Source: Candidatus Fermentibacterota bacterium
GTDB lineage: Bacteria > JAFGKV01
NCBI GenBank assembly: GCA_016928395.1
Contig: JAFGKV010000276.1
Location: 1 to 42,712 of the forward strand
Reading direction: 5' to 3'
Length of the DNA stretch: 42,712 bases
Part shown: positions 1-42,712 of the stretch, in pieces
Layout of the letters: each line of letters begins with the position of its first letter
Position numbering within the stretch: position 1 is the first letter of the stretch
Notes under the pieces: model-generated
What the model was told of the DNA's origin: nothing
Seen by the model: the letters and a program-made list of their open reading frames with translations, nothing else
Database searches by the model: none
Made by a program: the position numbers and the translations under genes

Positions 1-556
1 GGGCAATCCAGGCCCGAGCATCTGAACCTATGCCTGGATCACCCGGTCACGCCGGGTGATGACATTCGTGCTCCTCACCACACCCGCCCGTTCCATGCCC
101 TGGGTGGGAACGCCGCTCCACCCCTTGGCGGTGAGGGTGAACGCCGACTCCGTCCCCTGGCGCTGGATGCTCGTGCCGCGGCGGGAAGTTACAGCTTAGT
201 GGGGGCCCCGGGCATTGCCCTGCTCATTACATAGGGAAACTTCTCAGGTTGATGCGTGAAGTTACAGGTTAGTTGCTGGCACTGCCGGGCGTGTCCCTTT
301 GGCAAAGGGAGGTTGGGAGGGGCTTAGCTCGCTTCGCTCGCAGGTGCCAGTCTTGCCTTCCGCACTCCGCATTCCGAGTTCCGCACTCGTGCCTCCCCCT
401 CCATGTTCCTCACGGTGAGTGTAGTCCTTCGATGTCGCAACGCCGCTCCGCGTTGGATGCGGGGTTCCTACATTGCGCGTGCACGGAACCATTGCCCTGT
501 AGGGGCGGAGCTTTGACTTCGTCCGCAGGCAGGGTCAGAGCCCTGCCCCATGCGTC
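1..556. other. Gene-poor window end, no supported gene
   Basis: I see no convincing protein or RNA gene here. The open frames that exist are short, lack a ribosome site and translate to low-complexity Arg/Pro/Ser-rich sequence. The stretch holds a short imperfect direct repeat (185-200 and 258-273) and ends at the 34-bp palindrome before the queuosine-salvage gene. Confidence 0.6.
185..273. repeat. Two-copy 16-bp direct repeat
   Basis: The 16-mer GAAGTTACAG(C/G)TTAGT occurs at 185-200 and 258-273, with one mismatch and 73 bp between starts. Nothing else in this part of the window resembles it. It could be a remnant of a mobile-element end or a dispersed intergenic repeat; the function is unknown. 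Confidence 0.45.
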
Positions 557-590
557 CCGGAGACTATTCTAATATTAGAATAGTCTCCGG
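557..590. repeat. Perfect 34-bp palindrome (terminator or operator)
   Basis: Positions 557-573 are the exact reverse complement of 574-590, with no spacer and no mismatch. The core is AT-rich (CTAATATTAG) in otherwise GC-rich DNA, and the outer arms read CCGGAGACTATT. It lies 10 bp beyond the stop of the minus-strand queuosine-salvage gene, so a transcription terminator for that gene is the simplest reading, although no T-run follows. A zero-spacer palindrome of this length could also bind a dimeric regulator. Confidence 0.6.
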
Positions 591-600
591 AGGTCTCTCG

Positions 601-1599
601 TCAGTACGCCGTGGTTCGGGTGCGATGGCGGGGGATCGCCTTGTAGGCCGGGCCTTGGCCACGGGTCCAGAGTAGATAGTCCAGCACATGCGCGCTGGCG
701 TGCCTGCCCAGCCGTGCACTCTCCTCGACTAGCAGCTCTACCGCATGCACCGCGCATGCCCGGATCTCCACTTCCTCGGCAGATCCTGCCGGGATGAGCT
801 CACCGGCGTTGATCCTCTTCAGGAGCGACTCGTCATACCGCAGCACGCCGTCCACCCAAAGCACATGGGGCACCAGGTTGTCGGCAAAGATGGTGAGGCG
901 ATCCAGGTCGGTGAACAACCCATACCCTTGCCCATCCAGCGCCAAAGCCAAGTCGGCCGCCATGAGCTGGGCGCGTTTGAAGAAGGGAACCTGCCTCGTG
1001 CCATAAACCGAAACATCCCGAAACAGCGGCATCTGGGCCAGCACATGCACCAGCCGGTTTGCACTCCGATCTGCCGCGGCCACCAAAGCGGTGAACTCCC
1101 CGTCGTACCGCGATGCCAGCAGCGCGCCGAGGTCGCGCAATGCCCGGGCAAACAGGGCCATGAGTTCCGCCACGGCCGGGGGAGCATTCCGCTGGCCGAA
1201 CACCTCGGCGCACACCTCGGCATCCAGCCCTGCTAGCTCCTTCGCACTCCACGGGCCATGGGTCGCGAAGCGATCCGTCAGCGACGATGCAACGGTGAAG
1301 TAGCCCGACATGCCGGGCCGCTTGCGCAGCAGGGGGAAGTAGCCAGAGCCGAAGTTGATGGTGTCCAAAGTCACGAAGAAGGCGACCGTGTCGTCCCCGT
1401 GTCCGAGGTAGTGGGTCGCGGGATCGATGGAGGGATGTAGATCTGGCCGCGAGGCCAGGTCGCGGGCACAGGAGACGAGCCGTTCATGACGGATGGCGAC
1501 CCATTGCGCACGCTCGGCCACCGCGGCGCATTGGGTGCGCACGGCGTCCAGGAGATCCGGGGAATGGCTCGGATCCAGATCATGCGGGGTATGACTCAT
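601..1599 (-). CDS. Queuosine salvage hydrolase (Qng1/DUF2419 family)
   Basis: A 332-residue protein that fits the queuosine-salvage family (DUF2419, Qng1). In studied members it cleaves queuosine 5'-phosphate to release queuine for tRNA modification. The family signature is visible as D-T-I-N-F-G-S-G at about residues 79-86, matching the substrate-pocket stretch of characterised enzymes. Later come the FKRAQLMAADL helix and a DLDRLTIFADNLVPHVL segment typical of the family. The start at 1599 gives the usual family length; an in-frame start 105 bp further upstream would only add unconserved sequence. It is monocistronic and lies downstream of rsgA on the same strand, 176 bp away. The 34-bp palindrome just past its stop may terminate it. 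No other queuosine gene is in the window, so the salvage role rests on family membership. Confidence 0.85.
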   Translation of the reverse strand: MSHTPHDLDPSHSPDLLDAVRTQCAAVAERAQWVAIRHERLVSCARDLASRPDLHPSIDPATHYLGHGDDTVAFFVTLDTINFGSGYFPLLRKRPGMSGYFTVASSLTDRFATHGPWSAKELAGLDAEVCAEVFGQRNAPPAVAELMALFARALRDLGALLASRYDGEFTALVAAADRSANRLVHVLAQMPLFRDVSVYGTRQVPFFKRAQLMAADLALALDGQGYGLFTDLDRLTIFADNLVPHVLWVDGVLRYDESLLKRINAGELIPAGSAEEVEIRACAVHAVELLVEESARLGRHASAHVLDYLLWTRGQGPAYKAIPRHRTRTTAY

Positions 1600-1775
1600 G
1601 AGACGGATGGCTCCATGGTGCGGGTTTGAGGCGCGGTTTGTGCTGTGCGGATCTCCGCGACCGGTCACGGGTGCGTCGAGCGGCATGTCTGTGCACCGGG
1701 ACAATATGCCCCCTATGTTCGTCGCTGAAAGCCGGAACGGGTCGGCCCCGGGTGCGTTCCATTCGCTGCATCCGT

Positions 1776-2819
1776 TCAGGAATGAGCCTGGCCCGGCAGT
1801 CTGCCTTGGCGTTTGGCCAGCCGAGACTCGCGGAGCCGCATCCGCTGCGCGGTGCGGCGTGCCTCACGCTGCAGCTTGTGATAGCTCGCGAGTCGACTGG
1901 GATGGATCTCTCCGGCCTCCACCGCGCGCTTCACGGCGCAGCCGGGCTCATGATCGTGGCGGCAGTCCGCGAACCGGCACCCATCCGCCAGGCGGGCGAC
2001 GTCATCAAAGGCGGCGTCCACGCCCTCATCATCGGCCATGAGCTGGAGTTCACGCAGGCCGGGGGTATCGATGAGGAGCGCCCCATCGGGAAGTACGATG
2101 AGATCGCGGGAGGTTGTGGTATGGCGCCCCCTGCTGTCGTCCTGGCGTACTTCAGCGACTGCCTGCATGTCAGTGCCCGCCAGGCGGTTCACCAGCGATG
2201 ACTTGCCCACGCCCGATGAGCCCAGGAGCACCACCGTGATCCCTGGCGACAGGTAGGCAGCCAGGGAGTCGAGCCCCGAGCCGTCACGAGCGCTGACCGG
2301 CACGACCGCAACTCCAGGGGCGGCATCCGACGCCCGGTGGACGGCAGCTTCGACATCGAGGCAGACATCGGTCTTGTTGAGGACGAGCACCGGGGTCGCC
2401 CCGCTGTCCCACGCGGTCACGGCGTAGCGCTCGATTCGGCGGGGATTGAACTCGTGATCAAGGCCGGTCACTATAAAGGCGGTATCAACATTGGCTGCCA
2501 ATGCCTGTTCTTCGGCCACGCGGCCGGCGGCTTTGCGGGAGAAGACGGTAACGCGGGAAAGTACGGCATGGATGGCTGCGGTGTCGCCCCCATCCACCGA
2601 GGCGGCGACCCAGTCGCCGACCACGGGGAAATCCGCGACCGAGTTCGTCGCGAACCTGAACCTGCCGGTTACCTCACCAGAGGCGGCTCCGAACTCCCCG
2701 AACACAAGGTAGCGGTTTCGCTCCTGCCCTGCGATGCGGCCGGGGTAAAACCCCTGGTCGCGATATGGGGCGAAGCATGACCCGAAATGGTCATTCCAAC
2801 CCAAAGACGAAAGCTGCAC
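1776..2819 (-). CDS. rsgA: Ribosome small subunit-dependent GTPase A
   Basis: Circularly permuted GTPase that binds the 30S subunit late in its assembly and releases maturation factors. An N-terminal OB fold (about residues 25-95) is followed by the permuted G-motifs: NKTD (G4, 148-151), SAR (G5), the P-loop GSSGVGKS (200-207), the TTTS G2 stretch and DTPG (251-254). The C-terminal zinc knuckle has the family spacing, with Cys281, Cys286, His288 and Cys294 (C-x4-C-x-H-x5-C). I chose the GTG at 2819 because GGAGG lies nine bases before it and the protein then begins with the usual LSSLGW motif. An earlier start at 2843 adds eight residues without a ribosome site. It appears to be transcribed alone. 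Confidence 0.95.
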   Translation of the reverse strand: MQLSSLGWNDHFGSCFAPYRDQGFYPGRIAGQERNRYLVFGEFGAASGEVTGRFRFATNSVADFPVVGDWVAASVDGGDTAAIHAVLSRVTVFSRKAAGRVAEEQALAANVDTAFIVTGLDHEFNPRRIERYAVTAWDSGATPVLVLNKTDVCLDVEAAVHRASDAAPGVAVVPVSARDGSGLDSLAAYLSPGITVVLLGSSGVGKSSLVNRLAGTDMQAVAEVRQDDSRGRHTTTSRDLIVLPDGALLIDTPGLRELQLMADDEGVDAAFDDVARLADGCRFADCRHDHEPGCAVKRAVEAGEIHPSRLASYHKLQREARRTAQRMRLRESRLAKRQGRLPGQAHS

Positions 2820-3181
2820 TGTAGGATTCCTCCGAAAGAGCACACGATGCTATGGCTCTCCGGACGGAATGATCGACGGGAAATCTGAAGCGGTTATGCC
2901 GGAGAGCCGGTGGATGTGGCGGCGGTGCAGGTCGTGGTGGCAATCATGGCGCAGCCTCCTTTCATCCTCCGGACACTCGGATGGACAGTGGGGACCGACG
3001 GCGCAGCGAGGACATCTCGCTGCCGGAGCCGTCTAACACTGAGATTTCGCGAATGCCTCGGATCTCACGGATGCCGTTCTGCGGGGACTCTGCACTGCGA
3101 GTGAGGAGTTAGGAGTTGTTTTGCCTCCGGCGGAACGAGACAGCCTGGGATCCGTGTGAGAGACACGGGAAGGAGGTTGTC
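2820..3181. other. Intergenic region with two inverted repeats
   Basis: No gene is seen. A 10-bp inverted repeat (2854-2863 with 2899-2908, GGCTCTCCGG) lies within the rsgA upstream region and could form a stem in its leader or mark an operator. A second hairpin has an 8-bp stem (3003-3010 with 3016-3023) and a 5-base loop. Neither is followed by a T-run. Confidence 0.4.
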
Positions 3182-3418
3182 ATGAGCGACCGAGTGCGAC
3201 GACATCACAGTGCGGAACGGAAGGCAGCGTTGCTCCGGCGGCATGTGGTGGAGAAGGTACCCGTCTCGCAGGTATGCGAGGAGGGGCAGGTGAAGCCGAG
3301 CATATTCTACCGGTGGCAACGGGACCTGCTGGAAGGAGCAGCGACCGTGTTCTCGGCGCGACGGACCGGCCGTCCTGCCGCTCACCTCTTCACCTCTTCA
3401 CCGGTGAGCGAACTCTAG
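3182..3418 (+). pseudogene. Truncated IS3-type transposase OrfA
   Basis: The 78-residue reading frame starts after a strong ribosome site (GGGAAGGAGG at about 3169-3178). Its first 55 residues match the helix-turn-helix OrfA subunit of IS3-like elements: an S-A-E-R-K-A opening, VPVSQVCEEGQVKPSIFYRW as recognition helices, then a short linker. A complete OrfA would continue into a leucine-zipper region. Here it breaks off after FSARRTGRP into unrelated sequence and a stop. No OrfB integrase (DDE) frame follows and no clear terminal inverted repeats flank it, so it is a decayed insertion-sequence fragment. The loss of homology suggests a deletion near 3365. Confidence 0.7.
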
Positions 3419-4633
3419 GCCTGCGTGCGCGTGCGCGGAGGCCTTGTCGCTCAGCAACTTGACAGTTTGCCAACGTCCGTGCGCCGGTGTCCCATCGCGG
3501 CAACCTCCTTCTATCACAACGCACCAGACAGATCTAGTTAGCCCGTTGCAGGGTCTAGGTGCCTTGCTGTGGTGAGTTTGGCGACTCGCGTCGTACGAGC
3601 ATGACGATCGCTTCACGTCGGAAGCAGAAGAGTCTTGTCGTGCAGCGTGTTCGACTATGGACGCTCTCTGATCGCGGGTGAGTATTCTCATCGTGGTTTT
3701 CGATTTCGATCTCATGTGCCTCTATCAAGCTCTTAGCCTCCACGCCGAAGGAGCACAGAGCATTGGTGATCACACCCGCTCGACGGAACGCTGTCGAAGC
3801 ACGACACTGCCAACTGGCACGCCATATGATCACTACCTCGTGGGAGGGGCTTGCGGGCATGGCATTACTGCATCATTCGGGGAGCAGGCCATCGGGCACC
3901 GCGTGGGCGAGGATGAGGACCCCCTTCATCTCCGACAGTCGATGACAGAGTGATCCATCGCTGCCGATCCTCGCCCAAAGCCGCGCTGCTCCCGCCGCCA
4001 AGCTAGACGCGTAGCGGCCAACTCTCGCCGCTGCCCCGCTCAGCCGAATCTCAGGGTGTTCCTGCACTACCAGCACCAGCACTGACCGTGCCTCGCTCCG
4101 CTGCCAGTTCTTGCCTCCGGCCGCCAGTTCTTCTTCGCGCAGGCCCTTACCCTGGCATACCCCTCGCGATGATCTCGATCAGCGCATCCCTCTTGCCCTT
4201 CACGGGGCGGCTGCCTCCTGTACCCGCGCCGCGAACGCATCCCTTGCGTTCAAGCGACGGCAGAAAGTGAGAGCGGCATGCTCACGCCGCGAGCGACTGG
4301 TGTTCATAGAGGACATGTCGAAAGGAGGACTGATCCTGTGTGAAGCAGCCGACGAACGTTCAGGACAGGAGCACGATGGGTGCCTGAGAGGGGAGTGGTT
4401 CGGTACGAGAGGATTGTAGAGTAAGGATTTGAACCCCAGGCCGCTCCCCCAACTCGGTCCCCCTCTCGACACCCGAAATCGAGCTGATCTGCGCGGGCCC
4501 TTGAAGGCGCGGCAACGACTACCCTGTGAGGCGTGCGGCTTTTCTCTTTCGTCATGTCGCGTTCGACACTATCGTCTTGCGGCCTGTGCATACTGGTGCA
4601 TACCCGGGTCGTGAGGTCTCTCTTCCGAGTCGT
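3419..4633. other. About 1.2 kb without a recognisable gene
   Basis: Open frames on both strands are short, overlap each other and show no domain, ribosome site or plausible composition. The stretch from about 3530 to 3960 is visibly less GC-rich than its surroundings. It follows the broken transposase directly, so it may be debris of an insertion or deletion event. A tRNA-like patch at 4407-4475 was considered and rejected. Confidence 0.5.
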
Positions 4634-5104
4634 ATGGCCCAGAACCCGGAAGACTTGAACGCAATCCGGAGGAATCCATTGCAGAGAATCGAGTGGACAC
4701 CGAGCCTTTCCGTCGGCGTTGACCTGATCGATGAGCAGCACAAGGCGTTGATCACCCGCATTCGTGATCTCTCCGAAGCGGTGCAGGAGTTCCAGGGCGT
4801 CGATCAGGTGACCACAACCCTGAGTTTCCTGATCGACTACACGGACTACCACTTCGGCACTGAAGAGAAGCACATGCTGGGCCACAACTATCCAGGGTTG
4901 GCGCATCACATGGAGAAGCACGAGGAGTCTCGCACTACCCTAACCAACCTCGAGGGGGACTTTCAGGACGAAGGGTCATCCCAGGCTCTGGCTGAGTCTA
5001 TCCATGCTTTTCTGTTCGAATGGTTGGTGACGCACATTCAGGGTATCGACCAGGGATTCGGCACTTTCCTCGCACAGCAGGGCATCACCCTCCCCATGGA
5101 GTGA
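4634..5104 (+). CDS. Bacteriohemerythrin
   Basis: A 156-residue four-helix oxygen-binding protein of the hemerythrin family, probably cytoplasmic, which carries or senses O2 at a non-haem di-iron site. All seven iron ligands can be placed: His36 (in IDEQHK), His73 and Glu77 (YHFGTEE), His92 and His96 (HHMEKH), His134 and Asp139 (THIQGID). The spacing agrees with the family pattern. The start at the ATG of MAQNPED gives a 15-20 residue lead-in, normal for the family; no good ribosome site precedes it, and the frame stays open upstream with unlikely sequence. It is 144 bp ahead of the cyclase/ATPase gene on the same strand. A shared transcript, with hemerythrin as an oxygen input, is possible but unproven. 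Confidence 0.92.
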   Translation: MAQNPEDLNAIRRNPLQRIEWTPSLSVGVDLIDEQHKALITRIRDLSEAVQEFQGVDQVTTTLSFLIDYTDYHFGTEEKHMLGHNYPGLAHHMEKHEESRTTLTNLEGDFQDEGSSQALAESIHAFLFEWLVTHIQGIDQGFGTFLAQQGITLPME

Positions 5105-5236
5105 AGCCCGACCAGTCAGACCGGGCAATGAATGCACCCCGTGCAGTCGCGCGTGTGCATCGGGTGCGAGACATGATCCTCCACGCTGGTGCTCAGCGAC
5201 TGATGACATAGAAGTGAGTTCACCTCCGTGCCGTTC

Positions 5237-5243
5237 GGGAGGA
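5237..5243 (+). promoter_or_regulatory. Ribosome binding site fixing the cyclase start
   Basis: GGGAGGA sits five bases before the ATG at 5249. This supports that start over the GTG at 5228, which has no such signal. Confidence 0.6.
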
Positions 5244-5248
5244 AGGCC

Positions 5249-8200
5249 ATGGACCGGCTTATTCCGGGGTTCATCACAGAACGTTACCAGAGAGGCGAAG
5301 CGCAAGGTGGCTTCGAGGGTTCCGGGCTGTTTGTCGACATTGCAGGATTCTCCCGACTGACTGACGTCGCCTTTACGCTGGGGGAGGTTGGAGCCGAGCT
5401 CATCGGCCGGGAAATTCCGCGACTTTTCGAGACTCCCGTGCGACTGGTGATCGAGAACGGGGGCATCATCACACACTTCGCGGGAGATGCGTTTCTCGCG
5501 CTCTTCCCGGACGATGGCGGCGGAATCGCCCGGCGTATCGGCCTGGCAATCATAGCCCACTTCGACCGGCACGGCCGGAGTGAGACCCCGCACGGGACCT
5601 TCGACTTCGCGGTGAAGTGTGGAGTGGATGTGGGCAGGGTAGCGTGGGGTATCGTGCAAAGCACACGCCATGCCACGTGGTACTTCCAGGGCGGGCCGGT
5701 GGCAGGAGCCACGGCATTGGAGCGACTCGCCGGCCGGGGGGAGATGATTTGCTCCGACGTGGCGCGGCGTGGGGAGGTGGTCGGGGAAGGCATTCATCCA
5801 ATGGCGCCCCCGAACGATGTCGAGACGCTGTCGGCATTCTTCGACGAGGCGATCCTGGAGCGGGGAACGCTCCGTGAGATCCGGAGGGTCGTCGCGGCAT
5901 TTCTGTCGTTTGTGCGACTGGACGACGAAGGAACCCCTATGTCCATCGAAGATCATCACACCTTGGCCGCACTATTCAAGGCGGTAGACGAGCATCTTCC
6001 CTCCGGCGGCAGGGCCTTCGGCCGGCTGCTGATTGATGACAAGGGACTCAATGTGTTGGCCTATTTCGGGGCCCCCACGGCTTTGGAACACCCGGAGGAA
6101 TCGGCACTGCGTTTCCTGTTCGAGCTCCGGGGGCGGCTGAGTGAAGCCCGGCCCGATGTTCGCCTGCGGGCTGGAGTGGATCGTGGGCTAGTGTATGCCG
6201 GGCTGACCGGTGGGACCCTCCGGCATGAGAGGGCTTTCCTGGGGGATTGCGTCAACGTCTCATCACGGATCATGACCGGCGCTCCGTGGGGCGCGATCCA
6301 CGCCTCGACGCGGGTGGTCGAAGCGGTAGGGGAGGGCTGGGCGTTCACCGAACTGCCTGCGGTGGTCTTCAAAGGCAAGAGTGTTCCTGAGCCCGTGTTT
6401 CAGTTGGAGGGCCCGAGAGAAGGGCCAGGGATTCACACCTACCTGCGGCCGATGATTGGGCGAGAGCGTGAGCTTGCCTGCCTCCACCGGCTGTTGGCCC
6501 CGGCGCTGCGAGGAGAGTTCGCAGGGATGGCGTGTGTATACGGCGAAGCCGGGATGGGGAAGACGCGGCTGGTGGCGGAGTTTCGCAGACAGGTGGAGGA
6601 ATCGGGGAGTCACATGGCGTGGGTGGAGCTGCCGTGTGGAGAGGATGATTTGGGGTTGCAGCCGGTTCGGGCGTGGCTGCACGAGTTTTACGGGGTGACG
6701 CCGTTTACGTCGAATCAGGACAAGCGTACGCACATTGCTGCGAGATGTGCAGCCTTGTCAGCAACGCCGGGGGTATCCGAGGAGACCAGCAGGGAACTGA
6801 AGCGCGTGGAGTCGTTCGTGGCAGCTCTGATAGAATGTCACTGGGAGGGTTCGCTGTTTGAGAAGGTCGAGGATCCCAAGCTTCGGTACGACAATCAACT
6901 GTGGGGGCTCCGGCAGATGATCGTTGCACTGAGTGCCAGTGGTCCTGTGGTGGTGCATGTGGAGGATGCGCACTGGTTGGAGTCCGCGACTGCTGAATGG
7001 CTGGGCATCATGACCCGTGCCACCCAGAACCTGCCGCTGTTCATACTCCTGACTTCCCGCTCCGCAGAGGACGGCACCAAGCCTCAACTCGCAGCGGGAA
7101 TGCAGGCACCAGTGATTGAACTGGACCTCGATCGATTGGACGAAAGGCTCGTGCGGTGTATGGTGCGGATGCTATTGGGTGGCTCCACGGACGATCCGCT
7201 GGTGGCCCTCCTGTTGGAACGCGCGGAGGGAAATCCCTTCTTCGTCGAGCAACTGGTGCTGCATCTGTACGAGAGTGAGTATTTGACCCGGTCCGAGATG
7301 GACGGCCGCTGGGGCCTCTCTAGTCCGGCGGTGGCGGATGAACCCGGCCGTCTACCCGGGACTCTGGAAGCGGTGCTCCTGGCGCGATTCGATCGCCTTG
7401 AGGCCTCACTACGGGAAGGCTTGAAGCACGCAGCGACTCTGGGACCGCGGTTCCTGCATCGCGTGCTGGAGGAGTTGCTGGGGCGGAGCCGGGAGTTTGG
7501 CGCGGAGCCCCTGATGGTCATTCCCCAGGCTGAAGAGCATGCGATGATCCTGCCTGAACGCACGCATCCGTTCGATGCCGAACAGGCCTACCTGTTCAGG
7601 CACGCATTGATGCAGAGAGCGGCATATCATCTGCAGCCGCCTGGTATGCGTGAGTATCTGCATGGTCTGGCCGCAGACGTGGTGGAGGAGTTGTTCCCCA
7701 AACGCGAGGATATGCTGGTAATTCTCGCGGAGCACCTGGGCAAGGCGGGAAGGCGTGAGCGGGAGGCTGAGGTACTGGAGCACGCCGCCGCGGTTGCCAA
7801 GCGGGGCTACCGAAACGCTGAGGCCATTGCGCTGTATGAGCGACTTCGGGACCGATTGAAGCGGCTCGGCGCGGAGGAGTCCGAGCGCATGGTCCGTGCG
7901 CTCTACAGCCTGGCGGCGGTGAAATGGTTGGTGGGTGACTGGAGGCAGGCCCATGACGTGACACAGATAGGCTGCGCAATCGCCGAACGACTTGGCACTG
8001 ATGACCTGGTAGTCGATGGGTGGGTTCTCGCTGCAGAGCAACTGAGAAACCTCGGGGAACCCACGTGCGCTCAGGAGAGAGCGCACGCGGCGCGGGACCG
8101 TGCGACCCGGTGCGACTACCTGTTGGGCATTGCGCGTGCATTGGGGGTTCTCGGCCGGCTGTACTGGAACCAGGGTGAATATCAGCGCGCTCTCGAAGCG

Positions 8201-9268
8201 ATTCAAGGACAACTCTGCCGTGCGGACGAAGCCGGAAACGAGGCTGAGGCGCTCAATGCCAAGGGCACTCTGGGCATCGTGCTGTGGGCTCAGGGTCATC
8301 ACCCGCAGGCGCTGGAGTGTTTCAGGGATTGGCAGAAGAGGGCGGAGAGGGTAGGGGATCGACGCGGTGTCGGCAGAGCCATCGGCAATCAGGGGTTGGT
8401 GTACTGGGACTTTGGTGACTATGACCGGGCCCTGGAGTGCTACAAGGAGCAGACTCGGCAGGGAACAGAGGTGGGGGATTGGGAGAGCGTGACGCTCGGC
8501 AGTGGCAACAGCGGCAATGTGTACTGCGAGCAGGGAGAGTATGCCCGGGCGCTGGAGTGCTTCCAGGAGTGGCAGTGCCGGGCAGAAATCTTGGGAGACC
8601 GGCTGGGGGTGAGCAATGCCATCGGCAATCAAGGGAACGTATGCCTGCACGTGGGAAGGTATCGGCAGGCGCTTCAGCACAGTGAGGAATTTGTCGATCG
8701 CGCCAGGGCGCTCGGTGACCGGTTTGGCATTGCATTCGGTCTTGGGCAACAAGGGTATGCCCACCTCTTTCTCGGGGATACGACCCAAGCCTTGAAGTGC
8801 TTCCGGAAGGCGTTGACCGAAACGGAGGAATCGGGTGACAGCAAGAACGCCGCACCCGCGCTTCTCGGCATGAGCATGGCTCACCAGCATCGGAACGAAT
8901 ACGAGCAGGCGCTCGCCTGCAGTCAGAAGAGCCTCGCTATTGCCAGTGAGGAAGGCTCGCCGAACCGCATTTCAGGGGCCCGCGCACAAGCCGCAGCAGT
9001 GCTCCTTGCTATGGGGAGAACGGCCGAAGCCGCGGCCGAGGCTGGCCAGGCCCTTGAGATTGCGCGGGGCCTTCATACGCGCCCCGCCTTGATTGAGCCG
9101 CTAATGGTATTCGCTGAGGTGCAGGCGCGAGAAGGTGACATCCTCCAGGCAACCAACTCGTTGGCCGAGGCCCGTCAGATCGCTGAGGATCTCGGCCTCG
9201 CGCATCGAGTAGCCGAGATCGAACGGGTTTCTGCGCGACTCATGCCGCCTGAGGCGCGGCCCAGCTGA
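5249..9268 (+). CDS. Adenylate/guanylate cyclase-like, AAA ATPase and TPR multidomain protein
   Basis: A 1339-residue signalling protein with the architecture of soluble adenylyl cyclases. Domain 1 (about residues 25-190) is a class III cyclase homology domain that keeps both metal-binding aspartates: Asp30 in FVDIAGFSRLT and Asp80 in HFAGDAF. Domain 2 (about 215-385) has the same fold (RAGVDRGLVYAG, GDCVNVSSR), but its metal region is degenerate (DDKGLNVLAYFG), as in the C2 half of mammalian soluble cyclase. An IGRERE linker leads to an AAA_16-type ATPase with Walker A GEAGMGKT (432-439) and a VHVEDAHW Walker B motif. The C-terminal third (about 850-1330) is a run of about ten TPR-like repeats with recurring GNQGxVYxxxGxYxxAL units. 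No membrane segment or signal peptide is seen. Likely a cytoplasmic sensor or regulator; whether it makes cAMP is not shown. Confidence 0.9.
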   Translation: MDRLIPGFITERYQRGEAQGGFEGSGLFVDIAGFSRLTDVAFTLGEVGAELIGREIPRLFETPVRLVIENGGIITHFAGDAFLALFPDDGGGIARRIGLAIIAHFDRHGRSETPHGTFDFAVKCGVDVGRVAWGIVQSTRHATWYFQGGPVAGATALERLAGRGEMICSDVARRGEVVGEGIHPMAPPNDVETLSAFFDEAILERGTLREIRRVVAAFLSFVRLDDEGTPMSIEDHHTLAALFKAVDEHLPSGGRAFGRLLIDDKGLNVLAYFGAPTALEHPEESALRFLFELRGRLSEARPDVRLRAGVDRGLVYAGLTGGTLRHERAFLGDCVNVSSRIMTGAPWGAIHASTRVVEAVGEGWAFTELPAVVFKGKSVPEPVFQLEGPREGPGIHTYLRPMIGRERELACLHRLLAPALRGEFAGMACVYGEAGMGKTRLVAEFRRQVEESGSHMAWVELPCGEDDLGLQPVRAWLHEFYGVTPFTSNQDKRTHIAARCAALSATPGVSEETSRELKRVESFVAALIECHWEGSLFEKVEDPKLRYDNQLWGLRQMIVALSASGPVVVHVEDAHWLESATAEWLGIMTRATQNLPLFILLTSRSAEDGTKPQLAAGMQAPVIELDLDRLDERLVRCMVRMLLGGSTDDPLVALLLERAEGNPFFVEQLVLHLYESEYLTRSEMDGRWGLSSPAVADEPGRLPGTLEAVLLARFDRLEASLREGLKHAATLGPRFLHRVLEELLGRSREFGAEPLMVIPQAEEHAMILPERTHPFDAEQAYLFRHALMQRAAYHLQPPGMREYLHGLAADVVEELFPKREDMLVILAEHLGKAGRREREAEVLEHAAAVAKRGYRNAEAIALYERLRDRLKRLGAEESERMVRALYSLAAVKWLVGDWRQAHDVTQIGCAIAERLGTDDLVVDGWVLAAEQLRNLGEPTCAQERAHAARDRATRCDYLLGIARALGVLGRLYWNQGEYQRALEAIQGQLCRADEAGNEAEALNAKGTLGIVLWAQGHHPQALECFRDWQKRAERVGDRRGVGRAIGNQGLVYWDFGDYDRALECYKEQTRQGTEVGDWESVTLGSGNSGNVYCEQGEYARALECFQEWQCRAEILGDRLGVSNAIGNQGNVCLHVGRYRQALQHSEEFVDRARALGDRFGIAFGLGQQGYAHLFLGDTTQALKCFRKALTETEESGDSKNAAPALLGMSMAHQHRNEYEQALACSQKSLAIASEEGSPNRISGARAQAAAVLLAMGRTAEAAAEAGQALEIARGLHTRPALIEPLMVFAEVQAREGDILQATNSLAEARQIAEDLGLAHRVAEIERVSARLMPPEARPS

Positions 9269-9447
9269 CGACGTCTCTGAGGACTGAAGTCGAGTGGGGC
9301 CACACCGCCGGTCACGCATCCCCTTGTCGTCTCTCCTGCGTCACTGCGGGGCAAAGGATCCGGCCGAGAGATCGCCGTCGAGTACGGATTGTCGAACCCA
9401 GCCGGCTGGTGCCAGGGTTCTGAGGCGCGACGTGCGTGGCTGTTGGC

Positions 9448-10374
9448 CTATTTCTCGATTTGAACGGCCATGAAATCTTCCGCGGCCTCCGTAACAGGGA
9501 AGATGGCTCGCGCCTCGGCTACGTGCCGTGCCGTTCCTCCCGATGCGGCATCATATCGGGCACTGAAGTGGGTCAGAATCAGCCGGCCCACACCGGCGCG
9601 CAGGGCGATCTGAGCGGCTTGCACGGCAGTCGAATGCCAGTGCTCGGGCGCTCGAGTGCGATCCTCTTCGGCAAAGGTGGCTTCGTGGATCAGCAGATCC
9701 GCCGAGGCGGCCAGCTCCACTGCTGCATCGCACGGCATCGTGTCCAGACACATGGCCACTGACGGTCCTCGTTGTGCAGGCGCGCACAGCTCGCCGCCCC
9801 GGACCTCGGTGCCGTCATCCAGGACGATCGTCTCCCCTCGCTTCAGGCGACCCAGGAGAGGACCATCGGGTACTCCTCGGGCCCGGGCGGCTGCCACATC
9901 AAGGGTGCCTGGCCGATCGGGTTCTTGGATCCGATATCCGAATGTTGGAATGCGATGTTCCAGCAGAGCACAGAACACGGAGTAGGCGGGCGCGCGATGC
10001 ACAAGCCCCGGCACGACCGCCTGAACCTCGATGGGGAAGGGTAGGTGGGTATGGCTCAAGGCGAGCACGGCGGTGAGAAACTCGCCCGCTCCCTCCGGGC
10101 CGAAGATGCGCATGGCCTCGTGGGTCGAGTGCAACCCCCGCGACGCCACCAGCCCAGGTAACCCCAGGATATGGTCGGCATGAAGATGCGTCAGGAACAC
10201 CTTCTTGATCCGCCCCAGCCTCACCGCATCGTTGCGCAGAATCTGGTGTTGCGTACCCTCACCGCAGTCGATGAGAAGCCATTCTGTGCATTTCGATGGC
10301 CGTATCGCGATGCTGGCGACATTTCGCTGTCGTGTCGGCATTCCCGAACTCGTGCCCAAGAAGACTACCTGCAT
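9448..10374 (-). CDS. rnz: Ribonuclease Z (tRNA 3'-processing endonuclease)
   Basis: A 308-residue metallo-beta-lactamase-fold enzyme that removes 3' trailers from tRNA precursors. It opens with the family hallmark FLGTSSGMPTRQRN, followed by the zinc motif HLHADH (His63, His65, Asp67, His68). Further metal-ligand regions are visible as CLDTMPCD, IHEATF and the C-terminal ILTHFSARY. An exosite-like arm segment lies between. The start at 10374 puts the hallmark at residue 5, as in known RNase Z; the frame stays open 93 bp further upstream without conserved sequence. It stands alone, 179 bp from the convergent cyclase gene. Confidence 0.95.
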   Translation of the reverse strand: MQVVFLGTSSGMPTRQRNVASIAIRPSKCTEWLLIDCGEGTQHQILRNDAVRLGRIKKVFLTHLHADHILGLPGLVASRGLHSTHEAMRIFGPEGAGEFLTAVLALSHTHLPFPIEVQAVVPGLVHRAPAYSVFCALLEHRIPTFGYRIQEPDRPGTLDVAAARARGVPDGPLLGRLKRGETIVLDDGTEVRGGELCAPAQRGPSVAMCLDTMPCDAAVELAASADLLIHEATFAEEDRTRAPEHWHSTAVQAAQIALRAGVGRLILTHFSARYDAASGGTARHVAEARAIFPVTEAAEDFMAVQIEK

Positions 10375-10868
10375 CGGCGGCGCTCGTTTCGTGGCTCCCT
10401 CGCCGTGAACAGCATCTCTGTCCCCGACAAAGTAGAACATCGAACCCAATAGTCGAGATGCAACCACCTACCCATTGGCCACTGCCGGCATCCCACTCTC
10501 CCGCCTGAAAGAGGATGCGGGCCTACTACCTACTGCCGACTGGCTCGATCCTTCACCATACGACTCTTGCGTTCGCTCCACCTCGCCAGGTATCCGGCGC
10601 CTTCCCACCTTCCCCAGCCGCTACAAGATTTGAGATTCGCCCCCACGGGGCTGCTCTCCATTCCAAGTTCAGAATCGTCCAGGTCACGATCAAGGACTGG
10701 CATTGGATGTGGTTCAATCGAGCCGGGAGCCTTGTGTGGCCGGCTCTTTCGTCCAGTACGTTGACATCTCACCTACGTCCGTAGACTGGCTAGACTGGCC
10801 TGACACTATGCACTCTCGCAGGGGCGAGTCGTGGGCCTATCGAGGCGTGCGGCCCGTTGGCGTAGTTC
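10375..10868. other. Intergenic region, no gene seen
   Basis: About 490 bp between rnz and the small lipoprotein gene. No frame has a ribosome site with plausible protein sequence, and no strong hairpin or repeat stands out beyond a GACTGGCTAGACTGGC near-duplication around 10785-10800. Confidence 0.45.
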
Positions 10869-11285
10869 CTATGCTCCTGCCATGATCCTCGAAAGCCGCT
10901 GTTGGGCTTTCTGGACGTCAGGATCATTCATGTAGGGCATCATCTTCCTGAAGACGCTCCCCATCTTCTTGCCCATCTCTTCGGCTCTCTGCTGCGACTC
11001 CTTCAGTTCGTCGGGCACGTTCTCCTTGTCCTTCAACTCAGGATACTTCTCGGAGAGTTCCCTCACTCGGGGCCACAGCTTCTCCATTCTGTCCGCATAG
11101 CTGTTCACGGCCTTGGCCACGTCCTTCGCGTCTTCGGCATCTTCAAGGTCGTCGACATAGGTTTCGGTGATTTCCACGAACTCCGCGTTCACCTTCTTCG
11201 CGTCCGCATACTTGCCGGAACAGCCACTCAACCATAGCGCAGGAATCACGAGACAGAGAACCAGCGGGAACTCGATCTTTCTCAT
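10869..11285 (-). CDS. Small lipoprotein, helical, unknown function
   Basis: A 138-residue predicted lipoprotein. The signal peptide ends in the lipobox LSGC, with Cys22 as lipidation site, followed by Ser-Gly. The mature part is highly charged and probably all helical (ADAKKVNAEF, DDLEDAEDAKD, RAEEMGKKM), rich in Lys, Glu and Asp, with coiled-coil character. I recognise no enzyme motif. The start at 11285 is supported by GAGGAGG seven bases upstream; the ATG 15 bases earlier overlaps that ribosome site. It lies downstream of the radical SAM/CHSA operon on the same strand, behind a hairpin terminator at 11461-11508, so it is probably a separate unit. Confidence 0.75.
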   Translation of the reverse strand: MRKIEFPLVLCLVIPALWLSGCSGKYADAKKVNAEFVEITETYVDDLEDAEDAKDVAKAVNSYADRMEKLWPRVRELSEKYPELKDKENVPDELKESQQRAEEMGKKMGSVFRKMMPYMNDPDVQKAQQRLSRIMAGA

Positions 11286-11460
11286 TCTCAGCCTCCTCAT
11301 GCTCAGGGAGTTCCGATCGGCGGTGTCCCCGGACCGTGCGAAGACGTGTCGCGATACGCGAACCTACTGCACCGGTGGTCGGTTCCGCAACAGCGTTGAT
11401 GTCGCGGAGGTCTGCGGCGGGGGAGGGGCGATAGTCCGGCCAGTCTACTCAGTCGTTCGC

Positions 11461-11508
11461 TGTCAGTGAGGCCTCTGGATGCGAGAGCACCCAGAGGCCT
11501 TACTGACA
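11461..11508 (-). terminator. Long imperfect hairpin, probable terminator
   Basis: Positions 11461-11478 pair with 11491-11508 (18 bp, one G-T position; core AGGCCTCTGG) around a 12-base loop. The hairpin lies about 65 bp past the stop of the last gene of the CHSA/radical SAM operon, which is read on the minus strand. No strong T-run is present. The adjoining CTGACAACTG repeats (11503-11525) suggest it is part of a dispersed intergenic element. Confidence 0.5.
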
Positions 11509-11572
11509 ACTGAAAACTGACAACTGCGAGCGTTGCGCATGGGAAGGAAAGGAAGGAAACCTGAGAACTTGC

Positions 11573-12559
11573 CTACTCAGATGTGCCGCTGCAGATGGCC
11601 CGTCCGCCGTGAAGTGCCGTGCCGAGGATGCGCTCGCAGGCCTTGTCGTCGGTGTGGTAGCCCGACTTCTTCGTAGTCTTCTGCCGGAGCACCAGCACCT
11701 CGGCATCCTTGTTCGCCTGGTACTCACAGATCACCTTGGGCTGCAGGGGCATCTTCTTGTGCCACGCGGCGAGCCCAAAGCCGGGTGTGGCTGCCAGCAC
11801 GCAGTAGAAGTAGGGGTAGCTCGTCCCCTGGACGATATTGAGATTGATTTGCGCCTGGAGCCCGTAGAGTCCTTCCGGAGACGAGGGAAAGGCAACGGAG
11901 AATCGGGCGTCGACGGGCACCGACCCCTCACCCTTGCGGGCCAGAAGCAGTGCCGGCTGGAACACCTCGCCCTCCTTGCCGATCTTTGCGAATGCCTGGT
12001 GCATCTTGAGTATGATGTTCACCCGGATGGCCAGGTTAGGATGCTTGAGCATGAACCGCATACCCGTGAGCCAGAACAGCCACAGTATTACGAGGCCGTC
12101 CAATGCCACGATGAGCGCGACGCGCACGTCATCGCCCAGCACTCCAATACCCACGGACACCGCAATCACCAGAGCAGTGAGGACCACCAGCAAGGTGCAC
12201 CCCAAAGGGTTTGATGCATCGAAGGCATCGCGGTCCCACTCCTTGGCCCGCTTCCTGAGGGTCTCCAGCTCCCGTATGCGCTCGATGGACACGGGTTTCC
12301 AGGCGGGATCGATGTCGAAGGTTTTGAACCGGATCCGGCTGTCATATCCCCGCACGGCCACGAAAAGTGCGGCCGCAATGAGGAAAGGAAGGCCGGCCAG
12401 CGCATTCAGCGTGGCGATCTGCAGCGCACACGCAGCAACGGACAGAAGCAGCCCGATGAGCATCCGGCGGCTGTAGGGCAGGTCTTTGGCGACATAGAAC
12501 CGGATGCTGTCGTGCTCCTTCCCGGCAAGCGGGCTCTGTGATGCAGGGGTGGCGCTCAT
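11573..12559 (-). CDS. Multi-pass membrane protein of the CHSA/radical SAM operon
   Basis: A 328-residue integral membrane protein of a family I do not recognise. Four hydrophobic helices are visible at about residues 33-51, 54-69, 119-141 and 147-165, in two pairs. A charged segment (IERIRELETLRKRAKEWDRD) separates the pairs, and a long soluble C-terminal half (about 170-328) follows the last helix. There is no signal peptide. The start codon overlaps the radical SAM stop by four bases (ATGA, 12556-12559), so translation is probably coupled. Its constant position as third gene implies a role with the modified CHSA protein, perhaps as membrane partner or scaffold; that is inference. The last helices resemble no transporter motif I know. 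Confidence 0.8.
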   Translation of the reverse strand: MSATPASQSPLAGKEHDSIRFYVAKDLPYSRRMLIGLLLSVAACALQIATLNALAGLPFLIAAALFVAVRGYDSRIRFKTFDIDPAWKPVSIERIRELETLRKRAKEWDRDAFDASNPLGCTLLVVLTALVIAVSVGIGVLGDDVRVALIVALDGLVILWLFWLTGMRFMLKHPNLAIRVNIILKMHQAFAKIGKEGEVFQPALLLARKGEGSVPVDARFSVAFPSSPEGLYGLQAQINLNIVQGTSYPYFYCVLAATPGFGLAAWHKKMPLQPKVICEYQANKDAEVLVLRQKTTKKSGYHTDDKACERILGTALHGGRAICSGTSE

Positions 12560-13878
12560 GACACGTTCCTCCCTACGGCCGCGATGGCCGGTTCGATCTC
12601 GTCATAGTCGTGGGCATGGAAGTACAGGGGGCATGCCCCCTGGCACAGGGCAAACTCAGGGCACGGCCTGCACAAGGGATGTGCTTCGCGTTTCTCCCTG
12701 ATGTGCCGGGTTCGGGGGCCGAACCAAATGCGGCTGAACCCATCCTCGAGAATGCTGCCCAAAGGTTCGGGCCAACTGGAACACGGCAAGACCTGCCCGG
12801 AGGGATCGATGGAGAGCAGCCCTTCGCAGGCTGCGCAACTCTTATTGCCCAGCCCCTGCTGGACAGGGTTGAACAGGCAGACGGGAATCGGGGAGTACCA
12901 CATGAAGTGAATGCTCTCCGACCGCGCCGCTGCCACGATCTCTGGCAGGAGGGCTGCGGCCTCGCGATAGGTGGTTGCTAGCTCGGGGTCGATCCCCCTT
13001 CCGGCGGGGATCACCAGGTTTGCCGAGCATCGCGTCGCCCCAAGGCTGCGGGCAAAGGCAGGAAGCAGGGTCGCGGTGTCCAGGTTCATGGCGCACAGTG
13101 TCGTATGCGGATGGACATGCACGCCGGCCTCCTGGAGGGCATGAAGCCCGGCCACCGATGCGGCGTGAGCCCCGCCTTGCCCCACGATCCGGTCATGGAT
13201 CGCCGGTTCCGGCGACTCGATGCTCACCTGGGCCGATGCAAGCCCGCGTTTCTTCAACGTTGCAGCCACGGCTCTATCGATGAGGGTTCCATTGGTGATG
13301 AGGTTGACTCGCATGTCAAGGGAGCGGGCATAGGCCACCAGGTCAGGGAGATCCGGCCGAAGCATGGGTTCTCCGCCGGTGAATGAGACGCTGGGAACCT
13401 CGGCATCCTGCCGGATGATGCGGAGGACATCCTTGACGGTCTTTGTATCCATCTCGGCTTTTGGGGCCGGTTCGCTCACGTGACGGCATGCCGCATAGCA
13501 GAATTGGCATCGGAGATTGCATCGGAAGGTCAGGGAAATCTCCGAGAGGATGGGCAACTCAATGTAACCCAGTGCAAAGGGTGACCGCCGAATGGCCGGC
13601 GACCAGTGTTCGTCGGACAACTCATCGCTCAAGACCCGGGACAGGTCAGTGAAAAACACCGCCAGGTCGCGAGAGACATTCCCGTCACCGTCGTGACGGA
13701 TGATGTCGGCGATACTCCCGCCGGCGAGGAGATGGTGAAGGGTGCGGGCACCCGTTCTGTTCAGCCTGAACGCCTGATTGGGCATGCGGATGAGCACATT
13801 GTCAGTCAGGCGAACGTGGACATAGGGCCGGATAGAATCTATGAATCCGTCGACCCACTCCAGGGCCGCAGTCTCCAT
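12556..13878 (-). CDS. Radical SAM/SPASM enzyme with fused N-terminal PqqD-like domain
   Basis: A 440-residue peptide-modifying radical SAM candidate. Residues about 20-90 look like a PqqD-type RiPP recognition element (VLIRMPNQAFRLNRTGARTL, then a short helix pair ending FFTDLSRVL). The radical SAM core carries the [4Fe-4S] motif C-x3-C-x2-C at Cys120, Cys124 and Cys127, then SFTGGEP for SAM binding. The C-terminal SPASM domain has two auxiliary-cluster cysteine sets: Cys348, Cys351 and Cys366, then Cys403, Cys406, Cys412 and Cys416. The start at 13878 overlaps the stop of the CHSA-repeat gene (TGATG), so the two are made together; a longer frame to 13938 would run into the repeat gene. The substrate is inferred to be the adjacent CHSA tail. 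Expected chemistry for this class is a radical-based crosslink or epimerisation, but the product is unknown. Confidence 0.93.
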   Translation of the reverse strand: METAALEWVDGFIDSIRPYVHVRLTDNVLIRMPNQAFRLNRTGARTLHHLLAGGSIADIIRHDGDGNVSRDLAVFFTDLSRVLSDELSDEHWSPAIRRSPFALGYIELPILSEISLTFRCNLRCQFCYAACRHVSEPAPKAEMDTKTVKDVLRIIRQDAEVPSVSFTGGEPMLRPDLPDLVAYARSLDMRVNLITNGTLIDRAVAATLKKRGLASAQVSIESPEPAIHDRIVGQGGAHAASVAGLHALQEAGVHVHPHTTLCAMNLDTATLLPAFARSLGATRCSANLVIPAGRGIDPELATTYREAAALLPEIVAAARSESIHFMWYSPIPVCLFNPVQQGLGNKSCAACEGLLSIDPSGQVLPCSSWPEPLGSILEDGFSRIWFGPRTRHIREKREAHPLCRPCPEFALCQGACPLYFHAHDYDEIEPAIAAVGRNVS

Positions 13879-15560
13879 CAATGGCCTCCACCGCTTACGC
13901 AGGCGGAGTGACACGCCGAATGGCAGGCGGAGTGGCACGCGGAGTGACAGGCGGAGTGGCAGGCCGAATGGCAGGCGTCATGGCAGGCGGCATGGCATGC
14001 CTGGATACCGCCCAGATCCCGGGCTACCTGCGCGAAGGAGATGGCATCCGGATTCACAGGAAGAGATGCCTCGAACTCATAGTCGTGCCGGGCAGGGTCG
14101 AAACGATCCCCCTGATGTGCCGATGCGTGATACCAGTACCACCAACTCCGTTCGGGATGACTGTCGTACACCGGGCCGTCATCGACCATGGTCTGTTCCT
14201 GGCTCGTGGGCCGGCCTGCGTCGCGCATGGTACGGCCAATCTTGTCGCCATAGAAACGCTTGGTGGCCTCGATGTCGCAATCCCACGCCTTTTCCTGCAC
14301 GGTGCGCACCATCTTCTGCAGGAGCTCCTCCAGTTCGGCGGTGCTGAACTGCCCATCGTCCTTGGCGGCCTGAAGCAACGTGTATTCGTGGGGGCCAAGG
14401 CTGCTGAGTGATTCCGGGGCGGGGCGGGCGACCTCGACGATCAGCGGATCGCGACTGATGACGGTGATGAAGCCCCGGGCCGCCAGGTGCGAGAGCATGG
14501 TGGAGAGGATCTGCTTGTAGGGTACGCCGAGAAACAGCGCCGCCTCGACGGGGTCGAGGGTGTCGGCCACCTTCCCAGGCTTGCGGAACGACGCAAGCTC
14601 GATCACGGGAGGTTCCCAGTCTTCCCGTACCCATCGGACGTCGTCCAGTTGCTCATGCGCCTTGCCAAGAGACCGGTGCTTGCCCCTCACTACGAAGGCG
14701 CCAAACCCAAGTAGTGCCACCATGGCAACCGCAAGAACCTGCCTGGCGCGGCGGGGGTCAGACACCGCGGCAGTGGAGGATGAGCTCTCGTCAGTCTCCA
14801 GAGCGGTTCGAGGCACAGATGCTTCCCGATCCCGAAGCCCCGGGAAGACCTCCGCGTGCACATACTGCTGGATCCTGAAGTCATAGCGGGAAGAAGGCCG
14901 ATTCTTGTGCAGCAGCACCTGGATCCGTTGCTCGTCTTGGACGGCGACCACCCGGTAGTCAATGAGATACTCCTTGTTCATCCATGACTCGGTCGCAAAT
15001 CCCCGGTCAAGCAACGCGCGCTCTACGGCGGCGCGGGAACCGTCTGCATCGGCGTAGGGGATAGGGTAGGTCACGCGTACGGTGTAGTGATCCATGGATT
15101 CGTCCCACTGGGTGGGCGACCAATGAAGCACCACAAGGTCGTGGCCATCATCCGTGGTGGTGGGCGCGAGGTAGCCCGCGATGGCCATGTCGGCAGCGAA
15201 GCGGAATCGGTAGGTGACCTCGCCTGAGGAGACGCCCTGGTCTCCCGCAAGGATGATATCCCACTGGCCGGATCTATAGGGTGTGATGTCAAGGCCATAT
15301 GTTCGCCCCTGGCTGTCAATGGCCGATGCGTGCTCGGTGTCGAATACCGGTTGCAGGAGACCCACGCCGCCGAAGTAGAATCCATGGAACTCGCCGGAAC
15401 GAACCTCGTAGCGCACCACATATTCGAGGACAGCCTGACCATCGGGGAAGAGGGTTACGTCGGTCTCCACGAAGCGCAATGATCCGGTGCCCGCCGAGGC
15501 GGGACCGGTCAGCCAACAGACGACGGCAAGGGTGAGAGCGAGCCGGTGTCGATGGGTCAT
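13878..15560 (-). CDS. Membrane protein with cytoplasmic Cys-His-Ser-Ala repeat tail (DUF2207-like)
   Basis: A 560-residue protein. A signal peptide (about 1-23) precedes an extracytoplasmic beta-rich domain (about 25-250, including LEYVVRYEV and TYRFRFAADMAIAGYLAP), which fits the DUF2207 pattern. A Ser-rich linker and one membrane helix (about 274-292) follow. The cytoplasmic part has a winged-helix-like segment (DPVEAALFLGVPYKQI, HLAARGFITV), also DUF2207-like. The last 39 residues are eight C-H-x-A units (one CHAA, one CHDA, six CHSA) and then CVSGGGH, giving nine Cys at every fourth residue from 522. Ribosome site AGGAGT is eight bases before the ATG. The radical SAM gene starts on its stop codon. 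I infer that the tail is the modified substrate. Metal or cluster binding by the unmodified Cys/His array is an alternative. Confidence 0.88.
   Translation of the reverse strand: MTHRHRLALTLAVVCWLTGPASAGTGSLRFVETDVTLFPDGQAVLEYVVRYEVRSGEFHGFYFGGVGLLQPVFDTEHASAIDSQGRTYGLDITPYRSGQWDIILAGDQGVSSGEVTYRFRFAADMAIAGYLAPTTTDDGHDLVVLHWSPTQWDESMDHYTVRVTYPIPYADADGSRAAVERALLDRGFATESWMNKEYLIDYRVVAVQDEQRIQVLLHKNRPSSRYDFRIQQYVHAEVFPGLRDREASVPRTALETDESSSSTAAVSDPRRARQVLAVAMVALLGFGAFVVRGKHRSLGKAHEQLDDVRWVREDWEPPVIELASFRKPGKVADTLDPVEAALFLGVPYKQILSTMLSHLAARGFITVISRDPLIVEVARPAPESLSSLGPHEYTLLQAAKDDGQFSTAELEELLQKMVRTVQEKAWDCDIEATKRFYGDKIGRTMRDAGRPTSQEQTMVDDGPVYDSHPERSWWYWYHASAHQGDRFDPARHDYEFEASLPVNPDAISFAQVARDLGGIQACHAACHDACHSACHSACHSACHSACHSACHSACVSGGGH
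13902..13997 (-). repeat. Eight in-frame 12-bp tandem repeats (CHxA codons)
   Basis: Ninety-six bases made of eight 12-bp units, consensus TGCCACTCCGCC on the minus strand. Variation is mostly silent (TGC/TGT, CAC/CAT, TCC/TCG, GCC/GCG), while Cys-His and the final Ala are invariant. The two units farthest from the C-terminus encode CHAA and CHDA. The synonymous differences show that the repeat is not a fresh expansion and that its protein sequence is maintained by selection. Confidence 0.9.
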
Positions 15561-16216
15561 GGTGTTACTCCTAGTCGTGATGAGATCCTCGCCGATATGA
15601 GTAGTGGCGCGGGTGCCGGTGCGCGCGGGTCATCCACACGTCAGGGAGCCTGCGCTTCTGATCACGTTGAGACCGTATGTAGTGAACACCGCGAGGGATT
15701 CGTCCGCACCATCGGCATCACAGGAAACTTATCGGTCGCGGGAGATTCCTTCCAGTGTGCGATCTTCTTCCTTGCTTTTGGAGGGATCGACGGCCGCGAC
15801 TGCCTCGAAAGTGCTATCGTCGCGGGACTTTGACGTGGCCAGTCTGCAACATCCCTGTTCGAGAGTACACGCAAAGCTCGTACTCGTCCACCTACTTGGA
15901 TTCTATGCTCGCCGATTACCATTACGACAACGATACCGATACCGATCCCGAGCTAGCCGGCAGGCAACCAGGGGCGGTCGCCCCAACGAGGCAACGGTTC
16001 CTCGCATGGCCCGCCCGCTGCGCCGCATACTCTCACCCTCGAGAAATCTGAGTGCGCCCCGCGCCCTCAGAGGCCATAGTAAACCCTGAACCCCTTCTCG
16101 GATCAGGGGTCACCGGGCCGAGGGCGGGCTGCTGCGGCACTCCCCCTCCACGTCTATCCTCCATGCTCAAGCTATGCACGGGCCGGCTCAGTTCAAGCCA
16201 GAGACCGCACGGTCGT
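15561..16216. other. Upstream region of the CHSA operon, no gene seen
   Basis: About 650 bp between the rhomboid stop and the CHSA gene start. No frame has a good ribosome site with plausible protein. It includes a short simple-sequence run (CGATACCGATACCGAT, 15931-15946) and a weak hairpin near 16087-16109. The CHSA operon promoter should be here, but no clear -35/-10 pair is visible. Confidence 0.45.
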
Positions 16217-17056
16217 CTAGTGACGGAGGACCATCAGCATCGCGGCCGCGCTTGCGGCGACAGCGATGCTGCCGGCTAGCAGCTGGATGAGGCGCGAGTT
16301 ACGATGAGTGAGGGTGTGGAGCCAGCCGAGGGCAAGACCTGCGAGAAGCCCGAACAGATGAGCTGACAGGTCCGTGCGAGGCCCCGTGCCGAGGAAGCTG
16401 AGAAACGCCAGTGCGGCTGCCAGAGGTGCCCATGATCGAAGCCGGGGCGCTGCGGCCGCTCGATGTTCCACGAACCGCCGTGCCGCCAGGATGCCTACTG
16501 CGGCGAACACTGCGGTGGATGCACCGATGGACAGCCTATATGTGTTGTGGGTCACTCCGTTGAGTGTATTGCCGACTGCTCCAGCCGCCAGAATGAGCAG
16601 GGCGCCCACACCGGGGCCGGTGCCGGCCGCAACCCCGGATCCCAGGACGGCAAGGGCAACGGCGTTGCCCGCTAAGTGCTGGACATCTGCATGGATGAAC
16701 AAGGCGGTGACGCATCGGTGGAATTCACCGCGGCGCAGCAGATATCCTGAGATTCCCCCACGACGGATCACCGAGTCGTGACCCTGCCACAGGGTAATGC
16801 CATGGGCCACTATGATCAGCAGAGCGAAGACGATGCCCGCGTGGGACCATTGTGCGGGGCGGTTCGCTGCCCGGAAGGCGGATTCGCGGGAATGATCTCG
16901 AATGGCCCGGATGGCCAGATGCGATTCCAGAAACGGCACCTCGATCGTCCACTGGCCATCATCCTTGGATGCCCGCGACGAGATTCCAGAGGCCGCCAAG
17001 AGGGCCGAAATGGTCTCGACAGCCTTTTCCGACGTCTCACGGGCAACGGTGACCAT
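16217..17056 (-). CDS. Rhomboid family intramembrane serine protease
   Basis: A 279-residue rhomboid protease, which cuts membrane proteins within or near their transmembrane helices. A soluble N-terminal segment (VETISALLAASGISSRASKDDG, typical of the family) precedes six or seven hydrophobic helices. Hallmarks visible in order are the loop ALFIHADVQHLAGNAV (HxxxxHxxxN-like), the nucleophile motif GASTAVFA, and the catalytic histidine in DLSAHLFGLLAG. The start at 17056 puts the N-terminal domain in register. A GTG at 17158 is in frame, but the extra 34 residues are Pro/Arg-rich and lie across a small hairpin (GAGGCC-CGAA-GGCCTC). It follows the radical SAM and tRNA-binding genes on the same strand. 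A role in processing a modified membrane protein such as the CHSA protein is possible but unproven. Confidence 0.88.
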   Translation of the reverse strand: MVTVARETSEKAVETISALLAASGISSRASKDDGQWTIEVPFLESHLAIRAIRDHSRESAFRAANRPAQWSHAGIVFALLIIVAHGITLWQGHDSVIRRGGISGYLLRRGEFHRCVTALFIHADVQHLAGNAVALAVLGSGVAAGTGPGVGALLILAAGAVGNTLNGVTHNTYRLSIGASTAVFAAVGILAARRFVEHRAAAAPRLRSWAPLAAALAFLSFLGTGPRTDLSAHLFGLLAGLALGWLHTLTHRNSRLIQLLAGSIAVAASAAAMLMVLRH

Positions 17057-17161
17057 GGCGAGTGCTGCTGGTCTATCCCCGGCAGAGAAAACCGGAGGAG
17101 GGCCACCGTCGATTTCGGGGCGGCGTGGAGGCCGGGGGGAGAGGCCTTCGGGCCTCACCTG

Positions 17162-17488
17162 TCAGGAGACCCGTGACCCCGTCGGTACGGCGGTCATTGG
17201 AGCAATCAATACCGGAGTGTTGCTCTGGGGATCCAGGGCTGCCAGGAGCATGCCGCACGACTCGATGCCCCGAATGCGTGCCGGCTGGAGGTTGGCCACC
17301 AGGACGATTTGCTTTCCTGCCAAATCCTCGGCAGGGTACGCCTGGGCGATGCCGGCCACTATGGTTCTCGTGTCCGAGCCGGTGTCCACCACGAGCCGAA
17401 GGAGTCTGTCCGCGCTGGGAATGGGCTCGGCAGACATGACGGTCGCGACCACCAAGTCCAGCTTCTTGAAGTCGTCGAAGGAGATCAC
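17162..17488 (-). CDS. Stand-alone tRNA-binding (EMAP/CsaA-like OB-fold) protein
   Basis: A 108-residue OB-fold domain like the C-terminal dimerisation/tRNA-binding part of bacterial methionyl-tRNA synthetase and the chaperone-like CsaA. Visible signatures are FKKLDLVVATVMSAEPIPSADRLLRL at the start, then TIVAGIAQAYPAEDLAGKQIVLVANL and ARIRGIESCGMLLAA. It is separate from any synthetase catalytic part. The GTG start overlaps the radical SAM stop (GTGA) and is preceded by GGGAGG, so expression is coupled to that enzyme. Known members bind tRNA or assist export. Why one sits in a radical SAM operon is unclear; it may be incidental. Confidence 0.88.
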   Translation of the reverse strand: MISFDDFKKLDLVVATVMSAEPIPSADRLLRLVVDTGSDTRTIVAGIAQAYPAEDLAGKQIVLVANLQPARIRGIESCGMLLAALDPQSNTPVLIAPMTAVPTGSRVS

Positions 17489-18597
17489 GAGGCCTCCCGT
17501 TGGGGCAGGGGCGCAGCACCCTGGGTTTCACGGGATATGCGGGCACGGCGGACCTCGTCCATCAGCCGGGCGCGATGGCAGGCGGTTTCATATGCCGCCA
17601 GAGGGTCGCCTTTCTCCAAGGCTGCGGTGGCGGGACAACGGAAGCACAGCGGTAGGAGCTCACATTCCCGGCATTCGGGCGCGCTCTTGCGCCGGGCAGC
17701 CCGCAATTCCAGCATCACCGGGGAGTTGGCCCAGATGTCGGCAAACCGCTGAGTACGGAGGTTTCCCGCCGACCATGGATACTGCATGCAGGGGAGCACG
17801 TCGCCGTTCCACGAAATGTCGCAGAAGCTGACACCTGCCCTGCACATGTAGCCATTCAAACGGTCTTCCCGGTTTTCCTGGAGCTGCACATTGTCGAAGG
17901 AGAGAGAACCGGGTCCTAACGTGGGATCGGCAACCAGCTCCTTGAATTGATCATCGGTCAAGGCCATCTCCAACGTGTCAATGCTGCCGTCATTCCGACT
18001 GCTGACTGTCGGGTCAAGGGAGAAGGGAATGCCCAGATCCCGAGCCATGGCGACGATCTGCGGGTACTCGTGGAAGTTGGCCTGCATGAGCAGAGTCTTG
18101 ATGCGGGTCTTGACGCCCGCTTCCTTCAAGAGATGAATAGCGTGGGTAGCGCGGGCGAAGGAGCCCTTGCTTTGGGTAATCCCGTCGTGGGTAGCCGGTT
18201 CGGCGCCGAGAATGCTAATGCTTACCTGCCATACCGCCAGCTCGCGGAGCCGCCGGGCCGTGGCGGGGCCGATAAGCGTGCCATTGGTGTAGATCTCGAT
18301 GTTGAAGGTTTTCTCTCGGGCGTGCAAGACAAGCTCCAGGAAGTCGCTCCGAATGAACGGTTCGCCACCGGAGAACGTAAGGCGCAGAGCGCCGGCATCG
18401 GCAAGTTGGTTCAGCGCGTCCTTTGCATCTTCCGTGGTGAGCTCGTCCGCATGAGACTCACGGTGACCGACCACATAACACATCGAGCAATCCAGATTGC
18501 ATCGCCGGGTGATCTCGAAGATGACATCATGGGGTATTGACCGGGAGGCCACCTCGCGGTTTGCCCTGAACAGCAGAGGGATTCTCGATTCCGACAA
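17485..18597 (-). CDS. PqqE-like radical SAM/SPASM enzyme
   Basis: A 370-residue radical SAM enzyme with a SPASM domain, of the type that modifies peptides. The cluster motif C-x3-C-x2-C is at Cys33, Cys37 and Cys40 (RRCNLDCSMC), followed by TFSGGEP for SAM binding. The SPASM cysteines are Cys252, Cys259 and Cys270, then Cys309, Cys312, Cys318 and Cys321, with a further Cys340. Unlike the enzyme at 12556-13878 it has no fused recognition domain; the PqqD-like protein 20 bp upstream probably supplies one in trans. The start is a TTG with GGAG six bases before it. I see no obvious precursor peptide beside it, so its substrate is unknown. Confidence 0.93.
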   Translation of the reverse strand: MSESRIPLLFRANREVASRSIPHDVIFEITRRCNLDCSMCYVVGHRESHADELTTEDAKDALNQLADAGALRLTFSGGEPFIRSDFLELVLHAREKTFNIEIYTNGTLIGPATARRLRELAVWQVSISILGAEPATHDGITQSKGSFARATHAIHLLKEAGVKTRIKTLLMQANFHEYPQIVAMARDLGIPFSLDPTVSSRNDGSIDTLEMALTDDQFKELVADPTLGPGSLSFDNVQLQENREDRLNGYMCRAGVSFCDISWNGDVLPCMQYPWSAGNLRTQRFADIWANSPVMLELRAARRKSAPECRECELLPLCFRCPATAALEKGDPLAAYETACHRARLMDEVRRARISRETQGAAPLPQREAS

Positions 18598-18617
18598 TCA
18601 AATCTCCAAATGAAGTA

Positions 18618-18902
18618 TCACGTATTATTCGATAGAACGAGAAGGCGAAGCTTGTCAGAGGAGAGATTGGTCACAAACTCTAAAACATCATTCTCGGCCT
18701 GGGTATCTTCAACCTCGAATTCGCCACATATTGATTCGATGATTGAGCGAACCGTGGTGGCTCCATCAGCCAGTTCCCAGATACGTGTACCCACTTCATC
18801 AAGAGAATGAAGCATGCTGTCTTCGGCAGAGATGAGAATTGCTTCGCCGTCAATCACGCGCCATGCGACGTCTTTGTTTCTGGCCACGACTTTATCCAGC
18901 AT
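18618..18902 (-). CDS. PqqD-like peptide-binding protein (RRE)
   Basis: A 94-residue protein of the PqqD fold, which binds the leader or substrate of a partner radical SAM enzyme. Family features are the W-R-V-I-D-G-E-A strand, MLHSLDEVGTRIWELADGATTV (the LN-x-xG-xxIWxLxDG pattern) and a C-terminal helix. I chose the ATG at 18902 because GGAGG lies upstream and the predicted promoter (18956-18984) would start transcription near 18949, leaving almost no leader for the in-frame ATG at 18941. It is followed after 20 bp by the PqqE-like gene. Its base composition is visibly less GC-rich than its neighbours, a hint of different origin. Confidence 0.85.
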   Translation of the reverse strand: MLDKVVARNKDVAWRVIDGEAILISAEDSMLHSLDEVGTRIWELADGATTVRSIIESICGEFEVEDTQAENDVLEFVTNLSSDKLRLLVLSNNT

Positions 18903-18955
18903 CCAGCATTGACCTCCATACTTGTCACCGGGCACTTCCATGAATAATGCCCTGA

Positions 18956-18984
18956 AATGTACCGTCCGCAGACGTTCGGGTCAA
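18956..18984 (-). promoter_or_regulatory. Putative sigma70-type promoter of the PqqD/radical SAM operon
   Basis: Read on the minus strand: TTGACC (18984-18979), a 17-base spacer, then TACATT (18961-18956). The -35 matches consensus at five of six bases and the -10 at four of six. Transcription would begin around 18949. The spacing is ideal, but promoter rules for this lineage are unknown. Confidence 0.45.
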
Positions 18985-19259
18985 TGGCCCCGTCTGCTCG
19001 GAGTCGTTCCTGCCAGCAGCGCAGAAGCGTTCCGGGGCCACCCTAGCCCGACCGAGTGCACCGGCATCCCGAAATTCCCCACATCGCGGCCTTGCGATGT
19101 CGACCGGCGTGCAGCGTCCGGATTGGAAGGGCACGGGGAACAAGAACAAGGGTTCACGGCGTCTCGGGGATCAGGGACACGGAGATGATCTCGGCTCTCC
19201 GCACAGCACGGGAATCATCGCCTCGAGTGTCGCATGAACGCAGTGTGCCACAAGGGCAG
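18985..19259. other. Spacer between glycosyltransferase and PqqD operon
   Basis: No convincing gene. Very short minus-strand frames exist (a GTG frame beginning N-P-C-S-C-S-P-C-P around 19152, and a 15-codon frame near 19220), but none has a ribosome site, so I do not call a precursor peptide here. Confidence 0.4.
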
Positions 19260-21299
19260 TCATCCGCGGCCGGTTTCCTTTCCGGTCGTGGAAGCCATAG
19301 TCTGATCAGTGCCTGGTTCTACGGCTACCCAGTCCAGCCTGACGCCGTGGCGCCACAGCTCATCACTGGGACGCTCATCCAGCGGGCTTGCCCGGAGGGT
19401 CAGCAGTTGGCGGCCGTCAGGACGCATGGTCTCGGCATGTGCCATGAAACTGACAACGCTGTCGGCAGAAGTAAACGTGCCCAGAAGATGACCATTGAGC
19501 CTGGCCATCGCACACGTGCGGCCGAAATCCGCACTCTGGTGGAGGCCGATGCCGATACGCCACTGGCCAGGGATCATGTGGAGTTCGATGACGGGCGAGT
19601 CTCCTGACCACCGCGCATGGCTGCCGTCTGCCGGTGGAGCGGAGAACAAGGAAGGTTCATTCCCGGGACCGAAGTTATAGAAGCTCCTTGAGTACTCGAC
19701 GGGAGGCGGGGACTGACCTATCATGTACCACTTGTGACTGCTGGCATGCAGGATCCTGAGCGGCCGCCACGTGTTGGACACCAGCACGAGTCCGTGAGTG
19801 CCGGCCCATTGATCGGGCACATGATCAAGTTCTTGGACGTGGGCCGAAGGGAGCCAGAACAGCCCGGAGTACAGCGCCGTCCACAGTTCAGGCGAGGCCT
19901 CCGCACGGTGAAGTGCCACCGTCGCGCCCTGGGGGACGGTGGCGTGGAGCCGCCACAGGGCAGGCTCAACCGCCTCCCGACGCCTGCTCATGGCCACCTC
20001 GTGAGCCAGCGCTTCATAGGCAAGGGGGGCGAACAGAGCGAGGCAGAGGACCGCGGCCTGGGTACGGCCCCGGCCTCTGGAGATCATCACGATGGCAGGG
20101 CAGGCCAGGGCGACGATGGCAACACACAACCCCACTGGCACGGTGTTGAGAATCGAGGGGAATGGCATCACGAAAAGCCCCAAACCCGCCGTTGCCAGGG
20201 TTTGGCCGAGCTTGAACCCCCCCTCCGGCCACATGAAGACGGCCAGTGCGGCGCCGGCGGCGGGGAGCATGACATGCATCCGCCGCGGGTATGATCTCAA
20301 GGACAGGAGCCATGGGATTGTGACGGCGATTCCTGTGTCAACATACCGGCCGATGACCCGGTAGATTTGGGCGTTTGGTCCTGCTGATCCATACTGCTGG
20401 TAGGCGATGGTCAAGAGAGCCTGGCCGCCAACGACCACTCCAAGGAAACGTCTGATAGGCTTCTGTTCAGGCGGCCCCCCGGCAAGTAGCAGCCATACGA
20501 AGCCGGCCGACCCCACGATGACCATTGCCAAGGTCGTTCCCGAGTTCTGGGCGAGTGTTCGCCACCCGTGGGCCGTCAAAAGGGTCTTGGCAGCGACCGA
20601 GGCGGTGGCGAGAGGATGGTAGATCCTGAGCACCGAGGTAGGCAGAACAACGAGAAGAACCCCGGCGATCACCGTCGTGATGAGCGCACACCACCGGAGG
20701 GCACGACCGGCCAGGAAGCCCCGAGGCGCGACTCCTGCGAAGAACGCGAGGGGTGCAACCACGCCGGTTACCCGGCAGAAAGGAGCCGCCAGAGAGCAGA
20801 CCCATCCTGCCAGCAGCCACCATGTCCCTCCACCTGTAGTCACGCGGTACAACGAGATCGCTGCGACCTGCAGGAGGACAATGGAGAGGTTCTCACTCAT
20901 GATTAGGGGCACGTATGCCACTGCCGCAGGAGTCGCCAAGAAGGCCGCGGCCACCAGCGGAGCAGGTACGGCGCTCTTCGTCCACACCGCGATTGCATAT
21001 GCCAGCACGCCTCCCGCGATCCAGAGTGCGATGTTCACGGCTTGATAGCCGGCGTAGGCAATGCGGATGTCTGGGGCGAGACTGGCGGGAGCCAGGATCG
21101 CCGGGTAGAGGGGCGGGTAGTTCATCGCGCCTGGCACATCGGGGAAGACCAGGCCACGGTGTGCCAGGTTCCATGCAGCCCGGGCATACATCGTCTCATC
21201 GGCGAAAAGCCAGGGTGTTCGGTGCAGGATCACTGCGTAGGAGACCAGGCCGCAGGCGACGAGGATGACCAGGAGTAGGAATGCGTGTCGTGCGGTCAT
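19260..21299 (-). CDS. Membrane glycosyltransferase of the ArnT/PMT-like (GT-C) type
   Basis: A 679-residue polytopic protein with about ten to twelve hydrophobic helices in its first 440 residues and a soluble C-terminal part. The acidic pair Asp34-Glu35 (FADETMYARAAW) lies in the first extracytoplasmic loop, where GT-C enzymes hold their catalytic acid; NYPPLYPAI follows, as in GT39/GT83-like families. Such enzymes use a polyprenyl-phosphate sugar to glycosylate lipid or protein outside the membrane. The ATG at 21299 overlaps the methyltransferase stop (ATGA), which supports this start over one 57 bp upstream and implies coupled translation. The specific acceptor is unknown. Confidence 0.82.
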   Translation of the reverse strand: MTARHAFLLLVILVACGLVSYAVILHRTPWLFADETMYARAAWNLAHRGLVFPDVPGAMNYPPLYPAILAPASLAPDIRIAYAGYQAVNIALWIAGGVLAYAIAVWTKSAVPAPLVAAAFLATPAAVAYVPLIMSENLSIVLLQVAAISLYRVTTGGGTWWLLAGWVCSLAAPFCRVTGVVAPLAFFAGVAPRGFLAGRALRWCALITTVIAGVLLVVLPTSVLRIYHPLATASVAAKTLLTAHGWRTLAQNSGTTLAMVIVGSAGFVWLLLAGGPPEQKPIRRFLGVVVGGQALLTIAYQQYGSAGPNAQIYRVIGRYVDTGIAVTIPWLLSLRSYPRRMHVMLPAAGAALAVFMWPEGGFKLGQTLATAGLGLFVMPFPSILNTVPVGLCVAIVALACPAIVMISRGRGRTQAAVLCLALFAPLAYEALAHEVAMSRRREAVEPALWRLHATVPQGATVALHRAEASPELWTALYSGLFWLPSAHVQELDHVPDQWAGTHGLVLVSNTWRPLRILHASSHKWYMIGQSPPPVEYSRSFYNFGPGNEPSLFSAPPADGSHARWSGDSPVIELHMIPGQWRIGIGLHQSADFGRTCAMARLNGHLLGTFTSADSVVSFMAHAETMRPDGRQLLTLRASPLDERPSDELWRHGVRLDWVAVEPGTDQTMASTTGKETGRG

Positions 21300-22123
21300 C
21301 GGGCGCGTCCTATGAGGCCAACGGTGACTGGGTCCCACGACACGGTGAAGCCGCATGCGGCGAGACGTTTCGCGGTATTCTGCACGAAGCTCTGTCCTCT
21401 CCGCTTGCTGTACGGCGATCCGGTATAGTGGTAGAGCCTGCCTCCTCTGCGGAGAACTCGGCGAAGCGAAGCGTAGAAAGAGCGGCCGTACAAGGATCCT
21501 GCCAAGGAGAATCGCGGTGGATCATGGATGACGCTGTCGATACCGCCGTCGGGAAGCCGCTCCACCAACACTTCGGCCGATGTGCCGCGCAGCAGCAGTC
21601 CGGTCGTGGGTGCCGGAGGGCTCCAGGGGTTATGTTGCCTCAGTCTGCGGACGGCACGGTTTGGTTCGGCACTCAGCACAAGACCGGCCCCGGCAGCCAA
21701 CGCGCACCGTGCTGTGTAGCCCAACCCCCCACAGGTATCCAGAACCCAGTCACCGCCGCGCACCACGCTCCTCGCCTTTGCCTCGGCATCGGCCCATGCA
21801 TCGTCTCGCCGGTGCATCTGAATGCCCGCGATCATAAGTGTCGGAGCAGTGGCGGTGCATATTAGCTTGTACAGGCGGCCGCCCAGCGCCAGTTGCAGAG
21901 GCACAGCGATACCTGACGGGCCAATCTCGACGATGACATCGCGGAACACGGCGGCTCGTGTAAGGGTCTCTTCGGTAATCGTGACGCCCACAGCCTCGAC
22001 GCCGTCCTGCAGACGGCGAACGAGCACCGTGCTGAGGCCGAGATTGAGGCTTACCCGGGTCGTTTCGCCGCGGGGCAGGGCCAGGAGGGAGCGAGCAAGG
22101 GTGGTGGGCAGCCAGGATGTCAC
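21296..22123 (-). CDS. Archaeal-type SAM-dependent methyltransferase (COG2521-like)
   Basis: A 275-residue class I methyltransferase. Motif I is WVLDTCGGLGYTA (127-138), the acidic end of strand 2 is SAEPN, and the catalytic-loop motif is DPPRFSLAG (201-209). LYHYTGSPY follows. This combination is what I know from COG2521, described mainly from archaea; the DPPR tetrad recalls the N/D-P-P-Y/F motif of nucleic-acid or amino-group methylases. The GTG at 22123 is chosen because AAGGAGAT lies five bases upstream; the frame is open for 69 bp more but without a ribosome site. It is coupled to the glycosyltransferase downstream. The substrate is unknown. Confidence 0.82.
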   Translation of the reverse strand: MTSWLPTTLARSLLALPRGETTRVSLNLGLSTVLVRRLQDGVEAVGVTITEETLTRAAVFRDVIVEIGPSGIAVPLQLALGGRLYKLICTATAPTLMIAGIQMHRRDDAWADAEAKARSVVRGGDWVLDTCGGLGYTARCALAAGAGLVLSAEPNRAVRRLRQHNPWSPPAPTTGLLLRGTSAEVLVERLPDGGIDSVIHDPPRFSLAGSLYGRSFYASLRRVLRRGGRLYHYTGSPYSKRRGQSFVQNTAKRLAACGFTVSWDPVTVGLIGRAR

Positions 22124-22132
22124 GGTATCTCC

Positions 22133-22162
22133 TTGACGGTGAAGTGAAGGGGAGGCTAATAT
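22133..22162 (+). promoter_or_regulatory. Putative promoter for the zinc-ribbon/DUF1844/bamD run
   Basis: TTGACG (22133-22138), an 18-base spacer, then TAATAT (22157-22162) on the plus strand, inside the 106-bp gap between divergent genes. Transcription would start near 22169, about 60 bases before the GTG at 22230. The -35 overlaps the ribosome site of the minus-strand methyltransferase. Confidence 0.4.
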
Positions 22163-22229
22163 ATAGGCCCCAATTCGCACCTGCGACATCACGGCTGTGA
22201 GCCAAGGTTTTATTCATAGGAGGAATACG

Positions 22230-22430
22230 GTGGCGAAAGACCGCAGCTTCAGCGCAAAGATAGCCCATGAGACGCTTCGACATCGAATAATCTGCCCCGT
22301 ATGCAATAAGGAGAGGGAGCCGTACCTTATCGTGCAGGGGGTTCGCGCCGAAGGCAGCGGCACCCAGCGCTTCCGGAGACAGCGCGTCAAGGTATGTGCC
22401 TGCAACCGGAGCGAGTTGGGTCTCTCCTGA
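22230..22430 (+). CDS. Small zinc-ribbon-like protein
   Basis: A 66-residue basic protein with two short cysteine pairs, CPVC (about 23-26) and CAC (about 57-59), spaced like a zinc ribbon. It is rich in Arg and Lys and has no membrane or signal segment. The GTG start is preceded by AGGAGG at about 22218-22223, a strong site; an in-frame ATG 33 bp upstream lacks one. I do not recognise the family. Its place at the head of a run with DUF1844, bamD and uvrC, and its size, would suit a ribosomal-protein-like or RNA-binding role, but that is inference. Confidence 0.65.
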   Translation: MAKDRSFSAKIAHETLRHRIICPVCNKEREPYLIVQGVRAEGSGTQRFRRQRVKVCACNRSELGLS

Positions 22431-22481
22431 GCCCCGCCTTTCCGCGCCGCATCCCGCTATGACCGCTCGCAAAGGTGTATC

Positions 22482-22859
22482 ATGAACGACAACGGCAGTC
22501 TCGACGGTGGCACGGGGGGACCCGTGGATGATGCCCTGTTCCTGGCGTTGGTGGGCAATCTTCAGATCACGACTTTCGTGCATCTGGGAAAGCTCGCCGA
22601 TCCGGGCGCCGGCGAACCAGTCCGCAATCTTCCCGCAGCGAAGGTCAGCATTGACATGCTGCAGATGCTCCGCACGAAGACCAATGGAAACCTGTCAGAC
22701 GCTGAGTCTCGTTTTCTGGATCATGTGATCTTCGAGCTGCAGATGAACTATGTCGACGAATCGTCTACGCCTGAGCCTGCGCCCGAATCACCACAGACTC
22801 CGGTCGAACCAACGGAGGAGCAGGGCGCGCCTCCCGGGGACGATGCAGACCAGGAATAG
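22482..22859 (+). CDS. DUF1844 domain protein
   Basis: A 125-residue protein whose first 90 residues match DUF1844: ALFLALVGNLQITTFVHLGK, then the conserved acidic-helical part IDMLQMLRTKTNGNLSDAE and FLDHVIFELQMNYV. The last 35 residues are a Pro/Glu/Asp-rich tail that is probably disordered. The family is small and uncharacterised. It is followed by bamD with a 3-bp gap, so the two are probably cotranscribed. Confidence 0.88.
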   Translation: MNDNGSLDGGTGGPVDDALFLALVGNLQITTFVHLGKLADPGAGEPVRNLPAAKVSIDMLQMLRTKTNGNLSDAESRFLDHVIFELQMNYVDESSTPEPAPESPQTPVEPTEEQGAPPGDDADQE

Positions 22860-22862
22860 GCG

Positions 22863-23627
22863 TTGTTGACGCCCAGCCGAATCGCCGCCGGCCTGGTGTG
22901 GATTGCGCTGATCGCCGGGTGCGCATCGGCACCAAAGCCGCCATCGAAGGACGGCGCCGAGATCGTGGCCTGGGCAAAGGCCATGCTGGCACGAGAGCAC
23001 TACCGGGCGGTGGTGAACGAGCTGGAAAGGCTGGTGCTTAACTTCCCCGATCAGCCGTTTTCGGATGAGGCCCAGTTCCTCTTGGGTGAGGCTCACATGG
23101 GTCTGAACGAGTACATCTTGGCCGAGAACGCATATCGCCTGCTGATCGACAGCTACCCAGGAAGCCAGTATCGAGATGATGCCGAACTGGCGATAGCCAT
23201 GTGCTATTCCCGTCAGACGACCAATCACCGCCTTGATCAGTCTTCGACCGTCTTGGCCGAACGTGCCTTGGTTCAGTTCATCGAGGACCATCCTGGGACT
23301 CCTCTGATTCCCCACGCCCTGCAGGAACTGCGACTAGTCCGTGAACGCCTCGCCCGAAAGCTGTTGGAAGCCGCGCGATTCTACCTGCGGCGCGGCAGGA
23401 TCGATTCGGCGCGGGTGTACCTGGACCAGATCGAGCAGCGCTATCCCGACTCCACGGCGGCATTGGAGGCCCGCTATCTGCGGGGGCGGTGCCACGAGAA
23501 GGAGGGAAATCTGCACGAGGCGGCCCAGGAGTATGTCTCCCTCCTCGATGACCTGCCGCAGTCTGATTCGCTTCGAACCGAGGTTGTTCGGCGGCTGGCC
23601 GATGTCAGAGGCAAGATCGGGGCGTAG
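22863..23627 (+). CDS. bamD: BamD-like outer membrane assembly lipoprotein
   Basis: A 254-residue TPR lipoprotein like BamD (YfiO) of the outer-membrane beta-barrel assembly machine, anchored on the periplasmic face of the outer membrane. The signal peptide ends in IAGC, with Cys20 as lipidation site. Repeats such as YRAVVNELERLVLNFPDQPFSDEAQ and YILAENAYRLLIDSYPGSQYRDDAE show the family's TPR register. It starts at a TTG, a second TTG follows immediately, and the DUF1844 stop is three bases upstream. The protein implies a diderm envelope. BamD and tol-associated CpoB-like proteins are related, but the size and repeat pattern fit BamD. Confidence 0.8.
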   Translation: MLTPSRIAAGLVWIALIAGCASAPKPPSKDGAEIVAWAKAMLAREHYRAVVNELERLVLNFPDQPFSDEAQFLLGEAHMGLNEYILAENAYRLLIDSYPGSQYRDDAELAIAMCYSRQTTNHRLDQSSTVLAERALVQFIEDHPGTPLIPHALQELRLVRERLARKLLEAARFYLRRGRIDSARVYLDQIEQRYPDSTAALEARYLRGRCHEKEGNLHEAAQEYVSLLDDLPQSDSLRTEVVRRLADVRGKIGA

Positions 23628-25488
23628 AGGCACACTGCCGGTTTCGTCTAAGGACGCGCCTGACCTCTTCCGAATAGCGATCCGCGACATCAGGCGGCAG
23701 CCGGGCCTGCTTCCCTCTTCCCCGGGAGTCTATCTCTTCCGCGATGAGAAGGGCGAAATCCTCTACATCGGTAAGGCGGATTGCCTCCGCGATCGAGTGC
23801 GAAGCTACCTCATTCCTGACGGACCGACACACCCGAGAACCCGCAGGCTCATGGAGCGGGCGCGAACCATTGAAACCATGGTCACCGCCAATCGCCGCGA
23901 GGCGTTGGTGCTGGAAGCGACCTTGGTTCGGCGACACAAGCCTGCCTACAACGTTAACCTCCGGGACGGCCAGCGGTATCCATACGTCTGCTTCACAGGG
24001 CCGCCGTTCCCCCGCGTCGTGGTTACCCGGGTGCCGTCGTCGTGCACGGGGCCATGTCACGGGCCGTATACGGATGTTCGTTCGCTCCGCGACGCGCTGA
24101 GGATACTCCGCACCGTCATTCCGCTGCGCACCTGTTCAGACCGGCAACTGGCGTCCCGAACCACGCCGTGCATACTCTATCAGATGCAGCGGTGTATCGC
24201 GCCCTGTGTGAATCCCCGCGTGGCCGACGAGTACAAAGAGCTTGTGCGACGGGCCTCACGCGTGCTGGAGGGGCATGTTCGTCAGGTGGTCTGCGAGTTG
24301 CGCCTGAGCATCGACACACTGGCGGCACAGCTACGCTACGAAGAAGCCGCAGCCGTCCGTGACCGCATCACTGCCCTGACGCGACTGACGCAGCGGCAGC
24401 GCGTCGTGCTGAAGGGTCACGGCGATGTCGATGCCGTAGCGATCGCTCGAGCGGGCCCGATGGCCCTGGCTACCGTGCATCTGGTCAGGGATGGATTCAT
24501 GGTGGGGCAAAGGATCATGCCTCTTCGGGGCGTCAGTTCCGAGATGTCGTCTACGGACCTGATCGAGGCATTTGTCACGCACTACTACGCAACGGCCTTT
24601 GTTCCTCCTCTGATCCTGGTTGGCGAGGCCCTTGCCGCTGGTCTCTCTCTGGAGTCGTGGCTGGGCGAGGCGCGGGGTGGACGAGTTCGCGTGCGCTGGC
24701 CACGGCACGGAGTCGCTGCCGAACTGGTGTGCGGGGCGGGTCGCAATGCCCAAAAGGCGCTTGAGGAAGAGCTCACCAAGGCGGGAGAATGGAAGGCTCG
24801 CGTGCCGTCTGGGCTCGTGAGGCTGATGGAGGTCTTGAATCTTGCCTCACCACCCCGACTCATTGTTGGGATGGACATCTCACATTTCTCGGGCGGCCAG
24901 CGGGTAGGATCTCTGGTCGTCTTCGAAGAAGGCCGGCCTCGCCGTGATGCCTACAGGAGATACCGCATCAACAGCCCGGCTCGTGATGACAGCGCCATGC
25001 TGGCGGAGCTGGGCCGTCGGTGGGGAATCAGGGTTGCGTCGGGCGAACTAGATCGACCGGGCCTCGTACTGGTCGACGGCGGCGAAATGCAGGTTGACGC
25101 CGTCATGCATGCCCTGGCAGAGTACGCCGGATTGAACGACATCCCCGTCGTCGGTCTGGCGAAACGGGAAGAGGTTCTCTACCATGGCACACCACAGCAG
25201 CCACTTCGCCTGTCGCGCCGCGACCAGGGGCTTCAGCTTCTCCAGCGTGTCCGCGATGAGGCCCATCGTTTTGCGCTGGCATTCCATCGATCTGATAGAC
25301 ACCGGGTGGCGCTGAAGAGCCAGATGGACGACCTTCCAGGTATCGGCGCCCGGCGCGCCGCGGCTCTGTTGGAACGTTTCGGAGGCATTGAACGATTGCG
25401 CAGAGCATCCCGAGATGATATCATGCAAACTCCAGGTATCGGGCCTCGGATTGCCGACAGCGTCATGCGGGCGCTAGGGAGGAGCTAG
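23602..25488 (+). CDS. uvrC: Excinuclease ABC subunit C
   Basis: A 628-residue UvrC, the subunit that makes both incisions in nucleotide excision repair. The N-terminal GIY-YIG nuclease is seen as GVYLF and ILYIGKA. A UVR motif (RLSIDTLAAQLRYEEAAAVRDRI) binds UvrB. The RNase H-like C-terminal nuclease has Asp in GMDISHF, Asp in LVLVDGG and His in DEAHRFA. Paired helix-hairpin-helix motifs (LPGIGARRAAALLERFG and TPGIGPRIADSVMRAL) close it. The start is uncertain: ATG 23602 overlaps the bamD end by 26 bp and gives normal length, and no clear ribosome site is seen. The alkyltransferase gene follows after two bases. Confidence 0.93.
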   Translation: MSEARSGRRGTLPVSSKDAPDLFRIAIRDIRRQPGLLPSSPGVYLFRDEKGEILYIGKADCLRDRVRSYLIPDGPTHPRTRRLMERARTIETMVTANRREALVLEATLVRRHKPAYNVNLRDGQRYPYVCFTGPPFPRVVVTRVPSSCTGPCHGPYTDVRSLRDALRILRTVIPLRTCSDRQLASRTTPCILYQMQRCIAPCVNPRVADEYKELVRRASRVLEGHVRQVVCELRLSIDTLAAQLRYEEAAAVRDRITALTRLTQRQRVVLKGHGDVDAVAIARAGPMALATVHLVRDGFMVGQRIMPLRGVSSEMSSTDLIEAFVTHYYATAFVPPLILVGEALAAGLSLESWLGEARGGRVRVRWPRHGVAAELVCGAGRNAQKALEEELTKAGEWKARVPSGLVRLMEVLNLASPPRLIVGMDISHFSGGQRVGSLVVFEEGRPRRDAYRRYRINSPARDDSAMLAELGRRWGIRVASGELDRPGLVLVDGGEMQVDAVMHALAEYAGLNDIPVVGLAKREEVLYHGTPQQPLRLSRRDQGLQLLQRVRDEAHRFALAFHRSDRHRVALKSQMDDLPGIGARRAAALLERFGGIERLRRASRDDIMQTPGIGPRIADSVMRALGRS

Positions 25489-25490
25489 TC

Positions 25491-26096
25491 GTGTTGGTCG
25501 ACCCACTGCTCCGTTTTCTTGTGGTGGATGTGCCTCCGGGTCGCGTGTTGCTGGTTGCAACGTCCCGTGGGCTTGCACGGGTCGTTCTCGGGCCCGAAGA
25601 TTGCATGGTTGGCTCATTGGAGCAGTTGTCGGCCTCCAGGGACCCGCTGGCTGCCAGCCGGGGGAGCCCACTTCTGACGGCGTTGGCAGGCAGCCTGAGG
25701 CGGTACTTCCTTGGCCGCCGGGTTGACTTCTCTCAGGTGCCGCTCGATCTTGCGGGTTCCACCGCCTTTCAGACAGACGTCTGGCGGCTGGCGGCGCAGA
25801 TACCCTACGGGAGCGTGCGCTCCTACGGGTGGCTGGCCGCCCGGCTCGAAGGTCGAGGCTGCGCCCGGGCCGTGGGGCAGGCGCTGGCAAGGAATCCAGT
25901 GCCTGTTGTCGTGCCCTGCCACCGCGTCATCGAGGAATCGGGTGCGCGCGGCGGATTCACCGCCGGCGACGCCTGGAAGGGGTTGTTGCTGGAGCTGGAA
26001 GGAGGCGAGCAACGGCTGAGGCTCCGTGAACGCAAGGTACGGCGGCCGGCCGTGCCGGCGTCTTTCGCGATCGAGCAACCTGGACTGGATAGCTAG
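25491..26096 (+). CDS. ogt: Methylated-DNA-protein cysteine methyltransferase
   Basis: A 201-residue suicide repair enzyme that removes O6-alkyl groups from guanine onto its own cysteine. The active-site motif is PCHRVI with Cys143; the DNA-binding helix-turn-helix (IPYGSVRSYGWLAARLEGRGCARAVGQAL) and the GGFTAGDAWKGLLL end complete the domain. An N-terminal Ada/Ogt-like ribonuclease-fold half precedes it. The GTG start is six bases after GGGAGGAG. Its position right behind uvrC makes a small DNA-repair unit. Confidence 0.92.
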   Translation: MLVDPLLRFLVVDVPPGRVLLVATSRGLARVVLGPEDCMVGSLEQLSASRDPLAASRGSPLLTALAGSLRRYFLGRRVDFSQVPLDLAGSTAFQTDVWRLAAQIPYGSVRSYGWLAARLEGRGCARAVGQALARNPVPVVVPCHRVIEESGARGGFTAGDAWKGLLLELEGGEQRLRLRERKVRRPAVPASFAIEQPGLDS

Positions 26097-26117
26097 AGGC
26101 ACGAAAGGAGGATTCTA

Positions 26118-26984
26118 ATGAAACGTGCCATCGGTGTTGGGCTGTGTGCGGCTATGGTTCTTGTTCTGTGGGGCTGTAGTGACGACGATGTGGTCGACCC
26201 TACGGAGTTGACTCCTCCCTCCAACCTTCGGGTGACTGACCTGGCCGCAGGGGGTGGCACCGTCGGGCTCGCATGGGACGGGGCAGTGGGGGAGTATGTT
26301 GGCTATCGGATCTATGCGCACACGCAGAGCCTGCAGAGCCTTGACAAGGCCGAGACCTTGGCGCCCTACATGAGGGGTGAGGTGGGCTCGGCGCAGCAAA
26401 ACGCGACCGTCAGCCTGACGGACTCCTACACGTACTATTATGTACATGTGCGGGCATACACAAGTGACGGCGACGTATCGCGGGCTTCGAACGAGCTTCT
26501 CGTGATTGCCCGGCCGGAAGGCGCCAACGCGGTAATCTACGAGTTTCTGTCCGCGGTCGGCAATCCCAGCGGATACGATCTCTCCACCGGAGAGGCCGTG
26601 TCCATGGCCAATACCAATCCGGACCGCTATGAACGCGTCGATTTCTTCCTTGCCTATAGCGGCGGCACGTCGGGCGGGGGCGATCTCTACCTCTGGAATC
26701 CGAAAGCGGCCAGCTCGAGCTACCAGAATACCGCAGGCTTTTACGGCTGGACCGGCACGTTCGATTCGCTTACCAGGGTTCCTGACGGCGCCGCATTCTC
26801 GGATCATGTCGCGGTGTCGGTCGGCAAGGTGGTGGTTGTCCAGGTGACGGACGAGAACGCCATCACGAACTACGCCAAGATAGAGGTAGTGTCGGTGGGG
26901 GGAACATCTCCCAATCGTACCGTCACCTTCCGTTGGGCATACCAGCCCGCCCCCGGCAGGCCGGATCTGGTTCCGCAACCCTAA
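26118..26984 (+). CDS. Lipoprotein with fibronectin-III-like domain
   Basis: A 288-residue predicted lipoprotein. The signal peptide ends at WGC, with Cys20, followed by Ser and acidic residues. Residues about 33-132 form a fibronectin-III-like beta domain (PPSNLRV at the start, GTVGLAWD, EYVGYRIYAHT). The rest (about 133-288) is a second, probably beta-rich part with YDLSTGEAVS and GGTSGGGDLYLWNPK, which I do not recognise. The ribosome site AAAGGAGG is six bases upstream of the ATG. Probably surface or periplasmic; function unknown. Confidence 0.8.
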   Translation: MKRAIGVGLCAAMVLVLWGCSDDDVVDPTELTPPSNLRVTDLAAGGGTVGLAWDGAVGEYVGYRIYAHTQSLQSLDKAETLAPYMRGEVGSAQQNATVSLTDSYTYYYVHVRAYTSDGDVSRASNELLVIARPEGANAVIYEFLSAVGNPSGYDLSTGEAVSMANTNPDRYERVDFFLAYSGGTSGGGDLYLWNPKAASSSYQNTAGFYGWTGTFDSLTRVPDGAAFSDHVAVSVGKVVVVQVTDENAITNYAKIEVVSVGGTSPNRTVTFRWAYQPAPGRPDLVPQP

Positions 26985-27045
26985 GGCCATCGAGGGGCGA
27001 GGATTCGTGAGGTCCTCGCCACCCGGCACTTAGCTTGGATAGCAC

Positions 27046-27081
27046 GCACGGGGCGGCCCGCGTGGTCGGGCCGCCCCGTGC
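27046..27081 (+). terminator. Perfect 15-bp-stem hairpin before serS
   Basis: Positions 27046-27060 pair exactly with 27067-27081 around a six-base loop (CGTGGT). The stem is almost all G-C. It ends only 16 bases before the serS start, just ahead of its ribosome site. It can terminate transcription from the lipoprotein gene; no T-run follows. Its closeness to serS also allows an attenuator-like effect. Confidence 0.6.
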
Positions 27082-27097
27082 TGCCTGAGGAGAGCGC

Positions 27098-28405
27098 ATG
27101 CTTGATATGAAACGTATCCGTCAAGACGTTGAACGGGTTCGGGGCTCCCTGCAGGCCAAAGGAAGCGCCGCGTCCCTTGATCGGGTTCTGGAGCTGGACG
27201 AATTGGTGCGCGCAGCGATCTTCGCCACAGACTCGCTGAGGGCCGAGAAGAATACTCTGACGGAACGGTTGGCTCGAGGCGCAGTCGCTGCCGAGGAAGC
27301 CGCCGCGCTGCGCCAGACCGTTCGGGAACTCAATTGCCGTCTCAAGGAGGCCGACGAGGAGCTGAGCAGGCACAGAGACGACCTCGAACGGCTACTAGTA
27401 TGGCTCCCGAACATCCCCCATGAGTCGGTACCCCGCGGGAGCGGTCCGGAGGGCAATGTAGTGGTTCGGTCGTGGGGGAGCCTTCCCACCTTTCCGTTTG
27501 TGCCAGCTCCCCACTGGGATGTTGGGGCATCGCTGGGGATTCTCGACCCACAGCGCGGGGCGAGAATTTCGGGCAGCAACTTCCCGCTCTTGTCGGGCGA
27601 CGGGGCTCTGCTCACCCGAGCCCTCATTACCCTCATGCTGGATCTTCACACGACTGAGCACGGATACCTGGAGCATTGGGTCCCCTATCTCGTGAATCGC
27701 GCGGCCATGGTGGGGACGGGCCAGCTTCCCAAGCTCGAAGAAGATATGTACGTGTGCTCCGCCCCGGAGCTGTTTCTCATCCCCACGGGAGAAGTCCCCC
27801 TGACGAATCTGTGGCGTGAGGAGATCATCGCCGAGGATCAGCTTCCCATCCGCATGGTGGGTTACACGCCATGTTTCCGCAAGGAAGCAGGCACCTATGG
27901 CAAGGATACGAGGGGTCTCAACCGAGTACACCAGTTCGACAAAGTTGAGATGGTGAAACTGGTTGAGCCCAGCCAATCCTACGATGAGCTGGAGAGTCTC
28001 GTTGCAGACGCGGAGGAGGTGCTGCAGAGGCTGCAGCTTCCCTACCGCGTGGTGAGCCTGTGTACGGGAGATCTCAGTTTCTCTGCAGCCAAGTGCTACG
28101 ACCTGGAGGTGTGGGCTGCGGGTCAGGAGCGATGGCTTGAGGTGTCGTCCTGCAGCAACTTCGAGGATTTCCAGGCACGACGCATGGGGATTCGTTTCCG
28201 CCCCCGCTCAGGGGGAAAACCGCAGTTGGTTCATACTTTGAACGGATCCGGCCTTGCCCTTCCGCGAATCATAGCGGCGCTGCTGGAGAACGGCCAGACA
28301 GCGGAGGGAACCGTCAAGCTTCCCGAAGCGCTGTGGCCCTATATGCGCGGCCGAACCATGATCGGGCCCACACATCGGACCACAGGGCACTCAGAGGAAG
28401 GATGA
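27098..28405 (+). CDS. serS: Seryl-tRNA synthetase
   Basis: A 435-residue class II synthetase that charges tRNA-Ser (and tRNA-Sec). The N-terminal tRNA-binding coiled coil covers about residues 30-100. The catalytic core shows motif 1 (SGSNFPLLSGDGALLTRALI region), motif 2 (TPCFRKEAGTYGKDTRGLNRVHQFDKVE stretch) and motif 3 (GSGLALPRIIAALLE). IPTGEVPL and SSCSNFEDFQARR are typical of the family. GAGGAGAG precedes the ATG. Alone in its unit, with a strong hairpin right upstream. Confidence 0.97.
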   Translation: MLDMKRIRQDVERVRGSLQAKGSAASLDRVLELDELVRAAIFATDSLRAEKNTLTERLARGAVAAEEAAALRQTVRELNCRLKEADEELSRHRDDLERLLVWLPNIPHESVPRGSGPEGNVVVRSWGSLPTFPFVPAPHWDVGASLGILDPQRGARISGSNFPLLSGDGALLTRALITLMLDLHTTEHGYLEHWVPYLVNRAAMVGTGQLPKLEEDMYVCSAPELFLIPTGEVPLTNLWREEIIAEDQLPIRMVGYTPCFRKEAGTYGKDTRGLNRVHQFDKVEMVKLVEPSQSYDELESLVADAEEVLQRLQLPYRVVSLCTGDLSFSAAKCYDLEVWAAGQERWLEVSSCSNFEDFQARRMGIRFRPRSGGKPQLVHTLNGSGLALPRIIAALLENGQTAEGTVKLPEALWPYMRGRTMIGPTHRTTGHSEEG

Positions 28406-28504
28406 GGCGGGCAGGGGTCCTTCCAGTTCGTTCGACAGCTTCCACCGAGTCTCTTGATTTCGGTGACGCGCCGGCGCTGGCCGAGCCACGGGCGGTCCTG
28501 AGCG

Positions 28505-29758
28505 ATGGGTGCTGAGCTGCCGCGTCATGAACCCTCATGGCTATGGCCCTCCGGGCTTTTGCGCGGCTACCTTGTTGGTGGATCGCTGCTGCTGGCCTTT
28601 GCTTTTCTGGTGTACACGCAATCTGTGGTGAATCGGATGGAACGGCAGAGCCTGGCGTTCATCCGTATGTTCAGGACCGTTCTTGAGACCGAGGCATCGG
28701 ATACTTCGGGCGCGGCAACCACCCACCTGGTCCCTCTGTTTGACGAGATCCGCGGCGTGCTTCACACCAGCATGCCCGTGGTGGTCACCGACCCTGAGGA
28801 CACGGTTCTCTTCGGGGCGGGCATCCCCGTGCTCCTCGGTCGCCCGCTGGTGGAGCAGCCGGAGCCAGTACGCCGGTCCATCCGGCGGATGGACACTTCG
28901 CGGCATCGTCTCCCTCTTCATGCAGAACCCGGGGGAGACCTTGTGGGCTACCTTATCTGGGGCGAGCACCGGGTAATCCGCGAGCTGCGGTGGATGCCGC
29001 CGCTGGAGATCCTCACGGTCGGGGTGTTTGTGTTGCTTGGATTACTGGGTCTCCGGCGTCTCAAGGCCGCTGAGCAGCGCTCTCTGTGGTTCGGCATGGC
29101 CAGGGAGGCCGCCCACCAGTTGGGGACACCCATTTCCTCGCTCATGGGGTGGGCCGAACTGCTCAAGGCGGAAGGAGGAGGGGATAGCGTACCGGCGGCT
29201 CAGGTGGCGGCTGAGATGAGCAGGGATATCGATCGGCTCTCCAAGGTTGCCCGCAGGTTCGAGCGTATTGGGCACCCTCCCCACGTCGAGACGATGGATG
29301 TTCGACCGATCATTGAGGAGACCGCGAACTATTTTCGCGCTCGCGTGCCGCATCAGGAACGCGGCGTGCGCATCCTTGAGGACTACGGAAGGATCTTGCC
29401 GGTCAAGGCCAACCGAGAGCTTCTCACCTGGGTCTTGGAGAATCTGGTTCGCAACAGCATCGAGGCTTTGGGTGACGGCGGTGAAGTGGTTCTTCGTACC
29501 GGCTTGGAACCAAGGACCAATGAAGTACGTATCCAGGTTGAGGACTCGGGGCGGGGAATGACCGGGAGGGTCCGGAGCAGGGCATTCAAACCGGGGTTCT
29601 CCACCAAGGCGCGTGGCTGGGGTTTGGGGCTTGCTATGGCCAGACGGATCGTCGAGGAGTATCACGGCGGGAGGCTTCGAATCGTGCGCAGCCAGCCGGG
29701 TCGCGGAACGCTCATGGAGATTACTCTACCAGGTCACGATCGAGGGCAAAGCCAGTGA
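28505..29758 (+). CDS. Membrane sensor histidine kinase
   Basis: A 417-residue two-component sensor. Two membrane helices (about 20-40 and 166-184) enclose a 120-residue extracytoplasmic sensor domain without a recognised fold. The cytoplasmic H-box is EAAHQLGTPISSL, with His204 as phosphorylation site. The ATPase domain shows the N-box ENLVRNSIEAL, the G1 motif DSGRGM and the G2 motif GWGLGLAM. The H-box with HQLGTP belongs to the PorY-like/WalK-like group. The GTG of the regulator downstream overlaps its stop (GTGA), so the two form a cognate pair. The signal sensed is unknown. Confidence 0.9.
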   Translation: MGAELPRHEPSWLWPSGLLRGYLVGGSLLLAFAFLVYTQSVVNRMERQSLAFIRMFRTVLETEASDTSGAATTHLVPLFDEIRGVLHTSMPVVVTDPEDTVLFGAGIPVLLGRPLVEQPEPVRRSIRRMDTSRHRLPLHAEPGGDLVGYLIWGEHRVIRELRWMPPLEILTVGVFVLLGLLGLRRLKAAEQRSLWFGMAREAAHQLGTPISSLMGWAELLKAEGGGDSVPAAQVAAEMSRDIDRLSKVARRFERIGHPPHVETMDVRPIIEETANYFRARVPHQERGVRILEDYGRILPVKANRELLTWVLENLVRNSIEALGDGGEVVLRTGLEPRTNEVRIQVEDSGRGMTGRVRSRAFKPGFSTKARGWGLGLAMARRIVEEYHGGRLRIVRSQPGRGTLMEITLPGHDRGQSQ

Positions 29759-31317
29759 CGACACAGCGCGCATACCGGGTGCTGTGGGTGGATGACGAAG
29801 TGGACATGCTCAGACCTCACGTCATCTTCCTGGAGCAGAAGGGTTACATAGTTCGCACCGCGACCAACGGTGACGATGCGATCCACTACGTGCAGCGGGA
29901 GTCTTTCGATCTCATCCTGCTGGACAAGATCATGGCCGGCAGGGACGGCTTGAGCACACTGGAGGAGATAAAGACTATCAACTCGAGCCTGCCAGTGATC
30001 ATGATCACCAAGAGCGAAGACGAGGTGGTCATGGATCAGGCCATTGCCAAGCGCATTGACGACTATCTCATCAAACCCCTGAATCCGATGCAGGTCTATG
30101 GAGCGTGCCGGCGCATTCTGGAACGGGCACGAATCCGCGAGACGAGCCTGGCGGGCGAGTTTGCGAAGGCCTTTGGAGCCATGCAGCAACTCCTGAGGGG
30201 TGCCTGCGACCCTGCTGACTGGATCCGGTTGGCAGCCCAGCTTTCGGAATGGGACCTCCGACTGGACGGCAGCACCGACAGTGCGATGAAGCAGGCGCAT
30301 CGGGAACATCGCAGTGAGGTCAATCTGGAGTTCGGCAACTTCGTTGGCTCCCGCTATGGCGAGTGGGCTCGGGGACAGGGAGCGCCCGTGCTATCGCTCG
30401 ATGTGGTCCGCCTGTTCATCGCTCCGCATCTCCGTGCCGGGCGGAAAGTCGTGTTCTTCATCATCGACGGTATGCGGCTGGACCAATGGATGGCCATTGA
30501 ACCTCTACTTCGTCCGTTCTACAATGTGAAACGGCATGACTACTACGCGGTCTTGCCGACGGCCACGCCGTACTCCCGCAACGCCATCTTTTCCGGCCTC
30601 TACCCTGGGGAGATCGCCGAACGGTATCCGGCCTTCTGGCCTGATGCCACGGCCGAGGAAAGCTCCCGCAACCGGTTCGAGAGGGAATTGCTGGGCGAGC
30701 TTCTTCGCAGGCTTGGCATCAAGCTCAGGCATGATATCTTCTACCAGAAGGTGTTCACGGCGCAAGAAGCGGATGCAACGCGGAGGAACTTGCGCCAGAT
30801 CGCCTCTGCAGATCTTTCCGCCTTGGTGTATAGCTTCGTTGACATTCTGACCCACGGACGATCGCAATCGGAGATACTGAAAGAGATCGTGCCCGACGAG
30901 ACTGCCTTCAGAGGCCTGACCCGATCCTGGTTCAGCCATTCGGCGTTGTTTGAGCTCATGAAAGATCTCTCCGAGAAGGATAATCTCGTCGTGGTGACTT
31001 CCGATCATGGCTCAGTGCTGTGTCTGAGATCCACCAAGGTCTTCGGAAACAAGGACACTTCGACCAATGTGCGCTACAAGTACGGTCGAAACCTGGGCTG
31101 CAATGACCGGCATGCGCTGCACGTACGACATCCGAAGGAGTTTCGCCTGCCCACCGACAACCTGGTGACTGACTACCTCATCGCCAAGGAAGACTACTAC
31201 TTCGTCTACCCGACCCGTTTCCGGGAGTTCGAACGCCAGTACTACGGCGGTTTCCAGCACGGCGGCATCTCGCTGGAAGAGATGATCGTGCCTTTGGCCC
31301 TGCTTGAACCTCGATGA
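29755..31317 (+). CDS. PorX-like response regulator with PglZ phosphatase domain
   Basis: A 520-residue regulator. The receiver domain (1-120) has the acidic pocket (WVDDE), phospho-acceptor Asp57, Thr85 and Lys107. A helical linker leads to a PglZ/alkaline-phosphatase-superfamily domain (about 220-515): FFIIDGMRLDQW supplies the first metal site, ATPYSRNAIFSG the Thr nucleophile and VVTSDHGSV the second metal site. This is the architecture of PorX, which controls type IX secretion in Bacteroidota; other FCB bacteria have homologues without that system. There is no DNA-binding domain, so output is probably enzymatic or protein-protein. It overlaps the kinase upstream by four bases and rimI downstream by four (ATGA). 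Confidence 0.88.
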   Translation: MTTQRAYRVLWVDDEVDMLRPHVIFLEQKGYIVRTATNGDDAIHYVQRESFDLILLDKIMAGRDGLSTLEEIKTINSSLPVIMITKSEDEVVMDQAIAKRIDDYLIKPLNPMQVYGACRRILERARIRETSLAGEFAKAFGAMQQLLRGACDPADWIRLAAQLSEWDLRLDGSTDSAMKQAHREHRSEVNLEFGNFVGSRYGEWARGQGAPVLSLDVVRLFIAPHLRAGRKVVFFIIDGMRLDQWMAIEPLLRPFYNVKRHDYYAVLPTATPYSRNAIFSGLYPGEIAERYPAFWPDATAEESSRNRFERELLGELLRRLGIKLRHDIFYQKVFTAQEADATRRNLRQIASADLSALVYSFVDILTHGRSQSEILKEIVPDETAFRGLTRSWFSHSALFELMKDLSEKDNLVVVTSDHGSVLCLRSTKVFGNKDTSTNVRYKYGRNLGCNDRHALHVRHPKEFRLPTDNLVTDYLIAKEDYYFVYPTRFREFERQYYGGFQHGGISLEEMIVPLALLEPR

Positions 31318-31829
31318 TCCTGACGGCATTGACTATTCGTGGTGCGGTTGCATCGGATGCCGAGGGAATTCATCGCGTCGAAGGGGAGGCGTTCCCGGAC
31401 CCGTGGAGCCTACGCATGTTTTCCCATCTCATTGAGGGCGGCTCGCGGGCGAGTGCCCGTGTCATGGTCGGGTGCGTGGACGAGAGGATTCTGGGGTTCG
31501 TGGTAGCAGAGCGAGCGGATCCTGAGATCCACGTGACCAATATCGCCGTAGATCCTTCGTTTCGCCGGATGGGTATTGCACAGCGCCTCATGCAGGCCAT
31601 TGTCTCGTGGTCTGAGAACGAGGGGCTGGAAGAGGTGTGGCTGGAGGTCCGTGAGGGCAATCACGCGGCGCGAGCGCTTTATGGCGCCTTGGGCTTTGTC
31701 GAAATCCTCAGGCGTCCGCAGTACTATCGCCGTCCTGTCGAAGATGCGTTGATCCTGGCGCTGTTCCTGCGCGGAGCTCAGGCGTTGCCCGAGCGCCGAG
31801 TGGCGGTTTCATTGGAGCCCTGCTCGTGA
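31314..31829 (+). CDS. rimI: Ribosomal-protein-alanine N-acetyltransferase-like (GNAT)
   Basis: A 171-residue GNAT acetyltransferase similar to RimI, which acetylates the N-terminus of ribosomal protein S18. The acetyl-CoA loop is R-R-M-G-I-A, within VDPSFRRMGIAQRLMQ; the substrate end is LYGALGFVEILRRPQYYRRP, typical of RimI. The ATG overlaps the PorX-like stop by four bases. RimI assignment among GNATs is by pattern only; a general N-acetyltransferase role is also possible. Confidence 0.8.
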   Translation: MILTALTIRGAVASDAEGIHRVEGEAFPDPWSLRMFSHLIEGGSRASARVMVGCVDERILGFVVAERADPEIHVTNIAVDPSFRRMGIAQRLMQAIVSWSENEGLEEVWLEVREGNHAARALYGALGFVEILRRPQYYRRPVEDALILALFLRGAQALPERRVAVSLEPCS

Positions 31830-32228
31830 CGATGCGTCGACCGCTCGGTTGTGCGAGCGATGGCCGAATGGAGCCCGGGATTCAGCAACCGGCACCAAGA
31901 CCAGCCAGTCGGCAGTCGTTGGAATGCGTCAGAACCGTCGACAGTGCGCGGCGGGTTTCATGCGAAACGGGGCCTGGTTTTTCCGGATCCTGAGCTTCAC
32001 CAGGCTTCGGAAATGGCGTGTCCGCCAGATGTAGCCTCACCGCAGAGGCATTCAGTGCGGATCGTTTCCCCGTGGAGGTCGTTGTCGATGGCAGAGGAGG
32101 CGGGCGGGTCAAGGCACAATAGAGCGACGACAGTCGAGGTTCGGCCTTGAGTGGCAATGCCCCCGTGAGAGTCATGGAGCGGCCGCACAGCATGTCCTGG
32201 GGGCATGCTCATCGATGGGAGAGTCACA
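31830..32228. other. Spacer before accD, no gene seen
   Basis: About 400 bp. Frames are short and have no ribosome site or recognisable sequence. No clear promoter pair, hairpin or riboswitch-like structure was found by eye. Confidence 0.45.
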
Positions 32229-33146
32229 GTGAGTGAACCGTGGTACAAGCGAATCACCAGAGGGCCAGCGAGTCAACAGAAGCGAGACGTGCCGGAGGGA
32301 CTGTGGGTGAAATGTACTGAGTGCGGCGAGATTCACTATGAAGGCCAGCTTCGCAGGGCGCTGAGGGTGTGCCGGAAGTGTGGTTTCCATTTCCGGATTT
32401 CCGCTCGCGACTATTTCGAGTTGCTCCTCGACCCCGGGACTTTCGAGGAGTTGTACACAGACGTTCGCCCTGTCGATTTCCTCGGGTTTCGCGATGCGAA
32501 GCCCTATGCCGATCGTCTCAAGGCATCCCAGAAGAAGACAGGGCTGGAGGATGCCGCCATCGTCGGCTCTGCCGCCATTGCAGGGATTCCCGTAGCCATC
32601 GGGGCGCTTGAGTTTTCCTTCATGGGAGGCAGCATGGGCAGCGTCGTTGGGGAGAAGATCGCCCGGATCCTTGACTACGGATGCGAGCACGGTTTTCCCG
32701 CCATAACAATCACCGCCACGGGCGGGGCCAGGATGCAGGAGGGGATTCTCTCCCTCATGCAGATGGCCAAGACCGCTGGCGCGGTCGCCCGCCTCAACCG
32801 CACAGGCGTGCCCTACATCTCAATCCTGACCAATCCCTCCATGGCTGGCGTACTGGCGTCGTACGCCAGCCTTGGTGATGTCATCATCGCGGAACCCAAG
32901 GCGCTGTTGGGATTCGCGGGTCCTCGCGTTATCCAACGCACCATCAGACAGGAACTGCCGCCCGGGTTTCAGAGCTCTGAGTTCTTCCTCAACCACGGCA
33001 TGGTGGACATCGTTGCCCCCCGTGACCAACTCAGGGCTGTTGTCACGCGTGTGCTCAGTTTCTTCGTGTCGCGGCCCGCCGAGACGCCTTCCGTCGCATC
33101 CGAAAGCCTCACCGCGGAGCCCGCTGCACGCCCGGCTGACGCGTGA
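32229..33146 (+). CDS. accD: Acetyl-CoA carboxylase carboxyltransferase subunit beta
   Basis: A 305-residue subunit of acetyl-CoA carboxylase, which with AccA moves the carboxyl group from biotin to acetyl-CoA, the first step of fatty-acid synthesis. The N-terminal zinc ribbon is C-x2-C (CTEC) and C-x2-C (CRKC). The crotonase-like core shows FMGGSMGSVVGEKI, TATGGARMQEG and SYASLGDVIIAEPKALLGFAGPRVI. The GTG at 32229 gives the usual start (SEPWYKR); an ATG 24 bases earlier is also possible. Its stop overlaps the next gene by four bases (GTGA). Confidence 0.95.
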   Translation: MSEPWYKRITRGPASQQKRDVPEGLWVKCTECGEIHYEGQLRRALRVCRKCGFHFRISARDYFELLLDPGTFEELYTDVRPVDFLGFRDAKPYADRLKASQKKTGLEDAAIVGSAAIAGIPVAIGALEFSFMGGSMGSVVGEKIARILDYGCEHGFPAITITATGGARMQEGILSLMQMAKTAGAVARLNRTGVPYISILTNPSMAGVLASYASLGDVIIAEPKALLGFAGPRVIQRTIRQELPPGFQSSEFFLNHGMVDIVAPRDQLRAVVTRVLSFFVSRPAETPSVASESLTAEPAARPADA

Positions 33147-33826
33147 GGGACGCGCGGCGCGTGCGTCTTCTTGACAGGCTGCTTCCCGGTCTTCCCGCGC
33201 CCGCGGAACGACTATCCAATGCTCCGGTTGATAGCGGGCTAGTACGGGAGGCCCTGTCGCGTCACGGGCACTTCAGACTCACCGCGCGGGGAGGCAGCAT
33301 GAACCCGGCAATACCTGACGGCGCCATCCTGGAGATCGAACCAATACTGTTCGAACACGCCGGGTTTGGGGATGTGGTGATGGCCAGCTATGGCCCTTCC
33401 TGGTACGTGATCCACCGGGTTGTCGGTCGTGATCGTTCCGCCGACACCCTCCTCACCAAGGGCGACAGCCTTGATGCCGTCGATCCCAGAGTAGACAGGG
33501 CGGCGTTTCTTGGCCGCGTCGCCGGCTATGTCGTCGGTAGGCGCCAGGTTTGGCTAAAGAGGGGCCTCATGCGTGGGGCGGGGCCATTGCTGAGTGTGTT
33601 TTCCCTTGCATCGATGGGAGTTGCATCGCCTCTGTGCCGGATGCTGACGCGGACTCGGGGCGGCGTGAGAGTGGCTCGTCTGATCGCCAGGGCTTCTCGT
33701 GTTCCGGGCTGGGTTGTGGCCTGGTGTCTCGTTTTCCTCAGCCAGCGGCCCTGCGAGCCGCGAAGCAATGGTCAAGATAGAGGTCCCAGTGACGGTCACT
33801 GCCCCGAAGAAGCCACGGCACCTTGA
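33143..33826 (+). CDS. S26/S24-type peptidase (SipW/SEC11-like)
   Basis: A 227-residue protein with a signal-peptidase-like core. The catalytic serine is Ser52 in RGGSMNPAIPDG. A histidine in YVIHRVVG stands where Bacillus SipW and eukaryotic SEC11 have His instead of the bacterial Lys, and LLTKGDSLDAVDPR follows. There is no N-terminal membrane helix, unlike canonical signal peptidases. A hydrophobic stretch lies at about 148-165, and the last 50 residues are Arg/Pro-rich and may be disordered. The GTG start overlaps accD. The C-terminal 89 bp overlap a convergent gene on the other strand. The substrate is unknown. Confidence 0.75.
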   Translation: MRDARRVRLLDRLLPGLPAPAERLSNAPVDSGLVREALSRHGHFRLTARGGSMNPAIPDGAILEIEPILFEHAGFGDVVMASYGPSWYVIHRVVGRDRSADTLLTKGDSLDAVDPRVDRAAFLGRVAGYVVGRRQVWLKRGLMRGAGPLLSVFSLASMGVASPLCRMLTRTRGGVRVARLIARASRVPGWVVAWCLVFLSQRPCEPRSNGQDRGPSDGHCPEEATAP

Positions 33827-34847
33827 GGTGTTCTTCCACAATCTCAAACCCCGTCAGGTGCTCGAGTACGGTCTTTCTGGGGTCGCCGGCGCCCGCCTCC
33901 AGGTGCTGTGTCACCGCTGCGGTATGATCGAGATACGGAGTCGATACCACGAGAACGCCCTTGGGGGAGAGTACCCGCACCTTTTCGGCCAGAACGGCAA
34001 ATGGATCATTGACGATGTCAATGAGATTGCAGCTCGTGATCACATCGGCACTGCCCGTCTCCAGGGGAGTCTCGGTACCGCTGGCCACCACGAAATCCAC
34101 ATTTGCTGCAGTCATGGGCGGCAGCGGCACGTTTTCGAAAGAGATTCCCTCCCGATACACCCTTAGAGGCGGCGGACCGCACGGGACACCCAGCAGCGTT
34201 CGGCGGGCGGTAAGGATCTTCTCGAAGCTCAGGTCGATGCCGATGGCCTGCCGGCACAGACCAGCGATTCTGCGCGTCAACCCCCCCACCGAACACCCCA
34301 TGTCAACACCTAGCCCGGGGCTGTCGTTGGACCAGCGCTGGGCCATGTCGCCGAGCAGGCGAATCGGACCGCCGTCGTGGGAGGCAGTCTGGAGAGAGTC
34401 GAGGAGGTCATTGCCCGATGGAACAGGTGGGAAGTAGTGGGTCAGCAGGTAGGTCCCAAGCCATTTGTTCAGTGGGTGCGCGACCTGTTCATTGTAGGGG
34501 ACCGGTCGAGGAAACAGCTTGTCCTTCTTGCTCTCCAGATCGGCGAGCATGTGGGTGTGCAACCATACCTGGAACGGGGGACTCATCCCGCCAACGTCGG
34601 CCAGGTAGTCCTTGGCGAATGGGTAGAAGCTGCGGAAGAACCGGAAGGGGTTTCGTAGGAGCACTGCGACCCCCGCCACCACCGGGTAGACGGCTCCGCA
34701 TGCAGCACAGGAAAGCGCGCCCTCAAGCACCTCCTCGTTTCTCTCCGTCGCTGCCGGTTCCGGCGCGAGGACCAAATGCCCCCGGCACGGAGCTTCGACC
34801 TCGTCAAGGCCGACACACCTCAGCGCAGATAAGGCCCAGAGTCTCAT
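33738..34847 (-). CDS. Class I methyltransferase with N-terminal Trm112-like zinc domain
   Basis: A 369-residue SAM-dependent methyltransferase. The first part (about 10-70) has a Trm112-like ribbon core (SCAACGAVYPVVAGVAVLL). After a long insert comes the Rossmann core with motif I LGVDMGCSVGGLTRRIA, IDLSF in the strand 2 region and SADVITSCNLIDIVNDPFAVL. GVLVVSTPYLDHTA is the post-motif strand. Trm112-like fusions often occur in RNA or protein methylases, but the substrate cannot be told. It starts two bases after the sulfatase stop, so the two are cotranscribed. Its 3' end overlaps the opposite-strand peptidase gene by 89 bp. Confidence 0.82.
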   Translation of the reverse strand: MRLWALSALRCVGLDEVEAPCRGHLVLAPEPAATERNEEVLEGALSCAACGAVYPVVAGVAVLLRNPFRFFRSFYPFAKDYLADVGGMSPPFQVWLHTHMLADLESKKDKLFPRPVPYNEQVAHPLNKWLGTYLLTHYFPPVPSGNDLLDSLQTASHDGGPIRLLGDMAQRWSNDSPGLGVDMGCSVGGLTRRIAGLCRQAIGIDLSFEKILTARRTLLGVPCGPPPLRVYREGISFENVPLPPMTAANVDFVVASGTETPLETGSADVITSCNLIDIVNDPFAVLAEKVRVLSPKGVLVVSTPYLDHTAAVTQHLEAGAGDPRKTVLEHLTGFEIVEEHLKVPWLLRGSDRHWDLYLDHCFAARRAAG

Positions 34848-34849
34848 AG

Positions 34850-36988
34850 CTAGTTCAGATAACCCAGGGCGCGAAGCTGGGCCTCGGTCTCGGCGTCAAT
34901 CTTGGCCTCGGCGCCGTCAGCAGTGCTGGGAATTGACTCGGAGAGTGCCTCCGATGTCTCCATCCATGCCTGCAACTCCTGCAGCATGATCCGTGCATGC
35001 GCCGAATCGCTCCGCGCCAGATCCCACCGTTCGAGTGGATCCTGTGTGAGATCGAACAGCATCGTTTTGCCGCTGCCCGGATTGAGCACCAGTTTGAAGC
35101 CATCCCGCGTCAGTGATTTCAGTTCGTCGAAGTACAGCAAGGCCTCGGCGAAGGAGGGCTGTGCTTCATAGTCATCCGCGCCGTCGACAAGCGGCAGGAG
35201 ACTCATGCCCTGCATTTCCGGTGAGCCGGGGACACCGTACAGATCCAGAATCGTGGGCATCAGATCCAGGAGGCGTACCGGTTGACGGATCACGAGCCCT
35301 TCGGGCACGCGCCCGGGCATTCGCATGATGAGCGGTACTCGTAGTTGATCCTCATACAGCGTATGCCCATGCATGATCCCGTCGTGTTCCCAGAATTCCT
35401 CGCCGTGGTCTGAACCCACGATGAAAAGCGTCTGGTCCCAAATCCCTGTCTCCCTCAGTGCCTCTACCAGGCGTCCCATCTGGTCGTCCGTGTAGCGGAT
35501 CTCACGATCGTACAGGATCTCAAGCTGCATCTTATCCTCAGGCGAGAGGCGGGCACCCTGACGCATGGGATGGAGAAGCCCCGACGCATGCATGAATCGA
35601 CCCTTGTACGGCGCCTCGGAGAAGAGCCCCCGATACTCTTTTGGTGGGTCGTAGGGGTCATGGGGATCCACCGAATGGATCCACAGGAAGAAATCGCGAT
35701 CGTGGTGGAGGCGTATCCATTCTGTCGCCCTGTCCACGACGTCCTTGGCGAGGAAGGTACGATTCAGGCTGAATAGGTCGGGGCGGAAGCGTCGTACCAG
35801 GCGCATCCAGAGCATTCGCTGATACCGGCCCCAGTTGAACACCTCGCCCGAGTGGTGAAACCCATCGAACCCCTGCGCTATCCCGAACGTGTCCTGCAAC
35901 CACCCATTGGTCACGATGGCCTGGGTCAGGATACCGTGCTCCTGGAACTGCTCAGCCAGGGTGATGCGGGCCAGGTCGAGCTTGTTGTTTCCCGTGAGGA
36001 CTCTGTTCACCGTGGGATAGGTGCTGGTCATGAAACTGGCGATGGAGGAGAGGGTCCACGGTGACTGGGAGTACGCATGCCAGAACAGTGCGCCCTCAGC
36101 CGAGAGGGAATCCATGACCGGCGAGGTGTCGCGATGGTGCCCATAACACCCCAGATGATCCGCGCGAAGGGTGTCGATGGTGAACAAAATCACCTTGATG
36201 CCCTTGCCGCCGGGCCCGCCAGGCAGGAGGCGGATATGGGGCGTGACACTGGACGATACTGCGGCTATTGACAGAGCGCCAATGAGTGCCGGCAACGCTA
36301 ATGCCCGTACCAGCCCCGGGTGGCCCCGGTAGAGGACGGACAGAAGCCGGTGGATGACAGCCAGCATGACGAGAAAGGCGATGATCAGAAGTGCGAAGGC
36401 CGCCAGCATCCTCCAGAGCGCGGGGCCGAGCAGTAGATTCCGCTTGGCCCACAGGAAGAGCATCGCGGTGATGACGAGGGAGGGGGTCAAGGCTGCCAGC
36501 GTCAGAGCCACAGTCCGAGAGGAGAAGCGCCTGCATAGGGCATAGGCAATCACCCCGATGCCGATGCCGGCCAGGATCCCGCCCCCCGCGATCTGGGCAT
36601 TGAAGAGGATGCGGGAGGCGGAGAAGAGGATGGCCGCATTGAGGAACGGATTGCTGGCCATAATCGCCCACGCACACGCAGCAGCGGACGCGACGATGCC
36701 GGTCACCATGCCGACGCGGCCCGCGGGTGTCAGCAACCTGGCCCGCCGCGCCCACAGGGGATAGGAGAGAAGAGACAGGAGCAAGGCGGCAAGGGCCGCC
36801 CCGAATGGGTAGGCCGCTAGCGGTACCGCTACCGACGCGCTGAAGTCTTGCCAGGAACGGATTGTCTTGCTGGCGGGCCCCATTTGGATGGAGAGGATTG
36901 CTTGGAGGCCTTCGATGCCGGCATAGGCGAGACCGCCCAGATAGCCGACAATGATGGAGGTCTTGACGACATTCTTGAATGTGGACAT
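34850..36988 (-). CDS. Membrane-anchored sulfatase-family hydrolase
   Basis: A 712-residue protein. The first 250 residues hold about six membrane helices; the rest is an extracytoplasmic alkaline-phosphatase-superfamily domain. Metal site 1 is Asp272 in LFTIDTLRADHLGCYG. The nucleophile region is QSPWTLSSIASFMT; Thr312 stands where sulfatases have the formylglycine Cys or Ser, so it is more like phosphoglycerol or phosphoethanolamine transferases of this fold. Metal site 2 is SDHGEEFWEHDG with a His in MHGHTLYEDQ. It may modify a surface glycan or lipid. The ribosome site AAGGATAGG precedes the start. It is divergent from the FG-GAP gene and cotranscribed with the downstream methyltransferase. 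Confidence 0.85.
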   Translation of the reverse strand: MSTFKNVVKTSIIVGYLGGLAYAGIEGLQAILSIQMGPASKTIRSWQDFSASVAVPLAAYPFGAALAALLLSLLSYPLWARRARLLTPAGRVGMVTGIVASAAACAWAIMASNPFLNAAILFSASRILFNAQIAGGGILAGIGIGVIAYALCRRFSSRTVALTLAALTPSLVITAMLFLWAKRNLLLGPALWRMLAAFALLIIAFLVMLAVIHRLLSVLYRGHPGLVRALALPALIGALSIAAVSSSVTPHIRLLPGGPGGKGIKVILFTIDTLRADHLGCYGHHRDTSPVMDSLSAEGALFWHAYSQSPWTLSSIASFMTSTYPTVNRVLTGNNKLDLARITLAEQFQEHGILTQAIVTNGWLQDTFGIAQGFDGFHHSGEVFNWGRYQRMLWMRLVRRFRPDLFSLNRTFLAKDVVDRATEWIRLHHDRDFFLWIHSVDPHDPYDPPKEYRGLFSEAPYKGRFMHASGLLHPMRQGARLSPEDKMQLEILYDREIRYTDDQMGRLVEALRETGIWDQTLFIVGSDHGEEFWEHDGIMHGHTLYEDQLRVPLIMRMPGRVPEGLVIRQPVRLLDLMPTILDLYGVPGSPEMQGMSLLPLVDGADDYEAQPSFAEALLYFDELKSLTRDGFKLVLNPGSGKTMLFDLTQDPLERWDLARSDSAHARIMLQELQAWMETSEALSESIPSTADGAEAKIDAETEAQLRALGYLN

Positions 36989-37066
36989 TGGATGACCTAT
37001 CCTTGGGAGCGAGGGAGTGCGGGATGCCCTCGGAGATGAGATCCTTTGAAGAGAAGATACGGCTCA

Positions 37067-38863
37067 ATGAACAAGATGCTCGTGAGAATGGCAACATGCC
37101 TCCCTGCTGCGGCATTGATGGCCCTCTCGGCCGGGGCCGCGCCGTGGCCTGCGCCTCGGCACAACCCCGAGAACACAGCGTTTTCGGGGCGCCCCGCCGC
37201 GCTTCATCGTCAGCCCGTGCTACGCTGGAGGTTGGCATCTGCGGCCGGATCCGTCAATGCCTCATATCTGGCTGTGGGGGATCTCGACGGTGACGATTCG
37301 TCCGAGATCGTCACCGGGGCGGCACCAACGTCGGCGGGCAGTGACTCGGGAATGGCATGGGCTGTCAATGGGCAGGGTTCACTCGTGTGGTCAACTCCGC
37401 TGGACGGCTATGTGAAATGGGCCTCCCCCGTCCTGCTTCGAATCGATGGCGACACCCTCCCGGATGTCGTGGTGGGTGCATCCTCATGGTCGAGTCTCTT
37501 CGCCCTGCGGGGGTTCGACGGCGATACCCTGTGGACTGCCTTGGAAAGCTTGGCGCAGGTGGGCATGAACGCGGGAGATCTCGACAGCGACGGGAACACT
37601 GAGATCGTGGTCGCCGACTATCAGAGCCCCCGCCATGTGAGGTGCATCAATCGTTTCGGCGGGGTCGAATGGACCGTGACCACCTCGGGTACCACGTACA
37701 ACATCCCCGCCATCGGTCACCTGGGGGAGCTTCGCGGTGCGGCGTTCACCGCCCATGCCGCAGGGTGGCGGGAGCGCCTGTATTTTGTTGATGCCGAAGG
37801 AGGAGTCATCTGGTCGTATCTCGCCTCGCCGACCCGGGAGCAATTGGATCTCACACCGCCGGAGCTGGGCTACCTTCCCGACTATGGTTACGTATCGGCC
37901 ATTCTGGCTGACTTCGACGGTGACGCCCTGAACGAAATCGGTTTCGGCACTGATTTGAACTACTATGTGCTGGAACAGGATGGGGCATTGCGGTGGAAGA
38001 GGCCGACTGGCATCACCGGTACCGGTTTCACGGCTCTCCTGAACGCCGGGGGCGATACCGTCTCATTCCAAGATCACCACTACCAGGTCATGGATGCGGC
38101 CGTGGTCGATCTGGACGGCGACGGTTCCTGTGATGTGGTATACGGCCTTGGCAGCGATTGGTGGGGTCGCCAGGTTCAAGGGGAGCCCGCCACCTTGGAG
38201 GTGACCGAGGTCGTGTACCGGAACGCCATGGTGGCGCGTGGAGGCTTGGATGGTCGCCTCCTCTGGCAGTTCGATGCGCTCCATCCGTGCCTTGAGACGC
38301 ATGGAAGAGGGCGGATGGGCGAGCCGGTGGCCTGTCTCGTGGGCGGTGACGTGGTGGTGATTGCCGGGAGCAATGATGGCTATCTCTACGCAGTTCACGG
38401 ATCCACCGGAGCACTGCTCTGGGAGTTGTGGGGTGACTCCATGACATGGCGGCGGGGTATGGCCCTCGCCGACCTGGACGGCGACGGTCTGGATGAACTC
38501 ATCGTAGCGCGCGGCGGCGGCATCGAGGCATGGTCGTCCCTGGCCTCTCCCGTGGTGTCCGCATTGACGGGCCAGGGCGGTGTGCAGCTTTCCTGGTTTG
38601 GCGATTCCGCAAGCGAAGAATGGAGGATCTACCGCTGTTCTGGCGCCCATGCCCCGCAGGGGGAACTTCTCGCCACACTGCCTGCGGGCGTGACGACACT
38701 CACGGATCCGGCGCCGGGGTTCTGGCAGAACCCCGGTCTCAATGCCTACTATTATGTGGTGGGTGCCGCGGGAACGACGATGTCCGGCACATCGAACCGG
38801 GTGGGCGAGTTTGATTGGGCTCTTTCCAGGGGAAGGCCCGGGATCCGGGACACACCTGACTGA
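37067..38863 (+). CDS. Secreted FG-GAP/VCBS-type repeat protein
   Basis: A 598-residue secreted protein. A signal peptide (about 1-24, ending ALSAGAA) is followed by a beta-propeller of FG-GAP/VCBS-like repeats. Six Ca-binding D-x-D-G/S-D loops are visible: DLDGDDSSEIV, RIDGDTLPDVV, DLDSDGNTEIVV, DFDGDALNEIGF, DLDGDGSCDVVY and DLDGDGLDELIV. A final fibronectin-like segment (GGVQLSWFGDSASEEWRIYR) ends the protein, with no obvious sorting signal. The ATG at 37067 is chosen because it begins the signal peptide; a TTG frame extends it 21 bp upstream. The 78-bp gap upstream is shared with the divergent sulfatase gene. Probably a surface or matrix protein. Confidence 0.82.
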   Translation: MNKMLVRMATCLPAAALMALSAGAAPWPAPRHNPENTAFSGRPAALHRQPVLRWRLASAAGSVNASYLAVGDLDGDDSSEIVTGAAPTSAGSDSGMAWAVNGQGSLVWSTPLDGYVKWASPVLLRIDGDTLPDVVVGASSWSSLFALRGFDGDTLWTALESLAQVGMNAGDLDSDGNTEIVVADYQSPRHVRCINRFGGVEWTVTTSGTTYNIPAIGHLGELRGAAFTAHAAGWRERLYFVDAEGGVIWSYLASPTREQLDLTPPELGYLPDYGYVSAILADFDGDALNEIGFGTDLNYYVLEQDGALRWKRPTGITGTGFTALLNAGGDTVSFQDHHYQVMDAAVVDLDGDGSCDVVYGLGSDWWGRQVQGEPATLEVTEVVYRNAMVARGGLDGRLLWQFDALHPCLETHGRGRMGEPVACLVGGDVVVIAGSNDGYLYAVHGSTGALLWELWGDSMTWRRGMALADLDGDGLDELIVARGGGIEAWSSLASPVVSALTGQGGVQLSWFGDSASEEWRIYRCSGAHAPQGELLATLPAGVTTLTDPAPGFWQNPGLNAYYYVVGAAGTTMSGTSNRVGEFDWALSRGRPGIRDTPD

Positions 38864-38886
38864 GCTCTGGCCCCGACCCCGATGGT

Positions 38887-39540
38887 CTAAAAGAGCCGCC
38901 CGAGACCCAGCTGGACCGCGCAGTTGTGTGCGGCCCAACTTCCGTATCCCTCCACATCCAGGGTGCGTCTCACCGCGTGAATGATGAGTTCACCAAACCA
39001 GAACTTGTCAGGCCCGATACCACCCTGCAGGCCTGCGGCGGCGCTGACTCCCACGCTTCGCCGGAAGTCGATGTTCTCGTCGGGATACGCCGAAGGGTCG
39101 CCGCGCAGCTTCGCGGAACCAGAGTAGACCCCGACACCGGCGCGAAGGTAGGGAAAGAATGAACCCCGGCCGAAATCGTACCGTGCGACGGCCGAGATCG
39201 CATTTTGCGAGACCGTCGTCTCACCCGCGCTCTCATTGGAGAGCCGGTAGTCCCACGTGAATGGCATCAGCGACAGCCGCAGTTCGACGCCCAAGGAGAG
39301 GCGGCCCACCACCGGTACCGTGCCGACCAGGCCGATCGGCACTTCCTTGCCATGGGCAGTCGTACCCAAAAAGCGCATGAACTCGTCGTCGAAGAAGGAG
39401 ATGCCATATCCGGCCATGAGTGCGACCTGGGGTCCCGCAGAGGCCGAAGGCGTCGATCCGAGGAAGCCCAGAAGCGCCAGGGCGACCAGGAACTGACGGG
39501 CATGGGAGCGGGCTCGGGTGACAGGCCGGATTCGAACCAT
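38887..39540 (-). CDS. Outer membrane beta-barrel protein, paralogue 1
   Basis: A 217-residue protein with an N-terminal signal peptide (ending TPSASAG) and alternating beta strands typical of an eight-stranded barrel (VALMAGYGISFF, LRLSLMPFTWDYRL, AISAVARYDFGRG, YLRAGVGVYSG, FWFGELIIHAV, CAVQLGLGRLF), ending in an aromatic residue as outer-membrane proteins do. It is clearly paralogous to the gene at 39656-40246: both share PFTW-(D/E)-Y, GET and G-V/L-Y barrel positions. No ribosome site is obvious at the chosen start. Function unknown. Confidence 0.75.
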   Translation of the reverse strand: MVRIRPVTRARSHARQFLVALALLGFLGSTPSASAGPQVALMAGYGISFFDDEFMRFLGTTAHGKEVPIGLVGTVPVVGRLSLGVELRLSLMPFTWDYRLSNESAGETTVSQNAISAVARYDFGRGSFFPYLRAGVGVYSGSAKLRGDPSAYPDENIDFRRSVGVSAAAGLQGGIGPDKFWFGELIIHAVRRTLDVEGYGSWAAHNCAVQLGLGRLF

Positions 39541-39608
39541 CAGGCGGGACGACCTCAGGCTGTGAGCGTACTCGATTCGGGTTGCTTCCGGATCAGACCA
39601 AGAAGGAG

Positions 39609-39642
39609 AACGGGGGCCGGGGATTCACCCGCGGCCCCCGTT
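39609..39642 (-). terminator. GC-rich hairpin terminator
   Basis: Positions 39609-39619 and 39632-39642 are exact inverted repeats (11-bp stem) around a 12-base loop, 14 bp beyond the stop of the upstream barrel gene. On the minus strand it is followed by a CTCCTTCTT run. It separates the two paralogous genes transcriptionally. Confidence 0.6.
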
Positions 39643-39655
39643 TCACACAGCGCAG

Positions 39656-40246
39656 CTAGAACTTCATCCCTGCACCCAGGTGCAGGGCCCAGTTGTTGGC
39701 GCCGAAGCTCTCGGAACCCGCAACATCGGCCTCACGGCTGACGATGTGGTACACGAACTCCAGCATCCAGATCTTGGTCTCGCCGAAGTCGGCCGTCAAG
39801 CCACCGCCGACATTGAAGCCGAAGGCGTTCTTGTAGTCGACATCTGAGTCAAGCAAGCCGGAGTTCTCCTCAGCTTCGAACTCACCATTCCCCATGTAGA
39901 GGCCCGCTCCGCCTCGAACGTGCGGACGAAGCGATCCTTGGCCCATCTCGAATCGAGCCAGACCGCCGAGGATCATCTGGTTGATCTTGGTCTCTCCAAC
40001 CTTCGTTCCTGCGTACTCGTACTCCCAGGTGAACGGCACCACGGCATAGTTGACTTCCGCGCCGACTGAGAGGCCCGGGCTCATCTCCACCATGATCTCG
40101 GCGCCGACCGGGATATAGCCGGCTGCGTCATCTTGATCCTCGAACGCCGACTGGCCATAGCCAACGAACCCGAGCAGGGTTGTCTGGGCGGAGGCGCCGA
40201 CAGCAATCACCGCGAGAGCAAGGAGAGTGATGAACATCTTCATCAT
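39656..40246 (-). CDS. Outer membrane beta-barrel protein, paralogue 2
   Basis: A 196-residue protein with a signal peptide (about 1-20, ending GASAQ) and barrel strands (LGFVGYGQSAF, VGAEIMVEM, NYAVVPFTWEYEY, GGLARFEMGQG, WMLEFVYHIV, WALHLGAGMKF), ending in Phe, the usual outer-membrane insertion signal. It aligns with its neighbour at 38887-39540 along most of its length, so they arose by tandem duplication. GAGGAGG lies six bases before the ATG. Function unknown; such small barrels often resemble OmpW/OmpA-like or opacity proteins. Confidence 0.82.
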   Translation of the reverse strand: MMKMFITLLALAVIAVGASAQTTLLGFVGYGQSAFEDQDDAAGYIPVGAEIMVEMSPGLSVGAEVNYAVVPFTWEYEYAGTKVGETKINQMILGGLARFEMGQGSLRPHVRGGAGLYMGNGEFEAEENSGLLDSDVDYKNAFGFNVGGGLTADFGETKIWMLEFVYHIVSREADVAGSESFGANNWALHLGAGMKF

Positions 40247-40683
40247 GTTCTTCCTCCTCTGAAGATATGGACACGCGGGTGGGCGACCCCGTCAAGGGTG
40301 TCCGCAGCTTGACGAGGCGAATTCGTGAGATCTTAACGCACGATGGTTCAAAAGGCAAATACGGGCATGAGGGCGCCTGCGCACGGTGTCAGGATTCACG
40401 GGTCGGGGCGTTTGGGAAGAAAACCGGCCATGGAATGCCCAGCACGGGATCCGGTGGGAGGGGTGGGGGCTTTCGGGTAGCCTGGAATGACAACCCGGCC
40501 GGAGCAAAGAAAGTAGGAACTCGGTGTGCCTCAGTGTCTTTGGCCCCGGCAAGGGCATAGGGGCCAACACCACGAGGTCATGGCGTGCCTGTTCGCAGTC
40601 ATGCTGAACCGGGCGCACCCAGGGCACACGCCCGGGCGTTTCGACACGCCCGGACGTCTACCTGGTGAAGACCGAGGTGCTCT
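40247..40683. other. Intergenic region with hairpins
   Basis: No gene seen in about 430 bp. It holds an 8-bp stem hairpin (40540-40547 with 40560-40567, TTGGCCCC) and the hairpin listed separately at 40632-40653. The promoter of the upstream barrel gene should lie at the left end; TTGACG occurs near 40303 on the minus strand but without a well-spaced -10. Confidence 0.45.
40632..40653 (-). terminator. Probable terminator of the Ig-like lipoprotein gene
   Basis: CCGGGCGT (40632-40639) pairs with ACGCCCGG (40646-40653) around six bases. It lies about 30 bp past the stop of the minus-strand lipoprotein gene. Strong but short, and without a T-run. Confidence 0.45.
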
Positions 40684-41178
40684 CTAGCGGACTGCCACCG
40701 CCACCTTGACCGGCGAGGCGCCCTTCTTGCTGAACCAGGTAACCTGCTCTTCCACCATGTCCCACACGAGATAGTATGTTCCCGGGGTCGCAGGGGCGTT
40801 CACGCGAGCCTTGAAGAAGGCCATCTGGCCCGCAGGTACGTCCTTCTGTGGCCTGGCCCGCCCCCCCAGCTTCTCGATCTCATTCCCCTTCTCGTCTTGC
40901 CACCGGTACCCGAGCTTGAAAGGCCCATCCTTTGGCCAGTCGCACGAAGATGTGTTCTTGAGCTTGAGCAGCACCACGGTGACCGAGTCCGCCATCATGG
41001 AGGGCGGTGTATCGTGCTCAAGGATGTCGAACGCAAACCTGGGCTGAGGGGCCCCACGCGGAGCGGGAGTGGATGGTGCAGCCGGAGTCCGCGGTGTGGG
41101 CGTAGCCGTGTCGTGGGGGGGCTTCGGCGCGCATGCCACCATAACGGCGAAGGCGAGTATGGCACAGAATCTTGACAC
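40684..41178 (-). CDS. Lipoprotein with Ig-like NBR1-type domain
   Basis: A 164-residue lipoprotein. A short signal peptide ends at VAC (Cys16), followed by a Pro/Thr/Ala-rich linker. Residues about 45-164 form an immunoglobulin-like domain: LLKLKNTSSCDW, FKLGYRWQDEKGNEI, DVPAGQMAFFKARVNAP, TPGTYYLVWDMVEEQVTWFSKKG. This NtG-W-x-PG-x-WD pattern is the same as the Ig-like (NBR1-type) domain attached to many bacterial secreted proteins. It starts at GTG with GGGAG seven bases upstream. Likely a periplasmic or surface binding protein; function unknown. Confidence 0.75.
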   Translation of the reverse strand: MSRFCAILAFAVMVACAPKPPHDTATPTPRTPAAPSTPAPRGAPQPRFAFDILEHDTPPSMMADSVTVVLLKLKNTSSCDWPKDGPFKLGYRWQDEKGNEIEKLGGRARPQKDVPAGQMAFFKARVNAPATPGTYYLVWDMVEEQVTWFSKKGASPVKVAVAVR

Positions 41179-41316
41179 TGGAGGGCTCCCTTCTCTTCAG
41201 GATAGGATGGAAATGCAGTTACATGGACTTGGAGGGGCTGGTGAAGAAGCACAATCGCTCCAGCAATCTACAAGTGAGGCTCCCCCGCGGCAAGCCGATG
41301 CGCAGCAGCGAGGATG

Positions 41317-42477
41317 CTACCACGTCAAGGACAGCAGATCAAGATAGAGCGAGACGATGTTCGCGGTGCGCTGGTTCATGGAGGCGATGATGCACGCGTC
41401 TCGTGACGGCACGTAGGCCATGACCGAGACGAAGCCCAGCGATTGGCCGAAGTGCCCGTATCCTACGACACCGTCTCCGGTGATGATTGTGGCCAGACCG
41501 AGGCCATAGCCCCCGGGGCTTTTCATCTCCTCCAGCGTCGAGGTGTTCTGGAATAGCCGGCCACCCATGAGGGCATCCATGAATTCGTGGAGGTTTCCCA
41601 CGGTACCGACGAGCCCCGATGAGGCCCATTCGAAGCTGTAGTCATAGGAGGAGACATCGGAGGCGCCATCGTAACCCGCAGCCAGGGGAGGCGGGATGGC
41701 TTCATACTCGGCGAGAAAGGTGCTGCTGAGGCTGAGCGGAATCAGAATCCGATCGCGAACGAGGTGGTGATATGCTCGACCGTCTATCTGCTCAGCGATC
41801 TTGCCCAGCATGATGTAGTTTGTGTTCGAGTAGCCATATTCGTCCGGAGGCAGTACATCAGGCACGAAGTAGGGCTGACCGCTGTTGATGGCATAGCGGA
41901 CCAAATCCAGAGGCTGCCATCGTCGTGTCGGATCCGCCCGCAGCAACTCGTAGAACTCCTCGTCCGCGTAGTCATATACACCGCTCCGATGGGAAAGGAG
42001 CATTCGGATGGTGATCCGATGGCCATACGACTGGCCGTCGAGTATCACGAGACTGTCTATGATGCCGCGCTCGAAGAAGGGAACGATTGTCTCGTCGAGC
42101 CCGAGGCGGCCTTCTTCGGCCATTTGGAGGATCACCGTCGCGGTGAACAGCTTGGTGAGGCTTGCGATGCGCACCTTGACGAAGGGATTCATGATCTCGC
42201 CGGACAGGCTGGCGTAGCCGCTGCCGCCACTCCATACGTCATCGCCCCGGGATACCAAAGCCACCGCCCCTGGAATTGTAGAGTCGGCCGTATACCAGTC
42301 GATGGCTGACTGGAAATCCGAGATGGGCGGGTCCGTGGTATCCGAGATGGTACATCCGCTTTGGCCGAGGATCAAGAGCGCGGCGGTGAGGCGCACCCCC
42401 GCCGTGAGCACTCGACGCTCGCACCTCGGAGGGCGGACGGTGCGGGCAGTCGGCAGGGACAAGGCGCTCAATGCCAC
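41317..42477 (-). CDS. Serine hydrolase of the beta-lactamase/penicillin-binding family
   Basis: A 386-residue class C beta-lactamase-like (serine hydrolase, D-alanyl-D-alanine carboxypeptidase-like) protein. The catalytic Ser106 and Lys109 are in ASLTKLF; the Tyr motif is YSN (GYSNTNY); the third motif is HFGQSLGF, where true beta-lactamases have KTG. A hydrophobic signal segment (about 24-41) ends at SGC, but the lipobox is weak (QSGC), so it is secreted or a lipoprotein. The start is uncertain: the ATG at 42477 overlaps the upstream membrane gene by 10 bp, and a GTG at 42411 would begin nearer the signal peptide. Likely peptidoglycan or peptide/esterase hydrolase. Confidence 0.82.
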   Translation of the reverse strand: MALSALSLPTARTVRPPRCERRVLTAGVRLTAALLILGQSGCTISDTTDPPISDFQSAIDWYTADSTIPGAVALVSRGDDVWSGGSGYASLSGEIMNPFVKVRIASLTKLFTATVILQMAEEGRLGLDETIVPFFERGIIDSLVILDGQSYGHRITIRMLLSHRSGVYDYADEEFYELLRADPTRRWQPLDLVRYAINSGQPYFVPDVLPPDEYGYSNTNYIMLGKIAEQIDGRAYHHLVRDRILIPLSLSSTFLAEYEAIPPPLAAGYDGASDVSSYDYSFEWASSGLVGTVGNLHEFMDALMGGRLFQNTSTLEEMKSPGGYGLGLATIITGDGVVGYGHFGQSLGFVSVMAYVPSRDACIIASMNQRTANIVSLYLDLLSLTW

Positions 42478-42712
42478 GGGCCAAACGATCCCGCCACCAG
42501 GTCTCGGTCGAACCCTGGCGCTGTGGTGTTCTCTCGCGCATACGCATACACCGTAGCCTGGAACACGCTCTGCAGAGCTGACATGACCAGACTCAATGCC
42601 ACCAGATAGGCGGCGGCGATCACCCCTAGCGTCAGGCCGTACGCCCGCGTACCCGACGACGATGTGACGCCCATGAAGATGAGGAGGATCCCCGGTATGC
42701 TCAACAGGAACC
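42468..42712 (-). CDS. C-terminal part of a multi-pass membrane protein (cut by window edge)
   Basis: The frame is open to the window end, so only about 80 residues are seen. They contain two or three hydrophobic helices (IPGILLIFMGV, GLTLGVIAAAYLVALSLVM) and end ATVYAYARENTTAPGFDRDLVAGSF. This ending is like the C-terminus of DUF6159-type and glycerophosphodiester-phosphodiesterase-associated membrane proteins (ALY/RYA-x-G-x-APxGFD pattern). Its stop overlaps the hydrolase start region, so the two may be in one operon. The full length and function need sequence beyond the window. Confidence 0.5.
   Translation of the reverse strand, partial: FLLSIPGILLIFMGVTSSSGTRAYGLTLGVIAAAYLVALSLVMSALQSVFQATVYAYARENTTAPGFDRDLVAGSFGPWH

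Follow-up and report, generated by a model that had tools for sequence, protein, structure and literature searches.

A radical SAM/SPASM enzyme with a fused recognition domain and its presumed substrate, the Cys-His-Ser-Ala tail of a membrane protein

A stretch of 42,712 nucleotides from a Candidatus Fermentibacterota bacterium, referred to below as the window, encodes a radical SAM/SPASM enzyme that probably modifies the repeated Cys-His-Ser-Ala (CHSA) tail of the membrane protein encoded by the adjacent gene, as a dedicated maturase of that protein. The enzyme and the CHSA tail apparently constitute an undescribed protein-modification system of two to three genes, which is widespread and has a sister system with a different (CACA) tail. 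No description of either system was found in NCBIfam, Pfam or the open literature, subscription papers and radical SAM RiPP atlases being outside the scope of the search.

A coupled three-gene operon

The enzyme gene occupies the minus strand from 13878 to 12556 as one open reading frame of 440 amino acids; the plus strand of the same interval is interrupted by stops. Its ATG at 13878 overlaps the TGA of the upstream CHSA-repeat gene by one base (TGATG), and the enzyme gene's own stop is overlapped (ATGA) by the start of a third gene (12559-11573). The CHSA-tail gene, the radical SAM gene and the third gene form a coupled operon with the following features:

13878-15560, minus strand: CHSA-tail membrane protein, 560 aa (Pfam DUF2207, AlphaFold2 model, hydropathy)
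13881-13997, minus strand: C-terminal tail, residues 522-560, eight CHxA units and CVSGGGH, presumed substrate (pattern matches, identity)
12556-13878, minus strand: RRE-radical SAM-SPASM enzyme, 440 aa (ORF, Pfam, AlphaFold model, structure matches)
13609-13878, minus strand: N-terminal RRE, PqqD-type winged helix, residues 1-90 (AlphaFold2 topology of three strands and three helices, structure and profile matches)
13498-13521, minus strand: CxxxCxxC motif for the SAM [4Fe-4S] cluster, C120, C124 and C127 (invariant in 67/67)
12631-12879, minus strand: SPASM region, C334, C348, C366, C403, C406, C412 and C416 (invariant; last canonical Cys missing, E427 nearly invariant)
11573-12559, minus strand: third gene, membrane protein of 328 aa, unknown family (ATGA overlap with the enzyme gene)

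Several other genes of the window were noted. A second radical SAM/SPASM gene and a separate PqqD-like gene upstream of it occupy 17485-18941 (minus strand), and no precursor peptide was recognised with them; this radical SAM gene is kept nearby in G001 and absent from the contig of G002, these being two relatives from the window's own family. A Rhomboid-family protease gene (16217-17158, minus strand) separates the CHSA operon from this second radical SAM gene, and is near the operon in G001 too. A Cyclase-AAA-TPR protein of 1346 aa (5228-9268, plus strand) matches TIGR03903 at E 1e-50, below the cut-off.

Domains and cluster cysteines of the enzyme

Pfam assigns to the enzyme a Radical_SAM domain (PF04055, E 1e-24) and a SPASM domain (PF13186, E 5e-9), the latter matched in 66 of 67 enzyme relatives. 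An AlphaFold model built on 67 relatives has a mean pLDDT of 92.7 and a pTM of 0.92. At the N-terminus it carries the three strands and three helices of an RRE-fused RiPP maturase: helix 3-19 is followed by three strands (20-38) and three helices (41-83), the same topology as described for the RRE of SkfB (PMC6231123). In structural alignment with VIA-align the model matched SkfB best (Z 28.3, over its residues 18-418), followed by SuiB (Z 26.3, over residues 11-430), with further matches to anSME (Z 24.7), TigE (Z 21.3) and the epimerase EpeE (Z about 18). Since the SkfB and SuiB matches begin at model residue 10-18, they include the N-terminal domain. A profile of this domain matches TfuB1, an RRE, at E 2e-4 and gives a weak match to PqqD (E 0.3); the Pfam PqqD model is matched in 37 of the 67 relatives (best 6e-11) and by the window enzyme itself only at E 0.14. 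The initial annotation had read the N-terminal 90 or so residues as a fused PqqD-type RRE and proposed structure prediction as the check. The RRE fold obtained, its alignment with SkfB and SuiB, the TfuB1 profile match and the PqqD matches among relatives bear that reading out. Comparison of the RRE profile with the window's separate PqqD-like protein (18621-18941) returned a probability of 2.7% and nothing useful, so this neighbour lends no support to the RRE. None of the named NCBIfam radical SAM equivalogs (NirJ2, AhbD, PqqE, SkfB, GeoRSP, HxsC4 and others) reaches its cut-off on the enzyme, the best score being 124 bits against 500.

Ten cysteines are invariant in all 67 relatives. Three of them (C120, C124, C127) make up the CxxxCxxC motif, which together with the PF04055 match and the structure matches of the model identifies a member of the radical SAM superfamily, defined by this motif in a partial TIM barrel. 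The other seven (C334, C348, C366, C403, C406, C412, C416) belong to the SPASM region, where the first six positions of the motif CX9-15GX4C-CX2CX5CX3C-C are present and invariant. The last SPASM cysteine is missing throughout the family, with no Cys column past C416 even at 30%, and an extra invariant cysteine, C334, lies upstream. By analogy with anSME, SuiB and PqqE, four of the seven may serve auxiliary cluster I and three auxiliary cluster II. Seven is one short of eight, which implies, at one of the auxiliary clusters, a position that is either open or filled by a ligand other than Cys. An Asp serves as auxiliary-cluster ligand in PqqE, and E427, present in 62 of 67 relatives, is a candidate for a comparable role here. 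Thus the initial count of cysteines (ten or more, read as fitting one SAM and two SPASM clusters) stands, and full cysteine ligation of both SPASM clusters does not, the final ligand being missing.

Architecture and conservation of the tail protein

The tail protein comprises a signal peptide, an extracytoplasmic DUF2207 domain (about residues 25-240; Pfam E 4e-7 in the window), a transmembrane helix (about 274-292), an inner winged-helix-like domain and the tail, a near-perfect Cys-His-Ser-Ala repeat that in the window copy runs to eight CHxA units and then CVSGGGH. In the AlphaFold2 model the tail itself is of low confidence (pLDDT about 45). A structure search showed a likeness between the outer domain and the N-terminal beta domain of M1 aminopeptidases, and was otherwise uninformative. 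Lys and Arg are more numerous after the transmembrane helix than before it in 33 of 44 family members; in the window protein the two sides tie, 3 vs 3. The signal peptide and the family bias predict a cytosolic tail. As a probably cytosolic, membrane-anchored peptide, the tail is not an ordinary exported RiPP.

The tail is far better conserved than the protein that carries it. Across 46 relatives the median pairwise identity is 0.91 in the tail, falling to 0.30 in each of the two folded domains and to 0.15 in the linker. Compared with G001 and G002, the window gene differs in 14 and 23, respectively, of the 35 tail codons, with zero amino-acid changes. Together, the hyperconserved peptide and the silent codon changes indicate purifying selection on the tail peptide itself. 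Within CHxx units the fourth residue is Ala in 402 of 402 and the third is Ser in 349 of 402, figures partly biased by a search pattern that demanded C, H and A in three units. A leader-like segment had been proposed at residues 470-520, and this part of the initial annotation was not supported in that form: no leader for the RRE is conserved across the family, the linker is the least conserved part of the protein, and only short, class-specific conserved segments occur just upstream of the tail.

Distribution and co-occurrence of enzyme and tail

A scan of 84,980 species with a DNA pattern encoding CHxACHxACH gave at least 116 matching stretches. Matches to CHRACHRACH, CHLACHLACH and CHPACHPACH in short or arginine-rich frames were dropped as chance or out-of-frame. 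At least 78 are genuine C-terminal CHSA tails, from at least about 25 named bacterial and archaeal phyla; among the matches listed, the archaeal carriers are Thorarchaeota and Heimdallarchaeota (Asgard) and Thermoproteota. One cultured carrier is Desulfobulbus alkaliphilus DSM 24258 (L067). Among the matches listed, most tail loci have a homologue of the window enzyme directly adjoining (E 1e-7 to 1e-175, the weak values reflecting genes cut by locus ends). Nine tail genomes were checked genome-wide, seven whose tail locus showed no enzyme in the stretch analysed and two with the enzyme some 4 kb away, and all nine carry it. Each of the three Candidatus Fermentibacterota genomes examined has the tail gene and an adjoining enzyme. 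In genome G252 enzyme and tail are on separate contigs. In two Thorarchaeota loci (L020 and L087) the enzyme gene is divergent from the tail gene, and after it comes a minus-strand ORF (oriented coordinates 379-1567 in L020 and 508-1651 in L087) that looks by eye like a PLP enzyme of the D-threonine aldolase/alanine racemase type.

In a sample of 386 genomes the enzyme (E < 1e-140) was found in 10 and the CHSA pattern in nine, all nine within those 10. The remaining genome, G391, has a match that begins only at model position 125, in an open frame of 320 residues, so its enzyme gene is truncated, probably by the end of a contig.

Two further loci carry small exported-looking proteins unlike the CHSA protein, ending CHSACHGACHGACHGARGWR in Pseudomonas mucoides (L080, 716-7467, plus strand) and CYTNCYGNCYNNCHGACHGACHGSRGWR in L123 (231-7999, plus strand). 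Each has at least three radical SAM genes from other subfamilies around it, and looks like an independent Cys/His-repeat modification cluster.

A sister system with a CACA tail

In eight more of the 386 genomes there is an enzyme of a second tier (E between 1e-88 and 1e-97) and no CHSA tail. In their neighbourhoods a similar membrane protein ending CACACAGCACACAGGGR was seen in four cases, and the sister enzyme clade is accompanied in 8 of 8 by a tail that differs from CHSA, the CACA tail CACACAGCACACAGGG, borne by a membrane protein of the same kind. The exact pattern of the sister tail matches precisely those 8 of 386 genomes, with no crossing between the two systems. In each of two genera (g105 and g181) one genome has both the sister enzyme and its tail and another has neither. 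By the hypergeometric distribution, which ignores kinship, the chance of the observed overlap is about 2e-17 for CHSA and 9e-17 for CACA; each system is represented by six families within the sample.

The two systems share a homologous RRE-radical SAM-SPASM enzyme (E about 1e-90) and a scaffold of outer domain, transmembrane helix, inner domain and Cys tail. They differ in that the CACA repeat lacks His, and in that the canonical last SPASM cysteine is present in seven of the eight sister enzymes. The sister system has no NCBIfam name. Its loci are L166-L173; in L168, for example, the membrane protein with the tail CACACAGCACACAGGGR lies at 5272-7200 and the second-tier radical SAM gene at 3952-5268 (minus strand).

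Tail classes and the third gene

The CHSA tails fall into two classes, plain and interrupted by units of the CVHDAC or CVCHSAC type. Mapped on the enzyme tree, tail class requires one change, and 0 of 500 shuffles gave a number as low. The third gene, which in the window encodes a membrane protein of about 330 residues, has homologues in 40 of the 57 loci that are long enough to include one; almost all of these loci belong to the plain-tail class and none to the interrupted-tail class. Its product matches nothing in Pfam or NCBIfam and may be a membrane partner. In 13 loci of the interrupted-tail class (L033, oriented 6553-7768, and 12 others) a coiled-coil protein of about 400 aa stands in the place of the third gene, and nine of these also carry a membrane/zinc-ribbon protein of about 180 aa. 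Linked inheritance explains part of the concordance between tail class and enzyme tree, and the swap of tail in the sister system is the stronger argument for enzyme-tail specificity. When neighbourhood ORFs of at least 120 aa were clustered, no gene family recurred widely except enzyme, tail and third gene. Within the same size range there was no other recurrent peptide substrate and no recurrent protease or exporter gene.

The initial proposal that the CHSA protein is the substrate of the enzyme is thus strengthened by recurrent pairing in at least about 25 phyla, by the match within the 386 genomes, by the matching sister tail and by the tree split.

Proposed modification and alternatives

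In the proposed mechanism, the tail protein would be inserted through its signal peptide and single transmembrane helix, which would put DUF2207 on the outer side of the membrane and the CHSA tail on the cytosolic side. The RRE of the enzyme would grip the tail protein close to where the tail begins. The radical SAM cluster would generate a 5'-deoxyadenosyl radical to abstract hydrogen from one residue in each successive CHxA unit. The electron would pass to the auxiliary clusters, and the site not ligated by cysteine may bind a tail Cys. The product would most likely be a chain of small rings, each closed by a thioether from Cys to the alpha- or beta-carbon of a residue close by. The cytosolic side, the order of events, RRE binding near the tail start and modification of each CHxA unit are all deduced rather than observed. 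Thioether rings to a neighbouring residue are tentatively favoured, at slightly under an even chance, because the sactionine synthase SkfB is the nearest solved enzyme, an auxiliary cluster is one Cys short, and Cys and Ala are common to both tails; Ala is, for the latter reason and on sequence grounds, the candidate acceptor.

Epimerisation or another crosslink is the main rival to thioether chemistry. The tail could be modified by epimerisation of Ala or Ser to give a D,L repeat, by C-C or C-N crosslinks at His, or by oxidation of Cys or Ser to an aldehyde, and some chemistry of this kind is a serious if lesser possibility. SPASM enzymes perform all of these reactions, EpeE, anSME and TigE are among the structure matches given above, and the tail is strictly periodic, as epimerase substrates can be. 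Yet the closest enzyme by both sequence and fold is the thioether synthase SkfB, and Cys is what the two tail types keep constant; a His crosslink would moreover leave the sister pair unexplained, the CACA tail having no His.

An unmodified tail that functions by metal binding or redox chemistry at its Cys and His, with the enzyme acting elsewhere in the pathway and the tail protein as its partner or regulator, is unlikely. CH repeats could bind Cu, Zn or Fe-S, as Cys-rich bufferins bind copper (PMC12452194), and the third gene is co-conserved too. However, such an arrangement would explain neither the exact pairing of sister enzymes with two different Cys tails nor the RRE, and the neighbourhood ORFs of at least 120 aa offer no other recurrent peptide substrate. 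Far less probable still is a c-type haem attachment array (CxxxCH) beside an incidental radical SAM gene: CHSACH does contain the CX3CH spacing, an uncommon haem c motif, but haem c attachment is extracytoplasmic, and the reading was rejected on the predicted cytosolic topology, on the sharing of every Cys between two overlapping motifs and on the His-free sister tail, with only enzyme, tail and third gene recurring widely nearby.

Relation to known systems

The SkfB/CteB/SuiB maturases share with the window enzyme the domain order RRE-radical SAM-SPASM/Twitch, and SkfB is its best PDB match by sequence and fold. In place of a short precursor with leader and core, the partner here is a membrane protein of 560 residues whose tail is a repeat; a conserved leader is lacking, and no recurrent protease or exporter gene was seen among ORFs of at least 120 aa. 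The SPASM region also differs, lacking the last Cys and having the invariant upstream C334.

A second comparison is provided by the TIGR04222 (near_uncomplex) membrane proteins with Cys-rich C-termini, which have been proposed as substrates of MNIO enzymes (PMC12452194). They share a DUF2207/TIGR04222-like scaffold, a low-complexity C-terminal Cys tail and an adjoining gene for a modifying enzyme. TIGR04222 scores 31.6 bits on the window tail protein, below its 43-bit cut-off, and matches at any level in just 13 of 46 relatives. The enzyme here is a radical SAM protein, and the tail is predicted to be cytosolic, whereas TIGR04222 tails are periplasmic (PMC12452194). MNIO as the tail-modifying enzyme was rejected, no MNIO gene (PF05114) being found in 17 genomes of the CHSA and CACA systems, with two control genomes positive. 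Conceivably, two unrelated enzyme families, one using oxidative iron and one radical SAM chemistry, modify Cys tails of one broad scaffold family.

TIGR04117 (Syntroph_Cxxx), which we take from the model name to be a Cys-Xaa-Xaa-Xaa repeat radical SAM target protein, has, like the CHSA protein, a Cys at each fourth position and is likewise a proposed substrate of radical SAM modification. Its model spans 98 residues and describes a small protein, in contrast to the 560-residue membrane protein here, and membership was rejected at a best score of 21 bits against a cut-off of 50. The His-Xaa-Ser (Hxs) system likewise pairs a short-period repeat containing His and Ser with radical SAM enzymes; on the window enzyme the HxsC4 model scores 73 bits against a cut-off of 500.

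Implications

Most of what is known of radical SAM chemistry on peptides concerns short ones, either exported or serving as cofactors. In the present system, a full-size membrane protein appears to have its tail remodelled by a dedicated enzyme, in at least about 25 phyla of both prokaryotic domains. With the CHSA and CACA pairs, nature offers a swap experiment that bears on the chemistry and on how specific each enzyme is for its tail. The tail is far more conserved than its carrier protein, which suggests a basic cellular role and not a strain-specific antibiotic, a membrane redox or metal function being the best guess. More speculatively, these proteins may represent a widespread, undescribed class in Bacteria and in Asgard and Thermoproteota archaea, in which a cytosolic, radical-SAM-crosslinked Cys-repeat tail of the CHSA or CACA type would serve as a built-in redox or metal cofactor, possibly as an anaerobic counterpart of the MNIO-modified TIGR04222 proteins.
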